From: Actinokineospora inagensis DSM 44258
GTDB lineage: Bacteria > Actinomycetota > Actinomycetes > Mycobacteriales > Pseudonocardiaceae
DNA: 64,000 nt
NCBI RefSeq assembly: GCF_000482865.1
Contig: NZ_AXWW01000045.1
Location: 7,547-71,546 of the forward strand
Direction of reading: 5' to 3'
The notes beneath the pieces are model-generated. The model was not told the DNA's origin. It did not search any database and saw nothing but the letters and a program-made list of their open reading frames with translations. This document shows, piece by piece, positions 1-64,000 of this stretch. Made by a program: the position numbers and the translations under genes. Each line of letters opens with the position of its first letter. The first letter of the stretch is position 1.

Positions 1-245
1 TACTCGATGTGAGGGCCGACAGCCCCGAGCGAGCAACGCTGGTTCCGGCGCCCGCCGCACCGTGGGCGACAAGCCCATTGCTCACATACCGATGTGAGGG
101 CCGACAGGCCCAAACGAGCAAACGCTGGTTCCGGCCCCCACCGCACCATGGGCGACAAGCCCATTGCTCACATACCGATGTGAGGGCCGACAGGCCCAAA
201 CGAGCACGCTGGTTCGGGCGCCTGTCGCACCGTGGGTGACAAGCC
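1..245. repeat. 85-bp tandem repeat, three imperfect copies
   Basis: The motif GATGTGAGGGCCGACAG recurs at 6, 91 and 177, giving periods of 85 and 86 bp. Each unit contains a small hairpin (GGGCC-gaca-GGCCC) and ends near ACAAGCC(C/T)ATT. The first copy is cut by the window edge. The same family occurs in the opposite orientation at 58837-59060, downstream of tRNA-Ser(GGA). The third copy runs directly into the recombinase gene. Confidence 0.85.
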
Positions 246-268
246 TATTGGTTACATACTCTGTTGGC

Positions 269-1852
269 ATGGTGACCAGCGAGAACAGTGTGCAGGGTCT
301 TGGCGGGCGGTGTCCTGTCTATGACTCGTATGGGCGGCTGTCGCGTGTGCCTGAGACCGGTGAGTTGGAGAAGATCGAGACTCAATGGGCTGACAACCGG
401 CTGGTGATTGAGCGGCGTGGGGCTGTGCTGGGTGAGGAACTGTCCGATGGTCTGTCCGCGTGGAACCTGCGAGTCCGTCGTCCGGACTGGGAGCGGCTGT
501 TGGAGCGTGTCGAATCCGGGGAGTCGGATGGGATCGTGGTGTGGCATATCGACCGGTTGTTCCGGCAGCCACGTGACCTGGAACGGTTGATCGAACTCGC
601 GGACAAGGGCTTCTTGGTGCTGTCTGCGCATGGTGCCCGGGATCTGTCGGACCCTGATGACCGGTTCATCCTGCGGATTGAGGTGGCTCATGCTGCGCGG
701 TCGAGTGATGACACGTCGCGGCGGTTGAAGCGCAAGTTCGCGGCGATGCGCGCCGGCGGACGGGCTCAGACGGGAGGACCGCGCCGGTTCGGGTTCGATG
801 GGGTGGCAGTCGGCCCTACTGGGAAGAGGACGCCGGTGCCTGCTGAGCAGGTGGAACGCGAGCGGCAGGCACTGCGGGACGCGGTGGAGTCGATCCTGGC
901 GGGCGGGAGTATCGGGCAGGTGACGCGGGACTGGAACGCGGCGGGGTTGCGGACCGTGCCGGGCGGGTTGTTGTGGGAGCGCAACGCGGTCCGGGCGACG
1001 CTTGAACGCCCGGTGTTGGCGGGGTTGATCGAGTACAAGGGTGTCTTGGAAGCACGTGTGCAGGGCGACCCGATCATTGACCCGGCCCAGTTCGAGCGGC
1101 TGCAGGCCTTGTTCGCCTCGCGCAGCACTGGTGCCCCGGTCGGTGAGCGTTACCTGGGGACCGGCATCGTCCGGTGCGGGTTGTGCGGGGCCAAGCTCAG
1201 CGCCCGTCCTTCCGGCGGCAAGGCTTACCCGGACGGCACGACACGGCGGATGTACTTCTGTAACCGCCAGCGCAAGGGGTGCGGCAAGGTCTACGCCGAC
1301 CAGCGCGGCGTAGACCGCGAGATCCACGCGTTCACCGTCGCGCGCCTGTCGGATCCGCGCGTCGCAGCGGCCATGACCGCCGCTCGCGCCCGGGTATCGG
1401 AGCGACTCGACCAGGTCGAAGCCGAGATCGCCTCGTGCACCGAGATCAGCGAAGCTCTCGCCGCTCGACTGGGCGCCCGCAAGATCACCCTGGACGCGTT
1501 CGACAAGGCCAACGAACCCCTAACCGCTGACCTCGCCCGTCTCACCGCCGAACGCGACTCCCTGATCGAAGCCGCAGGCGCTACCACCCCCACCGCTGCA
1601 ACCGGCCTTGCCGACGCGGTGGCCGATCAATGGGCCAACGGCGAGATCGTGGACCGCCGTGCGATGTTCACCCGCGCCCTGGGCACCCTGCACATGGTCA
1701 TCGACCCGGTCGGAACGGTGCGGCACGTGTTCGACCGAACCGCATCCGTTGGATCGACCCCAAAGCACAAACGAACCGGGGGTGACCCCAACCCAACAGG
1801 TCACCCCCGGCTCATCAGCCCCCGCACCGCCGGTCGATACGGTCGAAGATGA
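269..1852 (+). CDS. Large serine recombinase (site-specific integrase)
   Basis: This 527-residue protein should catalyse integration and excision by a serine-nucleophile double-strand exchange. The N-terminal resolvase domain (about 16-165) has the signature Y-G-R-L-S with Ser25 as likely nucleophile, and further on the segment WHIDRLFRQPRDLE. A recombinase domain follows (about 190-290). A zinc ribbon has Cys pairs near residues 302/305 and 331/338, and a C-terminal coiled region completes the large-integrase layout. ATG at 269 is chosen because longer frames would run into the 85-bp repeat; GTG at 272 is also possible. It lies about 10 bp from the proposed left attachment half-site. The closest functional class is actinophage or ICE integrases. 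Confidence 0.93.
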   Translation: MVTSENSVQGLGGRCPVYDSYGRLSRVPETGELEKIETQWADNRLVIERRGAVLGEELSDGLSAWNLRVRRPDWERLLERVESGESDGIVVWHIDRLFRQPRDLERLIELADKGFLVLSAHGARDLSDPDDRFILRIEVAHAARSSDDTSRRLKRKFAAMRAGGRAQTGGPRRFGFDGVAVGPTGKRTPVPAEQVERERQALRDAVESILAGGSIGQVTRDWNAAGLRTVPGGLLWERNAVRATLERPVLAGLIEYKGVLEARVQGDPIIDPAQFERLQALFASRSTGAPVGERYLGTGIVRCGLCGAKLSARPSGGKAYPDGTTRRMYFCNRQRKGCGKVYADQRGVDREIHAFTVARLSDPRVAAAMTAARARVSERLDQVEAEIASCTEISEALAARLGARKITLDAFDKANEPLTADLARLTAERDSLIEAAGATTPTAATGLADAVADQWANGEIVDRRAMFTRALGTLHMVIDPVGTVRHVFDRTASVGSTPKHKRTGGDPNPTGHPRLISPRTAGRYGRR

Positions 1853-2133
1853 CCGCGACCGCCGCGATCTCCTCCCCGGTCATCGGCGCCATGGCGGCGC
1901 ACGCTCTGCTCCACCGAACCCACGCCTCCGGATCGACTCCGTCGGGACACTGCGCATGATCACCTTCCGCTGCTAGCCGCGTTCCTGATGCCTGATGGTT
2001 CCGTGCTGTCGTGTTGCCTCACCCCCTCTCACCTCACGTCAGGGCAGGGAGCCCGATCAGCCTCGAACCTCTCGTTCAAGGCCGCGAACAGCGCTCGCCC
2101 GCCGGAACGTTCCCTAGGTCCCTGGCGCCACAA
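1815..2133 (-). pseudogene. Degenerate small gene(s) between FtsK-like gene and recombinase
   Basis: Two leftward open frames have coding-like composition but lack good starts. One (2133 to 2029, only a TTG start) encodes a peptide containing ALFAALNERFEAD. The other is open from about 2018 to 1815 and encodes a stretch with DPEAWVRWSRACAAM, then EEIAAVAVIFDRIDRR, but its only ATG is at 1892, leaving 25 residues. A Shine-Dalgarno-like GGAAGG and ATG near 1960 are out of frame with it by one base. I read this as one or two eroded small genes of the element's leftward operon. No family is recognised. Confidence 0.35.
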
Positions 2134-2172
2134 CTTCGCTGGTCATGGCAGGGATTCGCCCCCAGGGACCCG

Positions 2173-4152
2173 TCAGGGAGATGTCCCTTCACCGGCGGTG
2201 ACGTCCTCCAACCGGATGACCTTGTACCCGTCTGACTTCCGCACCGTGATGCCGTGATCAGCCAGCGCGTCGTGCAGGTCGGTGAAGGTCCACCCCTCGT
2301 ACCGCCGGTTGAGCGCGGCAAGCCGAGTCAGGACGACTTGGGTCCGCACCCGCCGTTCCCCGTGCATGGCTTCGGCGATGTCGGCTAGGTGGTCGAGCGG
2401 CTCCGGTTCCGGCACTCCGCCCAGTACGGCGCGACCGACACCGCCCATGAGGTGCAGGGCGCGCAGGATGATCGGTGTGACCTCGTCGATGCCGTCCTCA
2501 AGCGCGACGTAGAACGTGCGGACGAGTTCGAACGTGGCGTGAGAGAGACCGACGGCCACGCAGGTACCCCGATCGGTGTGCGTGCGTAGCTCCGTGGCCC
2601 GGATGCCTGCGGCATAGCGGCCGGAACCCAAGAGCCCGTCGTTGGCGATGTGGTCGGCGACGGAGTACGCGGCGGCGCAGGTGATGTTGCGGGTGATCTC
2701 CTTCGGGATGCTGTCGGTCGTGGGTGACTGGGTCGCGAACAGCGGGACGATGCCGTACTTGCGAGCTCGCTTGACCAGGCGTATCGCCAGTTCGGCCGCC
2801 CGCTTGCCGTGCCGGGGGTGCTGGAACAGTTCGTGGCACTCGTCGAACGCGCAGACCAGGGGGTGGAGTCCTAGGCTGCGATCGTCGGCGAGCCTGCGTG
2901 AGACCTTCGGCGGCCGTCCAGGTTGGTCGCCCAGTACCTTGCCCCGCCGTTCCATCTCGTCGACCAGGTCGGCCAGGGCCTGGATGGCGGCTTCGGCTGT
3001 GGCGTCGTCCATCCCCATCCGGTAGCGGGACAGCCGGGGCGCCAACGGGTCGAAGTCCGGCGACTCGCCCAGCGCGAAGGCCCACAGTTCGGCAGTCGGA
3101 TCGAGAGCGGCGCCGAGCATGAGCGTTCGCAGCGCCGACGACTTGCCTTGCCCGGGTCGACCGCCGATCAGCCATGACGCACCGATCAGCGGCGCGTTGA
3201 TGACGCTTCCTCGTTGGGACAGTCCGAACGGGACCCCGTCGAACAGGTCGACCCGGCCATCGTCGATCAACGGCCACCGCCCGGCGCCGCCGGTCAGGGC
3301 GCCCTTGTCCGCGACCCACAGATCCAACAGACCGTCTTCGTCTCCCTTGGTCGGCCACGTCTCCAAACCGGACCGTCCGAGGTTGGCCGCGAGCTTGCCG
3401 CGCTGCCCCGCGACCATGTCCGCAGTGACCCCGAGAGGGAGTCTGACCTGCGCGAATGTGCCGTCTCCGTCCTTCCTGGCCGGAACGGTGTAGATCAGCT
3501 CTCCGCCGCCCTTGAAGAACCGGTTCAACGGCGCGATACCCAAGTGCGCCAGAGCGCGGGAGATCATCCGTTCGTCCACCCACGACTCCCCGTCATCCCG
3601 ATCGGGACGGATCAACCACCCCGCGCCGGGAGAGCGATCCCGCCCCTCAAACGCTGCGGCCACCAGCCACACCACTGGCACGCTCACCAAAACATAGGGC
3701 ACAGCACCGATGAGCACCGCCCGAGCAACGCCCAGGTAGCCGTACACCGCGAGCAACCATGGCCACATGTCCGCCCGCTCCACCAGCGAATCCACCAGCC
3801 ACAGGAGTGCTGCAAACACCGCAACCAGCCGCATCGTGGTGGCAAGTCGACGGAAGGCTGTTCCCATCCGCTCCCACCGCGCACGAGCATCAGCGCGGAG
3901 CAGTTCCTGCGCGGCCCGACGTGCCTCGGCGTCACCGGCCGACCGCGCAGTCCTGGCGTCTGCGCGCAGATCGGCATACGTCGCCCACGTCCACACCTTG
4001 ACCAGCCATCGCCAGTGACCACGGATCACAAACCACACAAGCCGCGCCACGTCGACAGGCGCCTTCCGAACCCGATACTCAGCAACTGACCGCGCCTGCC
4101 GCGCTACGTCCGAACTCCACGCCTGCCGGATGTACGCCACGACGCGCGTCAT
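2173..4152 (-). CDS. FtsK/SpoIIIE-type DNA translocase (TraB/Tra-like)
   Basis: This 659-residue protein resembles the FtsK-type pumps that actinomycete integrative elements use to move double-stranded DNA between cells. The N-terminal part is charged. Hydrophobic segments near 107-120 and 129-167 are membrane helices. A P-loop GGRPGQGKSS is at 330-339 and a Walker B-like stretch LVCAFDECHELF at 432-443, followed by FATQSP, as in FtsK ATPases. The start at 4152 overlaps the upstream stop as ATGA, so translation is probably coupled. The open frame continues upstream to 4950, but that part reads through other genes. Whether it pumps DNA for conjugation or partitioning is inferred. Confidence 0.85.
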   Translation of the reverse strand: MTRVVAYIRQAWSSDVARQARSVAEYRVRKAPVDVARLVWFVIRGHWRWLVKVWTWATYADLRADARTARSAGDAEARRAAQELLRADARARWERMGTAFRRLATTMRLVAVFAALLWLVDSLVERADMWPWLLAVYGYLGVARAVLIGAVPYVLVSVPVVWLVAAAFEGRDRSPGAGWLIRPDRDDGESWVDERMISRALAHLGIAPLNRFFKGGGELIYTVPARKDGDGTFAQVRLPLGVTADMVAGQRGKLAANLGRSGLETWPTKGDEDGLLDLWVADKGALTGGAGRWPLIDDGRVDLFDGVPFGLSQRGSVINAPLIGASWLIGGRPGQGKSSALRTLMLGAALDPTAELWAFALGESPDFDPLAPRLSRYRMGMDDATAEAAIQALADLVDEMERRGKVLGDQPGRPPKVSRRLADDRSLGLHPLVCAFDECHELFQHPRHGKRAAELAIRLVKRARKYGIVPLFATQSPTTDSIPKEITRNITCAAAYSVADHIANDGLLGSGRYAAGIRATELRTHTDRGTCVAVGLSHATFELVRTFYVALEDGIDEVTPIILRALHLMGGVGRAVLGGVPEPEPLDHLADIAEAMHGERRVRTQVVLTRLAALNRRYEGWTFTDLHDALADHGITVRKSDGYKVIRLEDVTAGEGTSP

Positions 4153-4475
4153 CGACGGCGCCCTCGCCTGCGGGAGACATCCATCGACACGGTCAGCGCT
4201 CGCGTCAACGTGTACGACGCCAGGAGGGCAGGCACACCCAGCGCTGTGACGACCAGCCACCCGGCCACCAAAGGGCGCGTGATCACCAGCCACTGAGCAC
4301 CCACGATCAGACCCGCCGTGAACAACATCCGACCCGTCAGTGACACCACCCGCGCGCTTGACCGGACCACTTCCGCCGCCTTGGCACGCCGTGCACCAGC
4401 ACGCCACGCCCAAGCCAAGACGACCAACAACCCCGCCCCGGCAGCCACCTGAGAAGCAGTGAGATGCAGATTCAC
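4149..4475 (-). CDS. Small membrane protein of the element
   Basis: The 108-residue product starts at GTG 4475. It has a hydrophobic helix near residues 10-25 and a longer hydrophobic stretch near 50-95, with basic ends (GARRAK, SRRRGRRR). It overlaps the WhiB-like gene upstream (GTGA) and the FtsK-like gene downstream (ATGA). The arrangement suggests an accessory subunit or anchor of the DNA pump, comparable to spread/transfer helper proteins, but no known domain is recognised. Confidence 0.7.
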   Translation of the reverse strand: MNLHLTASQVAAGAGLLVVLAWAWRAGARRAKAAEVVRSSARVVSLTGRMLFTAGLIVGAQWLVITRPLVAGWLVVTALGVPALLASYTLTRALTVSMDVSRRRGRRR

Positions 4476-4791
4476 GCCAGCTCACCGCCCCAACGCCTCG
4501 CCCGCCAGACCGGATACAGCTCTCGCACATCGTCAGCCGCCAGACCGCCCCACACTCCCAAGGCGTCCTCACCGAGTTGCGTAGCACCAGCTCCAAGCAC
4601 TCGTTCCGCACTGGACATCCGGCGCACATCTGAGCCGCCACATCCCGGTCCGTCAGACCAACACCTGCCCACGTCGGCTCAACCATGGGAGCCATGCACA
4701 CCCCACCGATCACGGCCTCGTGCAGCAGGTCATCGGTGAATCGCCCAACACCGTCCAGGCCGGCAGCGAGCTTCTCGCGGGGATCGCTCAT
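4472..4791 (-). pseudogene. WhiB-like iron-sulfur regulator, apparent frameshift
   Basis: The first frame starts at ATG 4791 (MSDPREKLAAG) and has the four cluster cysteines Cys32, Cys56, Cys59 and Cys65 in the WhiB pattern (MCAGCPVRNEC). The characteristic turn GVWGGL is read only in the -1 frame, which ends in RARRWGGELA at 4472. The whole span is 320 bp, one base short of a multiple of three. One missing base near 4570-4580 would restore a standard WhiB-like protein of about 106 residues. No slippery heptamer is visible, so a real mutation or a sequence error is more likely than programmed frameshifting. The start overlaps the excisionase-like gene (ATGA). Confidence 0.75.
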
Positions 4792-5006
4792 CCGGCACCA
4801 CCCTGCCCAGCAGCGCCAGACGACCGAACCACCAGAAGGCGTGTAACCGCCGACGTAGGGACCATGACGCGGCCCCGACGTCGGACGAACGGCAGTTGCC
4901 CCAGCCGGACAGCCCGACACACCCACGATTCGTCCACCCCGAGCAACCAAGCCACATCACGGGTCGACAGCAGAGAACGTTTTAGATCAGATGAGTTCTT
5001 CTTCAT
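4788..5006 (-). CDS. Excisionase-like small HTH protein
   Basis: The 72-residue product contains STRDVAWLLGVDESWVCRA, a winged-helix/MerR-type helix-turn-helix as in excisionase-family proteins, followed by a basic hairpin FVRRRGRVMV. ATG 5006 is chosen because AAAGGA lies 8-9 bases upstream. The frame stays open to 5108, but that part looks non-coding. It is the first gene of the leftward element operon and probably guides excision or controls the operon. Confidence 0.78.
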   Translation of the reverse strand: MKKNSSDLKRSLLSTRDVAWLLGVDESWVCRAVRLGQLPFVRRRGRVMVPTSAVTRLLVVRSSGAAGQGGAG

Positions 5007-5396
5007 TGAAATGATCCTTTGACTCGTTGCCCCGCCGTCTCGCGAGGCAGGCAAGTCGAGTAAGAACCAGCCAGCAGAAAAGAACCACTCTCGTCGAGAA
5101 TAAAACATTCAGCAGGAGAATTTCCCCGGTCGACGACGCGGAGTCAATCGGCGATATTCCGAAAAAGAATGTGCACGCCGCAAATATTCCCACCGGGAAT
5201 GTCGATCGACGCCACGTCGACCCTCGTCTGGAAAGCGACAGGAGCAACGGGTCGAGCGCTTCAAGATAGGTCTGACCAGGGCGTATTCCAGCAAGGTATG
5301 CGACATGCAGAGACCGACATAGACAAGGGGCCAGCTCCGGCTCCACGGTTGGACCGATTCCCGCTTACATGCTCTCGGCGCACTCACGGAACAGGC

Positions 5397-5864
5397 ATGG
5401 ACGATCAGAACGGACCACCGGACCGGCTCACCTTGACGGTTTCCCTCACTACGGGCATCGCGCGAGTCGCCTACGGCATCAGGGCATCTGTCCAGTTGAT
5501 CGAAGAAGTCCTTCGCCTAGATCATGACGAATGGGAGAGCATTCTCCTGCTGGGAGACCGCCAGTTCTACCAGTCCAAGAACGGCCCGTTCCCAGACCAG
5601 CAACTACGCGTCACTGTGCGCCCGTCGCTGGGCTATGCCGCCCTGAACCACAGCGACACCAACTGTGATCCGCCGATCGCGAACTCGTACAACCCGCGTC
5701 TCCGCGCGCCCGACCTTGCGCTGATCTTCAACGGCTCGACACGCACCGTGTTTCCCCGGACCGCAGCGATACCGATAGTGGACGCTCGTCAGGCCCTAGG
5801 TGAATGGCTTCTCACGCGGAGTAGACCTACCTGTATCGAGTGGCAGCCGTTCGACAACTACTAG
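5397..5864 (+). CDS. Imm1-family immunity protein (orphan)
   Basis: This 155-residue protein has the C-terminal features of the Imm1 family: an aromatic/Asn/Asp-rich middle (GYAALNHSDTN, SYNPR), then FPRTAAIPIVDARQALGEWL and the end RPTCIEWQPF. Imm1 proteins neutralise deaminase and other polymorphic toxins delivered by contact-dependent or type VII systems. No toxin gene is adjacent, so it may protect against kin toxins. ATG 5397 follows a weak GGAACAGG; earlier in-frame starts look non-coding. It diverges from the leftward operon. Confidence 0.75.
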   Translation: MDDQNGPPDRLTLTVSLTTGIARVAYGIRASVQLIEEVLRLDHDEWESILLLGDRQFYQSKNGPFPDQQLRVTVRPSLGYAALNHSDTNCDPPIANSYNPRLRAPDLALIFNGSTRTVFPRTAAIPIVDARQALGEWLLTRSRPTCIEWQPFDNY

Positions 5865-5980
5865 TCAGCCGATCGGGTTAACGATCCCTGGCCAGTTGAT
5901 CGCAACAGCACGCCAAAACTCAGGCGGTGTACGCTCGGTTGCAGATGTCTTACCAGCTAGAGACGGACATTGGGACCGAG

Positions 5981-7405
5981 ATGAGCACTCCCAGCCCGCG
6001 CGGAACGGCAGGCCGAACAACTGCCGGTCGTCGGTGCGCAGCATGTGGCGCGGTGCTCGCGCTCGACAACACCGCACAACTCTGCAACAGATGTTTTCGA
6101 GACCAACGTGACCAACTGGGCCAGCCGACCCGACCAGGTCGCGACTTCTTTGAAACGGACGACTTCCGGGCAGCTTTCCAGACACAACACATAGGAAAGG
6201 TGCTCAAGGCGTACCGACACCACCCCCGACACCTGCAAATATTTGGTAAAGCGCTAAACCAGGAACTACTGGGAAGGTGGCTCGGCCTAACGCAGGCGCA
6301 GGTCAGCAAGCTGGAGAACGGTAAACCGGAACAGAACCTTGAACTACTCCGCGCATACGCACAGGTGCTTCATCTGCCGCAGCACCTCTTGTGGTTCGAC
6401 CTGCCAGGGCAGAGCCGTCAACGACAACCAAGTGTCACGGAGGACATCGACGTGGACAGGCGCGACTTTATGCGGGTCGCTTCTGGAGCTTTCTTGGGGA
6501 TGACAGACCCGTTCCACCGCACGCTGTCGCCACGGGCAGGTTCGACGGATCTCGACTACCTAGCCAACCGCACAGCACGGCTGCGGCGCCTGGACAACCA
6601 CCTCGGCGGTCGTGACACGTACAACCTGTACATGTCCGAACTATCGTCGACCATCGGCTATGTCAAGCACGCCCGGTCCAACCCACAGCTAGAGCGTGAA
6701 CTCATCAAGCTCATCGCCGAACAGGCTCAGCTCACCGGTTGGGCGGCGTTCGATGCCGGGATGCACGCCGAGGCCAAGAGGCACTACGAGGACAGCCTTT
6801 CAGCTGCAAGAGAAGCCAATGATCCAGCTCTGACCGGTAACGCTCTCGCATTCTTGGCCTATCAGGAGGTCGGGACCACTGGGCCAAACGTTGCCCTCGC
6901 CGAAGCATCCTTCGCGGCCGCCGAGGTGGGCGCAACACCACGGGTTCGCGCGCTGCTGCTGGAACGCAAGGCATGGACCTACGCCGTTGCCGGGAACTAC
7001 CAGGCAACCAGTCGGGCCTTGGAAGACGCCAGGGTTGCACTGCGCATGCAGGTCGATCGGCCCGAACCTGACTGGGTGTTCTGGGTCGACGAGGTCGAGA
7101 TCGAGATCATGTCAGGCCGTTGCTGGACAGCATTGGGTCGCCCCAACGACGCTGTCACTGCTCTGGAATCTGCCCTGGCCAACTTCGACGAGACTCATGC
7201 GCGCGACAAGTCGCTGTACCTGACGTACCTCGCGAACGCGCTCATCGATGGTGCCGAAGTCGAACGGGCAGCGCATGTCACCGCGAAGTCGATGGACCTC
7301 GCGCGAGGAGTGGGATCAGTCCGGCCGTCGATCCTCATATCCGAGGTGATGCACAGGCTTCGCGAATACAAGGATCTCGACGCGGTTACGCCGCTATTCG
7401 GGTAG
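5981..7405 (+). CDS. XRE-family regulator with zinc ribbon and TPR-like repeats
   Basis: The 474-residue protein begins with a CAACGAVLALDNTAQLCNRC zinc ribbon (residues 19-38). An XRE helix-turn-helix follows (about 75-130, GRWLGLTQAQVSKLENG). A linker RRDFMRVASGAF leads to about 270 residues of helical TPR-like repeats. This layout is typical of actinobacterial regulators that sense a ligand or peptide through the TPR part. The ATG at 5981 follows GGGACCGAG; ATG 5945 is an alternative. It lies downstream of the Imm1 gene in the same direction. Confidence 0.82.
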   Translation: MSTPSPRGTAGRTTAGRRCAACGAVLALDNTAQLCNRCFRDQRDQLGQPTRPGRDFFETDDFRAAFQTQHIGKVLKAYRHHPRHLQIFGKALNQELLGRWLGLTQAQVSKLENGKPEQNLELLRAYAQVLHLPQHLLWFDLPGQSRQRQPSVTEDIDVDRRDFMRVASGAFLGMTDPFHRTLSPRAGSTDLDYLANRTARLRRLDNHLGGRDTYNLYMSELSSTIGYVKHARSNPQLERELIKLIAEQAQLTGWAAFDAGMHAEAKRHYEDSLSAAREANDPALTGNALAFLAYQEVGTTGPNVALAEASFAAAEVGATPRVRALLLERKAWTYAVAGNYQATSRALEDARVALRMQVDRPEPDWVFWVDEVEIEIMSGRCWTALGRPNDAVTALESALANFDETHARDKSLYLTYLANALIDGAEVERAAHVTAKSMDLARGVGSVRPSILISEVMHRLREYKDLDAVTPLFG

Positions 7406-7408
7406 GTG

Positions 7409-7726
7409 CTACCCCACTGTCCGGTCTAGCCAGTCAAAGTAGGCGGTGTTGCCAGCCACCATTTGCACCGCCGAGATTTCGGGATTCTCCCAAGGATGCT
7501 CGGCGAGCAGATGATCCCTCAGTTCCGCGAACCTCGCTGAGGTTGTCTTCAAAACTACCTGCCACTCCTGGCCATCTCCCAGTTCGCCCAGGTGCCAGAA
7601 CACCGAAACGACTGGGCCGACGACGTTGGCGCTGGCCGCGAGCCGTGCAGACACGGCCGACCGCGCAAGCCGCCTAGCGACTTCTTCACTGTCCGCGACA
7701 GTCGTGACCTGTAGGTAGTCAGCCAT
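7409..7726 (-). CDS. cutA: CutA-type divalent cation tolerance protein
   Basis: The 105-residue product matches the CutA1 trimer family in length and motifs: an N-terminal beta strand YLQVTTVADSEEVARRLA, the central VFWHLGELGDGQEWQVVLKTT (family: YxWxGxxxxxxExxLxxKT) and the C-terminal HPWENPEISA. CutA1 binds divalent metals; its physiological role is unsettled. It converges with the XRE/TPR gene, their stops 3 bp apart. It is usually a chromosomal gene, which argues that the mobile segment may end to its left. Confidence 0.9.
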   Translation of the reverse strand: MADYLQVTTVADSEEVARRLARSAVSARLAASANVVGPVVSVFWHLGELGDGQEWQVVLKTTSARFAELRDHLLAEHPWENPEISAVQMVAGNTAYFDWLDRTVG

Positions 7727-7879
7727 GACCAGGATCGTAGCTGCGGGTCAGGTCCCACGCCGCAAAGATTCCGCCGAGGAATGGCGCATGCCCGAGTCGA
7801 TATGGATTCACCGCAGTGATGGGTTCAGGGTAGATGTGACTCCCCAGTATGCATAACTACGAGCCTGAGTGAGCGATAC

Positions 7880-8197
7880 ATGCGATACCAGGAACCTGTG
7901 CCCACGGCCACTACTGCGCCGTCGCCCTCGGACGGTTCGGGTTCGACGGCCGGGTCGCCCGGGTGGCGGCCTGTGATCGTCGATCGGCCAGGGCCGGCAC
8001 GGTCGAGTACACCCCGTCCTCAGGGTGTCCCGTACCTGTCGAAGGACCTCGACGAACTCGGCCAACACGTCCAGGCCCTCAAAGCTGCGCTGGAGAACGA
8101 CACCCTCGGCCGGGGCCGGGAGATCGAGAACTTCGAGGACGCGACCATCGGCATCATCGCCTGCTGCCGATGGCTGGCCCGGCGCACCGCCCGATGA
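7880..8197 (+). CDS. Unknown 105-residue protein
   Basis: The first 50 residues are rich in Pro, Ser and Gly and look disordered. The second half (SKDLDELGQHVQALKAALENDTL...CCRWLARRTAR) is helical. It starts a rightward set of small genes. The stop overlaps the next start (ATGA). No family is recognised. A start further in is possible because the N-terminus is low complexity. Confidence 0.55.
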   Translation: MRYQEPVPTATTAPSPSDGSGSTAGSPGWRPVIVDRPGPARSSTPRPQGVPYLSKDLDELGQHVQALKAALENDTLGRGREIENFEDATIGIIACCRWLARRTAR

Positions 8198-8433
8198 CCC
8201 GGGCCTTCGACGCTGTCCTGCTGGCCAACCTCTCGGCCGTGAACAAACTCGTCGCCGCCTACGTCCTGGCCTGTCTCGACGCGGACGCCGGCCGCAGACC
8301 CCCGCCCACGGTCCTGGAGGAACTCCAACTGGCCGAGGACCTGGCCCAGGCCGCTCAACAACTCACCCACCACGCCCGACAAGCGACCGACCCACCCCAC
8401 AAGCAAAGGTCCATCCCATGTTCCAGTCCCTGA
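8194..8433 (+). CDS. Unknown 79-residue helical protein
   Basis: The product MTRAFDAVLLANLSAVNKL... is mostly alpha-helical and resembles small actinobacterial proteins of unknown role. It starts by ATGA overlap with the preceding gene and overlaps the next gene by 16 bp. The overlaps indicate a single transcript. Confidence 0.5.
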   Translation: MTRAFDAVLLANLSAVNKLVAAYVLACLDADAGRRPPPTVLEELQLAEDLAQAAQQLTHHARQATDPPHKQRSIPCSSP

Positions 8434-8639
8434 AGATCGTCACCACCGTCATCATCAGCGACGACTGCGCGATGACGGCCAGCACCCACTCCACCACCGG
8501 CCAGATCGATTTCTTCATCGGCCCTCCCACCACCGACGGCCTGGAAATCGGTTTCGACCCCACCAGCCTCACCCGCTTCATCCACCTCGCCCAGGAATCC
8601 CTGGCCAAACTCAACACGCCCACCTACACCAACGCCTGA
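8418..8639 (+). CDS. Unknown 73-residue protein
   Basis: ATG 8418 is preceded by AAAGG. The product (MFQSLKIVTTVIISDD...) contains a beta-rich start and a helix SLTRFIHLAQESLAKL at the end. It has no recognised domain. Its place within a row of overlapping small genes is the main support. Confidence 0.5.
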   Translation: MFQSLKIVTTVIISDDCAMTASTHSTTGQIDFFIGPPTTDGLEIGFDPTSLTRFIHLAQESLAKLNTPTYTNA

Positions 8640-8810
8640 GTCGACCTGCCGCCCGCGCCTGGCGACCGCACATCACCCGGGACACCCTGGCCACCCGTCC
8701 CGCAGTCAACCCCACAGCCAGAACGGCAGGCCACCCGCCCTCTCCCCGTCCCCATCGCCCACACCGGTCGTCCCACTCAGGACGGCCGGACCACATCAGG
8801 GAGCGCACCC

Positions 8811-9218
8811 TTGAGCCACACCACCGTCACCCACGACCTGACCGCCTTGGCCGCCCTACTCGGCCACCACTTGGTCACCTACGCCCTGCCCAACCCGTGC
8901 CAGGTCGACATTTCCGTCCGCGACAACAAGAAGTCCGACCACGAGATCACCGTCACCATCGAGGCCGAATCCCTCGCCGCGACCGCCGCCCAACTCCTGC
9001 ACTGGAACAACACCCTCCACAACCCCCGCCCCGCCCTCACCGGCGACACCGAACACGAATCCCCCCAGGTCAACATCGCAGGCCACATCGCCGACGCAAC
9101 CACGCTGTTCGTCACCGCGCCCCTCTCACCCGACCACGTCGAGGAATATCGCGGCCGGTCCATCACCGACACGGCGGTCATCACCTGGTTGCACAACGCC
9201 GCCCACGGACGCAGGTGA
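8811..9218 (+). CDS. Unknown 135-residue protein
   Basis: The frame begins at TTG 8811 behind GGGAG. The protein has a hydrophobic helix near the N-terminus (LTALAALLGHHLV) and then alternating beta and helical segments; no known family is seen. Its stop overlaps the GTG start of the following HTH gene. Codon use is C-rich in third positions like its neighbours. Confidence 0.55.
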   Translation: MSHTTVTHDLTALAALLGHHLVTYALPNPCQVDISVRDNKKSDHEITVTIEAESLAATAAQLLHWNNTLHNPRPALTGDTEHESPQVNIAGHIADATTLFVTAPLSPDHVEEYRGRSITDTAVITWLHNAAHGRR

Positions 9219-9736
9219 CCACCGAAGACTGGGGCGCCGTCGCCCGCGCCATCAACCACCGAATGGCAATCCTCAAAATCACCCAGGAAGAACTCGTCTA
9301 CCGATCAGGCGTCTCCAAAACAGTCATCCGGGAACTACGACACGCCTTCCGCCGCCGCCGGGGCACCCGCACCCTCGAAGCCATCTCCACCGCCCTCGGC
9401 TTCCACCCCGCCCACCTCAACGCCATCGCCCACAACCGCCAACCAACCGTCCCTCACGACCTCGCCACCCTCGCCACCCTCGACCCCCTCACCGACAATC
9501 TCCGACTCCTCCAACACCAACTCGAACTCGCGGCCCACCACATCGGCAACCTGACCGACTTCCTCGACAACCTCGTCGGCCACGTCGACAGCCACCCACC
9601 CCACCAACAAACACAACCGAGTCAGGCTGACCACATCACCCACATCCCCGACGAGACCACCCACCTTGACGGGCATCCCGAATCCACCGGACGCGACCGC
9701 TACACCACGTGCCGCCCGCGCACTGTCGAGGCATAG
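9215..9736 (+). CDS. XRE-type helix-turn-helix protein
   Basis: The 173-residue product starts at GTG 9215 inside the stop of the previous gene. Residues 8-65 (AINHRMAILKITQEELVYRSGVS...) form an XRE-like DNA-binding domain. A helical segment with leucine/histidine spacing (LRLLQHQLELAAHHIGNL) follows and could dimerise. The C-terminus is His/Thr-rich. It probably controls the small-gene set it closes. Confidence 0.65.
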   Translation: MTTEDWGAVARAINHRMAILKITQEELVYRSGVSKTVIRELRHAFRRRRGTRTLEAISTALGFHPAHLNAIAHNRQPTVPHDLATLATLDPLTDNLRLLQHQLELAAHHIGNLTDFLDNLVGHVDSHPPHQQTQPSQADHITHIPDETTHLDGHPESTGRDRYTTCRPRTVEA

Positions 9737-9860
9737 CCCATACGGGGATGGCTGTTAGCACACCTTGACGCGCAACCACGCTTGCAGCGAGTGGGAACCA
9801 GGCCCACATCCACCTGCCAACTCGGCAAGGTCACAGGTATGTAACCAATGGGCCTATGGC

Positions 9861-9925
9861 CTGGGGGTCTGGGGGGTCGCCCCCCAGTGCGATGGCGGGC
9901 GCCCAGGTCCACGCTTTCCGTGGAC
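9861..9925 (-). repeat. tRNA-linked repeat element downstream of tRNA-Ser(UGA)
   Basis: Reading leftward from the tRNA, a hairpin GTCCACG-ctttc-CGTGGAC (9907-9925) is followed by a G/C block at 9861-9886. The same two parts follow tRNA-Ser(GGA) at 58775-58838, where the hairpin stem reads GCTCACG/CGTGAGC. The paired changes keep the stem, so the hairpin probably works as RNA. Confidence 0.7.
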
Positions 9926-9943
9926 AGGGCAGCCCAAAGCCCG

Positions 9944-10028
9944 CGGAGGTGGAGGGATTTGAACCCCCGGACGGTTGCCCGTCTTCCGCTTTCAAGGCGG
10001 ATGCATTCGGCCGCTCTGCCACACCTCC
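9944..10028 (-). tRNA. tRNA-Ser(UGA)
   Basis: The leftward 85-nt sequence folds as a type II tRNA: acceptor GGAGGTG/CACCTCC, discriminator G, anticodon loop CTTGAAA (anticodon TGA), a long variable arm and the TTCAAAT T-loop. CCA is not encoded. The 3' flank carries the tRNA-linked repeat. Confidence 0.95.
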
Positions 10029-10056
10029 AGTGGCCCCCCAGCCTAGTCGCTGGGCC

Positions 10057-10527
10057 TCAGCCGAGGTCCAGGTGTTCGATGACGCGTTCAAAGAGGGCGG
10101 CCATGACGCGTTGTTCGTCGGGGGTCATCAGGTCGACGAGGTGGTCTCGGACGCCTTGGACGTGGACGGGGGCGGCGGTGCGGAGGGTTTCCACGCCCTT
10201 CTGGGTGAGTTCGGCGACGACGCCGCGGGCGTCTTCGGCGCAGCCGACGCGGCGGACCAGGCCTGCTTTTTCCAGGCGGGAGATCTGGTGGGAGAGTCTG
10301 CTCTTGGACGAGGCGAGTTGGCCCGCCAGTTGGCTCATCCGCATTTGGCCGCCTTCGCGTTCGGACAAACGGACCAGCACCTCGTAGTCGGGCAGGGCCA
10401 GGCCGTGGTTGTCCTGCAGTTCGCGGTTGAGCTGCTGGCGCAGGAGTTCGCTGCCGATGACGTAGGCGCGCCAGGCGCGCATCTCGTCGGGTTCCAGCCA
10501 GCGGGGCTCGGCTCGCACTGATGTCAC
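10057..10527 (-). CDS. MarR-family transcriptional regulator
   Basis: The 156-residue protein has the MarR winged-helix layout: helical N-terminus (WRAYVIGSELLRQQLNRELQ), DNA-binding region LPDYEVLVRLSEREGGQMRMSQLA and SKSRLSHQISRLEKAGLV, wing CAEDARGVVAELTQKG, and a C-terminal dimer helix. Such proteins usually repress efflux or stress genes in response to small phenolics. It diverges from the 5'-nucleotidase gene about 110 bp away. Confidence 0.9.
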   Translation of the reverse strand: MTSVRAEPRWLEPDEMRAWRAYVIGSELLRQQLNRELQDNHGLALPDYEVLVRLSEREGGQMRMSQLAGQLASSKSRLSHQISRLEKAGLVRRVGCAEDARGVVAELTQKGVETLRTAAPVHVQGVRDHLVDLMTPDEQRVMAALFERVIEHLDLG

Positions 10528-10636
10528 GCATCCAGGTTACGGCGTTCACCTCGGGGCCCTGGTCCTAGCCATCTCCGGCGGGCAGACTCCAGCACCTCGT
10601 GCCGGGTCCGGTGCCCGGCGCCTGGACGGAGGACTG

Positions 10637-12322
10637 ATGATCGTCTCCAAGCGGATCGCGGCGGTCGCCGCAGCCGTTGGCCTCGCGGTGACCGGGCTGG
10701 CCGGTACGGCGGCCGCGGCGCCTGCCGCCAGCACCGACCTGCGGTTGATCGCGTTCAACGACTTCCACGGCAACCTGCAGCCGCCCGCCGGTTCGTCCGG
10801 TCGGGTGGTGTTGTCCAACGGGACCACCGTCGACGCGGGTGGCGCCGCGTACCTGGCCACGCACATCGCGCAGTTGCGGGGGCAGGTCAAGAACTCGCTG
10901 GTGCTGTCCGGGGGTGACAACATCGGCGCGTCGCCGTTGACGTCGGCCCTCTTCCACGACGAGCCGACCATCGACTTCCTGAACCAGGTCGGCGTGTCGG
11001 CGTCGGTCATCGGCAACCACGAGCTGGACGAGGGCTACCAGGAGCTGCTGCGCATGCAGTTCGGCGGCTGCCACCCGACGGACGGCTGCCAGTTCGAGAA
11101 GCCGTTCCGTGGGGCGAAGTTCCCGTTCGTGGCCTCGAACATCACCTTCGACAACGGGCTGCCCGCCGCGCTGCCGGTGACCATCAAGTTCGTCGACAAC
11201 GTGCCGGTCGCGATCATCGGTGTCACCCTGCACGACCTGCCGTCCGTGGTGACCCCGGAGGCGATCAAGGGCCTGAAGTTCGGCGACGAGGTGCAGGCGC
11301 TGAACAAGACCTCGCGGCTGCTCGACCTGGCCGGTATCCGCACCCAGGTGGTGCTGATGCACCAGGGTGACAGCACCGAGGGCGGCGGCCCGGACGACTG
11401 CAGGACGCTGCCCGGCCCGGCCCGCGACATCGCCACCAGGGCGTCGGCGTCGATCGACGTGTTCCTCACCGGGCACAGCCACCAGCAGTACAACTGCGTG
11501 GTCACCGACCCGGCGGGCAACCCGCGGCCGCTGATCCAGGGCGCCTCGTTCGGCCGGTTGCTGTCCGTGGTCGACCTCAAGATCAACAAGCGCACCGGTG
11601 ACGTGGACCGCTCGGCCACCGTCGCGCACAACGAGGTCGTCACCCGCACCGTCACCCCGGACCCGACCGTGCAGGCGCTGGTCGACAAGGCCGTGACCCT
11701 GTCCGGCCCGATCGCCAACCGCCAGGTCGGCACCATCACCGCGGACCTGACCCGCACCGCGTCGCCCGCCGGGGAGACCCCGCTGGGTGACGTCATCGCC
11801 GACGCGCAACTGGCGGGCACCCAGGGCAACCAGGCCGTCATCGCGATGACCAACCCGGGTGGCATCCGCACCGACCTCGTCTACGCGACCTCCCCGGCGG
11901 GCGAGGGCAACGGCGTGGTGACCTACGGCGAGGCGTTCGCGGTCCAGCCGTTCAGCAACATCATGCAGACGATCACGCTGACCGGCGCGCAGTTGAAGAA
12001 CACGCTGGAGCAGCAGTGGCAGGCGTCGGGCACCAAGTTCCTGCAGATCTCGTCCTCGCTGCACTACTCGTGGTCCCAGTCGGCGACCCAGGGCAACCGG
12101 GTCTCGAACATCACCGTCAACGGCACGCCGGTCGACCCGGCGGGCGCGTACCGGGTGTCGGTGAACAACTTCCTCGCCGCCGGTGGTGACGGGTTCGCCG
12201 AGCTGAAGAACGGCACCAACCTGGCCGGTGGACCGGTCGACCTGGACGCCTTCACCGCGTACCTGACCGCGCACCCCAACCTGGCGCCCCCGGCGTCGGA
12301 CCGGGTCACGGTCCTGCCGTAA
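10637..12322 (+). CDS. Secreted 5'-nucleotidase / metallophosphoesterase (UshA-like)
   Basis: The 561-residue protein has a signal peptide (VGLAVTGLAGTAAAAPAAS). The metallophosphatase domain shows the metal-ligand motifs FNDFHGN, SGGDN, GNHELDEG and TGHSHQQ. The C-terminal 5'-nucleotidase domain includes NPGGIRTDL. The family hydrolyses nucleoside mono- and diphosphates or UDP-sugars outside the membrane to scavenge phosphate and nucleosides. The start follows GGAGG. A strong hairpin at 12344-12376 ends the transcript. Confidence 0.93.
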   Translation: MIVSKRIAAVAAAVGLAVTGLAGTAAAAPAASTDLRLIAFNDFHGNLQPPAGSSGRVVLSNGTTVDAGGAAYLATHIAQLRGQVKNSLVLSGGDNIGASPLTSALFHDEPTIDFLNQVGVSASVIGNHELDEGYQELLRMQFGGCHPTDGCQFEKPFRGAKFPFVASNITFDNGLPAALPVTIKFVDNVPVAIIGVTLHDLPSVVTPEAIKGLKFGDEVQALNKTSRLLDLAGIRTQVVLMHQGDSTEGGGPDDCRTLPGPARDIATRASASIDVFLTGHSHQQYNCVVTDPAGNPRPLIQGASFGRLLSVVDLKINKRTGDVDRSATVAHNEVVTRTVTPDPTVQALVDKAVTLSGPIANRQVGTITADLTRTASPAGETPLGDVIADAQLAGTQGNQAVIAMTNPGGIRTDLVYATSPAGEGNGVVTYGEAFAVQPFSNIMQTITLTGAQLKNTLEQQWQASGTKFLQISSSLHYSWSQSATQGNRVSNITVNGTPVDPAGAYRVSVNNFLAAGGDGFAELKNGTNLAGGPVDLDAFTAYLTAHPNLAPPASDRVTVLP

Positions 12323-12343
12323 CCGTTCAGCGGCAACGCGATC

Positions 12344-12376
12344 GGGGGCGGTCGTCCACTGTGGGCGACCGCCCCC
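12344..12376 (+). terminator. Terminator after 5'-nucleotidase gene
   Basis: GGGGGCGGTCG pairs with CGACCGCCCCC, with a further inner CCAC/GTGG pairing. The hairpin begins 21 bp after the stop codon. Confidence 0.75.
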
Positions 12377-12944
12377 GCTTTCGTCCTCATCGGACGGCGT
12401 TACCGAAGTTCACCGGTTCGAGACCCCGCCCCGGGGTTGTCCATCTGGGACGGCGGGCGCACCATGGAGGGGACGGCCGGCTCGGATCGACCGCACGAAA
12501 CGCCGATCCAACTCGGGTCACCGCGCCCGCCGGGAAAGGGTAGGTGGTGCCGTGGCGAAGCAGACAAGCCCCGTAATGGTCTGCCGCCTGCCGCTACCCC
12601 GCGACTGAGCCGACAGCCTCGACTCGGCCGCGGACGAGGGCGGCAAGCTCGACGGATTCTCTTCGAGTGCCCGGCACGGGTGTGCCGGTCTCAACGCACC
12701 TCGACGATGTTGACCCCCGCATCGAGCGCGTCTCCTGATCCGCTCGGCTGGGCTCCACGCCAACCGCCGAAGTGGCAGGTCATTACGACGTGACGGACCC
12801 TGGGTGCGGCCCCTACGGCAGGGGCCGCACCCAGGCGTTTGCCGGGTGGTCGTGCTCCGTGACCAGGTCGTCCCCACGCGAGCCGCCGCGCGCACTATCG
12901 TTTGCCCGGACAGGGTCGGCGGCGCGGATGCGGAGAGTGTGGTC
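12377..12944. other. 568-bp gene-free stretch with hairpins
   Basis: No open frame here has convincing start or composition. A 16-bp perfect stem (CCTGGGTGCGGCCCCT and its complement, loop ACGGC) lies at 12799-12835. A second, shorter hairpin pattern lies near 12675-12690. The stretch is long for this gene-dense window and could hold a structured leader or small RNA. Confidence 0.45.
12799..12835. terminator. Perfect 16-bp hairpin, terminator-like
   Basis: The arms at 12799-12814 and 12820-12835 pair without mismatch around a 5-nt loop and are followed by CGTTT. It lies 109 bp before the metallopeptidase start, so it could end an upstream RNA or act as a leader element. Confidence 0.6.
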
Positions 12945-13844
12945 GTGGACTTCAACGACGACGTGGCGCTGGACACGTCCCAGGTGCAGGATTCCCGCGG
13001 GGTCGGCGGGCGGGTGGCGCTGGGCGGTGGTGGGCTCGGCATCGTCGGGCTGATCGTGTACTTCGTGCTGAACTCGCTGGGCGGGGTGCCCGCGTCGGTG
13101 CCGTTGAGCACCGACGGCGTGCAGCGCAACCAGGCGGTGGCCAACAGCGACCTGGCCAAGGAGTGCCGCACCGGCAAGGACGCGAACGGGAAGCCGGACT
13201 GCGCCAGGGTCGCGCTGATCAACTCGATCCAGGGCTACTGGACCGACCAGTTCGCCCGCTCCGGCCGCACCTACCAGCAGGCGCCGACGCTGTTCTTCAG
13301 CGGCTCGGTCAACACCGGCTGCGGCGGCGCGACGGCGGACGTCGGCCCGTTCTACTGCCCCGCCGACGAGAAGGTGTACATCGACCTGTCGTTCTTCCGC
13401 GAGTTGCAGTCCAAGTTCGGCGCGCAGGGCGGCACCTTCGTCGAGGCGTACGTGCTGGCCCACGAGTACGGCCACCACGTGCAGAACCTGCTCGGCACCT
13501 CCGGCAAGGTCCGCCGGGGCTCCGGTCCGACCTCCGACAGCGTCCGCCTCGAACTGCAGGCCGACTGCTACGCCGGGGTGTGGGCCAACCACGCGACCTC
13601 GACACCGACCTCCGGTGGCAAGCCGTTGATCCGCTCGATCTCGCAGGACGACGTCAACCGGGCGCTGGACGCCGCGTCCCGCATCGGCGACGACTACATC
13701 CAGCAGAACCTCGGCGGTGGCCGGGTCGACCAGAGCCAGTTCACCCACGGCAGTTCCGCGCAGCGCGAGAAGTGGTTCCTCGCGGGCATCAACAGCGGAA
13801 ACCCCACCGAGTGCGACACGTTCGGCGCTCGTAACCTCGGCTGA
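12945..13844 (+). CDS. Membrane-anchored neutral zinc metallopeptidase (YpfJ family)
   Basis: The 299-residue protein has a short N-terminal FNDDVALDTSQVQDSRG, a membrane helix (GLGIVGLIVYFVLNSLGG) and a peptidase domain with the zinc motif HEYGHH and a later QADCYAGVWA that supplies the third ligand. This matches the putative neutral zinc metallopeptidase family of unknown substrate. GTG 12945 is preferred over GTG 12939 because GGAGA lies 8 bases before it; the frame is open further upstream without good composition. Confidence 0.9.
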   Translation: MDFNDDVALDTSQVQDSRGVGGRVALGGGGLGIVGLIVYFVLNSLGGVPASVPLSTDGVQRNQAVANSDLAKECRTGKDANGKPDCARVALINSIQGYWTDQFARSGRTYQQAPTLFFSGSVNTGCGGATADVGPFYCPADEKVYIDLSFFRELQSKFGAQGGTFVEAYVLAHEYGHHVQNLLGTSGKVRRGSGPTSDSVRLELQADCYAGVWANHATSTPTSGGKPLIRSISQDDVNRALDAASRIGDDYIQQNLGGGRVDQSQFTHGSSAQREKWFLAGINSGNPTECDTFGARNLG

Positions 13845-14023
13845 AGCTAGCGGCCACCCGGACTGTCTCGACTCAATCACGAAACCGGCAGCATCGCGAA
13901 ATCCCCTTGTCCGGCAAACCGGGCACGGCACTAGAGTTCGGCCCAAGTTGAAATTCCCTCACGCGCGGGAACTTCGGGGGCCCGTCGCGTCGAGCCGTTG
14001 ATTCTGGGGAGAGTCGAACAACA

Positions 14024-15388
14024 GTGCGCCGCACCTCTGTGCGCCGAGCGGTCACCCGCGTCGGCGTAGTCGTTGCCGCGTTCGCCCTGAGCGGGACGCT
14101 GGTCGTTCCGTCCGCCACCGCGGACGAGACCACCGCCCCCGCCGGCGCCACCGCACAGCCCGAACAAGTCCCCACCCCGCAGTCGGAACAGCCGAGCACC
14201 GAGCCCGCGCCGCCGACCGCACCGCCCACTTCGGACGAACCGGCCCCGGTCGACGGCACCCCGGCGCCCACTCCGTCCACTCCGGACACCCAGCCCGCCC
14301 CGACCGGGCCGACCACCGAGCCGGACAGCACGAAGCCGAGCTCCACCAGTCCCGACCCGGGCACCCCGGCCGCCGAGCAGCCCGCGGACGCCAAGCCGGA
14401 CGCGAGCAAGCCGGACAGCACCACACCGGACGCGGACAAGCCAGAAGCCGAGCAGCCCGCCGAGAAGCCCGCGCCGGTCGCCGACAAGGCCGACAAGGCA
14501 GCCGCGACGGTGGTCACCGCCGCGTACTCCGGTCAGGTCTACGCCGACGCCAACGGCAACAACCAGTACGACCAGGGCGAGGGCGTCAGCGGCCTGGAGG
14601 TCTGGGCCGTCAACCTGAGCGACCCGAGCGACGACCCGCACGGGAGCAGCACCGACGCCCAGGGCGGGTTCTCCTTCACTGAGCTCACGGTCGGCTCGTA
14701 CGCAGTCGGCTTCTACAACGCGGACCACACCGGTGTCGCCTTCGACGACTTCGAGCTGACCGAGTCGGGCCGCACCGGCGTGTTGATCCGCGCGACCGGC
14801 GACCTGCAGTCGATCCTCACCGCGAGCGTCGCCTTCGACAAGCCGACCTACCACGCCGGTGACCCGGTGATCTTCACCTTCACCTTCGGCAACGTGGGCA
14901 CCGCGGACCAGACCGGCGTCCGGACCCTGTGCTCCGTGCAGGACGACTTCGACGGTGACTGGACCCCGATCGGCTACTTCGACGAGGGCATCACCGTCGT
15001 GGCGGGCAAGACCGAGACGGTCCACGTCAAGCAGACCATCCCGGACACCGCGGGCAAGGGCGCGATCGAGGTCCAGTGCGCGGTCTACTCCGACCAGCAC
15101 AGCTCGTGGCTGGACTACGTCGAGGCGCGCGCCTCCGCCCAGGTCCTCGTCGCCGAAACCAACCCGGTTATCAACCCCGTCACCAATCCCGGCAACGTGG
15201 TCCCCGCGGTGAACCCGGTTGTCCCGCAGCCCGTCCCGGTCGCGCAGGCGAGCATCACCCCGAGCACCAACACCTCCCTGGCCGAGACCGGCGCGAACGT
15301 CACCGGTCTCGCCTGGGCGGGTCTGATCGCGCTGATCGCGGGTGCCGGTGCCGTCATCGGCACCTCCCGCAGGCGCCGCGTTTCGTAA
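14024..15388 (+). CDS. Sortase-anchored surface protein with SdrD B-like domain
   Basis: The 454-residue product has a signal peptide, a roughly 125-residue Pro/Thr/Glu-rich stalk, and an SdrD B-like repeat (SGQVYADANGNNQYDQGEGVSGLEV). A second beta domain carries a CARDB-like SILTASVAFDKPTYHAGD. The C-terminal sorting signal is LAETG, then a hydrophobic helix and RRRR. The stalk should hold the beta domains away from the wall. LAETG differs from LPXTG at position 2 and may be used by a class E-type sortase. No sortase gene is in the window. GTG 14024 is the start. Confidence 0.85.
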   Translation: MRRTSVRRAVTRVGVVVAAFALSGTLVVPSATADETTAPAGATAQPEQVPTPQSEQPSTEPAPPTAPPTSDEPAPVDGTPAPTPSTPDTQPAPTGPTTEPDSTKPSSTSPDPGTPAAEQPADAKPDASKPDSTTPDADKPEAEQPAEKPAPVADKADKAAATVVTAAYSGQVYADANGNNQYDQGEGVSGLEVWAVNLSDPSDDPHGSSTDAQGGFSFTELTVGSYAVGFYNADHTGVAFDDFELTESGRTGVLIRATGDLQSILTASVAFDKPTYHAGDPVIFTFTFGNVGTADQTGVRTLCSVQDDFDGDWTPIGYFDEGITVVAGKTETVHVKQTIPDTAGKGAIEVQCAVYSDQHSSWLDYVEARASAQVLVAETNPVINPVTNPGNVVPAVNPVVPQPVPVAQASITPSTNTSLAETGANVTGLAWAGLIALIAGAGAVIGTSRRRRVS

Positions 15389-15399
15389 AGCGGTAGTCG

Positions 15400-15435
15400 A
15401 GAAGGGCGGCACCGGGTTCCGGGTGCCGCCCTTCT
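15400..15435. terminator. Bidirectional terminator between convergent genes
   Basis: AGAAGGGCGGCACC pairs with GGTGCCGCCCTTCT, 14 bp without mismatch, between the stops of the surface protein and the MFS transporter. Confidence 0.85.
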
Positions 15436-15446
15436 GCCCAATCCTG

Positions 15447-16691
15447 TTAGGACAGTTCGCGGCCGCGGGTCTCGGGCAGCCAGAACAATGCGGTGAACGC
15501 CAGCGCGTAGGCGACGGCGCCGAAGGCCATCGCGCCGCCGATCCCGTAGTGCACGGCGAAGAAGCCGACGAAGGCCGGGAAGAACGCGCCGACCGCGCGG
15601 CCGATGTTGTAGGTGAAGCCGGGGCCGGTGCCGCGGGCCTCGCCCGGGTACAGCTCCGACAGGTACGCGCCGAACCCGCTGAAGATCGCCGACGCGCAGA
15701 ACCCGAGCGGCAGCCCCAGGTACATCACGTAGCTCCCGGCCGAGCCGGGCAGTTCGGTGTACAGCAGCAACAGGGCCGCGCTGAGCACCGCGAACAACCG
15801 GAACGTGTTCTTGCGGCCGAACCGGTCGGCGAGGTGGCCGCCGACCAGGTACCCGAGGAACGCGCCGACCACCAGGAACCCCAGGTAGCCGCCCGCGTTC
15901 AGGGCGGGCAGGCCGCGGTCCTTGTGCAGGTACGACGGCAGCCAGGTCGCCAGCGTGTAGTAGCCGCCCTGCACGCCGGTGGCCAACGCGGACGCGAACA
16001 CGGTGTGCCGCAACAGGTCCCGGCGGAAGATCGCGTGCAGCGAGCCGCGGGCCCGCTCGGCGGAGAACGCGGGCGCGTCCTCGATGCCCTTGCGCAGGTA
16101 GACCAGCAGCAGCGCGGGCAGCGCGCCGGTGAGGAACAGGATCCGCCACCCGGTGGTCGGTTCGGTCAGGCTGAACACGGCGGTCGACACCAGGGCCGCC
16201 GCGCCCCAGCCGACCGCCCAGGCGCTCTGGACGACCGACACCGCCCGGCCGCGGCCCGCCGCGCCGACGTACTCGGCGACCAGCACCGCCCCGGTCGCCC
16301 ACTCGCCGCCGAAGCCGAGGCCCTGCAGGGCCCGCAGCACCAGCAGCGTTCCGTAGTCGGGCGCCAGGCCGCACAGGGCGGTGCACAGCGCGTAGGCGAC
16401 GACGGTGATCATCAGCGTCCGGACCCGGCCGAGCCGGTCGGCGAGCACCCCGGCGATGACCCCGCCCGCCGCCGAGAACAGCAGGGTCATCGTCGACAGC
16501 AGCCCGGTCTGCCCGGTGTTCAGGCCGAAGGTCGCCGCGATCGCGGGCAGGCCGAGCGGCAGGACCCAGAAGTCGTACGAGTCGAGCCCGTAGCCGAGGA
16601 AGGCCCCGACGACGGCCTTGCGCCCGGGTCGGGGCAGGTCGCGCCACCACCGACCGGTCCGGATGGTCTTCTGCTCCGCTGTGTGCACCAT
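15447..16691 (-). CDS. MFS transporter (aromatic/organic acid porter type)
   Basis: The 414-residue protein has twelve predicted membrane helices. It carries the MFS loop-2/3 motif GVLADRLGRVRTL and the later copy GGHLADRFGRKNTF. The N-terminal FLGYGLDSYDFWVLPLGLP, with a charged residue in helix 1, and GEWATGAVLVAEY are typical of the sialate/aromatic-acid:proton symporter group. The substrate is unknown. It diverges from a FadR-type regulator across an operator-rich gap and is probably its target. ATG 16691 is preferred to GTG 16694. Confidence 0.88.
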   Translation of the reverse strand: MVHTAEQKTIRTGRWWRDLPRPGRKAVVGAFLGYGLDSYDFWVLPLGLPAIAATFGLNTGQTGLLSTMTLLFSAAGGVIAGVLADRLGRVRTLMITVVAYALCTALCGLAPDYGTLLVLRALQGLGFGGEWATGAVLVAEYVGAAGRGRAVSVVQSAWAVGWGAAALVSTAVFSLTEPTTGWRILFLTGALPALLLVYLRKGIEDAPAFSAERARGSLHAIFRRDLLRHTVFASALATGVQGGYYTLATWLPSYLHKDRGLPALNAGGYLGFLVVGAFLGYLVGGHLADRFGRKNTFRLFAVLSAALLLLYTELPGSAGSYVMYLGLPLGFCASAIFSGFGAYLSELYPGEARGTGPGFTYNIGRAVGAFFPAFVGFFAVHYGIGGAMAFGAVAYALAFTALFWLPETRGRELS

Positions 16692-16739
16692 CACTCACCC
16701 CACTTGGCTGTTCACTTGTAGTGTTGTTGAGTGTGGGGA

Positions 16740-16868
16740 TTGTTCAACGATATGACAATGAACCGATCGGGGGATTAAACTCGTCACCTGTTGACTTGTA
16801 GTCTTGTTCAACGACAACCGGGTGCTCGACTGGCTGTTCGACTGAGTGCTCGGCTGGGTGTTCAACCA
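16740..16868. promoter_or_regulatory. Array of FadR-type GntR operators
   Basis: TTGTTCAACGA occurs at 16740-16750 and 16804-16814 and fits the FadR-subfamily half-palindrome TNGTNNNACNA exactly. GTGTTCAACCA at 16858-16868 misses only the first base, and CTGTTCGACTG at 16834-16844 misses two. The region separates the MFS gene from the GntR gene and includes the likely promoters of both. Confidence 0.7.
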
Positions 16869-16893
16869 TGGGTCGCAGGACAACGGAGGTTCG

Positions 16894-17580
16894 GTGAGCG
16901 TCGAAGACCTCGCCGCGCGGGTGCGCGAGATGAACGCGGGCAGGCGCCGGGGAACGGCGGCCGAGACCGCAGCGGCCAACCTGCGCGACCTGATCATGGC
17001 CGGTGACTTCCAACCCGGCCAGCGGATCGCCGAGGAGCCGCTGCTGGAACCGATGGAGGTCTCCCGCAACACCCTGCGCGAGGCGTTCCGGCTGCTGGCG
17101 CACGAGAAGCTGCTGGAGCACCGGATCAACCACGGCGTGTTCGTGCGCACCCTGACCGCCGACGACGTGCGTGACCTGTTCCGGGTCCGTTTCGTCATCG
17201 AGGTGGCCGCCCTGCGCGGTTCGACCGAGCCGGACTGGGCCGCGATGGCCGACGCCGTCGCCGACGGCAGGGCGCGTGCGGCCAACGGCGACTGGCGCGG
17301 GGTCGGCACGGCGAACCTGCGGTTCCACAAGGCGATCGTGCGCGCCGTCGGCAGCGGCAGGCTCGACGAGCTGATGGACCAACTGTCCGCCGAGCTGCGC
17401 CTGGGTTTCCTGGCCATGGGCCACCCGCGCGCGTTCCACGAGAAGTACGTCGACCGCAACCACGCGATCGTCAAGGCCATCAGCGGCGGCGACGTCAAGG
17501 GCGCGGTTGCCTTGCTCACCACCTACCTCGCGGACGCGCAGCGGGAGATGCTCGCCGCTTTCGAGCGGCGCGCCGGGTGA
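16894..17580 (+). CDS. GntR-family regulator, FadR/FCD subfamily
   Basis: The 228-residue protein has an N-terminal GntR winged helix (AAANLRDLIMAGDFQPGQRIAEEPLLEP) with the recognition part SRNTLREAFRLLAHEKLLEH. An FCD ligand domain follows (RFVIEVAALRG, NLRFHKAIVRAVGS, RNHAIVKAISGGDV), in which the Asp/His residues usually hold a metal or acid ligand. GTG 16894 follows ACGGAGGT. The operator array just upstream suggests self-control and control of the divergent transporter. Confidence 0.92.
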   Translation: MSVEDLAARVREMNAGRRRGTAAETAAANLRDLIMAGDFQPGQRIAEEPLLEPMEVSRNTLREAFRLLAHEKLLEHRINHGVFVRTLTADDVRDLFRVRFVIEVAALRGSTEPDWAAMADAVADGRARAANGDWRGVGTANLRFHKAIVRAVGSGRLDELMDQLSAELRLGFLAMGHPRAFHEKYVDRNHAIVKAISGGDVKGAVALLTTYLADAQREMLAAFERRAG

Positions 17581-17605
17581 GGTCCACTAGGGTGCCGATC
17601 ATGGG

Positions 17606-18370
17606 ATGTCGCCGATGAGCTTCTGGCAGGGCGCCCTGGTCTTCCTCGCCGGGCTGGTCGCGGGCGGCATCAACGTGGTCGTCGGCTCCGGGACGCTGAT
17701 CACCTTCCCGGTCCTGCTCGCCGTCGGCTACCCGCCGGTCGTCGCCAACGTGTCCAACGGGATCGGCCTGGTGTCCGGATCGGTCTCCGGCGCCATCGGC
17801 TACCGCGAGCACCTGGTCGGGCAGCGCCCCCGCCTGCTCCGGATGGGCGCCGCGTCCCTGCTCGGCGGGGTCTGCGGCGCGGTCCTGCTGCTGGTCCTGC
17901 CGCCCGGCGCGTTCGAGACGATCGTGCCGGTGCTGATCGCGATCGCCCTGGTGCTCGTGATCGCGCAGCCCTGGCTGGCCAGGAAACTGGCCGAGCGGCA
18001 GGGCGAACGCCACCCGAACGGCGGGGTGGCCCTGCTCGCCGCGGCCTTCGTGGTCGGCATCTACGGCGGCTACTTCGGCGCGGCGCAGGGGATTCTGCTG
18101 CTCGGCTGCATGGGCATCCTGCTCGACGAGTCGCTGCACCGGATCAACGCCGTCAAGAACGTGCTGGCGGCGCTGGTGAACTTGTCGTCCGGCATCGTGT
18201 TCGTGTTCGTCGCGCACGTCGCCTGGTGGGCCGTGCTGCTGATCGCCGTGTCGTCCACCATCGGCGGCGTGATCGGCGCGAAGGTGGGCAAGAAGCTCCC
18301 GCCCACCGTCCTGCGCGGGGCGATCGTGCTGGTCGGCACGATCGCCATCCTGCAGCTCCTGCTGAAGTAG
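17606..18370 (+). CDS. TauE/SafE (TSUP) family membrane permease
   Basis: The protein (254 residues, or 251 from ATG 17615) has about eight membrane helices and the family's repeated structure: GGINVVVGSGTLITFPVLL in the first half and GIYGGYFGAAQGILLLG in the second. TSUP proteins move sulfite, sulfoacetate or similar small anions. It starts 26 bp after the GntR gene in the same direction, so it may be part of that regulon. The substrate cannot be read from the sequence. Confidence 0.9.
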   Translation: MSPMSFWQGALVFLAGLVAGGINVVVGSGTLITFPVLLAVGYPPVVANVSNGIGLVSGSVSGAIGYREHLVGQRPRLLRMGAASLLGGVCGAVLLLVLPPGAFETIVPVLIAIALVLVIAQPWLARKLAERQGERHPNGGVALLAAAFVVGIYGGYFGAAQGILLLGCMGILLDESLHRINAVKNVLAALVNLSSGIVFVFVAHVAWWAVLLIAVSSTIGGVIGAKVGKKLPPTVLRGAIVLVGTIAILQLLLK

Positions 18371-18373
18371 TTC

Positions 18374-19441
18374 CTAGCGCGGGAAGGACTTGGCGGCGGC
18401 CAGGAACAGGTCGTTCTCCTCCGGCGTGCCGATGGTGACCCGCGCGCCGTCACCGGCGAACGCCCGGACGACCACCTTGTGCGCCAGGCAGTGCTCGTTG
18501 AACTCCGCCGTCCGCTCACCCAGCGGCAGCCACACGAAGTTCGCCTCGCTCACCGGCACCTCGTAGCCCGCCTCGACCAGCTCCGCCCGTACCCGCCCGC
18601 GCTCGGCCACGATGTCACCGCAGCGCGCCAGCAGCTCGGCCTCCGCGTCCAGCGACGCGATCGCGGCCGCCTGGGCCACCGCGTTCACCCCGAACGGCAC
18701 GAACACCTTGCGCACCACGTCGATCACCGGCTCGGGCGCCACCAGGTAACCGACCCGCAGCCCGGCCAAGCCGTACGCCTTCGAGAAAGTCCGCAGCACC
18801 GCCACGTTGTCCCGGCCGCGCGCCCACTGCTCCTTGGCGAACTCCACGCCGTCCGGCACGTCGGCGTCGGTGACGAACTCGCGGTAGGCCTCGTCGATCA
18901 CCACGAGCACCTCGGACGGCACCGCGTCGACGAACCGCTCCAGTTCGGCCCGGTGCAACGCGGTCCCGGTCGGGTTGTTCGGCGTGCACACGTAGACCAG
19001 CCGGGTCGCCGGGGTCAGCGCCGCGATCATCGCGTCGACGTCCACCGCGTGCTCGGCGGTCACCGGCACCCGGACCTGCTTCGCGCCGACCACCACGGTG
19101 AGCAGCGGGTACGCCTCGAACGACCGCCACGGGAACATGACCTCGTCGGCGTCGGTGCAGGTCGCCTGGATCAGTTGCTGGCACAGGGTCACCGAGCCGC
19201 AGCCCACGCTCACCTGGTTTTCGTGAACACCCAGCTTCGCGGCCAACCTGGCCACCAGGGCCCCCGCGCCACTGTCGGGGTAGCGGTTGACCTGACCGGC
19301 CGCCTCCGCGATCGCGGTCACCACACTGGGCAGCGGGCCGATGGAGACCTCGTTGCTGGCCAGCTTCACCGCGCCCGGCACGGTCCCGCCGGGGACGTAG
19401 CTGGGCAACGCGTCCAGGTCGGCACGGGTTCGCACGGTCAT
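18374..19441 (-). CDS. Histidinol-phosphate-type aminotransferase (HisC2/Pat)
   Basis: The 355-residue PLP enzyme has the class I/II aminotransferase order: KLASNEVSIGPLPSV, YPDSGAGALVARLA, the segment CTPNNPTGT, VVIDEAYREF, and the lysine segment RTFSKAYGLAGLRVGY with the Schiff-base Lys. Actinobacteria often have a second HisC-like enzyme that acts on aromatic amino acids (Pat), and the lack of his genes here fits that. ATG 19441 follows GGAG. It converges with the TSUP gene, 3 bp apart. Confidence 0.87.
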   Translation of the reverse strand: MTVRTRADLDALPSYVPGGTVPGAVKLASNEVSIGPLPSVVTAIAEAAGQVNRYPDSGAGALVARLAAKLGVHENQVSVGCGSVTLCQQLIQATCTDADEVMFPWRSFEAYPLLTVVVGAKQVRVPVTAEHAVDVDAMIAALTPATRLVYVCTPNNPTGTALHRAELERFVDAVPSEVLVVIDEAYREFVTDADVPDGVEFAKEQWARGRDNVAVLRTFSKAYGLAGLRVGYLVAPEPVIDVVRKVFVPFGVNAVAQAAAIASLDAEAELLARCGDIVAERGRVRAELVEAGYEVPVSEANFVWLPLGERTAEFNEHCLAHKVVVRAFAGDGARVTIGTPEENDLFLAAAKSFPR

Positions 19442-19610
19442 CGGGGGACTCCTTGATCGAGTGTGTGGTGCGCTGACCGCATCGTATCGACCGGACATGA
19501 GTGTCCGTTCTCCGTGCGCTGCGCCAGGCGCCAAAATGGCCGTTTTCCTGCGGACGGGTGAGCCTGTGATCACGTTGACTGCTATTAACCCCGGCATGGT
19601 TGGGTATGTC

Positions 19611-20282
19611 ATGGCCCAGACACGCACTGAGGACTACCGGCTCGATGACGGCCGTGCGCTGCGCCTCACCTACGCCGAACCGGATGGCGTGACCCGGGGT
19701 GGGCTCGTAGTCCTGCACGAGGCCAGGGGCATCACCGAGACGGTCACCGCCATGGCCGCCCGGCTCGCGGGCGAGGGCTGGCTCACCGTCGTCCCGCACC
19801 TGTACCCGGGCGAGGCGGGCTCGGCCGAGATCGGCCACGACGAGGCCAGGGACAAGGTCAGCGGCCTCTCCGGCGACTCGGTGCTGGCCGCCACCGACAT
19901 CGCCTTCGCGTGGCTGGCCGCGCACGGCCTCACCTCCGACCGGATCGGCGTGATCGGGTTCGAACTCGGCGGCACCGTCGCCATGGTCGTCGGCGCCCGC
20001 CGCGACATCGCCGCCGCCGTCACCGTCTCCGGCGGCGGCATCCTCGAACCGCTCTCCGACGGCCTGCCCGCCCTGGTCGAGGTCGCGGGCGACCTGCGCG
20101 TCCCCTGGCTGGGCCTCTACCGCGACGACATCGACGCCGACCAGGGCGCCGAGGTGGAGAAGCTGCGCGAGGCGGCAGGCACGGCCAAGATCGCCACCGA
20201 CGTGGTCCGCTACCGCGCCGAACCCGACGCCCCCGAGGCGTGGGCGCGCGCCCTCAACTGGCTCGACGCCCACCTGCGGTGA
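19611..20282 (+). CDS. Dienelactone-hydrolase-like protein lacking catalytic residues
   Basis: The 223-residue alpha/beta-hydrolase-fold protein follows the dienelactone hydrolase pattern (GLVVLHEARGITETV, LAATDIAFAWLAAHG, VIGFELGGTVAM). The nucleophile elbow, normally G-x-C-x-G-G, has Glu (GFELGG). The segment that normally carries the catalytic His (GAxHxF) is shortened to VRYRAEPDAPEAW and has no His. It therefore probably does not hydrolyse lactones by the usual triad. It overlaps the espG gene (GTGA), so the two are probably co-translated. ATG 19596 is an alternative start. Confidence 0.8.
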   Translation: MAQTRTEDYRLDDGRALRLTYAEPDGVTRGGLVVLHEARGITETVTAMAARLAGEGWLTVVPHLYPGEAGSAEIGHDEARDKVSGLSGDSVLAATDIAFAWLAAHGLTSDRIGVIGFELGGTVAMVVGARRDIAAAVTVSGGGILEPLSDGLPALVEVAGDLRVPWLGLYRDDIDADQGAEVEKLREAAGTAKIATDVVRYRAEPDAPEAWARALNWLDAHLR

Positions 20283-21046
20283 GGATCGCATCGCTCACGC
20301 TGGTCGAGTTCGACCTGCTCTGGGAGTCGCTCGGCCGCACCGACCGCCCGTACCCGCTGGAAGTGCCGTCCTTCGGCGAGACCGTGGACGACCGGGACCG
20401 GCTGCGCAAAGAGGTCATCGACGGGCTCATCGCCCGCGGCCTGCACGACGGCAACGACCTCGACCGCGACCTGGAGGACTCGCTGGGCCTGCTCTGGCAG
20501 CACGAGTACAGCGTGGACGGCCTGCTCTCGGTCGGCCGCCACGTGCGGCTCATCGGCGCCGGACGCGGCACCCGCACCGTGCTGGCCATGCAGATGGGCG
20601 AGCGAGTCCGGATCGGGCAACCGCGCCACGGCGGCATCGTCGCCGAGATCCTGGCCCTGCTGCCCGACGCCGAACCCGGCCCCGGCACCTCGGTCACCCT
20701 GCCCAAGTCCGTGTTCCACAACGCGATCGACGCCTACGTCGACTCCGGGTTCGCGGGCCTGGAGACCGCCCTGAACCAGGGCGGGGTCACCGGTCGGGAC
20801 ATGCGGACCATCGCCACCCTGGTGGAGAACTCCCGGCACGGCGGCGGGCAGGTCGCGGCCAACAGCGTCGACCGGCTCGGCCGCCGCACCCGCACCGACG
20901 TGGTCAACTGGTTCGACACGACCGCGGGCCGCTACCTCGCCCTGCCCGGCAAGCGCGAGGGCGTCGACTGGATCACCCTCGCCCCCGCCGACCCGCCCCG
21001 GCTGGCCAAGCGCCTGCACGACCTGGTCGCCTCGGTCCGGCCGTGA
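20279..21046 (+). CDS. EspG-family type VII secretion chaperone-like protein
   Basis: The 255-residue protein matches the EspG family: LVEFDLLWESLGRTDRPYPLEVPSFG at the start, the central LLSVGRHVRLIGAGRGTRTVLAMQMGE, and a C-terminal SVDRLGRRTRTDVVNWFDTTAGRY. In mycobacteria EspG proteins bind PE/PPE substrates in the cytosol for ESX export. No ESX core gene or PE/PPE pair is nearby, so here it is an orphan whose partner is unknown. It starts inside the stop of the dienelactone-hydrolase-like gene. Confidence 0.82.
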   Translation: MRIASLTLVEFDLLWESLGRTDRPYPLEVPSFGETVDDRDRLRKEVIDGLIARGLHDGNDLDRDLEDSLGLLWQHEYSVDGLLSVGRHVRLIGAGRGTRTVLAMQMGERVRIGQPRHGGIVAEILALLPDAEPGPGTSVTLPKSVFHNAIDAYVDSGFAGLETALNQGGVTGRDMRTIATLVENSRHGGGQVAANSVDRLGRRTRTDVVNWFDTTAGRYLALPGKREGVDWITLAPADPPRLAKRLHDLVASVRP

Positions 21047-21076
21047 GGTGGGGGCGGTGCGCCGACCGCCCCCACC
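21047..21076. terminator. Bidirectional terminator
   Basis: GGTGGGGGCGGT pairs with ACCGCCCCCACC (12 bp, 6-nt loop) between the convergent espG and CoA-transferase genes. Confidence 0.8.
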
Positions 21077-21082
21077 GCCCGC

Positions 21083-21736
21083 TCAGACCGCGGTCTGGGT
21101 GACCTCGGTGGTGATCAGCTCCGGCTCGGTCTTCGCCCTGACCTCGTCGACGGTCACCCCCGGCGCCACCTCGCGCAGCACCAGGCCGTCCCCGGTGATG
21201 TCGATCACCGCGAGATCGGTGATGATCCGCTGCGCCACCCGCAGCCCGGTGAACGGCAGCGAACACTCCTCGACGATCTTGTACGAGCCGTCCTTGGCCA
21301 CGTGCTCCATCAGCACGATGACCTTCTTCGCCCCGTGCACCAGGTCCATGGCGCCACCCATGCCCTTGACCATCTTCCCCGGGATCATCCAGTTCGCGAT
21401 GTCGCCGACCTTCGACACCTGCATCGCGCCCAGGATCGCCGCGTCCACCTTGCCGCCCCGGATCATCCCGAACGACAACGCCGAGTCGAAGAACGACGCG
21501 CCCCGGCGCACCGTCACCGTCTCCTTGCCCGCGTTGATCAGGTCGGGGTCCTCCTCACCCGCCCACGGGTACGCGCCGACCCCCAGGATGCCGTTCTCCG
21601 ACTGCAAGACGATCTCAACGTCGTCCGGCACGTAGTTCGGCACCAGCGTCGGCAGCCCGATGCCCAGGTTGACGTAAGAACCGTCGGACAACTCCGCCGC
21701 CGCACGGGCGGCCATCTGCTCGCGGGTCAACCCCAT
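21083..21736 (-). CDS. scoB: 3-oxoacid CoA-transferase, subunit B
   Basis: The 217-residue protein has the subunit B features: [12 protein letters not shown], the catalytic-Glu motif [14 protein letters not shown], and [19 protein letters not shown]. With subunit A it transfers CoA from succinyl-CoA to acetoacetate or a related 3-oxoacid, for ketone body, branched-chain or aromatic degradation. It starts 1 bp after the subunit A stop. The substrate (acetoacetate or 3-oxoadipate) cannot be fixed by sequence alone. Confidence 0.9.
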
Positions 21737-21737
21737 C

Positions 21738-22502
21738 TCACGCCTCCTTCGTACGGACGGTCCGGCGCTCGATGCGCTTCTCCCTGGCCTGCTCCGGCGT
21801 CAACACCACCACGCGCTGCACGAAGATCCCCGGCAGGTGGATCTCACCCGGCGCCAGCTCACCCGGCTCGACCAGTTCCTCCACCTCGGCCACGCTGACC
21901 CGTCCGGCCATCGCGCACAACGGGTTGAAGTTCTGCGCGGAGTCCCGGAACACGAGGTTGCCGTGCCGGTCCCCCTTCCACGCCCGCACCAGACCGAAGT
22001 CGGTGACGATCGCCTGCTCCAGCACGTAGTCCTGCCCGTCGAACTCCCGGACCTCCTTCGCCGGGGACGACACCGCCACGTTGCCCGCGTCGTCGTACCG
22101 CCACGGCACGCCACCCTCCGCGACCTGCGTCCCCACCCCCGTCCGGGTGTAGAACGCCGGGATGCCCGCGCCGCCCGCGCGCAGCCGCTCCGCGAGCGTG
22201 CCCTGCGGCGTCAGCTCGACCTCCAGCTCACCGGACAGGTACTGCCGGGCGAACTCCTTGTTCTCGCCGACGTAAGAGCTGGTCATCCTCGCTATCCGCT
22301 TCTCGCGCAACAGCAGGCCCAGCCCCCAGTCGTCAACGCCGCAGTTGTTCGATGTCACGCGCAGCCCGGAGACCCCCTTGTCGAGCAACGCCTGGATGAG
22401 CGCGCTCGGTATGCCGCAGAGACCGAACCCGCCCACCGCGAGACTGGCGTTGTCCGGCACGTCGGCCACCGCCGCCGCGGCACTGGGGACGACTTTGTCC
22501 AT
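21738..22502 (-). CDS. scoA: 3-oxoacid CoA-transferase, subunit A
   Basis: The 254-residue protein shows subunit A motifs: [35 protein letters not shown], and [35 protein letters not shown] split across the middle. ATG 22502 sits behind GGAGGGG. It is followed directly by subunit B, so the two form one operon. The wider ORF upstream to 22607 is out of character with the family start. Confidence 0.9.
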
Positions 22503-22609
22503 TGCCCCTCCTTCTGGGTGTGGCACCGGCGACTCTAGCGGGGGAGACCCCGGTCCAGATGTGGTCGAAAGCGCCATAAATCGCCGCGCGCCAGTGGCCA
22601 TGGACACTG

Positions 22610-24334
22610 TTGGGCGTGGGTGTGCGGGAAGACGGCCGCCGCTGGCGGCCCAGTGATGACCTGACGCTGCGCTTGCTGACCATCGCGGCGCGGCTGGTCG
22701 GCCTGATCGCGGTCGTGTCCGTGGTGCTGCCGATCGGCCGCCGCAAGCTGCGCGACACCGTCGGCGGCTGGCTCGACCTGCCGGTCGAGGCCAGCGTCGC
22801 GGCCGGGGTGGTGGTGGTCGCCAGCGGCGTCATGCTGATGATGCTGGCCACCGCGCTGCGCAGGCGCAAACGACGGGCCTGGCAGGTCGCGCTGCTGGTC
22901 ACCGGCCTGATCGCGGTCGCCCACCTCGGCTGGGGCCGCGGCATCGGCTCGGGGGTCACCGCGGCGGTGCTGTTCGTCGCCCTGTTCGTCACCCGGCGGC
23001 ACTTCACCGCCCAGGCCGACCCGGTGCACGGCAAGTGGCGCGCCGTCGCGGTCACCCTGCAACTGCTGGTGACCGGGTTCATCGTCAACTTCGTGCTGCT
23101 GTCCGCGGCCCCGATCCGGTTCACCGGCCGCACCGACATCCTCGACCGGGCCGGGCACTCGCTGCTCGCCCTCGCCGGGGTCAGCGGCCCGGTCCACCCG
23201 GCCGAGTGGCTCGACGACCTCAGCGCCGCCATCGGCCTCGCCTTCGGCATCGGCGCCCTCCTCATCGGCGGCTACTTCCTGCTGCGCTCCGCCGAACCCA
23301 AACCCGGCCTGGACGCCGACGCCGAGGCCCGGCTGCGCGAGCTGCTCGCCAGCCGCGGCGCCGAGGACTCGCTGGGCTACTTCGCGCTGCGCCGGGACAA
23401 GTCGGTGGTGTTCTCCCCGTCCGGCAAGGCCGCCATCCCGTTCCGGGTCCTCGCCGGGGTCGCGCTGGCCTCCGGGGACCCGCTGGGCGACATCGAGGCG
23501 TGGCCGGGCGCGATCGAGGTGTTCCTGGCGGGCTGCAGGCACAACGGCTGGGTGCCCGCCGTCATCGGCTGCTCCGAACGCGGCGCCACGGTGTGGGTGC
23601 GGCACGGCTTCGACGCCATCGAACTCGGCGACGAGGCCGTCGTCGACGTCCCCACCTTCAGCCTGGACGGCCGCTCCATGCGTGGCGTCCGCCAGGCCGT
23701 GGCGAAGCTGCGCCGCGCGGGCTACTCGGTCCGCGTCCGCCGCTCCGCCGACATCGACGACACCGAACGCGCCGCCCTCGTCGACCTGGCGGAGCGCTGG
23801 CGCGGCACCGAGACCGAACGCGGCTTCTCGATGGCCCTGTCCCGCCTCGCGGGCCCCGACGACCCCGACTGCGTGATCGTCACCGCCGAACGCGAGGCCG
23901 AGGTCAGCGGCATCCTCCAGTTCGTCCCCTGGGGCACCGACGGCCTGTCCCTCGACCTGATGCGCCGCGACCGCGCCATCGGCGACAACGGCCTCAACGA
24001 GCTCATGATCGCCGACCTGCTGTCCTCCTGCCGCTCCCTCGGCGTCGACCGCGTGTCACTGAACTTCGCCGTCTTCCGCTCCGCCCTGGAACGGGGTGGT
24101 CGCATCGGCGCGGGCCCGGTAGCCCGCCTCTGGGCCCGCGCCCTCCGCCTGGCCAGCCGCTGGTGGCAGATCGAGACCCTCTACCGCTTCAACGCCAAGT
24201 TCGGCCCCTACTGGACCCCCCGCTTCCTGGTCTTCCCCGCCGTCCGCGACCTCCCCCGAGTAGCACTCGCCGCCATCGAGGCCGAAGGCTTCGGAGGCCG
24301 CCCACCAGCGCTTTTAAGAGCCCTCCGGCGCTGA
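22610..24334 (+). CDS. MprF/LysX-like phosphatidylglycerol aminoacyltransferase without synthetase domain
   Basis: The 574-residue protein has about six membrane helices in residues 18-225 and then a DUF2156 acyltransferase region ([64 protein letters not shown]-type segment, [23 protein letters not shown]). In mycobacterial LysX the same parts are joined to a lysyl-tRNA synthetase; that domain is absent here. It probably adds an amino acid from tRNA to membrane lipid, altering charge. The TTG start at 22610 is uncertain; GTG 22616 or 22622 are possible. Confidence 0.85.
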
Positions 24335-24402
24335 CCGGGGGGCGTTTTGCCCGCGGTCGCGGCACCTGTGTACTCTTACCTCCCGAGCGGCCAGAGGCCC
24401 CG

Positions 24403-24492
24403 GGAGGCTTCGCCTAGTCTGGTCTATGGCGCCGCACTGCTAATGCGGTTGGGGTTCAAAGCCCCTCCCGGGTTCAAATCCCGGAGCCTCCG
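24403..24492 (+). tRNA. tRNA-Ser(GCU)
   Basis: The 90-nt type II tRNA has acceptor GGAGGCT/AGCCTCC, discriminator G, anticodon loop CTGCTAA (anticodon GCT) in the stem CCGCA/TGCGG, and a long variable arm. CCA is not encoded. Confidence 0.95.
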
Positions 24493-24527
24493 CTGTACAC
24501 CCGGCCCGCCGGGTGACAACTAAACAA

Positions 24528-24600
24528 GCGCCCGTAGCTCAACGGATAGAGCATCTGACTACGGATCAGAAGGTTAGGGGTTCGAATCCCTTCGGGCGCG
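24528..24600 (+). tRNA. tRNA-Arg(ACG)
   Basis: The 73-nt tRNA has acceptor GCGCCCG/CGGGCGC, discriminator G, anticodon loop CTACGGA (anticodon ACG) and T-loop TTCGAAT. A strong terminator follows. Its 3' half is duplicated at 26137-26172. Confidence 0.96.
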
Positions 24601-24602
24601 CA

Positions 24603-24632
24603 AGAGCCCCAGGTCACACGACCTGGGGCTCT
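24603..24632 (+). terminator. Terminator after tRNA-Arg
   Basis: AGAGCCCCAGGTC pairs with GACCTGGGGCTCT (13 bp, 4-nt loop), followed by TTT. Confidence 0.88.
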
Positions 24633-25113
24633 TTACATGCCCACGGTTGCCAGCCGGCCCTGGCGCCAGGACCGGAGCAGGCGCAGGAGTGCGTCCACCC
24701 GGCTCGCGAGACCTGACGACGTGGCGGTAGCCGTCCGTCGTGCGGCGCCGTCGTTCATCCCGATGGTTCCCCACATGAGCTAGGGGCGTAGGTAGCTGGC
24801 TGTGCGAGGCGGACCGGACGGGAGGCAGGCTCATGACAACGCCAACCACCGAGAATCAAGCGCGAGACGCGCGGGTACTCCTGCTGCTCGGCCAACTCTG
24901 ACCCTGCTACCAGCAGGCGTTCCGGTGCGCACCCGGAAATGCTGTGCTGGGCCTGCGTTGAAACGCTGCGCCACTCCGGCGTCCGCATCGAGGGACTCTG
25001 CGAGCCGATGCACCTTCGCATCCGCCAATTCCGGCGCCAGGACGGAGAAGTTGTGGGCAATCACTGCCGCGCGGCTCTCAACAAGATCGACAGTGGGTTC
25101 ACCGAAGCGTGCG
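24633..25113. other. 480-bp stretch without a clear gene inside the islet
   Basis: Open frames on both strands (for example leftward 24831-25178) have no recognisable family and mixed codon character. Some of them run into the kinase gene. The stretch probably contains debris of the integrated element. Confidence 0.5.
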
Positions 25114-26010
25114 TCAGACACCCTGCACAACACGATCAAGTGCCGCCCGACCCGCAGGTCCCCAGTGGGGCTTGCCACCGGGAAGACCCCGATCTCCGTT
25201 CTGCCCCATGAGCATCAGGAAGAGGCTCTTCACAGCGGCCAGCCCGCGGGCGCGTCGGATCGCCGCCTCATCCGCATGGGCGTACACCTCGAAGAATCGT
25301 GAGGCCGTGCCCGCGGGTAGCAGCACCCATGCGGCAGCGAGATCCCACGCTGGATCGCCTGCGCACATGTCACCGAAGTCGACGATGCCCGAGAGCGTTC
25401 CGTCCGAGACGACGACGTTCGCGGGATGGAGGTCGCCGTGCACCCACACCGGCCGGCCCTCCCACGCCTGGGCCGCGACGGCGTCGTCCCAGACGGCCCG
25501 GACCTCGGCGGCGATGTCGTCAGGAGCGACAGCTTGGAAGAACTTCTCGAAGCCGCCCGTGTAGTTCCTGGGATGGGCACCGCGGTCAGTGGCGATCGGT
25601 GCCTCGGCGGGCGCCGCTACGTGGAGCGCCTGGAGGAAACCCGCCAGCGTGTTGGCCGCGTGGGCGGCGCGGCTGATTGAGCCGTGGTCCAGCGGCTCGC
25701 CGGGGACCCACGTCATCACCGTCCAGTGCTTGGGGAAGCGCTCGGACGGTTCGCCGAACCGCACCGGGACCGGCACCGGGAGCGGCAGGCGCGGGGCCAG
25801 CACAGGTAACCATCGCCGCTCCTTGAGTTGGAGCTCCGGGGTGGGATCCATGCGCTGCATGCGCACGGCCAACTCGTCCCCGAGACGCCACATCTGGTTG
25901 CCCCAGCCGCCCGCCACCTCACGAATCGCCAGCCCGGCGAGGTCTGGATGTTGCTCCTGCAGCAGGTCTCGGACCAGGTCTCCGGTGATCTCGATCTCGG
26001 TGCCCGTCAT
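25114..26010 (-). CDS. Aminoglycoside phosphotransferase (APH) family kinase
   Basis: The 298-residue protein has the APH kinase core: GWGNQMWRLGDELAVRM near the N-terminus with the nucleotide-binding region, a hinge WTVMTWVPGEPL, the catalytic loop VWVHGDLHPANVVV with Asp and Asn, and the metal-binding VDFGDMCAGDPAWDLA. Family members phosphorylate aminoglycosides or other small hydroxyl compounds; the true substrate is unknown. It is the only intact gene of the tRNA-Arg islet. It starts with ATG at 26010. Confidence 0.88.
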   Translation of the reverse strand: MTGTEIEITGDLVRDLLQEQHPDLAGLAIREVAGGWGNQMWRLGDELAVRMQRMDPTPELQLKERRWLPVLAPRLPLPVPVPVRFGEPSERFPKHWTVMTWVPGEPLDHGSISRAAHAANTLAGFLQALHVAAPAEAPIATDRGAHPRNYTGGFEKFFQAVAPDDIAAEVRAVWDDAVAAQAWEGRPVWVHGDLHPANVVVSDGTLSGIVDFGDMCAGDPAWDLAAAWVLLPAGTASRFFEVYAHADEAAIRRARGLAAVKSLFLMLMGQNGDRGLPGGKPHWGPAGRAALDRVVQGV

Positions 26011-26136
26011 GCGCCCTCACATTACCGAGGCGACAGGCGGCAGCGGCTCGACTGCGGCATCCGCGCACAAGCCGAAGGTTGGGTCGGCGAAATCGAAGAC
26101 ATCGACATGACCCTGGCCTTCTGCGCGCAGCCGTGT

Positions 26137-26172
26137 GATCAGAAAGTCAGGGGTTCGAATCCCTTCGGGCGC
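26137..26172 (+). repeat. Partial tRNA-Arg copy (attachment-site trace)
   Basis: 34 of 36 bases match the tRNA-Arg segment 24564-24599, including AGGGGTTCGAATCCCTTCGG. The mismatches fall in the variable loop region. The 5' half of the tRNA is missing, so this copy is not a functional tRNA. Confidence 0.88.
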
Positions 26173-26211
26173 AAGGAGGAGGATATCCGGGGTCGGGCAC
26201 TCTCCTCGCTT

Positions 26212-26496
26212 TCACCGGGGGTGGCGGGGGTTGGGGCCGGTTAGCCAGGTTGTGCGTTCGGAGAAATCCTCGGTTGGGGTGGGGGGTTGTTCGGGGGGTT
26301 GGGCGAACTGGGTGCGGAGTTGGGTGGATCCGTGGGTGAGAAGCTCGCGGTAGGTGGGGTCGGTCTGGGCGGTGGCGGGGGTCAGGTGGCCGGTCGCGAG
26401 TTTTCGGGCCAGGTTGGTGAGTTCGGGGTTTGTGGTGTGGTCGAGCAAGTGGCGGAGCAGCGCTGATCGCGCCTTGGTCAGGGGTTGTGCGCGCAT
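26212..26496 (-). CDS. Unknown 94-residue protein paired with WXG-like gene
   Basis: The product starts MRAQPLTKARSALLRHLLDH and contains a helical region (NPELTNLARKLATGHLTPATA...YRELLTHGSTQLRTQF) and a Pro-rich C-terminus. ATG 26496 begins 2 bp after the stop of the preceding gene, so translation is likely coupled. It may be a partner or chaperone of the upstream WXG-like protein. No family name is certain. Confidence 0.65.
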   Translation of the reverse strand: MRAQPLTKARSALLRHLLDHTTNPELTNLARKLATGHLTPATAQTDPTYRELLTHGSTQLRTQFAQPPEQPPTPTEDFSERTTWLTGPNPRHPR

Positions 26497-26498
26497 GG

Positions 26499-27587
26499 TC
26501 AGGCTCCGGGGTGGTCGTAGGCGGGTGGGAAGGGGTGGGACGGGAGGGGGCGGGGGGAGTTGGTGAACTGCAGGAGTGCGCCGTGCAGGGATTGGGCGGT
26601 GGTTTCGAGGAGGGTGAGCAGGCGGGTGGCTTCCTGCCAGGAGGCGACGATGGTGCGGCACTCCAGGGCGGCGAGGCTCCACAGGGCGGCGGGGCCGACG
26701 ACGGTCTCGGTGAGCAGGGTGCCCGCCGCGGCGGAGAGGGCGGCCCAGAAGACGCTGTCGGCGATGTTCTGGAGGATGTTGCGCAGGGCCTCGGCGGTTT
26801 CGTAGGCGCCGTGCGCGGTGTCGGTGTAGCGGTCCCGCAGGGCGGCCAGGTCGGTGGCGTAGGTGTCGATGTGGTCGGCAAGGGCGGTGAAGTACCCGAA
26901 GGCGCTGTTGGCGGCGTGGCCCCGCCACCAGTGGTCGGTGAGCTCGGCGATGTTGACCCGCTGATCGCTCGCCAGGTCCGCGCAGAACCAGGACAGCGAG
27001 TTCAGCGCCGCCGCGGTGCGGGCGAACTGCTCCCAGTCCCCGGCGAACCAGCGGGTGATCTCCGCGACCGGGTCGACGTGGATGGTCGCGTCGAGGATCT
27101 CCTGGGCCCAGTTGGTCACGCTGACCAGATCACCGAGGTCGTTGACCACGTCGAACGGGTTGGGGAACTCGGCGGGCGGCTCCGGCGTGCCGAGCCGACC
27201 GGTGGGCACCCGGTACTGGCGCACCCCGAGCGGCTCGGTGCCCGTCGGGATGCCGGGGAGCGCGGGCACGGTCGGCGGCGGACCTGGGTCCGGGTAGGTC
27301 TGGTCCAGGTGTTCGGCCTCCGCGTGGTCGACGCGGTCGTACTCGCGCCAGGTCCGGTCCAGTTCGGACCGACTGCCCGCGCACACGTCCGCGAGTTCGC
27401 CGAGCACGGCGACGATCTCGGCACGCACGTGGTCGTGCACTCCCGTGAGGCGTCGCAGCAGACCGGGCTGCGCTCCGATGTGGAGGTTGCGCTCGGCGAA
27501 CTCCGCCGCCGCGACGGCATCGGCGTGGTGGTTGCCGATGATCCCGGCGTACAACCCGATCTGCACCGGGTCCACAGTGAACGACAC
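26499..27587 (-). CDS. WXG100-like / ESX-associated helical protein
   Basis: The 362-residue protein has two helical halves joined by a Pro-rich linker (about 105-135). The first half resembles ESX target proteins (PVQIGLYAGIIGNHHADAVAAAEFAERN). The second has a WXG-type turn (ELTDHWWRGHAANSAFGYF) between long helices and a following hydrophobic stretch (VFWALSAAAGTLLTETVVGPAALWS). Such proteins are exported by, or bound to, type VII secretion. GTG 27587 follows AAGGGATCAAGG. It is followed by a coupled 94-residue gene. Confidence 0.68.
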   Translation of the reverse strand: MSFTVDPVQIGLYAGIIGNHHADAVAAAEFAERNLHIGAQPGLLRRLTGVHDHVRAEIVAVLGELADVCAGSRSELDRTWREYDRVDHAEAEHLDQTYPDPGPPPTVPALPGIPTGTEPLGVRQYRVPTGRLGTPEPPAEFPNPFDVVNDLGDLVSVTNWAQEILDATIHVDPVAEITRWFAGDWEQFARTAAALNSLSWFCADLASDQRVNIAELTDHWWRGHAANSAFGYFTALADHIDTYATDLAALRDRYTDTAHGAYETAEALRNILQNIADSVFWAALSAAAGTLLTETVVGPAALWSLAALECRTIVASWQEATRLLTLLETTAQSLHGALLQFTNSPRPLPSHPFPPAYDHPGA

Positions 27588-27645
27588 CCTTGATCCCTTG
27601 CGCTGCTCCGGTCCTGGTGGGCTGTCGGGGCAGTCGTACCAGGTT

Positions 27646-29553
27646 TCAGTGGGCGTGGACCGTGAAATGAGCCGTGGTCACCCCGGTGGGGGTGGTGATG
27701 GCGATCGTGGCCCGGTACGTGCCCGCGTGGGCGTACCGGTGTTCGGCCACGGTCGCGGTCCATAAGCCCGGGGCGGCGAGGGGACCGCCTGGACTCGCGG
27801 CGTTGACAATCGCGGAGGAACTGGCACCGTCACCGAAGTCGACGGTGGCGGTGGGTGTGACGGCGGAGGTGAAGCGGGCGACCTCACCGCGCACGGTGCG
27901 GCTGTGTCGGGTCGGCGCGGTGACGTCGGTGACCCACGGAACGGTCGGACTGGGGCGGAAGTTGACCCCCGCGATGGTCAACCGGCTGCCGAGAGCGGCC
28001 AGCCGGGCGGTGAAATCCGGGAGCGCGCGGTCGGACTGCGGGGTCCACCCGATCTCGGCGAGCGAGGCCAGGCGGGGGTAGCTCAGCCACTCCGCCTGGG
28101 CGAGGCCGCGGATGGTCTCCGACCAGAGCGGGCCGCAGACACCGAGCACATCGGACTCGCTGAGCCCGGTGGGGACCGGGTTCCAGTCGTAGTAGCGGTC
28201 GTAGTCGCAGGCGTCCCGGCAGGCCCAGTTGAGGCCGATGGGGCTGGTCGGGTCGTACTTCTGGTCGAGGTAGCTGGTGCCCGCCGGTGACATGACGACC
28301 TTGGCGCCCCTGGCGGCCTGCCGGATCACCTGGTCGAGGCTGGAGCCGCGCCAGAACTGGACGACCGCGCCGGGCGGCAGGTCGGCCGCGGCGTACTCGT
28401 TCCACCCCATCGGGAGCTTGCCCAGTGCGGCGACCTCGGGCAGGACGGTGCGCACGTAGTTCAGGTAGTTGTCGTGCCCGGTGGCGGTCGCCTCGTCACC
28501 GCCGATGTGCAGGTAGGGCCCCGGTGTGAGGGCGGCGACCTGGGTGAGCACGGTGTGCAGGAACTCGTAGGTGACCGGCGATGTCGCGTCCAGTGTCGAG
28601 TAGCCGACGTTGGCGGTGTTGTTCATCGGTTTCGCCACGTCGTCCGGGTTCAACCGCGCGATCGACGCCAGCGCGGCGTTCGTGTGCCCCGGCCCATCGA
28701 TCTCCGGAACCACCGTGACGAACCGGGACCGCGCGTGCGCCACGATCTCCGCGTAGTCCCGCCGGCTGTAGGACCCGCGCACCCCCGGCCCGGTGCCCAG
28801 CGGTGTGCCGTTGCCGAGGACGTCGGTCGCCCCGAGCGACCCGACCCTGGTCAGCGCGCCGTAGTCCAGTCCGGACGGGTTGTCCGCGGGCTGGTCGATC
28901 GCGATCCGCCAGGCCTGGTCGTCGGTCAGGTGCAGGTGCAGCGTGTTGACCTTCACCTGGACCGCTGTGTCGATGTACCGCTCCACCTCCGCGACGCTGA
29001 GGAAACTCCGCGCCACGTCGAGCATGACGCCGCGGTAGGCGAACCTCGGGTAGTCGCTGATCCGCACCGCCCGCACCCGCCACGGCACGTCGACCCTGGT
29101 CCGACTTCCCACCCACGCGGGCAGGAGTTGGCGCAGGGTCTGCACCCCGAGGAACAGACCCGCGGGCGTGTCCGCCGAGATGGTCACCGCCCGCTCATCG
29201 GCCACCAGCCGGTATCCCTCGGCCGCGTGCCCTTCGGGCGCCTTCCCCACGCCGAGGTCGAGGACGATGTCGCCCCGCCGGGCCGCGTGCGAGGTCACCG
29301 GCAGCCGGTACCCGGTCGCGGGCCGCAACAACTCACCGAGGTACTCGCCCACCGCGCGCGCCGCACCCCGCGCGACGATGCCGCTGTTCTCAGTGACCGT
29401 GAACGGATCGCTCCCGGTGCTCTCTGCCGCCACCGGGCGGGGTACCAGTCCGGCTGTAGCGGATTCGCCCGCCGCGACCGCTTCCGTCGGAACGACTACC
29501 GCCGCCACCAGTGCCGCCAGCACCAGGCCGACCGCGCGCCAAGTCCTTCGCAT
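27646..29553 (-). CDS. Secreted beta-N-acetylhexosaminidase (GH20) with PKD-like domain
   Basis: The 635-residue protein has a signal peptide (AVGLVLAALVAAVVVPTEAVAA) and a GH20b domain. The GH20 barrel carries FAYRGVMLDVARSFLS, the substrate-pocket LHLHLTDDQAWR and the catalytic pair in YLHIGGDEATATG (Asp-Glu), and ends with a Trp-rich segment. About 95 C-terminal residues form a PKD-like beta domain (VDFGDGASSSA, HRYAHAGTYRATI). It should release GlcNAc from chitin oligomers or peptidoglycan fragments outside the cell. A perfect DasR-type operator lies 26 bp before the start. Confidence 0.93.
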   Translation of the reverse strand: MRRTWRAVGLVLAALVAAVVVPTEAVAAGESATAGLVPRPVAAESTGSDPFTVTENSGIVARGAARAVGEYLGELLRPATGYRLPVTSHAARRGDIVLDLGVGKAPEGHAAEGYRLVADERAVTISADTPAGLFLGVQTLRQLLPAWVGSRTRVDVPWRVRAVRISDYPRFAYRGVMLDVARSFLSVAEVERYIDTAVQVKVNTLHLHLTDDQAWRIAIDQPADNPSGLDYGALTRVGSLGATDVLGNGTPLGTGPGVRGSYSRRDYAEIVAHARSRFVTVVPEIDGPGHTNAALASIARLNPDDVAKPMNNTANVGYSTLDATSPVTYEFLHTVLTQVAALTPGPYLHIGGDEATATGHDNYLNYVRTVLPEVAALGKLPMGWNEYAAADLPPGAVVQFWRGSSLDQVIRQAARGAKVVMSPAGTSYLDQKYDPTSPIGLNWACRDACDYDRYYDWNPVPTGLSESDVLGVCGPLWSETIRGLAQAEWLSYPRLASLAEIGWTPQSDRALPDFTARLAALGSRLTIAGVNFRPSPTVPWVTDVTAPTRHSRTVRGEVARFTSAVTPTATVDFGDGASSSAIVNAASPGGPLAAPGLWTATVAEHRYAHAGTYRATIAITTPTGVTTAHFTVHAH

Positions 29554-29578
29554 TGTGCCCCTCCAGGACAAGCCGGAC

Positions 29579-29596
29579 TTATGGTCTAGACCATAA
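29579..29596. promoter_or_regulatory. DasR-type operator (dre-like palindrome)
   Basis: TTATGGTCTAGACCATAA is a perfect 18-bp palindrome. Its core TGGTCTAGACCA is the known binding core of DasR, the GlcNAc-responsive GntR regulator. It lies 26 bp upstream of the hexosaminidase ATG, a position suited to repression. Confidence 0.85.
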
Positions 29597-29971
29597 GAAT
29601 CAGCCGTGGGTGCCGTCAATCGCTCGGACGGCCCAGCGCCATCCCGTTTCCCACTCGCCATGAACATCCACATTGGACTATCCCCCCGATCGACATGCTC
29701 GACCGCCGACCCGATCGAGCTGGTGCACTCCCCGCCGCCGACGGCGTTCGCATGGCGAACAGCCGCCACCGCCGTCGAAATGTCCCCACCAACAACCACA
29801 ACCACTCAGCTCAAGGCGACCGACTGATCGCTCACCCGAGTGCCGACGTTCAGTCCGCGCCCGACCGGCTCACCAGATCTGGTCCGCGTGGCCGCGCACG
29901 CCGAGCCGACCGCCCCCTGGGCTCCTGGGTGGACAGTCCGCCGCACGGCGGGTTCGTCCACCAGTCCTCCT
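29597..29971. other. 375-bp stretch without a supported gene
   Basis: Rightward frames here (for example 29606-29827) have low-complexity content and no ribosome site. Apart from the promoter side next to the DasR operator I see no clear structure. Confidence 0.5.
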
Positions 29972-29998
29972 CGCCCCGCCGCGGTTCGCGGCGGGGCG
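29972..29998 (-). terminator. Terminator hairpin
   Basis: CGCCCCGCCGCG pairs with CGCGGCGGGGCG (12 bp, 3-nt loop), 16 bp beyond the stop of the leftward gene that ends at 30014. Confidence 0.8.
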
Positions 29999-30013
29999 CG
30001 ACCAGCGCCGCGG

Positions 30014-30487
30014 TCAGGAGGCGATCACCGCGTCCCGGCCGACCAGGGTCACCGTGGCCTCGGTCAGCAGCCTGCCCGCCACGTCCGGATCGCAACCGAC
30101 CCGGGGGAGCCGGGCGCGAATCGCCGCCGGGCTGCGTTTTCGTTCCGCGGCCAGTTCGCGGATGACGTCGGGGGCCGGGGTGGCGGGTGATCGGGCCAAC
30201 CACGCCTCGCGCAGGGTCGAGTCCTGTTCGGCCGACCACGGTTGGTTCGCGTTGCCGACCGGGCGCCTGCCCTCGAAGGCGGTGATCGCGACCAGGGCCT
30301 CCCGCAACAGTTTCGCGGTTTCCGCGGCGCCACCCGGGGGCAGTCGCAGGGAGCCCTCCGCGACCACGACGCCGCGGCCGTCCCGGGCCGCCACCTCGAT
30401 GTCGAGGTCGCCGTCGTCGTGCGCCGAGACGGTCAGCGCGTAGCTGACGCCCTGCCGTTTGCTGGTGTACTCAAGGTTGAATGCCAT
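30014..30487 (-). CDS. Unknown protein with C-terminal HTH-like segment
   Basis: The 157-residue product has a beta-rich N-terminus (MAFNLEYTSKRQGVSYALTV) and a C-terminal part NQPWSAEQDSTLREAWLA...RKRSPAAIRARLPRVG. The latter resembles the SANT/Myb-like or resolvase-type helical segment found in many actinobacterial proteins. It may bind DNA or protein. ATG 30487 is chosen; the longer frame upstream lacks support. Confidence 0.65.
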   Translation of the reverse strand: MAFNLEYTSKRQGVSYALTVSAHDDGDLDIEVAARDGRGVVVAEGSLRLPPGGAAETAKLLREALVAITAFEGRRPVGNANQPWSAEQDSTLREAWLARSPATPAPDVIRELAAERKRSPAAIRARLPRVGCDPDVAGRLLTEATVTLVGRDAVIAS

Positions 30488-30572
30488 GCGCACAACGGTA
30501 GGGACTCGGCGGAAAACGCGTCGAAAGTTATCCACAGCCCTGATCGGGTGACTTGGCAGACCTGGTGCCCGC

Positions 30573-30767
30573 CTAGCGCCGCCGGTGTTGCCGCCCCACC
30601 GAGTGGTGCGCGCCGAACTCGTCGAAATCCGGTTCGGCAGGCTCCGGATCTGCGCGTTCGCGTTCCTCGCGGAGGATCGTGTCCAGCGTCGTCGACGCGC
30701 GTCGAAGTCGCCAGACGATGAACGCCACGACGATCGCCGCGGCTCCGATCCACAGTGCGGTATCCAT
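30573..30767 (-). CDS. Small single-pass membrane protein
   Basis: The 64-residue product has one N-terminal membrane helix (ALWIGAAAIVVAFIVWRL), then a charged, acidic tail (REERERADPEPAEPDFDEF) and a basic end. ATG 30767 places the helix at the very start. The role is unknown. Confidence 0.6.
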   Translation of the reverse strand: MDTALWIGAAAIVVAFIVWRLRRASTTLDTILREERERADPEPAEPDFDEFGAHHSVGRQHRRR

Positions 30768-30937
30768 CGGATCACCCCGGATCAACCGTTCCCAACCCGT
30801 TGGGCAGGTACCACAAAGGTTCCCACCTCACGCACGGATGCGCAGCCGGGCGACCCACTTTGGCCACCTGTTCGGGTGGAATCCGCCCCAACGGAGCAAT
30901 GTTTCCACGCGCGGTGACCGCGTTTTCGCCTGACTGG

Positions 30938-32203
30938 CTACTTAACGGGCTCACCCGATAGCGGTCCGTCGGGTGCCCCGTGGCACTGTGGTGACAGTGG
31001 TGTTTGTGCCGACCGTGGTGTCCGGGCCAACCGCGGTGACGTCTCCCGGGCGGGCAACCACGCGACGGCGGCGGCGACGGCGAGCACGCCGCCGATCAGG
31101 AACGCCCAACCGAAGGAGAGCCGGTCGGCCAGCAACCCGGCCACGACCGGACCGAGGATCGCACCGACGTCGGCGACCATCTGGAACGTCGCGAGCACCT
31201 GTCCACCACGGGATTCGCCGATCACGTCGGCGACCGCGGCCTGCTGCGGTGGCGTCAACAACCCCGTGCCCAAGCCCGCGACGGCGGTGGCGACGAGGAA
31301 CTCGGTGACCGTCCCAGTGAAACCGAACCAGATGGTGCCCGCCGCGGACACCAGCAGTCCCGCCAGCACCAGGGGTTTGCGCCCGACCCGGTCCGAGAGC
31401 CTCCCGGAAACCAGCAGCATCACCACGTTCCCGGCGGCGAAGACCGACAGCGCGGTGCCCGCGAAGGCGCCGTCGCGGTGCAGCACCTCGGCGACGAACA
31501 GCGGTACCAGCGACACGCGCACACCAAACACGGCCCAGCCGTTGGCGAAACTCGACGTGAGGGCCGCGCGGTACCCACTGTCGCGCAACGCCTCGCGCAG
31601 CGGCATCACGTTCGCCGGGTTGTTGCCCGAAGGGGCAATCAACGTTGACTTGCGCAGGAAAAACCACACCAGACCGACCGCGACCATGAGCGACGCGGCG
31701 TAGACCAAGAACGGCGCCCGCAACGAGATCGTGATGAGTCCACCGCCGACCAGCGGCCCGGCGACGTTGCCGAGCAGGAAGCTGGTCCCCCACAGCCCGG
31801 ACGCCTTGCCGCGCAGGTGCTCCGGCGTCAGGTGGATGAGCAGGCCGATGCCGGAGACGGTGAACATGGTCGAGCCGATGCCGCCGACGCCGCGGCAGGC
31901 CACCAGTTGCCAGTAGTGGTCGGTGAACGCGCAGGCCCCGGTGGCCACCGCGACGATGCTGACCCCCGTCAGGTAGACCCGCCGTTCACCGAGTCGGGTG
32001 ACGAGCCTGCCACTGACCGGAGCGAACGCCAGCCGGGTGAGGGCGAACGCGGAGACCACGATCGACGCGGCGGCGACGCTCACGTCGAAGCTGCGCGCGA
32101 AACTCGGCAACGCGGGCGCGACCAGGCCGAACCCGATGGCGATGACGAAGTTGGCGACGACGATGACCCACACCTCGCGGGGCAGCCGCTCGGTCGACGA
32201 CAC
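30938..32203 (-). CDS. MFS transporter, drug-exporter type
   Basis: The 421-residue protein has twelve membrane helices, the MFS motif GRLVTRLGERRVYL after helix 2 and a second SGRLSDRVGRKPLVL midway. GFGLVAPALPSFARSFDVS in helix 1 is typical of DHA1 drug:proton antiporters. The substrate is unknown. No regulator is adjacent, so its control cannot be guessed from context. Confidence 0.88.
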   Translation of the reverse strand: MSSTERLPREVWVIVVANFVIAIGFGLVAPALPSFARSFDVSVAAASIVVSAFALTRLAFAPVSGRLVTRLGERRVYLTGVSIVAVATGACAFTDHYWQLVACRGVGGIGSTMFTVSGIGLLIHLTPEHLRGKASGLWGTSFLLGNVAGPLVGGGLITISLRAPFLVYAASLMVAVGLVWFFLRKSTLIAPSGNNPANVMPLREALRDSGYRAALTSSFANGWAVFGVRVSLVPLFVAEVLHRDGAFAGTALSVFAAGNVVMLLVSGRLSDRVGRKPLVLAGLLVSAAGTIWFGFTGTVTEFLVATAVAGLGTGLLTPPQQAAVADVIGESRGGQVLATFQMVADVGAILGPVVAGLLADRLSFGWAFLIGGVLAVAAAVAWLPARETSPRLARTPRSAQTPLSPQCHGAPDGPLSGEPVK

Positions 32204-32341
32204 GGTCCGCCCGCCTCTCCGCCGAATGGTTAGCCCTGCGAACTATAGAACTTGATGTCCCAATCGGGGTAACCCTGGGAGGGGGAGCCCGGTCCGGGGT
32301 ACCTGGGGAGGGTCAACCCCGCGCGACCAGAGGGAACACCG

Positions 32342-32533
32342 ATGTCCGAACCGCTCGACACCGTCGAGGTCACCGCCCTGCTCGCCAAGCTCGCCGAGGC
32401 CGAGCGGGACGCTCGCGCGCTGGCCACCGACGAGCCTTACCGTGACGGGCAGGCCGCCGGATTGGAGTTGGCCCAGCGCATCGTCCGCGAGTTGGCCGCC
32501 CTGCCGGTTGAGGCCGACTCGGGCCGCGTCTAG
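32342..32533 (+). CDS. Small acidic helical protein
   Basis: The 63-residue product (MSEPLDTVEVTALLAKLAEAERDARALATDEPYRDGQAAGLELAQRIVRELAAL, in parts) is mainly one or two amphipathic helices. A GC-rich hairpin terminator follows at 32540-32570. No family is recognised, but codon use and the terminator support a real gene. Confidence 0.6.
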   Translation: MSEPLDTVEVTALLAKLAEAERDARALATDEPYRDGQAAGLELAQRIVRELAALPVEADSGRV

Positions 32534-32539
32534 GCAGCA

Positions 32540-32570
32540 CGGAGGCCGGGTATCCCCAACCCGGCCTCCG
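32540..32570. terminator. Bidirectional terminator
   Basis: CGGAGGCCGGGT pairs with ACCCGGCCTCCG (12 bp) between the small gene and the convergent ABC permease gene. Confidence 0.82.
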
Positions 32571-32586
32571 GTCCCCTCAAGCCCTC

Positions 32587-34188
32587 TTACCCGATGTCGC
32601 GACGTCGGAAGCTGACCAGCCCGGCAGCGGTAGCGACAACGGCGATTGCCGTCAGCCAGATCAGAGGGGTCGCGGTGAAGACCGTCCCCGCTTGCAGCTT
32701 CGGTACGTGCGTGAACGGCGAGACGTCCAACACCGCTTGCGTCAGCCCGATCACGGGGCCGTAGAGGGACAGCAACACGGTGATGCCCGCGACTGTCCAG
32801 GACCCGGCGACGGTCAACGGTGGCCACAGCCCGTACACGAGGGCCGCCAAGCCTGCGATCACCCACACGGCGGGCAGTTGGACCATCGCGGCACCCAGCG
32901 TGTGCGTCAGGTGGTGGCCGAGGTCGCCCGCGCGCAGACCGTGCCCCAGCCCGGTCGCCAGCCCCGCCGCCGCGAGCAGCACCGCTGGACCGAGCAAGGC
33001 GAAGACCAGGTGGCTCGCCGCCCACCGAACCCGGCTGACCCCGGTGGCCAGCACCGATTCCGCGTGGCTCGCGGTCTCCTCCGACCGCATGCGCAACGCA
33101 GCCTGGACCGCGTAGACGCCGCCGAGCATGCCGAACAACCCGACGATCGCGGCCAGGTACGCGTCGATCAGCCCGTTGGCGCCGCCCATCCGCTCCAGCA
33201 TCTGCTTCACCTGGTCGCTGTCACCCACCAGGCCGCTTACGCCGTTGGCCATAGAACCGAAGAGGACCCCCATGACGACGAACCCGACCGCCCAGCCCAC
33301 CAACGAGCCCCGCTGCAGGCGCCAGGCGATGCCGAACGCACTGGACAGCGACCGGGGCGCCGTCGGCGGGCCGAGCTTCGTCGCGAACATGCCCGCGCCG
33401 ATGTCCCGCCGGGGCACCAGCCGGTAGGCGATGGCACCGACCGCGACCGCCACGCCGACCTCCAGCGCGAACACCCACAGCCGGTCGGCCACGAACGGCT
33501 TCGACGCCTGCGGCCACGCCAGCGGCGACAGCCACGACACCCAGTTCGCGGACGGCGTCGAGTCGCCGAACGCGCGCAGCAGGAAGGCCACCCCGAGGAT
33601 CGCCGTACCGAACCCGTTCGCCGATCGCGAGTACTCGGTCAACTGCGCGGTAACCCCGGCGATCGCGGTGAACACGAGGCCCGTACCGGCAACCGTCAAG
33701 CCCAACGTGAACGAGCCCGCGACAGGCAAACCGGCGCCCACCATGACGAGAGCCATAACCAGACCGATTACGAAGCTGGAAGCGGCGGCCACGACGACGC
33801 TGGCGGTAAGAGACGCGTACCGGCCCACCACGGTCGACCCCAAGAGCTCCAGCCGCCCGGAATCCTCCTCTGCGCGCGTGTGGCGCGTGACCGTGAAGAC
33901 CACGAACAGAGCGATGAACAGTGCCTCCAACGCCCCGTACCGCCACGCGATCCAGCCCCCGGGCGTGGTCAGGTCGTACGCGGGCCCGTAGAGCACCGCG
34001 ACGGACGGGTTGCTGCCGGTGCCTGCGTTGAGCGAGGCCCGCGCGGCAACTGTGGGATAGAGAGACTCGTAGGTCTTCGCGGTCGACCCGGGGATCACTG
34101 ACAAGAGCACGATCCAGATCGGCAGCATGACGCGATCGCGGCGCCGCGCCAGCCGCGCCAACTGCCAGGTCCCCACCACGCCGGTCAT
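32587..34188 (-). CDS. ABC exporter permease (ABC-2, polyketide-antibiotic exporter type)
   Basis: The 533-residue protein has about twelve membrane helices in two similar halves. Each half starts with a cytoplasmic lead such as [17 protein letters not shown] or [16 protein letters not shown]. This is the large fused permease found in actinobacterial antibiotic exporters. It overlaps the ATPase gene (ATGA) and should form the transporter with it. Confidence 0.9.
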
Positions 34189-35084
34189 CGCGTGACCGCC
34201 TGCTCGTCCTGGTAGTGCCGCAGGAACAGCTCCTCCAGCGTCGGTGGCTGGCTGGTCAGCGATCGCACTCCCGACTGGGACAGCGCCCGCAGGGCCGCGT
34301 CCAACTCGCGTGTGTCGACGTCGAACCGCACGCGGTTGCCCTCGACGACAACGTCGTGCACCCCGGTCAGGTCTTTGATCCCGTTCGGTGGGCCCGCCAA
34401 CTCCGCGCTGATGCTTGTCCTGGTCAGGTGTCGGAGGTCGGCGAGGGTGCCCGTCTCGACGGTTCTACCGGCGCGGATGATGCTCACCCGGTCGCACAGG
34501 GTCTCCACCTCGGCGAGGATGTGGCTGGACAGCAGGATGGTCCGCCCCCGGTCGCGCTCCTCGCGGACGCAGTCCTGGAACACCGACTCCATCAGCGGGT
34601 CAAGACCGGAGGTGGGCTCGTCCAGGATGAGCAACTCCACGTCCGAGGCAAGAGCGGCGACCAGCGCCACCTTCTGCCGGTTGCCCTTCGAGTAGGTGCG
34701 GCCCTTCTTGCGCGGGTCGAGGTCGAAGCGCTCCAGCAGGTCCGCCCGGCGCGTCTGGTCGAGACCGCCGCGCAACCTGCCGATCAGGTCGATCACCTCG
34801 CCGCCGGACAGGTTCGGCCACAGGGAGACGTCGCCGGGCACGTAGGCGAGGCGGCGGTGCAGGTCGGTTGCGTCGCGCCACGGGTCGCCACCGAGCAGGG
34901 TGGCGGTGCCGGAGTCGGCGCGCAGCAGGCCGAGCAGCACCCGGATGGTGGTGGACTTGCCCGCCCCGTTGGGGCCGAGGAAACCGTGGACCTCCCCGGT
35001 CCGCACCGTCAGGTCGAGACCGTCCAGCGCGCGGGTCCGGCCGAAGGTCTTGACCAGGCCGGACACCGATATTGCGGTTGTCAT
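34185..35084 (-). CDS. ABC exporter ATP-binding protein
   Basis: The 299-residue ATPase has a Walker [16 protein letters not shown], a Q-loop near [16 protein letters not shown], a signature [18 protein letters not shown] in place of the canonical LSGGQ, Walker [14 protein letters not shown] and the switch SSHILAEVE. It energises the overlapping permease. It belongs to the DrrA-like antibiotic-resistance group. A regulatory palindrome lies directly upstream, shared with the divergent regulator. Confidence 0.93.
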
Positions 35085-35086
35085 GA

Positions 35087-35129
35087 TTCAGAACGTACTC
35101 GTGCTTCACAATCTTGTGAACGTTCTGAA
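35087..35129. promoter_or_regulatory. Nested palindromes between ABC exporter and MarR/GbsR regulator
   Basis: TTCACAATCTTGTGAA at 35105-35120 is a near-perfect palindrome (7-bp arms, 2-nt centre). Around it, TTCAGAACGT (35087-35096) and ACGTTCTGAA (35120-35129) form an exact inverted pair. The sites sit just upstream of the ATPase start (35084) and some 55 bp before the regulator start, so they are probable operators. Confidence 0.78.
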
Positions 35130-35182
35130 CGCGCTAACATTGTGATGTCGATCGGTGGGGTGACATCTCGGAAGGCGGGGCA

Positions 35183-35635
35183 GTGGCGGAAGACCCGGTG
35201 GCGCACTACGTGGAGCGCTTCGCGTTGCTCATGTCGGACGCGGGTATGCCCAGGATGCCCGCGCGGGTGTTCACGAAGCTGCTCGTGACCGACTCCGGCA
35301 AGGCCACCGCCGCCGAACTGGCCCAATCGCTGCGGGTGAGTCCCGCCGCGGTCTCCGGCGCGGTGCGCTACCTGGAGCAAATGGGCCTGATCAGCCGCGG
35401 CCGCGATCCCGGCCAGCGCCGCGACCACTACTCGGTGCCCGACGACGCCTGGTTCGAGGCGATCATGAACAGGGACAAGGTGCTCGGCGCCTGGTCGGTC
35501 GCCATGTCCGACGGCGCCACCCTGCTCGGCCCGGACAGCCCGGCGGGCAGGCGGTTGACCACCAGCCACCGCTTCTTCGAGTTCCTCCGCACCGAGATGG
35601 ACGGCCTGCTGGACCAGTGGCGTGCCCAGCGCTAA
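35183..35635 (+). CDS. MarR/GbsR-like transcriptional regulator
   Basis: The 150-residue protein has a winged helix (RMPARVFTKLLVTDSGKATAAELAQSLRVSPAAVSGAVRYLEQMGLI) followed by a wing with RGRDPGQRRDHYSVPDD and a C-terminal dimer region. This pattern is common for regulators divergent from DrrAB-type exporters. It likely binds the palindromes upstream and represses the exporter until its drug is sensed. GTG 35183 is the start. The stop overlaps the convergent SRPBCC gene. Confidence 0.87.
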   Translation: MAEDPVAHYVERFALLMSDAGMPRMPARVFTKLLVTDSGKATAAELAQSLRVSPAAVSGAVRYLEQMGLISRGRDPGQRRDHYSVPDDAWFEAIMNRDKVLGAWSVAMSDGATLLGPDSPAGRRLTTSHRFFEFLRTEMDGLLDQWRAQR

Positions 35636-36084
35636 CGCTCGGCGGCGCGCACCAGCCGCCTGCTCAGGTCTTGGATGAACGACCGCAGGCCCGCGCGGAA
35701 CGCCGGGCCGGTCCCGGGGATGCGCTCGACGAAACTGCAGCGCCACACGAGGTCGGTGCCACCTCCGTCGCGCGGGATAAGAGTCACCTCGCCCCGGTAG
35801 TCCCGGACAGGCGAAGACGACCGGAGTACGTAAACGTGCCGACGGTCCTGTTCGTACTCGACAGTCTCCTCGCGCACCAGCAGCGGTTTGCGCCCTATCA
35901 CCCGGATGGCACCGACCCCGCCCGGCGCGGGATCGCCTTCTTGCTCCATGTAGGACTCCGCCACCACCGGCCGCGCCCACTCCGACCACCGCCGTCCGTC
36001 GACGACCATCGCGAACAGCTCCGGCGCGTCCGCGCTGCTGCTCGTGGTGATCTCGAAGGCGAAGGTGCGCTGGCGCTCGACCAT
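35632..36084 (-). CDS. SRPBCC (START/Bet v1-like) ligand-binding protein
   Basis: The 150-residue protein has the helix-grip pattern of polyketide cyclase/SRPBCC proteins: FAFEITTSSSADAPELFAMVVDGRRWSEWA at the N-terminus, a beta series (GAIRVIGRKPLL, VYVLRSS, YRGEVTLIP, TDLVWRCSF) and a C-terminal helix FRAGLRSFIQDLSRRLV. The family binds lipids or hydrophobic small molecules. ATG 36084 is used; the longer frame is not supported. Confidence 0.82.
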   Translation of the reverse strand: MVERQRTFAFEITTSSSADAPELFAMVVDGRRWSEWARPVVAESYMEQEGDPAPGGVGAIRVIGRKPLLVREETVEYEQDRRHVYVLRSSSPVRDYRGEVTLIPRDGGGTDLVWRCSFVERIPGTGPAFRAGLRSFIQDLSRRLVRAAER

Positions 36085-36189
36085 GGGGCGGCCTCCCGGC
36101 TCGGGGCTGTGGACAACCCAGATCGTTCCACCCCGGTTTCGGCGTAGCCTCCCCAGCAGGCACACACCGATGACGGATTGGGGCCAGGC

Positions 36190-37848
36190 ATGACGACTGC
36201 CGACGACCGCGTGCTCGCGCTCGCCGACGAACTGCTCGCGTTGCAACTGGCCGCGGAGCCGCTCGGGGCGACGTTGCTCGGCCTCCCCGGTCACGACGAC
36301 CGGCTCGCCGACGCCTCGGAGGACGCGGACGCCGAGCAGCGGGCCGCCGCGCTGGACATCGCGGCCAGGGCCGCCGACCCGGAGTTCGCCGCCGACGTCA
36401 CCGCCAAGGTCGTGGCCCAGCAGGCCGGGGCGATGGTCGACCGGATCGACGCGCGGATGGTCGAGTACACCATTTCGGACATCTTCGTCGGCCCGGCCGC
36501 GTCGTTGTTGACCTTCCTGCCGATGGTGGTGCTGCCGGACGCCGAGCGCGGACAGTCCTACTTGGCCCGGCTGCGGCAGGTGCCCGAGCACCTGGAGCAG
36601 GTCGCCGAGCGGCACCGCGCGGGTGCGGCGGCCGGGCGGGTGCCGGTGCGCAAGCTCGTGGACTCCGCCATCGCGCACCTGGACCGGTACCTGGGTGCCG
36701 ACCTCGCCGCCGATCCGCTGCTCGCCCAGCAGCTCGTAGGCGACGACAACGGGTTCGCGGCCGAGCGCGAGCGAGTGGTCGCCGAAGTCGTCCGCCCGGC
36801 TTTCGCGGCCTACCGGTCGATGTTGGTCGACGAGATGGTCCAGCACGGTAGGCCCGACGACCGCCCCGGCCTGTGCGCACTACCGGGTGGCGATGAGGCG
36901 TACGCGGCGCTGTCCCGCGTGCACACCACAACGGACCTGACCCCGGAACAGCTCCACCAAACCGGACTCGACATCATCGCCAACCTGCGTGACGAGTACG
37001 CCGAGCTGGGCACCCGGGTCTTCGGCACGGCCGACCAGGCCGAGGTCTTCCAACGGCTGATCACCGACCCGGCCCTGCGCTGGCGCGACGCGGACGAGCT
37101 GCTCGACCACGCCAAGGCCGCCATCGCCCGAGCCGAGGAGGCCGCCCCGCGCTGGTTCGGCAGGCTGCCCGGCCAGCGCTGCAAGGTGGAGCCGGTGCCC
37201 GCCGCCGAGGCGCCCGGCGGGCCCGCCGCGTACTACATGCCGCCGTCGCTGGACGGCCTGCGCCCGGGTGTCTACTACGCCAACACCGACCGCGCGCACG
37301 AGCGGGACCGGTTCGTCGCCGAGGTCACCGCGTTCCACGAAGCCGTTCCGGGCCACCACTTCCAGCTCACCATCGCGATGGAGCTCGCCGAGCTGCCCCT
37401 GCTGCGCAGGCTCGCCGACGTCAACGCCTACGTGGAGGGCTGGGGGCTCTACACCGAGCGGCTGGCCGACGAGATGGGCCTGTACTCCGACGACGTTGCC
37501 CGGTTCGGCATGCTCGCGATGGACTCGATGCGCGCCGGTCGGCTGGTGGTCGACACCGGACTGCACGCCAAGGGCTGGAGCCGCGAGCAGGCCGTGGACT
37601 ACCTGCGGCACAACACGCCGTTGTCCGCGTTGGAGATCGGCAACGAGGTCGACCGGTACATCGCGTACCCGGGCCAGGCGCTGTCCTACATGGTCGGTCG
37701 GCTGGAGCTGCAGCGGGTGCGCGCGGAGGCGGCGGCCCGCCTCGGCGACCGGTTCGACATCCGTGCCTTCCACGACCTGGTGCTCGGCGGCGGCCCGTTG
37801 CCGCTCAAGGTGCTCGACGAGGTTGTGAGCGCCTGGCCGGGCGTCTGA
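36190..37848 (+). CDS. DUF885-family metallopeptidase
   Basis: The 552-residue protein matches the DUF885 family: a helical body, the zinc motif HEAVPGHH, then VEGWGLYTERLADEMG carrying the third ligand and RLVVDTGLHAKGWSREQAV. The C-terminal region is PGQALSYMVGRLE. The family is related to zinc carboxypeptidases and dipeptidases; no signal peptide is seen, so it is probably cytosolic. ATG 36190 is preferred to an upstream in-frame start. Confidence 0.9.
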   Translation: MTTADDRVLALADELLALQLAAEPLGATLLGLPGHDDRLADASEDADAEQRAAALDIAARAADPEFAADVTAKVVAQQAGAMVDRIDARMVEYTISDIFVGPAASLLTFLPMVVLPDAERGQSYLARLRQVPEHLEQVAERHRAGAAAGRVPVRKLVDSAIAHLDRYLGADLAADPLLAQQLVGDDNGFAAERERVVAEVVRPAFAAYRSMLVDEMVQHGRPDDRPGLCALPGGDEAYAALSRVHTTTDLTPEQLHQTGLDIIANLRDEYAELGTRVFGTADQAEVFQRLITDPALRWRDADELLDHAKAAIARAEEAAPRWFGRLPGQRCKVEPVPAAEAPGGPAAYYMPPSLDGLRPGVYYANTDRAHERDRFVAEVTAFHEAVPGHHFQLTIAMELAELPLLRRLADVNAYVEGWGLYTERLADEMGLYSDDVARFGMLAMDSMRAGRLVVDTGLHAKGWSREQAVDYLRHNTPLSALEIGNEVDRYIAYPGQALSYMVGRLELQRVRAEAAARLGDRFDIRAFHDLVLGGGPLPLKVLDEVVSAWPGV

Positions 37849-37869
37849 TCCGAAACTGATTCACCGCAC

Positions 37870-37905
37870 AACGGCGGTGTGGGCCTTGGCCCGCACCGCC
37901 GTTTT
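37870..37905 (+). terminator. Terminator after DUF885 gene
   Basis: AACGGCGGTG and GGGCC pair with GGCCC and CACCGCCGTT, with one internal mismatch and a 2-nt loop, then TTT. It is 22 bp after the stop. Confidence 0.85.
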
Positions 37906-38235
37906 CGGCTGCGCGGAACCGGGCGAACCGGCCGAACCACCACTGTGGACCCCCGACGACAGTCGCCGCCCAGTCCGGCGATTTCGCCATCCAGGTGGTT
38001 ACTCTCCGAGTAGATGTCACCGACTCAAGTGAATATTCCGCAACACTTCGGACTCAAAGTAACCCCGATGGGTGGGGACTTTTGAACGCTTAGTAGAGTC
38101 CGCGCACGCTGATCTGGCGAATATGACTCCAACGAGTGAGTCGATCTTTGCGCAGGTCAGTGGCGGCGGGCGTGCGAAGCCGATGCCGCGTCCAGCTCTT
38201 TCGACGGGATCAAGTTCGTGCGCAGAGGAGAGTCC
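37906..38235. other. 330-bp leader/promoter region of the thioester protein gene
   Basis: The stretch is less GC-rich than its surroundings in parts (for example around AGTGAATATTCCG). It has no supported gene on either strand. It probably contains the promoter and 5' leader of the thioester protein gene. Confidence 0.5.
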
Positions 38236-39450
38236 ATGCGGAGTCCTTGGAAGGTGGCCGGGGCCGCCCTGACCATCGCCGCGGTAACGGCGTCCATGGC
38301 GGGGATCGCCGCGGCCGACCCGGTGACGGGCACGCTGCTCGACCCGTCGAAGACCGGCAATGCCGAGGTCGTCGGTTTCCGTGTGCACCTGCACAACGCG
38401 GACAACACGGGCACCAAGGACGTCACCCCGTACCTGCTGCGCCTCAAGCTCTCCGACGGCACCGAGCTGAAGGTCTACTGCGTCGGCGTCAACATCAACG
38501 CCAGCTACGACAACGGTGCGATGACCGAGGCGTCGTGGGACAACTACCCGGACGCGGGTTCCCCGTTCAAGGCCAACTCCAAGAAGATCAACTGGGTGCT
38601 GCACCACGGCTACCCGAACGTCTCGCTGGCTGACCTGAACAACCTGGGCCTGGCCACCAACGCGGACGGCATCGAGGTCGAGGAGGCCGTCACGGCCACC
38701 CAGGCCGCGCTGTGGCACTTCAGTGACGGCTACACCATCGACCGCACGGACCCGCTGTTCCGCGGCAACCACGACTCCGACAAGGACGTCCTGGCGCTCT
38801 ACGACTACCTCACCGGCGACAAGAACACCGGCGTCGACGAGACCCCGGTCGGTGACCTGGCGATCAACCCGGGCAGCAAGCACGGCGCGGCGGGTGACCT
38901 CATCGGTCCGTTCACCGTCACCACCAACGGCACGGTCGACTCGTTGACGACCGACCTGCCCAACGGCGTCGAGGTCACCGACAAGGACGGCAAGACCCTC
39001 ACGGCGGCCGACATCAAGAACGGCACCAAGTTCTACGTCAAGGTCCCGGCGGGCGCCCCGGCCGTCGACGCCAAGACGGTGACGCTCGGCGGCAAGTCCC
39101 CGGTCCGTGAGATCGGCAGGCTGTTCACCGGCACCGATGGCAAGACCGCGCAGCCGCTGATCGTCGCGGGCTCGGACACCAAGCCGCTCTCGGCCCAGGC
39201 CAAGGTCGACTGGACCGTCAAGTCCTCGACCACCACGACCACGCCGACCACCACCACGGTGCAGACCTCGCCGCTGCCGACCACCACGGTCGCGCCGACC
39301 ACCACCACGGTCGCCCCGGCCCCGCAGCCGAGCAACAACCTGCCGAACACCGGCGCCTCGATCCTGCTGCCCGTGCTGGTCGGTCTCGGCCTGCTCGGTG
39401 GTGGCGCGGGTGCGCTGCTCTACCTCCGGCACCGCCGCCGCGCCGCGTAA
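38236..39450 (+). CDS. LPXTG-anchored thioester-domain surface protein
   Basis: The 404-residue protein has a signal peptide (GAALTIAAVTASMAGIAAA). The thioester domain has Cys82 in KVYCVGVN and Gln156 in ATQAALW, the pair that forms an internal thioester in Gram-positive adhesins and reacts with host or surface amines. A beta domain, a Thr/Pro-rich stalk (about 335-375), LPNTG, a membrane helix and RHRRRAA follow. ATG 38236 lies behind GAGGAGAG. Soil actinobacteria use related proteins as surface attachments; the target here is unknown. No sortase gene is nearby. Confidence 0.9.
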   Translation: MRSPWKVAGAALTIAAVTASMAGIAAADPVTGTLLDPSKTGNAEVVGFRVHLHNADNTGTKDVTPYLLRLKLSDGTELKVYCVGVNINASYDNGAMTEASWDNYPDAGSPFKANSKKINWVLHHGYPNVSLADLNNLGLATNADGIEVEEAVTATQAALWHFSDGYTIDRTDPLFRGNHDSDKDVLALYDYLTGDKNTGVDETPVGDLAINPGSKHGAAGDLIGPFTVTTNGTVDSLTTDLPNGVEVTDKDGKTLTAADIKNGTKFYVKVPAGAPAVDAKTVTLGGKSPVREIGRLFTGTDGKTAQPLIVAGSDTKPLSAQAKVDWTVKSSTTTTTPTTTTVQTSPLPTTTVAPTTTTVAPAPQPSNNLPNTGASILLPVLVGLGLLGGGAGALLYLRHRRRAA

Positions 39451-39465
39451 GCACGTGAGCTGACC

Positions 39466-39497
39466 GACGCCCTCCCGGGTTCGCCCGGGAGGGCGTC
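39466..39497. terminator. Terminator after thioester protein gene
   Basis: GACGCCCTCCCGGG pairs with CCCGGGAGGGCGTC, 14 bp without mismatch around TTCG. Confidence 0.9.
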
Positions 39498-39517
39498 GGC
39501 GCGTTTACGGTCTTGGG

Positions 39518-41407
39518 GTGAGCACCGACGACGTGGCTGCCCCGCACTGGCTGCGGGGCCTGCTGAGCCAGAAGCCCGTGCCGATCCCGTGGAAGCGGGG
39601 TCTGCGCGCCGCCGCCACGATCGCCGGTCCGGTCGCGGTGGGGTTGGCGGTCGGGCGGCTGGACCTCGGGGTCCTGGTGTCCATCGGCGCGCTCTGCGTC
39701 GTTTTCGCCGATACCGATGGCCCTTATCCCTATCGGGCTCAGCGGACAGGTTGGGCTGCCTTCGCCGGTGTGGTCGGCTATCTCGTTGGCACCTTGCTCG
39801 GTGAGTCCGGGTCGTGGGTGTTGGTGTTGATCGCGGGTGTGTCCGCGTTGGTCAGCGCTGTTGGCAGCACGGCCTCTATGGCCGGTCTCCAACTGTTGGT
39901 CTTCGCGGTTCTCGGTACCGGGCAGTCGGCGGATCCGTGGTTGGCGATCGGGTGCTTCGGGGGCGGCGCTGCCTTCGCCGTCTTCTTGTCTCTCGCCGCG
40001 TGGCCGGTTCGGGGGGCCGCACATGAGCGGGCGGCGGTCGCGGCGGTGTACGACCAACTCGCGGTGATGCTCGCCGCCACCGGTAAGCCCGCCGCGCGAC
40101 AGGCCCGCCGCGATCTCACCGCCTCGCTCAACACCGCCTACGACGCCTTGTTCACCGCGCGGTCCCACCTGGCCGGGCGCGATTGGTCCTACCGGCGTCT
40201 CTTTGTTCTACTCACGGAGACGACGCCGGTGGTCGAAGCCGCTGTCGCGCTCGTCAACGCCAAGCAGCCGGTTCCACCTGAGTACGTCACCTACCTGCTC
40301 GATTGCGCCTACCGCATCCGCCTGCGCGAGCCGCTGGCCGAACCGCCGACCCCGGCCGACGAGAGTCGGGCCGTCGCGAAGCTCCACGCCGGACTGCGGG
40401 CTGTCGCCGAGTTCCGCCGGGGCGATCGGGACACCGACCTGCGGCAGGCCAGTGAGCAGACCGACCTGCGGGTCCTGGTCGGCCGCCGCACCTGGCTGGT
40501 GGTGCTGCGGCTGATGCTCTGCGTCGGCCTGGCCGTCGCGGTCGGCAAGCTCATGGCCCTGGAACACGCGTACTGGGTGACGCTGACCGTGGCGATCGTT
40601 CTCAAACCCGATTTCGGCTCGGTGTTCGGTCGGGCTGTCCTGCGTGGCCTCGGTACCGTGACCGGCGTCCTGCTCGGCGCGGGTGTCCTCGCGCTGGCGC
40701 CGCCGCAATGGGTCCTGGTCGTCTTGATGGCCGTGGTCGCCCTGGGCTTGCCGGTGGGGCAGGTACGCAACTACGGCATGTTCAGCACGTTCGTCACCCC
40801 GCTGGTCTTGGTCCAATTGGACCTTGCCCGCGCGGGTGACTGGGGCCTGGTCGGTGCGCGGCTACTCGACACGGCTATCGGGTGCGTGATCGTGCTCGTC
40901 GCGGGCTATGCACTGTGGCCAGGAGCACGCCACCCCCGCGTCGGCGAAGACCTTGCCGACACTCTTGACGCTATCGCCGACTACCTCGACCACGCACTGA
41001 CAGGGAAGACAGACACACGGTCGAGCCTTCGCCGACAGGCCTACCGGGACCTCTCCGACCTGCGCACGGCCTTCCAACAGTCCCTGGTGGAGCCATCGGC
41101 CGCCGGGAAACAAGCGGCGGCGTGGTGGCCGGTCATCATCGGTCTGGAACGGCTCACCGACGCCATCACCGGCCTCGCCGTGGCCGTCGACCGGGGCGCC
41201 GACCCTGTCGACCACGCCGACACCGCCGTCCTCTCCGAATCCGTTCGGGAAGCGGCCAGATCTGTTCGCGGCGAGCGCGCCCCCAAACGCGTCGACCTGC
41301 CCGATCGCGAACGGCTGGCCCACGTCGTGGGCGAGTTGACCTCGGTGAACGCCACCCTGCGCGGACCAGTACCGCCCGCGCGGCGTCGAACTCGGGCGGC
41401 GGAGTAG
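39518..41407 (+). CDS. FUSC-family membrane protein
   Basis: The 629-residue protein has two sets of membrane helices (about 25-165 and 330-470) separated and followed by helical cytoplasmic parts, as in the FUSC/YccS/aromatic acid exporter-like family. The second set includes HAYWVTLTVAIVLKPDFGSVFGRAVLRGLGTVTG, a family hallmark. It probably exports organic acids or small toxic compounds, though proof is lacking for this branch. GTG 39518 is the start. Confidence 0.88.
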   Translation: MSTDDVAAPHWLRGLLSQKPVPIPWKRGLRAAATIAGPVAVGLAVGRLDLGVLVSIGALCVVFADTDGPYPYRAQRTGWAAFAGVVGYLVGTLLGESGSWVLVLIAGVSALVSAVGSTASMAGLQLLVFAVLGTGQSADPWLAIGCFGGGAAFAVFLSLAAWPVRGAAHERAAVAAVYDQLAVMLAATGKPAARQARRDLTASLNTAYDALFTARSHLAGRDWSYRRLFVLLTETTPVVEAAVALVNAKQPVPPEYVTYLLDCAYRIRLREPLAEPPTPADESRAVAKLHAGLRAVAEFRRGDRDTDLRQASEQTDLRVLVGRRTWLVVLRLMLCVGLAVAVGKLMALEHAYWVTLTVAIVLKPDFGSVFGRAVLRGLGTVTGVLLGAGVLALAPPQWVLVVLMAVVALGLPVGQVRNYGMFSTFVTPLVLVQLDLARAGDWGLVGARLLDTAIGCVIVLVAGYALWPGARHPRVGEDLADTLDAIADYLDHALTGKTDTRSSLRRQAYRDLSDLRTAFQQSLVEPSAAGKQAAAWWPVIIGLERLTDAITGLAVAVDRGADPVDHADTAVLSESVREAARSVRGERAPKRVDLPDRERLAHVVGELTSVNATLRGPVPPARRRTRAAE

Positions 41408-41478
41408 GTATCTTGATTGTTTGGCAGTGGGCACTGCTGGATCGGTTGGGTACCCTTCGACCTGGCGTGAGGAGCATC

Positions 41479-41679
41479 ATGGGCATCGACTTCAACCAGC
41501 TCAAGCAGCAGGCTGAGGGCCTGTTGGAGCAGCACGGGGACAAGATCGAGGACGGCGTCGAGAAGGCGGGCGAGTTCGTCAAGGGCAAGTTCGGCCACGA
41601 GAGCCAGGTCGACACCGTGGTGGACAAGATCCAGGACCTGATCCCGGACAAGCCGCGCGAGCAGGACGACCAGGCGTGA
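41479..41679 (+). CDS. Rv0909-like antitoxin-family small protein
   Basis: The 66-residue product (MGIDFNQLKQQAEGLLEQHGDKIEDGVEKAGEFVKGKFG..., in parts) is amphipathic and rich in Lys, Asp and Gln, as in the Rv0909/MT0933 family labelled antitoxin. It is followed by an overlapping gene that is not the usual toxin (Rv0910, an SRPBCC protein), so the antitoxin role is doubtful. ATG 41479 is behind GAGGAG. Confidence 0.65.
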   Translation: MGIDFNQLKQQAEGLLEQHGDKIEDGVEKAGEFVKGKFGHESQVDTVVDKIQDLIPDKPREQDDQA

Positions 41680-42305
41680 GCTCGCCGACGTCGACCGAGC
41701 AGGCCGAGGGCGCGACCCGGCTGCGCAACCCGTCCGTGGTCACCTGGCAGGGCACCGCGCCGACATCCCTGGAGTCGGTGCGCCTGCTGCTGGGCGACGG
41801 CCGGGTACGCGCCTCCGGCAGGCTCATCGTCGCCGCGGACCCGTCGTCCGGTGGCGAGCCCTACAGCGCCTCTTACGAGGCGTCGCTGGACAAGGGTGAG
41901 GAGTCGGTGCGGCTGCTGCTGCGCACCACCACCGCCGAGCAGGAGCGGCAGATCTCGCTCAGCCGGGCCGAGGACGGCACCTGGCTGGTCGACCACGGCC
42001 AGAACTCCACCCGGGACACCTTCGGCGGCTCGGTCACCGTGCACGTCGCGGGCGCGCTCACCTTCACCACGCTGCCGGTCCGCAGGCTGGGCCTGCACCG
42101 CACCCCGGGCGAGTTCGAGATCCCGGTGGTGCACGTGTCGCTGCCCGACCTGCGGGTGCGGCTCGCCAGCCAGACCTACCGGACCGTGTCGGTGGACGAG
42201 CGGGGCGCGGTCATCGCGTTCAGCCAGGGCGAGTTCAGCACCGAGTTGACGGTCGACCCCGAGGGCGTCGTCGTCGACTTCCCCGGCGTCGCCACCCGCG
42301 TCTAG
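41676..42305 (+). CDS. Putative glycolipid-binding domain protein
   Basis: The 209-residue protein matches the putative glycolipid-binding family in length and pattern: VVTWQGTAPTSLESVRLLLGDGRVRASGRLI at the N-terminus, DGTWLVDHGQ in the middle and FTTLPVRRLGLHRTPGEFEIPVVHVSLPDL later. No signal peptide is present. It starts inside the stop of the small upstream gene (GTGA), so the two are co-translated. Its stop meets that of the convergent FN3 gene. Confidence 0.75.
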   Translation: MSSPTSTEQAEGATRLRNPSVVTWQGTAPTSLESVRLLLGDGRVRASGRLIVAADPSSGGEPYSASYEASLDKGEESVRLLLRTTTAEQERQISLSRAEDGTWLVDHGQNSTRDTFGGSVTVHVAGALTFTTLPVRRLGLHRTPGEFEIPVVHVSLPDLRVRLASQTYRTVSVDERGAVIAFSQGEFSTELTVDPEGVVVDFPGVATRV

Positions 42306-44317
42306 CGCGCCAACTGGAACGAGGCGTAGACGAAGGTGGGCGCCGTGGTCGCGTCCACCCCGAGCGCTTTCACCTCGACCACGTGTCTGCCCGGGGTGAG
42401 GTTGCCGGTGGGCAGGGCCAGTCGCCACACGCCGCCTGTGCCGGGGCCGTCGGTGGTGGTGGGTATCCCCGCCACGCGCTGGCCGTCCAGCCGGACCTCG
42501 ACCCCGGCCATGCCCGCCAACCGCCCCGCGACCTGCTGGCCCGCCCGGCCGTCGGTGCCGATCTCCAGCACCATCCGGCCGCGTTGCACGTCGGCGCCCT
42601 CGGCTACCGGGTTGCCCGCCGCGTCGAAGAACTTCGCGCTCGGTTTCGCCAGCGCCGGTTTGGGCCTCGGCAACGGTTGGTCGATACCGCTACCGGCCGC
42701 TGGTGAGACCGCGCCATTCGGTGCCGTTAGCTCTACCGTCGCGTAGATGACCCTGGTCGACGCTTGACCCGTGTGCTGCGGTCCACGGACCTGCAGCGGC
42801 AGGGTCTTACCGTCGGATGCCAGGACAAGGCTGTTGACCGGTATGTCCGCGACTATCGGATAGCGCACCCCGCGCGCGAGTGGCTGTCCAGGCACCGCAG
42901 GTCGAGCGGGGAAGGTGCCGCCACCGACCTCAATGGTGAAGGCGTCGTTCACTGCCTCACCAGGTGGGTTTTGCGGCACCAGCACGACCCGCACCTGGGC
43001 CGCCTGCGCACCAGCCACTCGAGCTCCGTTGACTGACGTGGAGAACGGCGCGTCGGGCGCGACGACGACGGGACCGCTGTTCATCTCAGGTGGCACCACC
43101 AGCACCGGCACCGTTGTCGGCGCCCCCACGAACCCGATGAGGTTCACCCCCGCGTAGATGCCGTTGGTGGCGCCTACGAACCCGACCAACGCCGTGGCCA
43201 CCCGCCAGGCGGGCACCACGTTGCCGCCACCGACGACGACGCCGTCCCGCAGCACGGTCACCCCGCCAGCGCCCAGCACGACCTCCCACCGCACGCTGAA
43301 CCCGATCTCCGGCGGAGGCGCGGTCCCGGCGGAAACCGCCGACGCGACCCGCGGCGTCCCCGGCGCGACGAGCACCTGCACGTTGGTCCGGTCGTCCGCC
43401 GCCGAGATCCGCACCCGGATCGCCCCGGGCGGCAGCGAGGGATCGTCCTGCGCGACCCCGGCGGGTCCGGGCGCGGGGGACCCGTTCGGCGATCCGTCGA
43501 TGAGGTCTGCCGGGCCGGGCACCAAGTCCAACAGCAGATCGCCACCCAGCGACGGGTGATCGGTCTCGACCACAAACCGGCCGAACTCACCGTTCACCGG
43601 CGTATCGCGCAGTGTGAACGGGGCACGCGCGCGTAAGGCCACCGGATCATTCCCACAGTTACCGCTAATCACGAGGTGCACGCCGTCTTCGCCTTCGCCG
43701 TGGGTGGCCTTACCGCAGCCGCCTGTGCTGGCGAAGCGCCAATTGACCGGGTCCGGTACGACCCGCGAGGTGAACCTGTCGTTGAACGACCACACCGGAT
43801 CGTCCGTAGTTGCTGCCGGGGTGGCTGAGGTCTTAAGTGGTTGTGACCGCTGGCCGAACGCATCGACAGTGCGGATCTCGATGTCGTAAGAGGTGTTGTC
43901 CGCCAAGGCATCTAGCTGCACAGCCGGAACCGCGACGAGTCGGGTGAACTCCATCGTGCCCATCCGGCCCCACTGGACCTCGTACCCCGCGGCGTTCTCG
44001 GGCTGCCCGGACGGGTAATACCGCGGCCCCCACAACAGTTGCAGCCGCTGCGGCCCAGGCACCACGTGGACGCCGGGCGGTGGACTCGGTCGCCCTTCCG
44101 GTCCGGGCACGATCACGCCTTCACGCGCATACGCTTTAACCGTCGTCTGCGGTGCCACCGTCGGCTTGGTCGTAGGGGTCGCCTGGTCGTCCGGGGGCGT
44201 GCGCAGCAAGAGGACCGCCCCGACCAGTACGGCCAAGCCCGCCGCTATCGCCGCTATTCGACGAACGCGGTTGGGTGGGGTTGGCGTCACCAACGGCGGG
44301 GGTTGATCCACCGGCAC
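42302..44317 (-). CDS. Membrane-anchored extracellular protein with fibronectin III domain
   Basis: The 671-residue protein begins with a short cytoplasmic part, one membrane helix (IAAIAAGLAVLVGAVLLL), and a Pro/Thr linker. An FN3 domain spans about 75-170 (PPPGVHVVPGPQRLQLLWGP...AAGYEVQWGR...TSYDIEIRTVDAFGQRS). Beta-rich domains of unknown type follow, one resembling a glycan-binding lectin fold (residues about 190-410), then two Ig-like ones. No catalytic motif is seen. It is probably a cell-surface binding protein. Confidence 0.7.
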   Translation of the reverse strand: MPVDQPPPLVTPTPPNRVRRIAAIAAGLAVLVGAVLLLRTPPDDQATPTTKPTVAPQTTVKAYAREGVIVPGPEGRPSPPPGVHVVPGPQRLQLLWGPRYYPSGQPENAAGYEVQWGRMGTMEFTRLVAVPAVQLDALADNTSYDIEIRTVDAFGQRSQPLKTSATPAATTDDPVWSFNDRFTSRVVPDPVNWRFASTGGCGKATHGEGEDGVHLVISGNCGNDPVALRARAPFTLRDTPVNGEFGRFVVETDHPSLGGDLLLDLVPGPADLIDGSPNGSPAPGPAGVAQDDPSLPPGAIRVRISAADDRTNVQVLVAPGTPRVASAVSAGTAPPPEIGFSVRWEVVLGAGGVTVLRDGVVVGGGNVVPAWRVATALVGFVGATNGIYAGVNLIGFVGAPTTVPVLVVPPEMNSGPVVVAPDAPFSTSVNGARVAGAQAAQVRVVLVPQNPPGEAVNDAFTIEVGGGTFPARPAVPGQPLARGVRYPIVADIPVNSLVLASDGKTLPLQVRGPQHTGQASTRVIYATVELTAPNGAVSPAAGSGIDQPLPRPKPALAKPSAKFFDAAGNPVAEGADVQRGRMVLEIGTDGRAGQQVAGRLAGMAGVEVRLDGQRVAGIPTTTDGPGTGGVWRLALPTGNLTPGRHVVEVKALGVDATTAPTFVYASFQLAR

Positions 44318-44398
44318 AAGGTAAGGGCCGGTGAGAGACCGGTCACAGCTTCGTTGCCGAGCCGAGACCTCCCGCCGCTCCAGCCGTCACCGCGCTCG

Positions 44399-45376
44399 TC
44401 AGTCCGGCAGCACCGGGAGCGCGACCACCGCGAGGTCTCCGTCGAAACCGACGACCCGCCCGCCGCGTGCCCCGACCAGCCGCAGCTCCTCCATCGGGTC
44501 CGGTCCGGCCAGGTCGATCATGGCCCGCGCCCGGCCCGCGTCCCGGTAGCCCTCGAAGGTGGCCCGGCCGTGGTGACCGGCGTGCACCGTGGCGCCGAGT
44601 GACCCGGTCGAGGCCAGCGCGCCGCGGGCGGCTCCGAGCTTGCCCAGCGCGTCGTCGACCGCGTCCAGCAGCCCGGCGCGGTTCCCCTCGCACATCGCCA
44701 GCACCAGTTCCGGCCTGCTGCTCGCCACCCGGGTCCCGTCGCTGAACGACCCGGCTGCCAGCGCCATCGCCAGCGGCCCGCCGTCGGCCCCGCAGGCGGC
44801 CAGGACGGCCGCCAGCACGTGCGGCAGGTGCGAGATCCGGGCCACCGCCGCGTCGTGCTCCAGCGTCGTCGTGGGCACCACGCCCGCCCCGCAGTCCAGC
44901 GCGAGCCGGGCGGCCTCCCGCCACGCGGCCAGGTCGGTCTCCTCGTCCGCGGTCACCACCCAGGCCGCCTCGGTGAACAGCGCCGCGGAACTGGCGGCCC
45001 AGCCCGACTCGGACTTGCCCGCCATCGGGTGGCCGCCGGCGAACCGGGCGTTCGGGGCGTACTTCGCGACCGCGTCGGCCACCGGCCCCTTCACGCTCAC
45101 CACGTCGGTCAGCAGGCATCGAGGCGCCAGGTCGGCCACCTTGCGCAGCACCGCGTCGACCGCGGGCAGCGGCACCGCGATGACCACCAACGCGTCATCG
45201 TCGGCCGCCTTGCGCAGCGCGGAATCCACGTCCAACACGCTGAAGTCGGCGGCGATCGCGCCCCGCGCGTCCGCCGCCGACCCCGCCGTACCCCACACGG
45301 TCCGACCTGCGGCGGCCGCCGCCCGCAGCACCGAACCGCCGATGAGCCCCAGCCCGACCACGCAAACGGATCGCAT
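44399..45376 (-). CDS. tyrA: Prephenate dehydrogenase
   Basis: The 325-residue protein has an N-terminal Rossmann motif VVGLGLIGGSVLRAA for NAD(P), the segment LTDVVSVKGPVADAVAKY, the conserved GGHPMAGKSESGW that contacts prephenate and TLEHDAAVARISHLPHVLAAVL of the helical dimer domain. It makes 4-hydroxyphenylpyruvate for tyrosine. ATG 45376 is used rather than the longer frame. The gene ends near 44399, and the M20 amidohydrolase gene lies upstream on the same strand with only 30 bp between. Confidence 0.93.
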   Translation of the reverse strand: MRSVCVVGLGLIGGSVLRAAAAAGRTVWGTAGSAADARGAIAADFSVLDVDSALRKAADDDALVVIAVPLPAVDAVLRKVADLAPRCLLTDVVSVKGPVADAVAKYAPNARFAGGHPMAGKSESGWAASSAALFTEAAWVVTADEETDLAAWREAARLALDCGAGVVPTTTLEHDAAVARISHLPHVLAAVLAACGADGGPLAMALAAGSFSDGTRVASSRPELVLAMCEGNRAGLLDAVDDALGKLGAARGALASTGSLGATVHAGHHGRATFEGYRDAGRARAMIDLAGPDPMEELRLVGARGGRVVGFDGDLAVVALPVLPD

Positions 45377-45406
45377 GAAGCCGGATTGTGCCGTATGGAT
45401 CACCGA

Positions 45407-46633
45407 TCAGCGCAGCACGTCCAACGCAAATGCCGCGTAGGTGCTGACGCCGTGCGGGAGAGCGGCCTCGTCGAACTGCACCCGGTTTGAGTGGTTGGGC
45501 GCGGCGTCCGCTGGATCCACCCCGGGCGGACAAGCACCGAGGAAGGCCATCACCCCTGGGACCTCTTGCAACACGTACGACCAGTCCTCGGCGCCCATAA
45601 GAGGGTGTGACATGGCCGTCACGTGGTCGTTGCCGAGGACAGCTCTACCGATATCGGTCACGCGGGTGGCGACGTCGTCGTCGTTGATGGTGACGGGGTA
45701 GCCCGCGTCGACCGTGAAGGTGGTCGTGCACCCGTGCGCGGCGGCGATCTGCGCGCACACCTTGGGGATCTCGGCGAGCATCGTCGCGCGCGAGGACTCC
45801 GACAGCGTCCGCAGCGTCCCCTCCAGTTCGGCGGTCTCCGGGATGATGTTGGACGTGGTGCCCGCGGTGATCCGCGAGATGGTCAGCACGGTCGGCTCGA
45901 ACACGCTGATCCGCCTGGTCACCACGGTCTGCAGGGCACCGACCATGGCCGCGGCCGCCGGTACCGGGTCGATCGCGTCGGACGGCGTCGAGGCGTGGCC
46001 GCCCCGGCCGGTCACGGTGATGGTGAACGAGTTCGCGCTCGCCATGATCGGGCCGGACCGGGTGCGCAGCACCCCTGATGTCTCCTTGGCGGTGATGTGC
46101 AGCGCCAGCGCCCGCTCCACCGGCCGGTCGGCGACGTCCAGCAGGCCCTCGTCGAGCATGAACTTGGCGCCGTAGTGGCCTTCTTCGCCCGGCTGGAACA
46201 TGAACACGACGGAGCCCGCGAGGCGGTCGCGGCGGGCGGCCAGGATGCGGGCCGCGGACGCCAGCATCGCCACGTGCGTGTCGTGTCCACACGCGTGCAT
46301 GCTCCCGTCGACCCGGGAGGCGAAGGACAGCTTCGTGTCCTCTTGCAGCGGTAGCGCGTCCATGTCGCCGCGCAGGAGCACCGTCGGACCCGGCCTGGCC
46401 CCGTCGAGCACACCGATGACCGACCCGACCTTGCTACCGGTGTGCAGGCGCAGGTCGAGGTCCTCCAGCGCCTTGAGCACGGCGGCCTGCGTGCGGGGGA
46501 CAGCCAACCCCTGTTCGGGGTGCTGGTGCAGTTGCCTGCGCAACGCGACCGTCTTCGGTTGGACGGCGTGCGCGGCTTCGAGGAGACCGCTGAACCGGGG
46601 GTCGCCCGCCAGCGGTGATGGGGCCGTCGTCAT
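45407..46633 (-). CDS. M20-family amidohydrolase (hippurate/IAA-amino-acid hydrolase type)
   Basis: The 408-residue protein shows the M20D order: LRRQLHQHPEQGL, LLRGDMDALPLQED, SMHACGHDTHVAML (metal ligands), FQPGEEGHYGAKFMLDEG with the catalytic Glu, and GRGGHASTPSDAIDPV of the dimer domain, ending with MGAEDWSYVLQEVPG. The group removes acyl groups from amino acids. The start is ATG 46633, divergent from tadA's partner gene. Confidence 0.92.
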   Translation of the reverse strand: MTTAPSPLAGDPRFSGLLEAAHAVQPKTVALRRQLHQHPEQGLAVPRTQAAVLKALEDLDLRLHTGSKVGSVIGVLDGARPGPTVLLRGDMDALPLQEDTKLSFASRVDGSMHACGHDTHVAMLASAARILAARRDRLAGSVVFMFQPGEEGHYGAKFMLDEGLLDVADRPVERALALHITAKETSGVLRTRSGPIMASANSFTITVTGRGGHASTPSDAIDPVPAAAAMVGALQTVVTRRISVFEPTVLTISRITAGTTSNIIPETAELEGTLRTLSESSRATMLAEIPKVCAQIAAAHGCTTTFTVDAGYPVTINDDDVATRVTDIGRAVLGNDHVTAMSHPLMGAEDWSYVLQEVPGVMAFLGACPPGVDPADAAPNHSNRVQFDEAALPHGVSTYAAFALDVLR

Positions 46634-46710
46634 TTCTCGATAGTGTCATCGCGGGCCGGTATGGGGGACTGCTTCTTCCGGGTGACCTCCACGCGGAATA
46701 CGGTGTGTGC

Positions 46711-47196
46711 ATGTCGGGAGAGGAGCCGGTACCGGGCTTCGGGGTTGCGGTCGTCCGTGAGGACGGCAAATGGCGGTGCGACACGATGGACAGCACCGCG
46801 CTGGGTCAGCTCGACGCGGCTATCACCGAGCTGCGCAAGACCCGCTCCACCGGGGCGGTGTTCGGGTTGTTGGCCATCGATGACGAGTTCTTCCTCGTGT
46901 TGCGACCGAGTCCGAGCGGGGTCGCTTTGCTGCTGTCGGACGCCGCGGCGGCGCTGGACTACGACATCGCCGCCGACGCGCTCGACCTGCTGCGGGTCGA
47001 CCCGCCGGAGGACGACGACGAGGTGTGGCCGGAGGGGTCGCTGGACATCCTCGCCGATCTCGGGCTGCCCGCGCCGGAGCTGCAGGTGATCATCGACGAG
47101 GTGGACCTGTACCCCGACGAGCAGTTGCAGATGATCGCCCAGCGGTGCGGGTTCGCGTCCGAGCTGAACAAGCACCTGGACACCATCCTGCAGTGA
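46711..47196 (+). CDS. tRNA adenosine deaminase-associated protein
   Basis: The 161-residue protein is the actinobacterial gene that precedes tadA. It has GFGVAVVREDGKWRCDTM at the start, a hydrophobic GAVFGLLAIDDEFFLVLRP core and the acidic PPEDDDEVWPEGSLDILADLGLP. Its function is not known; it overlaps tadA (GTGA) and so is translated with it. ATG 46711 has no strong ribosome site; earlier starts are less likely. Confidence 0.88.
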   Translation: MSGEEPVPGFGVAVVREDGKWRCDTMDSTALGQLDAAITELRKTRSTGAVFGLLAIDDEFFLVLRPSPSGVALLLSDAAAALDYDIAADALDLLRVDPPEDDDEVWPEGSLDILADLGLPAPELQVIIDEVDLYPDEQLQMIAQRCGFASELNKHLDTILQ

Positions 47197-47672
47197 AACC
47201 CGGCGCTGACCTGGCCGGATACGTCCGGCGGGCGATGGCGGCGGCCGCTGGTGCCGCCGCGTCCGGTGACGTCCCGATCGGCGCGGTCGTGTTCGGGCCG
47301 GACGGCGCCGAGTTGGCCGCCGCGCACAACGCGCGGGAGGCGCTTGGCGACCCGACCGCGCACGCCGAGATCATCGCGCTGCGCGCAGCGGCCAGGGTGT
47401 GCGACGACGGCTGGCGGCTGACCGGCTGCACGCTGGCGGTCACCCTGGAGCCGTGCACGATGTGCGCTGGGGCGGCGGTGCTGGCCAGGGTCGACCGGGT
47501 CGTGTTCGGCGCGTGGGAGCCGAAGACCGGCGCTGTTGGCTCATTGTGGGACGTGGTCCGGGACCGGCGGCTGACCCACCGGCCGGAGGTCGTCGGCGGG
47601 GTGTTGGCCGACGAGTGCGCCGCCCTGGTGGCCGATTTCTTCCGCGAGCGCCGACCGGACCGACATTTGTGA
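47193..47672 (+). CDS. tadA: tRNA adenosine(34) deaminase TadA
   Basis: The 159-residue enzyme has the cytidine-deaminase zinc site: HAEIIALRAA (His and catalytic Glu) and PCTMCAGAAVLARV (two Cys). It makes inosine at position 34 of tRNA-Arg(ACG), whose gene lies 22.6 kb away in this window. GVLADECAALVADFFRERR ends it as usual. It starts at GTG 47193 within the stop of its partner. Confidence 0.95.
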   Translation: MKPGADLAGYVRRAMAAAAGAAASGDVPIGAVVFGPDGAELAAAHNAREALGDPTAHAEIIALRAAARVCDDGWRLTGCTLAVTLEPCTMCAGAAVLARVDRVVFGAWEPKTGAVGSLWDVVRDRRLTHRPEVVGGVLADECAALVADFFRERRPDRHL

Positions 47673-47748
47673 CTCGGGTCACAATGGCGTTGGGTGGTCG
47701 CCGATGGTGGACACCCCTCTCGTGAAAGCGGAAACGGGAGGAATGGCG

Positions 47749-47964
47749 ATGAGCGTGTTCGACAAGGCCAAGGACAAGGCCGAACAGGTGATCGGCGAGG
47801 TTAAGGAGAAGCTCGGCCAGGCCACCGGCAACCGCGATCTGGAGAACTCCGGCAAGGCCGACCAGGTGAGCGGGAAGACCAAGGAGGTCGGGCACACCGT
47901 GCGCGACAACGTGGCGGGTGCGGTCCACGACGCCAAGGAGCGGTTGGACGGCGATCGCCGCTGA
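47749..47964 (+). CDS. CsbD-family stress protein
   Basis: The 71-residue product begins MSVFDKAKDKAEQVIGEVKEKLGQATGN and has the CsbD pattern of Lys/Glu/Ala-rich amphipathic repeats. These proteins accumulate under general stress; mechanism unknown. ATG 47749 is preferred over 47743 because GGGAGG then has 8-bp spacing. Confidence 0.88.
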   Translation: MSVFDKAKDKAEQVIGEVKEKLGQATGNRDLENSGKADQVSGKTKEVGHTVRDNVAGAVHDAKERLDGDRR

Positions 47965-48069
47965 TCCCACTGGTTCACGGGCCCGCCTTCGATCCCCTGG
48001 AAGGCGGACCCGCGCACGTTCGGGGAACCCCCCGCTCGTCTGGGCGGGAGGTTCTGTACTCTCTCTTGC

Positions 48070-48155
48070 GGTGGCGTGTCCGAGCGGCCGAAGGAGCGCG
48101 CCTCGAAAGCGCGTGACGGTAACCCCGTCCGTGGGTTCAAATCCCACCGCCACCG
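48070..48155 (+). tRNA. tRNA-Ser(CGA)
   Basis: The 86-nt type II tRNA has acceptor GGTGGCG/CGCCACC, discriminator G, anticodon loop CTCGAAA (anticodon CGA), a long variable arm and TTCAAAT T-loop. CCA is not encoded. Unlike tRNA-Ser(UGA) and (GGA) it has an ordinary terminator and no repeat family downstream. Confidence 0.95.
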
Positions 48156-48163
48156 CCATGACC

Positions 48164-48202
48164 AAGAGGACCGGTCACCTGCAGAGGGTGACCGGTCCTC
48201 TT
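48164..48202. terminator. Terminator after tRNA-Ser(CGA)
   Basis: AAGAGGACCGGTCACC pairs with GGTGACCGGTCCTCTT, 16 bp without mismatch around a 7-nt loop. Confidence 0.92.
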
Positions 48203-48264
48203 GTCTGTGTCGGCTCGGTTTGCCCGTGCGGTAGAACTTGCCGAACCGGGGTGAGGAGGTCGGC

Positions 48265-48849
48265 GTGGGCAAGCAGGCGGGGCAGGTACTGGCGGGGAAC
48301 CTGCGGGCGCTGCGGGAGTTGGGCGGCTTGTCGCTGTCGGAACTGGCCCGGCGGTCCGGGATCGCCAAGGGCACCCTGTCCCAGTTGGAGTCCGGCACCG
48401 GCAACCCGACCATCGAGACGGTGTTCAGTTTGTCGAACGCTCTGGGGGTGCCGGTGTCCAGCCTGCTGACCGCGCCCGCCGAGTCCGAGGTTGTCCTGGT
48501 CCGCGGCGTTGACGTCGAGGTGCTCTCCGGCGATGTCGTCGACCTGCGGATGATGCGCAGGCTCGACCTCGCCGACACCGTGGTCGAGGTGTTCGACCAG
48601 CGGGTTCGCCCGGGGGAGACCCAGTACTCGGCCGGTCACGCCGGTCGGGAGCACGTGTTGGTGACCGAGGGGGTGCTCCGGGTCGGTCCGCCGAACGACC
48701 CGTACGAGATCGGCCCCGGCGACTACGTCTGCTTCCCGGCGGCGGGTCCACACGTGTACTCGGCCGTGGACGGGCCGGTGATCTCGGTTCTATTGCTCGA
48801 ATACGCCGCGGGCGACACCCGGCCGATCCCGGTGCCACACCGGGATTGA
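48265..48849 (+). CDS. XRE-cupin regulator of the hydroxyproline operon
   Basis: The 194-residue protein has an XRE domain (LAGNLRALRELGGLSLSELARRSGIAKGTLSQLESGTGNPTIETV, in parts) and a C-terminal cupin (HAGREHVLVTEGVLRVGP...IGPGDYVCFPAAGPHVYSA). Regulators of this PuuR/SutR type sense small metabolites in the cupin. It lies just upstream of, and is co-directional with, the hydroxyproline genes and probably controls them. GTG 48265 follows GAGGAGGT. Confidence 0.87.
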   Translation: MGKQAGQVLAGNLRALRELGGLSLSELARRSGIAKGTLSQLESGTGNPTIETVFSLSNALGVPVSSLLTAPAESEVVLVRGVDVEVLSGDVVDLRMMRRLDLADTVVEVFDQRVRPGETQYSAGHAGREHVLVTEGVLRVGPPNDPYEIGPGDYVCFPAAGPHVYSAVDGPVISVLLLEYAAGDTRPIPVPHRD

Positions 48850-48914
48850 CCGTTGCCGGTCCGGCTGCCTACGCTCGGCATCGTTCACTTCAATGAACGA
48901 TGGGAGGGTGGGCG

Positions 48915-50039
48915 GTGCGGGTCGCGGAGGTGGTGGTGATCGGCGCCGGGGTCATCGGTGCCGCCTGCGCCGAAGCCCTCTCCGCGTCGGGGCTGCGGGT
49001 CACCGTGCTCGACCGGGGCCCGTTGGCAGCGGGGACGAGCGCCGCCGGTGAGGGCAACGTCCTTGTGTCCGACAAGGAATCCGGCTCCGAGTTGGACTTG
49101 GCCCTGTCATCGTTGCGGCTGTGGCCGGCTCTTGTCGCGGACGACGACGTCGAGTGGGATCCCAAGGGCGGGCTGGTTGTCGCTACCGGTGATCCGGAGC
49201 CGTTGAGGCTATTCGCCGATGCTCAGCGCGAAGTGGGCGTGGACGCCAGGTGGACCAGCCGCGCGGAGGCGCTGGAGATGGAACCACACCTCACCCGTCG
49301 GATCACGGCGGCGGTGTTCTATCCGCAGGACGCCCAACTGCAACCGGTTCTTGCCACACAAGCCCTACTCGCCAAGGTAAGACGACGTGGTGGCGTTCTC
49401 CGGCCGGGGGTGACTGCCCTGGGTCTGGACACGACCGGCCTCCACACCAGTGAGGGCGTTATCGCGTGCGAGCACGTTGTCAACGCGTGCGGGCCGTGGG
49501 CGGGAGACGTATCGCGAGCTCTTGGCGCACCAATCGCCATCGCACCGCGACGCGGGATGGTTCTTGTGACCGCGCCACTGCCGCCTACCGTGCACCACAA
49601 GGTCTACGACGCCGATTACGTCGGCGCTGTCGCGAGCGGTGAAGCCGACCTGCAGACCTCCACCGTTGTCGAATCGACGGCAGCAGGAACCGTGCTGATC
49701 GGGTCCAGCCGGGAACGCGTCGGGTTCGACGAATCGATCCGGGTACGTGTGCTGCGCGAGTTGGCACGCAAGGCGGTGGCACTGTTCCCGGCTCTTACCG
49801 ACGTTCCTGTCATGCGCGCGTACGGCGGGTTCCGCCCTTATGCGCCAGACCACCTCCCGGTGATTGGTGCTGACCCACGCGTACCGGGACTCTGGCACGC
49901 CACCGGGCATGAAGGCGCAGGCATCGGTTTGGCCGCAGCCACCGGCGCCCTGCTCGCCGAGCTGATCACCGGCGCCACCCCGCACCTGGACCCCCATCCG
50001 TTCCGAGTAGACCGGCCGGGGGTGATGACGTGCACGTGA
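48915..50039 (+). CDS. FAD-dependent amine oxidoreductase, D-hydroxyproline dehydrogenase beta subunit type
   Basis: The 374-residue protein has the DAO fold: VVVIGAGVIGAACAEALSASG for FAD, HVVNACGPWAGDVS, YGGFRPYAPDHLPVIG and HATGHEGAGIGLAAATG. With the next two genes it matches the three-part dehydrogenases (HcnABC/LhpBEF type) that oxidise cis-4-hydroxy-D-proline to pyrroline-4-hydroxy-2-carboxylate, with electrons going to the respiratory chain. GTG 48915 has GGGAGG 8 bp upstream. It overlaps the 2Fe-2S subunit gene by 10 bp. Confidence 0.85.
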   Translation: MRVAEVVVIGAGVIGAACAEALSASGLRVTVLDRGPLAAGTSAAGEGNVLVSDKESGSELDLALSSLRLWPALVADDDVEWDPKGGLVVATGDPEPLRLFADAQREVGVDARWTSRAEALEMEPHLTRRITAAVFYPQDAQLQPVLATQALLAKVRRRGGVLRPGVTALGLDTTGLHTSEGVIACEHVVNACGPWAGDVSRALGAPIAIAPRRGMVLVTAPLPPTVHHKVYDADYVGAVASGEADLQTSTVVESTAAGTVLIGSSRERVGFDESIRVRVLRELARKAVALFPALTDVPVMRAYGGFRPYAPDHLPVIGADPRVPGLWHATGHEGAGIGLAAATGALLAELITGATPHLDPHPFRVDRPGVMTCT

Positions 50040-50272
50040 CCATCGACGGGGTGCGACGCGAAGTCGAGCCTGGGCAGACCGTGGCCGGAGTGCTTTTGGC
50101 AGCCGGGCAGGTGTCGTGGCGGACCACGCGTGGCGCGGGCAAGCCGCGCGGCGTGTTCTGCGGTATCGGTGTTTGCTTCGACTGCCTGGTGACCGTGAAC
50201 GGTGTCGCGGATGTCCGCGCTTGCCAACGACTTCTGGTCGACGGTGACGACATCACCACGGAGACGCCATGA
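50030..50272 (+). CDS. 2Fe-2S subunit of D-hydroxyproline dehydrogenase
   Basis: The 80-residue protein has the small (2Fe-2S) ferredoxin-like pattern of HcnA/LhpE: EPGQTVAGVLLAAG, then RGVFCGIGVCFDCLV with three Cys and RACQ with the fourth. It should carry electrons between the two flavin subunits. Start and stop overlap both neighbours. Confidence 0.88.
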   Translation: MHVTIDGVRREVEPGQTVAGVLLAAGQVSWRTTRGAGKPRGVFCGIGVCFDCLVTVNGVADVRACQRLLVDGDDITTETP

Positions 50273-51543
50273 AGGTCGTAGTCATCGGCGGTGGCCCAGC
50301 CGGTGTGGCAGCGGCCCAGGCGGCTATCCGCGCGGGCGCTGAAACCACTCTCGTCGACAGCGAGTGCGCCCTGGGCGGCCAGTTCTACCGGGGTAGCCCG
50401 CAGCGGATTGATCCGAGGGTGCGTCACCTGCCGAACAGCACTGTGTGGGCGGTGGAAGGGCTGCGGCTACACATACGAACTGGCTTGGCCGATAGCCCTA
50501 ACCGGGCTGGGGAGACCATCAACGCCGATGCAGTTGTCCTCGCCACCGGCGCGCATGATCGAGTAGTGCCCTTCCCTGGTTGGGATCTCCCGGGTGTGTA
50601 CACGGCCGGTGCTGCGCAAGCGCTCGCCAAGGGCCAGGGAATCGCCATCGGTAAGCGAGTCCTCGTGTCTGGTACTGGTCCCTTCCTGTTGCCGGTGGCC
50701 GAATCGTTGTCAGCGGCGGGTGCTCGCGTACTTGGCATCTTTGAAGCGAACACGGGTCTTGGCTGGTTCACACACCCTCTTGCGGCGAGTCCGGTGAAGG
50801 TCGTCGAGCTTGCCGGGTACGTGCGACGGCTAAGAGCCCCGTGGCGTCCTCGTACCGCGGTGGTTGCCGCACACGGCGAAGACCGGGTTGTCGCTGTAAC
50901 CGTGGCCAGGTTGAACCCGGACTGGACCATCCGTAGCCAACGTCGAGTAGACGTTGACGCTGTCTGCCTCGGGCACGGCTTCACACCGAGGCTGGAGCTG
51001 GCCGTGTCCGCCGGGTGCAAACTCGTGGACGGATTCGTCGCTGTTGACGACACCGGCGCGACCTCCGTCCCCGGTTGGTACGCCGCCGGTGAGGTAACCG
51101 GGATCGGTGGAGCCGATCTCGCTACCGCGGAAGGCGAAGTCGCCGGTACGGCTGCCGCAAGAGGGCCATACCCGGTCGCAGCGCGCGCGAAAGTTCGTAG
51201 TGGACGCAGGTTCGCCGCAGCGCTCGCGGCCGCGCACCCTGTCGAGCCCGGTTGGCATACCTGGCTCACCGACGACACGCTCGTTTGCCGCTGCGAGGAA
51301 GTCACCTACCGGGGCCTGCGCGCGGCCGTCGAAGCGGACACCGCCGGGACAAGGACCCTCAAGCTGACCAGTCGCGCCGGGCTCGGTCTGTGCCAAGGCC
51401 GGATGTGCGGCCACAACGCCACCGAACTCGCCGCCACCCACCTGCGGCGCTCGTTCTTCGAACCCACCGACCTGCACCGCCGCCCCATCGCCACTCCGGT
51501 GCGGCTGGGCGAACTCGCATCCCTGCCCGAGGAGGACCTGTGA
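50269..51543 (+). CDS. NAD/FAD-binding subunit of D-hydroxyproline dehydrogenase
   Basis: The 424-residue protein has the dinucleotide motif VVIGGGPAGVAAAQAAIRAG, then a second GTGPFLLPVAESLSAAG, and the site GWYAAGEVTGIGGADLATAEG. The C-terminus carries a BFD-like 2Fe-2S motif (CRCEEVTYRGL...GLGLCQGRMCG, four Cys). This is the alpha subunit of HcnB/LhpF-type enzymes. ATG 50269 overlaps the previous stop (ATGA), and the stop overlaps the next GTG. Confidence 0.88.
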   Translation: MKVVVIGGGPAGVAAAQAAIRAGAETTLVDSECALGGQFYRGSPQRIDPRVRHLPNSTVWAVEGLRLHIRTGLADSPNRAGETINADAVVLATGAHDRVVPFPGWDLPGVYTAGAAQALAKGQGIAIGKRVLVSGTGPFLLPVAESLSAAGARVLGIFEANTGLGWFTHPLAASPVKVVELAGYVRRLRAPWRPRTAVVAAHGEDRVVAVTVARLNPDWTIRSQRRVDVDAVCLGHGFTPRLELAVSAGCKLVDGFVAVDDTGATSVPGWYAAGEVTGIGGADLATAEGEVAGTAAARGPYPVAARAKVRSGRRFAAALAAAHPVEPGWHTWLTDDTLVCRCEEVTYRGLRAAVEADTAGTRTLKLTSRAGLGLCQGRMCGHNATELAATHLRRSFFEPTDLHRRPIATPVRLGELASLPEEDL

Positions 51544-52448
51544 CCGAGCGACTCGACGGCGTCATCGTCGCCACCGCCGTGCCCTACGCCCCCGACGACA
51601 CCGCTCCCGCCGGACTGCGCCCCGACCTGGACCGGTACGCCGAGCACTGCCGGTGGCTGGTCGAGAGCGGTTGCCGCGGCGTTGGCCCCAACGGGTCGTT
51701 GGGCGAGTACTCGTCGCTCACCGACGCCGAACGACGTGAGGTGGCCCGTACCGCCATCGCCGCCGTGGGCGACACCGGCATCGTCGTCGTCGGTGTGCAC
51801 GGCGTGGGAGCCCACCAGGCCAAGCACTGGGCCGAGTTGGCAGCGGAGGACGGTGCCAGCGGGGTCCTGTGCCTACCGCCCACGATGTACCGGGCCAACG
51901 CGGGTGAGGTCATCGAGCACTTCGCGGCCGTGGCATCGGTAGGGCTACCGGTGATGGTTTACAACAACCCCATCGACACGAAGGTCGACCTCACGCCCGC
52001 TCTTGTCGCCGAGATCGCCCAGATCGATAACGTTGTCGCCATCAAGGAGTTCTCGGGCGACGTCCGCCGCGTGTTGGAGATCCGCGAAGCAGCTCCAGAG
52101 CTGACGGTCGTAGCCGGAGCAGATGACGTTGCCTTGGAATCGTTGCTGATGGGGGCAACCGGGTGGTTCGCGGGATTCCCGAACGTGTTCCCGGCCGAGT
52201 CCGCCCGGCTCTACGACCTCGCGCTGCAGGGCGAACTCGAAGAGGCCATGGCCATGTACGAGCCGCTGGTCGCGGCGTTCCGTTGGGACTCGCGGACCGA
52301 GTTCGTGCAGGCCATCAAGCACGGTATGGACATGGTCGGCCGGTACGGCGGCCCGTGCCGACCGCCTCGCGGACCGCTATCGCCGGACCAGCTCACCGCC
52401 CTGGAAGCCGACATGCGCCGCGCGCTCGACTCGCTGACGGCGGCCTGA
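51540..52448 (+). CDS. DHDPS-family pyrroline-4-hydroxy-2-carboxylate deaminase
   Basis: The 302-residue aldolase-fold enzyme has GVGPNGSLGEYSSLTDAER, the Tyr of MVYNNPIDTKVDL and the Schiff-base Lys of NVVAIKEFSGD. In hydroxyproline loci this DHDPS-family member deaminates and opens pyrroline-4-hydroxy-2-carboxylate to alpha-ketoglutarate semialdehyde. Sequence alone does not separate it from other DHDPS-type enzymes; the locus does. It starts at GTG 51540 within the preceding stop and ends 1 bp before the epimerase start. Confidence 0.85.
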   Translation: MTERLDGVIVATAVPYAPDDTAPAGLRPDLDRYAEHCRWLVESGCRGVGPNGSLGEYSSLTDAERREVARTAIAAVGDTGIVVVGVHGVGAHQAKHWAELAAEDGASGVLCLPPTMYRANAGEVIEHFAAVASVGLPVMVYNNPIDTKVDLTPALVAEIAQIDNVVAIKEFSGDVRRVLEIREAAPELTVVAGADDVALESLLMGATGWFAGFPNVFPAESARLYDLALQGELEEAMAMYEPLVAAFRWDSRTEFVQAIKHGMDMVGRYGGPCRPPRGPLSPDQLTALEADMRRALDSLTAA

Positions 52449-52449
52449 C

Positions 52450-53448
52450 ATGCGTTCCACCCGCGTCCTGCACGCCGTCGACTCGCACACCGAGGGCATG
52501 CCGACCCGCGTCATCACCGGCGGCGTCGGCGTCATCCCCGGGACCACTATGGCCGAGCGCCGCGAGTACTTCATGGCGAACCTCGACCACCTGCGCGAGT
52601 ACCTGGTCAACGAGCCGCGCGGTCACTCGGCCATGAGCGGTGCCATCCTGCAGCCACCAACCCGACCCGACGCGGACTGGGGCGTCCTCTACATCGAGGT
52701 TTCCGGCTGCCTGCCCATGTGCGGCCACGGAACCATCGGCGTGGCGACCGTGCTCGTGGAGACAGGGATGGTCGCGGTAAGCGATCCGGAGACCGTCATC
52801 AGGCTCGATACGCCCGCCGGGCTCGTCGAGGCGACGGTGGTGGTCAACGACGGTAAGGCCGAATCGGTCACCATCGAGAACGTGCCGTCGTTCGCGGTCG
52901 AGTTGGACGCCACGGTCGAGGTTCCCGGCCTCGGCCAGATCCGCTACGACATGGCCTACGGCGGCAACTTCTACGCGATCCTGCCCATCGCCGAACTCGG
53001 CATCCCGTTCGACCGCGCCGAGAAGGCCCGGATGATGTCGGCCGGGCTGTCCATCATGGATGCCATCAACGCGACCAACCGGCCCGTGCACCCGGAGAAC
53101 CCGGCCATCTCCGGTTGTAAGCACGTCCAGTTGGTCGCCCCGCGCGCGGGAGGTGGCTCGCGCAACGCGATGGTGATCCACCCCGGTTGGTTTGACCGTT
53201 CTCCTTGCGGCACTGGGACATCGGCCCGGTTGGCTCAACTGCACGCACGCGGAGAACTGGCTATCGGCGAGGACTACGTCAACGAGTCCCTCCTCGGAAC
53301 ACACTTCATTGGCCGGTTGGTGCGGTCAGTCACGGTTGGCCAGACGGCGGCGGTAGTGCCTACCGTGACCGGACGCGCGTGGATTACCGGCACCGCTCAA
53401 TACCTGCTCGACCCGACCGACCCGTTCCCGAGGGGGTTCGTCCTGTGA
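52450..53448 (+). CDS. 4-hydroxyproline 2-epimerase (proline racemase family)
   Basis: The 332-residue enzyme has both catalytic cysteines: Cys91 in LPMCGHGTIG and Cys253 in DRSPCGTGTSA. SHTEGMPTRVITGG near the start is typical. It interconverts trans-4-hydroxy-L-proline and cis-4-hydroxy-D-proline, feeding the dehydrogenase encoded upstream. A Cys/Cys pair fits epimerase or racemase rather than the Thr/Cys dehydratase. It overlaps the dehydrogenase gene downstream (GTGA). Confidence 0.9.
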   Translation: MRSTRVLHAVDSHTEGMPTRVITGGVGVIPGTTMAERREYFMANLDHLREYLVNEPRGHSAMSGAILQPPTRPDADWGVLYIEVSGCLPMCGHGTIGVATVLVETGMVAVSDPETVIRLDTPAGLVEATVVVNDGKAESVTIENVPSFAVELDATVEVPGLGQIRYDMAYGGNFYAILPIAELGIPFDRAEKARMMSAGLSIMDAINATNRPVHPENPAISGCKHVQLVAPRAGGGSRNAMVIHPGWFDRSPCGTGTSARLAQLHARGELAIGEDYVNESLLGTHFIGRLVRSVTVGQTAAVVPTVTGRAWITGTAQYLLDPTDPFPRGFVL

Positions 53449-54731
53449 GGATTGTGTCCAGCTCGCCGCAAGCACCCGACGACGTCGTCATCGACGTACC
53501 GGCGGGTGATGCGGTCGGCGCCGTCGAACGGGCTCGCGTCGCACAGCGCGAGTGGGCCACCACGGGGCCTGCGACCCGCGCCGCGGCCTTGGACGCGGTC
53601 GCGGACGCCGTGGCCGGGTCGGACCTCGCCGATCTCATCGTGCGCGAGGTGGGAAAACCCGTCACCGAGGCCCGTGGCGAGGTCGCCCGCGCTGTCGCGA
53701 TCCTGCGCTACTACGCCCAACAGGCCTATGACCCCATCGGCGACACGTACCCGGGCGGGCTCTCCTTCACCGTGCGCCGACCGCGTGGTGTGGCCGGGCT
53801 GATCACCCCGTGGAACTTCCCGCTCGCGATCCCGGTGTGGAAGGCAGCACCCGCTCTTGCCTTCGGCAACGCCGCCGTGGTCAAGCCGTCCCCGGACGCC
53901 ACAGCCTGCGCGCTGCGGTTGGCCGAACTCGCCGACGGACACCTGCCGGACGGCCTGTTCGCCGTCGTCCCGGGTGGACCGGAGGAAGGCACCGCGCTGG
54001 TCGACACCGCCGACGTCGTGTCGTTCACCGGGTCGGGCGCGGTCGGGAAGTTGGTGGCCGTGGCGGCGGCCGAACGCGGCATCCCGGCGCAGTGCGAGAT
54101 GGGCGGCCTGTCCGCGTCGATCATCCTGCCGGACGCCGACCTCGACCGGGCCGCCGCCGACATCGCCTACGCCGCCATGGGCTACGCCGGGCAGAAGTGC
54201 ACGGCCACCAAACGGGTGATAGTTGTGGGCGCTGACGCCACCGACGCCATCTGGGAGAGCGTGAAAGCACTGCGCGTCGGCGACCCGGCCGACCCCACCA
54301 CCGCCATCGGCCCCGTCATCACCGCCGCCGCCCGCAGGCGCGTGGTCGACGCGGGCGGCACCGCCATCGAACGGGACGGTTGGTACGTCCAGCCCACCCT
54401 GGTCGGGCCTGGCACCCGCCTTGACGGCGAGGAGGTGTTCGGTCCGATCTGCACCGTCACCACGGTCGCCGATGTCGATGCCGCGATCGACTTGGCCAAC
54501 GCGACCGACTACGGCCTGGTCACCGCCTTGTACACCGGCGATCTGGCCGCCGCGCTGAGCTATGTGGAGCGCTGCGCGTCCGGGCAGGTCAAGGTCAACA
54601 TGCCCACCGCGGGGGTCGACTTCCACTTGCCTTTCGGTGGTGAGCGTGGCTCCGGCTACGGCGGCAAGGAGCAGGGCAAGGCCGCCGCCGCGTTCTACAC
54701 CCTCAGCCGCACCGTCCAACTGTCCCGCTAG
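53445..54731 (+). CDS. Alpha-ketoglutarate semialdehyde dehydrogenase (ALDH family)
   Basis: The 428-residue enzyme has TPWNFPLAIPVWKAAPALAFGN, EMGGLSASI (general base Glu), GQKCTATKRV (nucleophile Cys), EEVFGPICTV and LPFGGERGSGYGG. It oxidises alpha-ketoglutarate semialdehyde to alpha-ketoglutarate and completes the pathway. It is shorter than the usual 480 or so residues: the N-terminal lead is short and starts at the GTG overlapping the previous stop. ATG alternatives inside the gene do not fit the overlap pattern. Confidence 0.88.
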   Translation: MRIVSSSPQAPDDVVIDVPAGDAVGAVERARVAQREWATTGPATRAAALDAVADAVAGSDLADLIVREVGKPVTEARGEVARAVAILRYYAQQAYDPIGDTYPGGLSFTVRRPRGVAGLITPWNFPLAIPVWKAAPALAFGNAAVVKPSPDATACALRLAELADGHLPDGLFAVVPGGPEEGTALVDTADVVSFTGSGAVGKLVAVAAAERGIPAQCEMGGLSASIILPDADLDRAAADIAYAAMGYAGQKCTATKRVIVVGADATDAIWESVKALRVGDPADPTTAIGPVITAAARRRVVDAGGTAIERDGWYVQPTLVGPGTRLDGEEVFGPICTVTTVADVDAAIDLANATDYGLVTALYTGDLAAALSYVERCASGQVKVNMPTAGVDFHLPFGGERGSGYGGKEQGKAAAAFYTLSRTVQLSR

Positions 54732-54784
54732 TCCCCGCTTGAACCAGCCCATGTGAAACCAGCCCACGTGAAAGAGGTGCCCAG

Positions 54785-56200
54785 ATGAGCGACCGCCCGG
54801 CTCGACGCGATCCGTCGAAGTTGGTGGAGGCCGAGGGGTTCCGCGAGTTCGTCCGCGACGACTGGGGCCCGGCCGACCGCCGGGTCAACGCGGTCCCCGG
54901 CGCGGCCGAGGCGGCCGCCGCCCACCGCGCCCGGCTCTCCGCCGCGTTCCCCGGCAAGCGCGTGGCGCTCGCCGCGGGCATCGCCCCGACCCGGTCCAAC
55001 GACACCGACTACCAACTCCGGGTCGATTCCGACTTCGCCTGGCTCACCGGCTGCTACGCCGAGGGGGCCGTGCTGGTCATGACCCCGTCCGGCGGCGGCC
55101 ACGACGCCGTGCTGCACCTGCGCGAACCCGCGGGCCCCGGCGAGGCGGACTTCTTCGCGAGCGCCCGCGACGGTGAGCTGTGGATCGGCGCCATGCCGGG
55201 GCTCGCCGAGTGGTCGGCCGCGCTGGGCGTCGAGTGCCGCCCACTGGAGGACCTGCCGAGGTCGCTGCGCGGCCAGTTGCCCGAGGTGTTCGCCGTGAAG
55301 GGGGTCGACCCGTTCCTGGACGCCCTCGTCGGCGCGCACAGCCCGGAACTGCGGACCACCCTGGCCGAACTGCGCCGCATCAAGGACGAGTGGGAGATCG
55401 GTCAGCTCCAGGCGGCCGTTGACGCTACCGTCCTCGGTTTCGCGGATGTGGCTCGTGAACTGGACGAGGCTGTCCGCGGCGGTGGCGAACGCTGGCTGCA
55501 GGGCACCTTCGACCGTCGCGCCCGCACCCTCGGCAACGGACCCGGCTACACCTCCATCGTCGCCGCCGGGCACCACGCGCCGGTGCTGCACTGGACCCGT
55601 TGCGACGGTCCGGTCACCGAGGACGGGCTGCTGCTGCTCGACGCCGGTGTCGAGGTCAGCACCCTCTACACCGCGGATGTCACCCGCACCTTCCCGGTCT
55701 CCGGCGAGTTCACCGACGCCGAACGCCGGGTGTACGACCTGGTGCTGGCCGCGCACCTCGCCGCCATCGAGGACGTGCGGCCCGGCCGCGACTACCGCGA
55801 CTTCCACAACACCGCCATGCGCGTGCTCGCCGAGGGCCTGCACGACTGGGGCCTGCTGCCCGGGTCGGTGGAGAAGTCACTGGAGCAGAACGGCCAGCAC
55901 CACCGCCGGTACATCGTCTGCGGCATCGGCCACTTCCTCGGCATGGACGTGCACGACTGCGCCCGGTCGAGCGCGGGCGCCTACCACGAGGGCAAGCTGG
56001 AGGTCGGCATGGCGCTGACCGTCGAACCCGGCCTGTACTTCCACCCCAACGACCTCACCGTGCCCCCGGAGCTGCGCGGCATCGGCATCCGCATCGAGGA
56101 CGACCTGGTCGTCACCGCGACAGGCGCCGACGTCATCTCGAACGCGTTGCCCATCACAGCGGACGGGATCTGTGAGTGGGTCCGGGGCGTTCGGGGGTAG
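54785..56200 (+). CDS. Xaa-Pro aminopeptidase (M24B)
   Basis: The 471-residue peptidase has the N-terminal AMP-N domain and the M24 metal site: LLLDAGVEVSTLYTADVTRTFPVSG (two Asp), GIGHFLGMDVHDC (His), VEPGLYF (Glu) and GIRIEDDLVVT (Glu). It cleaves the bond before proline; with collagen-like peptides it could release residues next to hydroxyproline. It starts 53 bp after the ALDH stop, in the same direction, so it may be in the operon. GAGGTG precedes ATG 54785. Confidence 0.92.
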   Translation: MSDRPARRDPSKLVEAEGFREFVRDDWGPADRRVNAVPGAAEAAAAHRARLSAAFPGKRVALAAGIAPTRSNDTDYQLRVDSDFAWLTGCYAEGAVLVMTPSGGGHDAVLHLREPAGPGEADFFASARDGELWIGAMPGLAEWSAALGVECRPLEDLPRSLRGQLPEVFAVKGVDPFLDALVGAHSPELRTTLAELRRIKDEWEIGQLQAAVDATVLGFADVARELDEAVRGGGERWLQGTFDRRARTLGNGPGYTSIVAAGHHAPVLHWTRCDGPVTEDGLLLLDAGVEVSTLYTADVTRTFPVSGEFTDAERRVYDLVLAAHLAAIEDVRPGRDYRDFHNTAMRVLAEGLHDWGLLPGSVEKSLEQNGQHHRRYIVCGIGHFLGMDVHDCARSSAGAYHEGKLEVGMALTVEPGLYFHPNDLTVPPELRGIGIRIEDDLVVTATGADVISNALPITADGICEWVRGVRG

Positions 56201-56239
56201 CCTCGATTCCTCTGTAGACAGGGGTAAAGGAGGGACGTC

Positions 56240-56377
56240 GTGTCCGACCACGACGAACGGCCAGAGGGGACCGGGAAGCACGCGGCGCCGGAGGGAGCGG
56301 AGCGGCACCCGCTCATCGACCTGTCGCGTGACCCCAACCCGGGCAAACCGGATCACGCGGCGCCCGAAGAGGACTAG
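56240..56377 (+). CDS. Small 45-residue charged protein
   Basis: GTG 56240 sits behind a strong AAAGGAGGG. The product MSDHDERPEGTGKHAAPEG...HPLIDLSRDPNPGKPDHAAPEED is hydrophilic and probably disordered. A 12-bp hairpin terminator follows at 56384. The good ribosome site and terminator support a gene or a short regulatory peptide. No family is recognised. Confidence 0.65.
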   Translation: MSDHDERPEGTGKHAAPEGAERHPLIDLSRDPNPGKPDHAAPEED

Positions 56378-56383
56378 TGGCCT

Positions 56384-56412
56384 GCGCAGGTCACCGCTCC
56401 GGTGACCTGCGC
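56384..56412 (+). terminator. Terminator after the 45-residue gene
   Basis: GCGCAGGTCACC pairs with GGTGACCTGCGC (12 bp, 5-nt loop), then TTTCACTCTTT. Confidence 0.88.
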
Positions 56413-56617
56413 TTTCACTCTTTCCGCGCGTGAAGGTCTCTTGCGGACACCGCTGGTGTTCGATCGCTTGGCCCAGCGAGCCGTTGGCGTCCACCGAGCG
56501 GGAAAACACGTGGTGCGGTCGCGTTTCCCGGTAGGACGGGCGGCTCGGTCGGGTGAATTTGCGGTCGAACACATGTTTGGGTGAAGTGCTCGGCAACTGT
56601 CGGTGGGTGGGTGCAGT

Positions 56618-57748
56618 ATGGGCACCATGCGAACATATGATCGAGAGGCGCGGGGTTCGGTCGCGCTGCTGGCAGCCCGGCTGACCGAGGCCGCGGCGCT
56701 CGGGCAGGCCGCTGCTCTCGATCGGATCCAGCAGGTCGCGGCGCACGGCGTTCGGCAGGCCGCGGCCGCCGCGGTCGCGTCGCTGTCCCGGGCGCTGGAG
56801 TTGTTGTGGCAGCGCGGGTGGCTGCCCGCGGAGGCGGTCAGCGCGGTGCCCAGGCAGCTCGCGGTGCTGGTGGTGGCTGCCATCGGGCACGAGGTCCGGC
56901 GCTACCCGGCCGCCCGGCTGCACCCGGTGTGGCGGGCGCAGCTCGCCGAGTTGGACACCGCCCCGCTCGACCTCGCCGAGCCGCTGGAGCCCGCCCTGCG
57001 GCGAGTGGTCGACCTGGTCGGCGCGTTGATGGCGTTACCGCAGTTGCCCCGCCTGGTCCCTGGCCCGTGCGAGGCCACCGCCGAGAGCGACGGCCCCGCC
57101 GTCGACCCGCGGGTGATGATCAAGGTGCGCGGCCTGCTCGCCAAGGCCGAGTCGACCCCGTTCGCCGCCGAGGCCGAGGCCCTGTCCGCCAAGGCCCAGG
57201 AGCTGATGGCCCGGTACGCGTTCGAACAGGCCGTCCGCACCGCCGACGAACCACAGCTCGCCGCCGCCCGCCGCGTCTGGCTCGACGCCCCCTACCAGGC
57301 CCCCAAGGCCCAGTTGGTCGACGCCGTCGCCAGCGCCAACCGCTGCCGCTCCGTGTTCTACCCCCGCCTCGGCTGCGTCGGCCTGGTCGGCCACGAAACC
57401 GACCTGGAGATCACCGAACTGCTGGTCACCTCGCTGGCCACCCAGTCAACCCGGGCGATGGCGCACGCCCCCGGCCGCACCCGCGCCTACCGGCACGCCT
57501 TCCTGGTCGCCTACGCCCACCGCGTCCACCAACGCCTCACCGAGGCCGCCACCCACGCCCGCCCCACGTCGACCGCCCTCCTCACCGCCCTCGCCTCCCG
57601 CCAAGCCGCCGTCGACGCGAAGTTCACCGCCCTCTACCCCGGTATCCGCACCCACCGCCCCACCGCCACCAACCCCTCCGGCTGGACCGCGGGCCTCGCC
57701 GCCGCCGACCTCGCCGACCTCCACCCCCACCGCCGCGTCGCCAGTTGA
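56618..57748 (+). CDS. DUF2786-domain protein
   Basis: The 376-residue protein has a helical N-terminus and a DUF2786 region (DPRVMIKVRGLLAKAESTPFAAEAEALSAKAQELMARYAFEQ, in parts). A helical C-terminal domain follows, with VASANRCRSVFYPRLGCVGLVGHETDLEITELLVTSL. DUF2786 proteins occur widely in actinobacteria and some phages; function unknown. ATG 56618 is used; 56627 is an alternative. It stands alone behind the terminator at 56384-56412. Confidence 0.8.
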   Translation: MGTMRTYDREARGSVALLAARLTEAAALGQAAALDRIQQVAAHGVRQAAAAAVASLSRALELLWQRGWLPAEAVSAVPRQLAVLVVAAIGHEVRRYPAARLHPVWRAQLAELDTAPLDLAEPLEPALRRVVDLVGALMALPQLPRLVPGPCEATAESDGPAVDPRVMIKVRGLLAKAESTPFAAEAEALSAKAQELMARYAFEQAVRTADEPQLAAARRVWLDAPYQAPKAQLVDAVASANRCRSVFYPRLGCVGLVGHETDLEITELLVTSLATQSTRAMAHAPGRTRAYRHAFLVAYAHRVHQRLTEAATHARPTSTALLTALASRQAAVDAKFTALYPGIRTHRPTATNPSGWTAGLAAADLADLHPHRRVAS

Positions 57749-58011
57749 CCCCCGGCGACACCAGAGGTTCGCTCGGATCGTCCCTCGCTTGTGGACGATG
57801 CAGTTGTTTTACCTCAGCGGAGCATTTCCCGCTGCTCACTCGAACAGCGGTACGTCCATTCCGGGCGATGGTCCAAAGTCTGGAGCGGACGCCGAACGGT
57901 TCGGCGTCCCGACTCGGGAGCCCTTGTCGCGCAATGAGTTTCGCGCCGCCACGGCTCCCTGATCTTTGCCCATGACGTCATCGCGCTATTCCGTCTTCAG
58001 GAGGAACAGGC

Positions 58012-58569
58012 ATGTCCGCGTCAAAAACCCAGTACTGGATCGGCTGGACCGTCGCGGCGCTGGTGACCGCCGCGGCCAGTGTCGCCGCCTCGGCCGTCGC
58101 CGCCGACGCCACCCCGTCGTACACCGCCCAGGCCCGCGCTGCCGGACTCAGCGCCGCGCAGGCCAAGGACCTGCAGGCCACCGTCAACGGCTACATCGCG
58201 AAGACCGGCGGCAGGCAGATCGCCGCCAACGAGATCGCGCTCGACGGCGCCACCATCTACGTGGCCTTACCGGGTGAGCGAACCGCCCGCGACCTCTCCA
58301 CCGGCAACCAACTGGCAGGCACCTGCAACTACCTGCACATGTGCGCCTGGCAGTACCCCAACTACACGGGCACCGTCATCGACATGTTCGCCTGCCACGA
58401 CTACGCCATCCCCTGGGCCGACCCTGGCTCGTGGATCAACAACCAACGCACCGGGACCGTCGCGCGCTTCTTGGACAGCAACCACAACACCGGCTGGAGC
58501 GACCCCGGCGCCTTCTCCCAGGACCCCAACGCGCCGTGGTGGTGGGTGTTCTGGATCCGCGACTGCTGA
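58012..58569 (+). CDS. Secreted protein with peptidase-inhibitor I36/beta-gamma-crystallin-like domain
   Basis: The 185-residue product has a signal peptide (WTVAALVTAAASVAASAVAADA). A mature C-terminal domain holds LHMCAWQYPNYTGTVIDMFACHDY, PWADPGSWINNQRTGTVARFLD and a Trp-rich end. The pattern resembles small extracellular I36-type inhibitors of actinomycetes with a conserved Cys pair. The inhibitor role is a guess from the fold class. An AGGAGG-type site precedes ATG 58012. Confidence 0.7.
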   Translation: MSASKTQYWIGWTVAALVTAAASVAASAVAADATPSYTAQARAAGLSAAQAKDLQATVNGYIAKTGGRQIAANEIALDGATIYVALPGERTARDLSTGNQLAGTCNYLHMCAWQYPNYTGTVIDMFACHDYAIPWADPGSWINNQRTGTVARFLDSNHNTGWSDPGAFSQDPNAPWWWVFWIRDC

Positions 58570-58665
58570 CCCGACCAGCACGCCCAGCCGCCCGTTCACG
58601 CAGGTGGCGCCCCCGCCAACCCCCCGTTTTGGCCGGTCAGCACCCGATCCGGTAGTCTCCTCCGC

Positions 58666-58750
58666 GGAGGATTCGCATAGTGGCCTAGTGCGCACGATTG
58701 GAAATCGTGTTGGGTTAAAACCCTCGCGGGTTCAAATCCCGCATCCTCCG
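58666..58750 (+). tRNA. tRNA-Ser(GGA)
   Basis: The 85-nt type II tRNA has acceptor GGAGGAT/ATCCTCC, discriminator G, anticodon loop TTGGAAA (anticodon GGA) in stem CACGA/TCGTG, a long variable arm and TTCAAAT T-loop. CCA is not encoded. The tRNA-linked repeat follows directly. Confidence 0.95.
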
Positions 58751-58774
58751 CCGGAACGGACTCGGGCGACTTGT

Positions 58775-59060
58775 GCTCACGGAAAGCGTGAGCCGGGTCG
58801 TCCGTAGTCGTATCTGGGGGGCGACCCCCAGACCCCCACGGTGCGGCGGGCGCCGGACCCAGCGTTGCTCGTTCGGGCCTGTCGGCCCTCACATCGGCAT
58901 GTAACCGGTGGGCTTGTCGCCCACGGTGCGGTGGGGGCCGGAGCCAGCGTGCTCGTTTGGGCCTGTCGGCCCTCACGTCGAGTATGTAGCCAATGGGGCT
59001 GGCGACCACGGTGTGGTAGGCGGCGGATCCAGCGTGGTTCGCTTGACCGAACCTGGGTGG
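58775..59060. repeat. tRNA-linked repeat: hairpin, GC block and 85-bp tandem repeat
   Basis: Directly downstream of tRNA-Ser(GGA) lie the hairpin GCTCACG-gaaag-CGTGAGC (58775-58793), the GC block CTGGGGGGCGACCCCCAG (58814-58831) and tandem units starting at CACGGT(G/A)GG-type motifs at 58837, 58922 and 59007 (period 85). The family is that of the window start in opposite orientation, and of 9861-9925. The third unit is incomplete. Together with 59061-59121 this fills the gap before the leftward lipoprotein gene; no gene is supported. Confidence 0.85.
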
Positions 59061-59121
59061 TTGCTCGACCTTTGGTCGTCGCGTCGAGGTGTGTGACCAA
59101 ATGGGGGTGTTGCTCACGGTG

Positions 59122-60381
59122 TTAGTGGAGGGTGGTGCGGAGGTCGGTGGCCAGGGTGGTCATGGTGGGGTCGACGGCTTCGGGGTGGTCTAGGGCGTGG
59201 TGGAGGCTTTCCTGGACGAGGTCGGTGATGCGGTCGTACTGGGGGGTTTGCACGCGGTCGCGGGCGTTGGTGACGGACTGGTAGAGGGCGTCGAGGTAGG
59301 GGAACTGGCTGCGCAGGACCGGGTCGGCGTAGAGGGCGCGGACGGTGGGGGCGTGGCCGCCGCGGGCGAAGAGGGTGCGTTGTTGGGTTTCGTCGGTGTA
59401 GAAGCGGATGAAGTCGCGGGCGGTCTGCTGGTGTTGGGAACACGGTGAGATCGCCAGGTTCCAGCCGCCGAGGGCACTGGGGCCGGGGAGTTGGGTGACA
59501 CCGACCCGGTTGACGACGGGGGAGTCGGGGGCGGTCAGCAGCGGGTACGCGTAGGGCCAGTTCCGCATGAACAGGGCGTTGCCGGACTGGAAGTCGGCGC
59601 GGCTGGACTCCTCGGTGAAATCGGTGGCGGTGCGCGGGATCCAGCCGTCGCGCAGGCCGCGGGCGAGCATCTCGATGCCGTTCTTCGCCTGCGGGGAGTC
59701 GATGACGATGGCGCCGTTGGCGGTCAGGTCGCCGCCGTACGCCCAGATCGCTTCCAGCGCGTTGACCGTTAGGCCCTCGTAGCGGGCGAGCTGGCCGATG
59801 TAACCGTCCATGTTGTACTTCGTGTGCAGGTCCTTGCTTATCCGCGTCAGGTCGTCCCACGTCTGCGGTGGTGCGATGTGTTCGCGGTCCAGGATGTCTT
59901 TGCGGTAGTAGAGGAGCCCTGCGTCCGTGCGGGCGGGGATCGCATAGAGGGTTCCGTCGACGGTAGCGTTGTCGACGGGGGTTTTGAGGAACTTGTCTAT
60001 GTCGAACTCGTTGGGGTCCAACGGGACCAGGTAGCCCGCGCGGGCGAACTCGGCCGTCCAGACCGAGTCCACCATCATCACGTCGTTGCAGCGCACGTGG
60101 GATCCGGGCAGCGCGCCGTCTTGGGCGGCGGCGACCAGGGAGGCCCGGTGCGCGTCCGACGACGGTGACTGCTCGATGAAGGTCACCTGCTCCTTGAACC
60201 CGTGCCGCAGGTTCCACTGTTCGACTAAACCCGCGACCTGCTTACCCAGCGTGGAATCGCGGCCGTCGACGAAGGTGATCGGTCCCCTGGCGTGGACCCG
60301 GTCGTCCTCCGGTCGGGTGGTCGCGCATGCGCCGCACGCGACGAAAACGACCGCGAGCGCCGTGGCCAGCAGTTTCCTCAT
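59122..60381 (-). CDS. Extracellular solute-binding lipoprotein (SBP family 1)
   Basis: The 419-residue protein has a signal sequence MRKLLATALAVVFVACGAC with a lipobox-like Cys16, though with Phe at -3. The ABC-type substrate-binding fold follows (GRDSTLGKQVAGLVEQWNLRHGF, LVPLDPNEFDIDKFL, LYAIPARTDAGLLYYRKDIL, WDDLTRISKDLHTKYNMDGYIGQL in parts). It resembles sugar-binding proteins. No permease or ATPase gene is adjacent. It overlaps the 787-residue gene upstream (ATGA), so both are made together, and it may serve as a sensor partner rather than a transport subunit. Confidence 0.85.
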   Translation of the reverse strand: MRKLLATALAVVFVACGACATTRPEDDRVHARGPITFVDGRDSTLGKQVAGLVEQWNLRHGFKEQVTFIEQSPSSDAHRASLVAAAQDGALPGSHVRCNDVMMVDSVWTAEFARAGYLVPLDPNEFDIDKFLKTPVDNATVDGTLYAIPARTDAGLLYYRKDILDREHIAPPQTWDDLTRISKDLHTKYNMDGYIGQLARYEGLTVNALEAIWAYGGDLTANGAIVIDSPQAKNGIEMLARGLRDGWIPRTATDFTEESSRADFQSGNALFMRNWPYAYPLLTAPDSPVVNRVGVTQLPGPSALGGWNLAISPCSQHQQTARDFIRFYTDETQQRTLFARGGHAPTVRALYADPVLRSQFPYLDALYQSVTNARDRVQTPQYDRITDLVQESLHHALDHPEAVDPTMTTLATDLRTTLH

Positions 60382-62741
60382 TGCGTCCCCCACAGTTGTC
60401 CCGCCACCTGGTCCAGCACGGCCGTGATGCCCTGGTCGAGGTCGGTGAGGTCGACGCAGTCGCCGCCGGTGCCCCTGGCGACGGCGTCGAGCCCGGTCGC
60501 ATGGCACCGCGCTGTCTGCACGGACACGGCCAGCACCTTGGTGGCCTGGTCGGTCGGTGCGGCGATGTCGGTTTGCAGCGTCGGTAGGTCTGTCTGGCTC
60601 ACGTCCGCGGTAGCGCCGTCGGTGATGAGGACCAGCAGGCTGCTACTGGTCGCGGATGACGCTGTCCGCAGTCGACTCACGCCCGCTCTTACGGCGTTGT
60701 ACACATCGGCCTTGGTTTTGGACGCCGGTAGGTCTACCCGCGCCGCGAGCCTGACGGCGTTGGCCTGACCGGGGCTCAACGGCACCAGATCGCGCTCGGT
60801 GTCGCTGAAGGTCAGCAGGCCGACGTCGTCGGTCGGGTTGAACAGCGCGGTCAGCCTGCGGACCAGTTCGGTGCTCGCCTGCAGCCGGGTCCCCGACCCG
60901 AACGGTGTTCCCATCGTCGCCGAGGTGTCGACAGCGAACAGCACCCGCGCGTGCTTGCTCCCGCTCGTCGCCGCGGCCTGGACCTGGTCGAACGCCGAGT
61001 CCGGGGTGATCTGGAGCGCGGTCGGCAGCTCCGGGATGGGCCCGTCGAACCGGCCGACGTGCCCCTGCGGGTCGCGGAAACCGTTGAACCGCAGCGTTTC
61101 CGCCGACTGCCTGCCGCGCAGGTAGTCGTAGAACCGGTCGATCACGGCGGCGCGTTGCCGGTTCTCCGGTCGGTCAGTCCACCGGACGACCACGAACGGG
61201 TAGTCCTGGACCGGTGTGCCCAACCGTGGGTAGAGCGGGTCGAGCGCGGTGGGCGGGGTCGACGTCGTCGAGCAGTGGCTGCCCAGTTGAGCGCCCCGGT
61301 TGTAGTCGATGACCGCCTTCTCCGACACCAGCGCGGCCCGGAGCTGCTGCGGGTTGTTGCGCAGTTGGCAGAGCAGGTCGCCGCTGTCCATGCCCGCCGC
61401 GTAGGGCATGTCGTCCTCGGCCTCGTGCACCACCCGGGGGGTCGTCGGCATCGCGAACGTGGTCGAGGTGAGCTGGGAGTTGCCCAGTCGGTGCTGGTAG
61501 ATGGCGATGGTGCCGAGCAGTCCCGCGCTGGAGGTGCGCGGGTCCGGCCGGATGAAGCCGACGTCGCGGCTGTGGTGGGCGATGACGTCCCAACTGAACC
61601 GCTGTTGGTCGGGTCGCAGGTAGTTGGCCATGTCCGGCGGGATGGCCAGCACCAGCGGCGACTGGGCGATGCCGGGCCGTGGCTCCAGGTCGACCTCGCT
61701 GCTCGCGGTCAGCCGTTCCCGCACGTGGTCGATGTCGGCGGTCGAGTCCGGCACCCACACGTGTGGTTCCGGGCCGTGGTCGCGCAGGTCGTCGCGACCG
61801 GACCAGCCGCGGCCGAGGGCGTCGACCGCGCCGTCGTAGGTGTCGGCCACCACGAGCAGCCGGGCGGGCCTGCAGCCGCTGTCGTTGTCCCGGATCTCCT
61901 CGTGCTCGAAGTCCAGCGCGAGTTGCCGCAGCGCGGGCGCCATCTCGGTTGAGGTCAACACGTTGAGCTGCACCGGATTCGCGCACTTTGTTTCGGGTGG
62001 CGTCGCTCCGGCGAGGATGTCCGTCATCGGAACCAGCAGCAAGAACACCGTTAGGACTACCAGCTCCCACCGGGGCTTGGACATGTGCGGCGTCGGTAGC
62101 TTCAACTGTGGAATCCGGATTACCGGCCTCGGTATAGACCGCTTCCGCGTGGATCGCGGCGCGGCAGGGTAATCCGGCGTGCAGATCCACGCGGTGGTCG
62201 CGGTTTCCTTCTGCCGCACCGCGGAAGGCTTGTAGATGCCCGGGTTGGCCGCGGGCTGGTGTTTGACGACGTGCTCGTAGAACCAGTCCGAGACCGCTAG
62301 CGCCAACACACCGGGCGACGCGGATAGGGCGTCCCGCAACGGGTCGCAGTCCAGCAGCCGGAAGGCGTGGTTCAAGTCCGTGCCGTGCTTGCCATTGTCG
62401 TCGGTGCCAACCTCGCCCGCGTGGATCGCGACCTTCAGCCGGATCTGGGTTTCCGGCCCGTGGTCGGCGTTGTGCTCGCGCAGCGCCGCTGCCAACTCGT
62501 GCGGTAGGGACGCCACCAATTCGGACTTGGCGACGTCGGTGAGCAGCGCGAAGAGGCCGTCGCCGCGGTCCTCGTGGTAGCCCCACGGGACTCCCGCGCG
62601 GTCGAAGGCGTGGTGGAGGGCGGCGTAAAGGCCGTCCCGCACGACTTTCTGGTGCCGGTCAGTCCGCCGCACGTCGCCGTACCGCTCGACGTCGACGGCG
62701 AAGATGCTCGTGTGCTGGTCCTCGGGCTGGGACACCGCCAC
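60378..62741 (-). CDS. Fusion protein: nucleotide-cyclase-like, membrane helix, substrate-binding and VWA domains
   Basis: The 787-residue protein has four parts. Residues 10-190 resemble a class III nucleotide cyclase homology domain: Asp17 (SIFAVDVERYGD), Asp61 (HEDRGDGLFAL), Asn124 and Arg128 (TDLNHAFRLLD). Residues 225-245 form one membrane helix. Residues 255-560 resemble a bacterial extracellular substrate-binding domain (LVLAIPPDMANYL, YPFVVVRWTD). Residues 598-780 form a von Willebrand A domain with a MIDAS-like DTSAT at 605 and ITDGA at 706. The cyclase part would be cytosolic and the rest outside. A ligand-sensing role is inferred; no transporter is nearby. Confidence 0.8.
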   Translation of the reverse strand: MAVSQPEDQHTSIFAVDVERYGDVRRTDRHQKVVRDGLYAALHHAFDRAGVPWGYHEDRGDGLFALLTDVAKSELVASLPHELAAALREHNADHGPETQIRLKVAIHAGEVGTDDNGKHGTDLNHAFRLLDCDPLRDALSASPGVLALAVSDWFYEHVVKHQPAANPGIYKPSAVRQKETATTAWICTPDYPAAPRSTRKRSIPRPVIRIPQLKLPTPHMSKPRWELVVLTVFLLLVPMTDILAGATPPETKCANPVQLNVLTSTEMAPALRQLALDFEHEEIRDNDSGCRPARLLVVADTYDGAVDALGRGWSGRDDLRDHGPEPHVWVPDSTADIDHVRERLTASSEVDLEPRPGIAQSPLVLAIPPDMANYLRPDQQRFSWDVIAHHSRDVGFIRPDPRTSSAGLLGTIAIYQHRLGNSQLTSTTFAMPTTPRVVHEAEDDMPYAAGMDSGDLLCQLRNNPQQLRAALVSEKAVIDYNRGAQLGSHCSTTSTPPTALDPLYPRLGTPVQDYPFVVVRWTDRPENRQRAAVIDRFYDYLRGRQSAETLRFNGFRDPQGHVGRFDGPIPELPTALQITPDSAFDQVQAAATSGSKHARVLFAVDTSATMGTPFGSGTRLQASTELVRRLTALFNPTDDVGLLTFSDTERDLVPLSPGQANAVRLAARVDLPASKTKADVYNAVRAGVSRLRTASSATSSSLLVLITDGATADVSQTDLPTLQTDIAAPTDQATKVLAVSVQTARCHATGLDAVARGTGGDCVDLTDLDQGITAVLDQVAGQLWGTQ

Positions 62742-62921
62742 GCTCCCCGTGCTCGCCTCAGGGCGTACAGGGTACCGCTGTCCGGGTTGGTCACATGACC
62801 TGAATCACACCGCAGGCGCCGGTTGTCCTTGAGCTGTCCGCCCTGACCGGCGTTTACCCAGGCGGGGGCCTTGTCCGCCCCGATGGCGGTGCCGCGTACC
62901 CGGTCCCGCTACACTGAACGC

Positions 62922-63007
62922 GGACCCCGTGCGGTGTTTACCTCGCGAACCTCCCCAGGGCCGGAAGGCAGCAAGGATAAGCGGGCTCTGGCAGGTGCGC
63001 GGGGTCC
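62922..63007 (+). ncRNA. ffs: Signal recognition particle RNA (small type)
   Basis: GGACCCC at 62922 pairs with GGGGTCC at 63001-63007. The apical part has the conserved GGAA tetraloop and asymmetric loop: CAGGGCCGGAAGGCAGCAAGG at 62956-62976 in two pieces. This is the bacterial 4.5S-type SRP RNA. Ends are estimated from the outer stem; about 86-97 nt. Confidence 0.9.
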
Positions 63008-63009
63008 CC

Positions 63010-64000
<991 letters not shown>

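Follow-up and report, generated by a model that had tools for sequence, protein, structure and literature searches.

A predicted receptor-type class III cyclase with solute-binding and VWA-like outer domains and a lipoprotein partner in Actinokineospora inagensis

A cyclase fusion gene and its lipoprotein partner

We analysed a window of 64,000 nucleotides (the whole stretch of DNA, to which all positions refer) from contig NZ_AXWW01000045.1 of Actinokineospora inagensis DSM 44258 (GCF_000482865.1), where two overlapping genes lie beside an SRP RNA gene (Table 1). The longer one is a single open frame encoding 787 amino acids from its first GTG (62741), although the GTG at 62735 (785 amino acids) is the likelier start because orthologues begin at residue 3. 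The next upstream protein gene, beyond the SRP RNA, encodes a luciferase-like monooxygenase.

Table 1. Positions of the gene pair, its domains and the bordering RNA gene in the window
Feature	Positions	Strand	Basis and remarks
Putative receptor gene (cyclase, membrane helix, SBP_bac_11 and VWA fusion)	60378..62741	-	Open frame and Pfam; 785-787 aa
Class III nucleotidyl cyclase domain, residues ~10-192	62166..62714	-	D17, E57, D61, G117, N124, R128
Single membrane helix (predicted), residues ~226-247	62001..62066	-	Hydrophobicity
SBP_bac_11 solute-binding domain (predicted extracellular), residues 259-556	61074..61967	-	Pfam
VWA-like domain, residues 600-743	60513..60944	-	Pfam and motif reading; metal motif degenerate
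SBP_bac_1 lipoprotein, partner gene	59122..60381	-	419 aa; 4 bp overlap with the putative receptor gene
SRP RNA gene (RF00169)	62919..63013	+	Borders the site of the gene pair

The first-pass annotation had described one polypeptide in which a cyclase-like, a substrate-binding and a VWA domain are joined through a single helix, and the protein has this layout. One frame covers all three parts. Pfam profiles, proposed as a check on each part, matched SBP_bac_11 (residues 259-556, E 2.4e-11) and VWA_2 (residues 600-709, E 3.9e-10; VWA 600-743), whereas the N-terminal part, without a Pfam match in residues 1-200, was assigned to the cyclases by other profiles (see below). Residues 227-245 form the sole strongly hydrophobic segment (KD 2.30, against 1.07 for the runner-up), and the 21 residues ahead of it hold four K/R and one D/E. 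Six ectodomain cysteines are conserved in all six distinct Actinokineospora copies, among them Cys253, Cys290, Cys458 and Cys490 of the SBP_bac_11 part; Cys132 is not conserved in all six and Cys187 is found in four. The VWA assignment stands as far as the Pfam match goes, but the metal site is degenerate: the DxSxS motif is exact in none of the six Actinokineospora copies (DTSAT here), and this stretch is shortened in 21 of the 22 further fusions aligned. Judging from the motif, the domain is unlikely to function as a metal-dependent binding site here, and a metal-dependent role was set aside.

The partner protein matches SBP_bac_1 (Pfam, E 5.3e-28), has a lipobox-like N-terminus, and its nearest solved relatives are transport proteins of the maltose/trehalose type. 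The 4 bp overlap between the two genes and the lack of a permease, both noted earlier, were borne out. A survey of gene neighbours, suggested as a way of finding a conserved third partner, placed the lipoprotein partner gene directly downstream of the fusion gene in all 32 fusions examined. A MalF/MalG-like permease was found within four genes of none of 37 cassettes with both genes, nor in 24 further loci. Over 394 genomes the partner profile drifts to ordinary sugar-binding proteins, so the pairing of the two proteins was judged by adjacency only.

The N-terminal domain has a class III cyclase fold

The PF00211 model itself misses the N-terminal domain, NCBIfam gave no relevant match to it, and a single-sequence search of the PDB returned only a weak match (E 0.35); profile searches resolved the fold. 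Compared profile to profile with a reference set of 18 PF00211-type domains taken from related genomes (the row L227, which ends in a stop, being omitted), the domain matched with a probability of 95.6 and an E-value of 1.2e-8. The top matches of the PDB profile search were 3mr7 (E 2.1e-9) and 5d0g (E 1.8e-7), the latter deposited as 'Cyclase' and taken by us as a form of Ma1120. Ma1120 of Mycobacterium avium is itself among the nearest solved cyclases (4wp8, 4wp9 and 4wp3, 1.3e-5 to 1.7e-5), followed by a Chlamydomonas guanylyl cyclase (3et6, 2.2e-5). The structure prediction and cyclase comparison called for in the first-pass annotation agree with this assignment, the AlphaFold2 model of the domain reaching a pLDDT of 94.9 and a pTM of 0.89.

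Catalytic and specificity residues

The residues named earlier as those of active cyclases (D17, D61, N124 and R128) are located where they had been placed. We compared them over 32 fused copies, comprising six from Actinokineospora, L063 and L071, 22 more, and L295 and L303. Both metal-binding Asp residues and the transition-state Arg are kept in all 32, but the transition-state Asn, present here and in five of the six distinct Actinokineospora copies, is found in only seven. The same pattern extends to the wider cyclase family: almost every one of 70 domains keeps the two Asp and the Arg (69, 70 and 69), and 25 have the Asn. The loss of the Asn is not decisive against activity, since Ma1120 is reported, in the available text of PMC4215837, to be active with Ala at this position.

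The specificity residues, called less clear in the first-pass annotation, can now be read as Glu57-Gly117 in all 32 fused copies. Glu57 stands at the Lys position, as in guanylyl cyclases, and the Gly at the second position is as in Cya2, a bacterial guanylyl cyclase whose specificity pair is given as E-G in the same source (PMC4215837). The domain shares the cyclase fold with Cya2 as well, has Phe127 where Cya2 has Tyr, and differs in that the predicted cyclase sits beneath binding-protein folds outside the cell. Ma1120, by comparison, carries the ATP-type pair Lys-Asp together with Ala for Asn (PMC4215837, in the text available). Because of the Glu-Gly pair, the cyclase would make a cyclic nucleotide that is most likely cGMP.

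Distribution and exchange of the cytosolic module

Among 390 Pseudonocardiaceae genomes, at least 31 (in four genera) carry the cyclase fusion; this is a lower bound because no more than two candidates were scored in each genome. Within the genus the pair is patchy (6 of 16 genomes, all at one variable site). Counts over loci are not independent, since the genomes behind many of them are related. Closeness of both matches was the main reason for choosing loci L171-L191; less biased are L040-L059, taken from the match list before the partner was known and not in strict score order, and the 24 further loci, taken by the receptor match alone. The trees omit L274 and L275 (duplicates of L038 and L039) and domains shorter than about 150 residues (cyclase) or about 450 residues (SBP-VWA), so that L189 and L190 are absent from the SBP-VWA tree.

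In other genomes the same ectodomain and partner are combined with a caspase, a trypsin or an EAD1 domain, and in three genera of family f31 they have a CRP gene and an unfused cyclase gene as neighbours. The pair is therefore a receptor chassis with exchangeable output, akin to the EACC1 conflict system without being a member of it. A CRP gene lies at most two genes away from 30 of 53 stand-alone cyclase relatives, compared with 2 of 1178 other genes in the same loci (related genomes). Beside fused copies no CRP gene was found in ten cases (two of them duplicates), and none was flagged beside 22 more. In the cyclase tree the domain groups with copies linked to STAND, VMAP and EAD2 and not with those linked to CRP.

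Relation to known systems

Animal membrane guanylyl cyclases such as the natriuretic peptide receptor also have a cytosolic cyclase, which the domain matches by profile (E 3.8e-4), and they share an outside fold resembling a binding protein and a single helix. In these receptors the cyclase is C-terminal and preceded by a kinase-homology part; here the cyclase is N-terminal, Pfam found no kinase match in the protein, and the lipoprotein partner is separate. ABC sugar importers of the LpqY/MalE type resemble the lipoprotein in family and nearest solved relatives and differ in that the cassettes checked have no MalF/MalG-like permease beside them.

The first-pass annotation knew of no characterised example of this layout, a view that does not hold, as a precedent is found in Kaur et al. 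2020 (PMC7159879). The available text of that paper describes a membrane conflict system whose N-terminal caspase, more rarely a cNMP cyclase, is coupled to varied C-terminal parts, including transmembrane helices with a PBP domain. This EACC1 'System 4' is likewise actinobacterial and membrane-linked, and a MoxR-independent vWA is also named among its variable C-terminal parts. The protein studied here does have an N-terminal cNMP cyclase with a variable C-terminal part, but its locus has no 5' EACC1 gene, which is why we do not count it as a member, and an SBP_bac_1 partner gene follows instead. The main text of PMC7159879 has no mention of such a partner under 'solute-binding' or 'substrate-binding', and neither term appears in PMC10907252; our literature searches brought up no description of the layout seen here.

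A probable surface receptor with a cyclase output

We consider it probable, if well short of assured, that the two genes form one cell-surface signalling receptor with a cyclase output, most likely cGMP. The lipoprotein, of the sugar-binding type but no longer serving transport, would bind a ligand outside the cell jointly with the SBP/VWA ectodomain; the trigger may be a nutrient, cell-wall material or an invader. Acting through the single helix, binding may alter how two receptor chains pair, and the cytosolic cyclase domains would then form or break a shared active site. The cyclic nucleotide produced, most likely cGMP, could be detected elsewhere in the cell, by a CRP-type regulator or a different effector that binds nucleotides. 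Coupling of outside binding to a second messenger or switch had been suggested earlier; the constant partner, the absent permease and the exchange of modules support it, whereas the novelty of the layout was not upheld. The first-pass annotation would have dropped the sensor idea had the N-terminal part lacked a cyclase fold or had ABC permeases always adjoined the orthologues; the fold is matched, the orthologues that were examined have no such neighbours, and the idea stands.

A somewhat unlikely alternative, overlapping with this reading and differing in purpose, is that the pair belongs to the EACC1 kind of membrane conflict (suicide) system, the cyclase having replaced the caspase; the ectodomain would then sense an invader, and the nucleotide signal would lead to cell death or dormancy. 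The swap of cyclase for caspase and the PBP domains are already described in the available text of PMC7159879, the patchy presence at one variable site fits, and three caspase versions have an upstream EACC1-like gene (22.9 and 23.4 at L049 and L055, 21.0 at L179, just short of the curated cut-off of 23.6 bits); L175 and L177 gave no match. Against this, the only EACC1 match in the present genome is on another contig (C4), and neither protein matches PADLOC. A Pycsar cyclase was set aside for want of a PADLOC match.

It is unlikely, in our judgement, that the cyclase domain has lost its enzymatic role and serves instead as a nucleotide-binding adaptor linking the receptor to a STAND/VMAP/EAD conflict network, with effector assembly or recruitment upon surface attack as its output. 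In the tree its closest relatives are fusions to NB-ARC, AAA, VMAP and EAD2, 25 of 32 fused copies lack the Asn, the fused copies checked have no CRP neighbour, and inactive cyclases, several of them fused to vWA components, are reported in such systems (Kaur et al., PMC7159879, in the text available). Yet a pure adaptor would not obviously need catalytic and specificity residues as conserved as the metal Asp, the Arg and the uniform E57/G117. Plain sugar uptake, with both binding proteins feeding a permease encoded elsewhere and the cyclase incidental, is very improbable: the lipoprotein is closest to sugar transport proteins, but none of the 37 cassettes and 24 further loci has a permease alongside, and the partner stays with the receptor in every fusion examined while the cytosolic module varies in relatives.

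Returning to the signalling receptor, we tentatively extend it, at rather less than even confidence, to a bacterial receptor guanylyl cyclase whose ectodomain and partner lipoprotein would gate cGMP synthesis inside the cell, a reversed counterpart of the natriuretic-peptide receptor on a chassis whose output may be cyclase, caspase, trypsin or adaptor. With regard to bacteria, PMC4215837 cites a review whose title refers to 'a dearth of guanylylcyclases', and the Glu-Gly pair makes a sharp prediction of GTP to cGMP conversion. The search for the ligand could start from the conserved partner protein. Across actinobacteria the same outside sensor pair occurs with different inside outputs, and the sensing half of predicted immune or stress systems is therefore recognisable, and testable, apart from their effectors.

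Organization of the putative receptor and its partner

The putative receptor, a cyclase-like domain joined across the membrane to a substrate-binding (SBP) and a VWA domain, is encoded by a single open frame of 787 codons. The Pfam search of its parts, proposed in the first-pass annotation, recovered the two outer domains and found no match within the first 200 residues. Residues 227-245, preceded by positive charge, are the only segment hydrophobic enough to cross the membrane. Six cysteines lie C-terminal to this helix and are conserved in all 6 distinct Actinokineospora copies, while before it Cys132 is not conserved and Cys187 occurs in 4 of the 6. Five of the six outside cysteines are also conserved in further fusions, the Cys490 position being gapped in 21 of 22. 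This pattern agrees with disulphide bonding on the outer side and reducing conditions in the cytosol.

The partner protein has a lipobox-like N-terminus, and the solved structures nearest to it are maltose/trehalose-type binding proteins. A gene matching luciferase-like monooxygenases in Pfam also lies upstream of the receptor gene.

Features of the window (nucleotide positions, or receptor residues where stated)
Feature	Position	Strand	Assignment
Receptor gene	60378-62741	-	Cyclase, helix, SBP and VWA
SBP domain	residues 259-556		SBP_bac_11 (Pfam)
VWA domain	residues 600-743		VWA (Pfam)
Partner gene	59122-60381	-	SBP_bac_1 (Pfam); 4-bp overlap with receptor gene
SRP RNA gene	62919-63013	+	Upstream of receptor gene
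Small protein gene	58012-58569	+	Secreted-looking; matches peptidase inhibitor family I36 below threshold
tRNA gene	58666-58750		Adjoins small protein gene

A class III cyclase domain at the N-terminus

The cyclase-like nature proposed for the N-terminal domain was borne out by three approaches. In a profile-profile comparison, 21 relatives could be aligned over 165 columns with 18 PF00211-type domains from related genomes (Prob 95.6, E 1.2e-8). When the PDB was searched with a profile of 42 relatives, 16 distinct sequences matched at E <= 1, 11 of them cyclases, including 3mr7 (2.1e-9), 5d0g (1.8e-7), Ma1120 (1.3e-5), a Chlamydomonas guanylyl cyclase (2.2e-5) and natriuretic peptide receptor chains (3.8e-4). 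The non-cyclase matches were three recA chains (9e-4 to 0.015), with no stretch passing alone, and the last two had E-values of 0.49 and 0.62. Modelled with AlphaFold2, the domain reaches a mean pLDDT of 94.9 and a pTM of 0.89. We conclude that this domain is a class III cyclase.

We read the active site in 32 fused copies (6 from Actinokineospora, L063, L071, 22 others, L295 and L303; L numbers denote fetched loci). D17, E57, D61, G117 and R128 are identical in all of them. Thus the metal aspartates and the arginine previously noted as kept hold throughout, but the transition-state asparagine (N124) is present in just 7 of the 32: Actinokineospora has Asn in 5 of 6 copies, the sixth (L276) having Asp; L063, L071 and L295 have Val; L303 has Thr; and the 22 others have Thr (10), Val (9), Asn (2) or Ile (1). 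In the wider family, 70 domains were compared: 69 have D17, all 70 have D61 and 69 have R128, and at the Asn position there is Asn in 25, Val in 24, Ile in 10, Asp in 7, Thr in 3 and Glu in 1. The specificity residues, earlier described as less clear, can now be read as E57 and G117; in the wider family the first (Lys) position is most often E (30) or Q (23), with A in 7 and R in 5, and the second (Asp) position is G in 62 of 70.

According to PMC4215837, guanylyl cyclases replace the specificity Lys by Glu and vary the second residue, bacterial Cya2 has an E-G pair and a Tyr that favours guanylyl cyclase activity, and Ma1120 has Ala where Asn is expected, its activity being lost on replacement of that Ala by Asn. 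The receptor shares the Glu-Gly pair with Cya2, whereas the Tyr corresponds to Phe127, a residue that is Phe in all but one of the 32 fused copies. Comparison of these residues predicts that the cyclase, if active, would prefer GTP.

Distribution of the fusion

A search across 390 genomes of the family gave matches in 94 at a threshold of E 1e-42, and reading of the match rows placed the cyclase on the ectodomain in at least 31 of these, from four genera (g1, 6; g5, 23; g192, 1; g204, 1). Of the 25 outside the genus, 24 were newly fetched and the other (G150) is L063. The partner gene lies directly downstream in all 24 new loci, and in 32 of 32 fusions when the 6 Actinokineospora copies and L063/L071 are included; 23 of the 24 new partner proteins have a lipobox pattern. 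In g5, a same-strand gene for a protein of 915-919 aa, whose start presumably resembles pyruvate dehydrogenase E1, precedes the fusion in 22 of 22 loci (L297-L318), and the VWA part of these fusions is shortened.

Within the genus, the full fusion is present in 6 of 16 genomes, adjoining the SRP RNA motif in all 6, and the monooxygenase neighbour is found in 16 of 16. The motif also occurs in the ten stretches without the fusion, next to other genes (the contig of L286 ends early). The SRP RNA gene borders a variable site (window, L060, L273-L276, L285-L294), occupied in L290 by numerous small genes of phage- or plasmid-like character and by what we take to be a radical-SAM gene trio in L285 and L273.

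The ectodomain pair as a chassis for different outputs

SBP-VWA proteins are widespread in the class, with matches at E 1e-15 in 222 of 394 genomes. Among 21 such genes in L040-L059, loci chosen before the partner was known, a partner follows 5 (two caspase fusions and three proteins with two or three helices), and the other 16 are plain one-helix proteins without it. In a tree of 65 SBP-VWA proteins, many selected for adjacency, 30 without and 35 with a partner are split by a branch with SH-aLRT 99. The partnered proteins searched with Pfam carry caspase (L049, L055, L175, L206; L177 below cut-off), trypsin (L173, L186, L207; L174 below cut-off) or EAD1 (L172) modules on the cytosolic side, and that of L176 is unrecognised. 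The SBP-VWA ectodomain and its partner are thus a chassis whose output can be exchanged. The small upstream gene falls just under cut-off for EACC1, a gene of a published conflict system, in 3 of 5 tested loci (L049, L055, L179), with no match in L175 and L177; beside trypsins it matches Trypco2 or Trypco1 well above cut-off in 2 of 2 (L173, L207). Six long-N-terminal SBP-VWA proteins have no partner (L192, L197, L198, L202, L203, L210); L192, on contig C3 of the same genome as the window, has a Ser/Thr protein kinase fused via a helix, and L202 and L203 gave no module match.

The reported lack of a permease extends beyond the window: no MalF/MalG-like permease was found in the 24 new fusion stretches or within four genes of 37 receptor-partner cassettes, as far as the stretches extend. 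Partner-profile matches away from SBP-VWA genes (L205, L234, L235) have permeases at 2 of 3 loci.

In L041, L043 and L046, a plain SBP-VWA gene is flanked by two regulator-like genes on one side, presumably ClgR-like and TetR-like, and on the other by two genes that we take to encode a small membrane protein and a PspA-like protein, an order presumably resembling the mycobacterial envelope stress operon.

Possible cyclic-nucleotide readers and interpretation

In L187, L188 and L191, which represent three genera, an SBP-VWA and partner pair adjoins two divergently oriented genes, one for a separate cyclase and one of CRP type (PF00027 and HTH_Crp_2). Genus g3 shows another arrangement in four genomes (L047, L050, L053, L059): CRP and cyclase genes lie downstream of a plain SBP-VWA gene, with the same orientation and two small genes in between (CRP Pfam-checked in L047). 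Among stand-alone cyclase relatives, 30 of 53 have a CRP gene no more than two genes away; this holds for 0 of 19 large relatives, for 0 of 10 fused copies (two being duplicates) and for 2 of 1178 other genes in the loci. The genome of the window has one such CRP-cyclase pair, on contig C45.

A recurrent cluster combines a CRP gene (divergent in some), a cyclase gene, a protein of ~650-820 aa and usually another of ~200-500 aa (L244, L253, L256, L257, L259-L263, L266-L268, L278, L280-L284). Five accompanying proteins (L243, L256, L259) had no Pfam match save weak nSTAND3/HEAT in one of L243, which has no CRP gene near. The cluster looks like an undescribed cyclic-nucleotide-controlled system. 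In L231 (4841-6313), a cyclic-nucleotide-binding domain and a cyclase domain are in one protein.

The chief alternative to an enzymatic output is that the cyclase domain binds nucleotides as an adaptor within a conflict network. The cyclase tree favours this, as the window copy falls among NB-ARC-, AAA-, VMAP- and EAD2-linked copies and CRP-linked copies are in other clades; the CRP link thus supports the family and not the window copy directly. On the other side, one kind of ectodomain occurs with cyclases from different clades, an argument that the coupling is real. We consider the adaptor role unlikely. The fused group requires two changes on this tree, on which a single origin is possible.

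The nearest published system is that of Kaur et al. 2020 (PMC7159879). Neither the partner gene nor module exchange on one ectodomain pair was found in the literature searched, which included the main text of that paper. A conflict purpose, which overlaps with a cyclase-output receptor, is possible but doubtful; nutrition and wall sensing are likewise candidates. The reading we favour as probable is that the two proteins form one receptor whose output is a cyclase, most likely of the GTP type.
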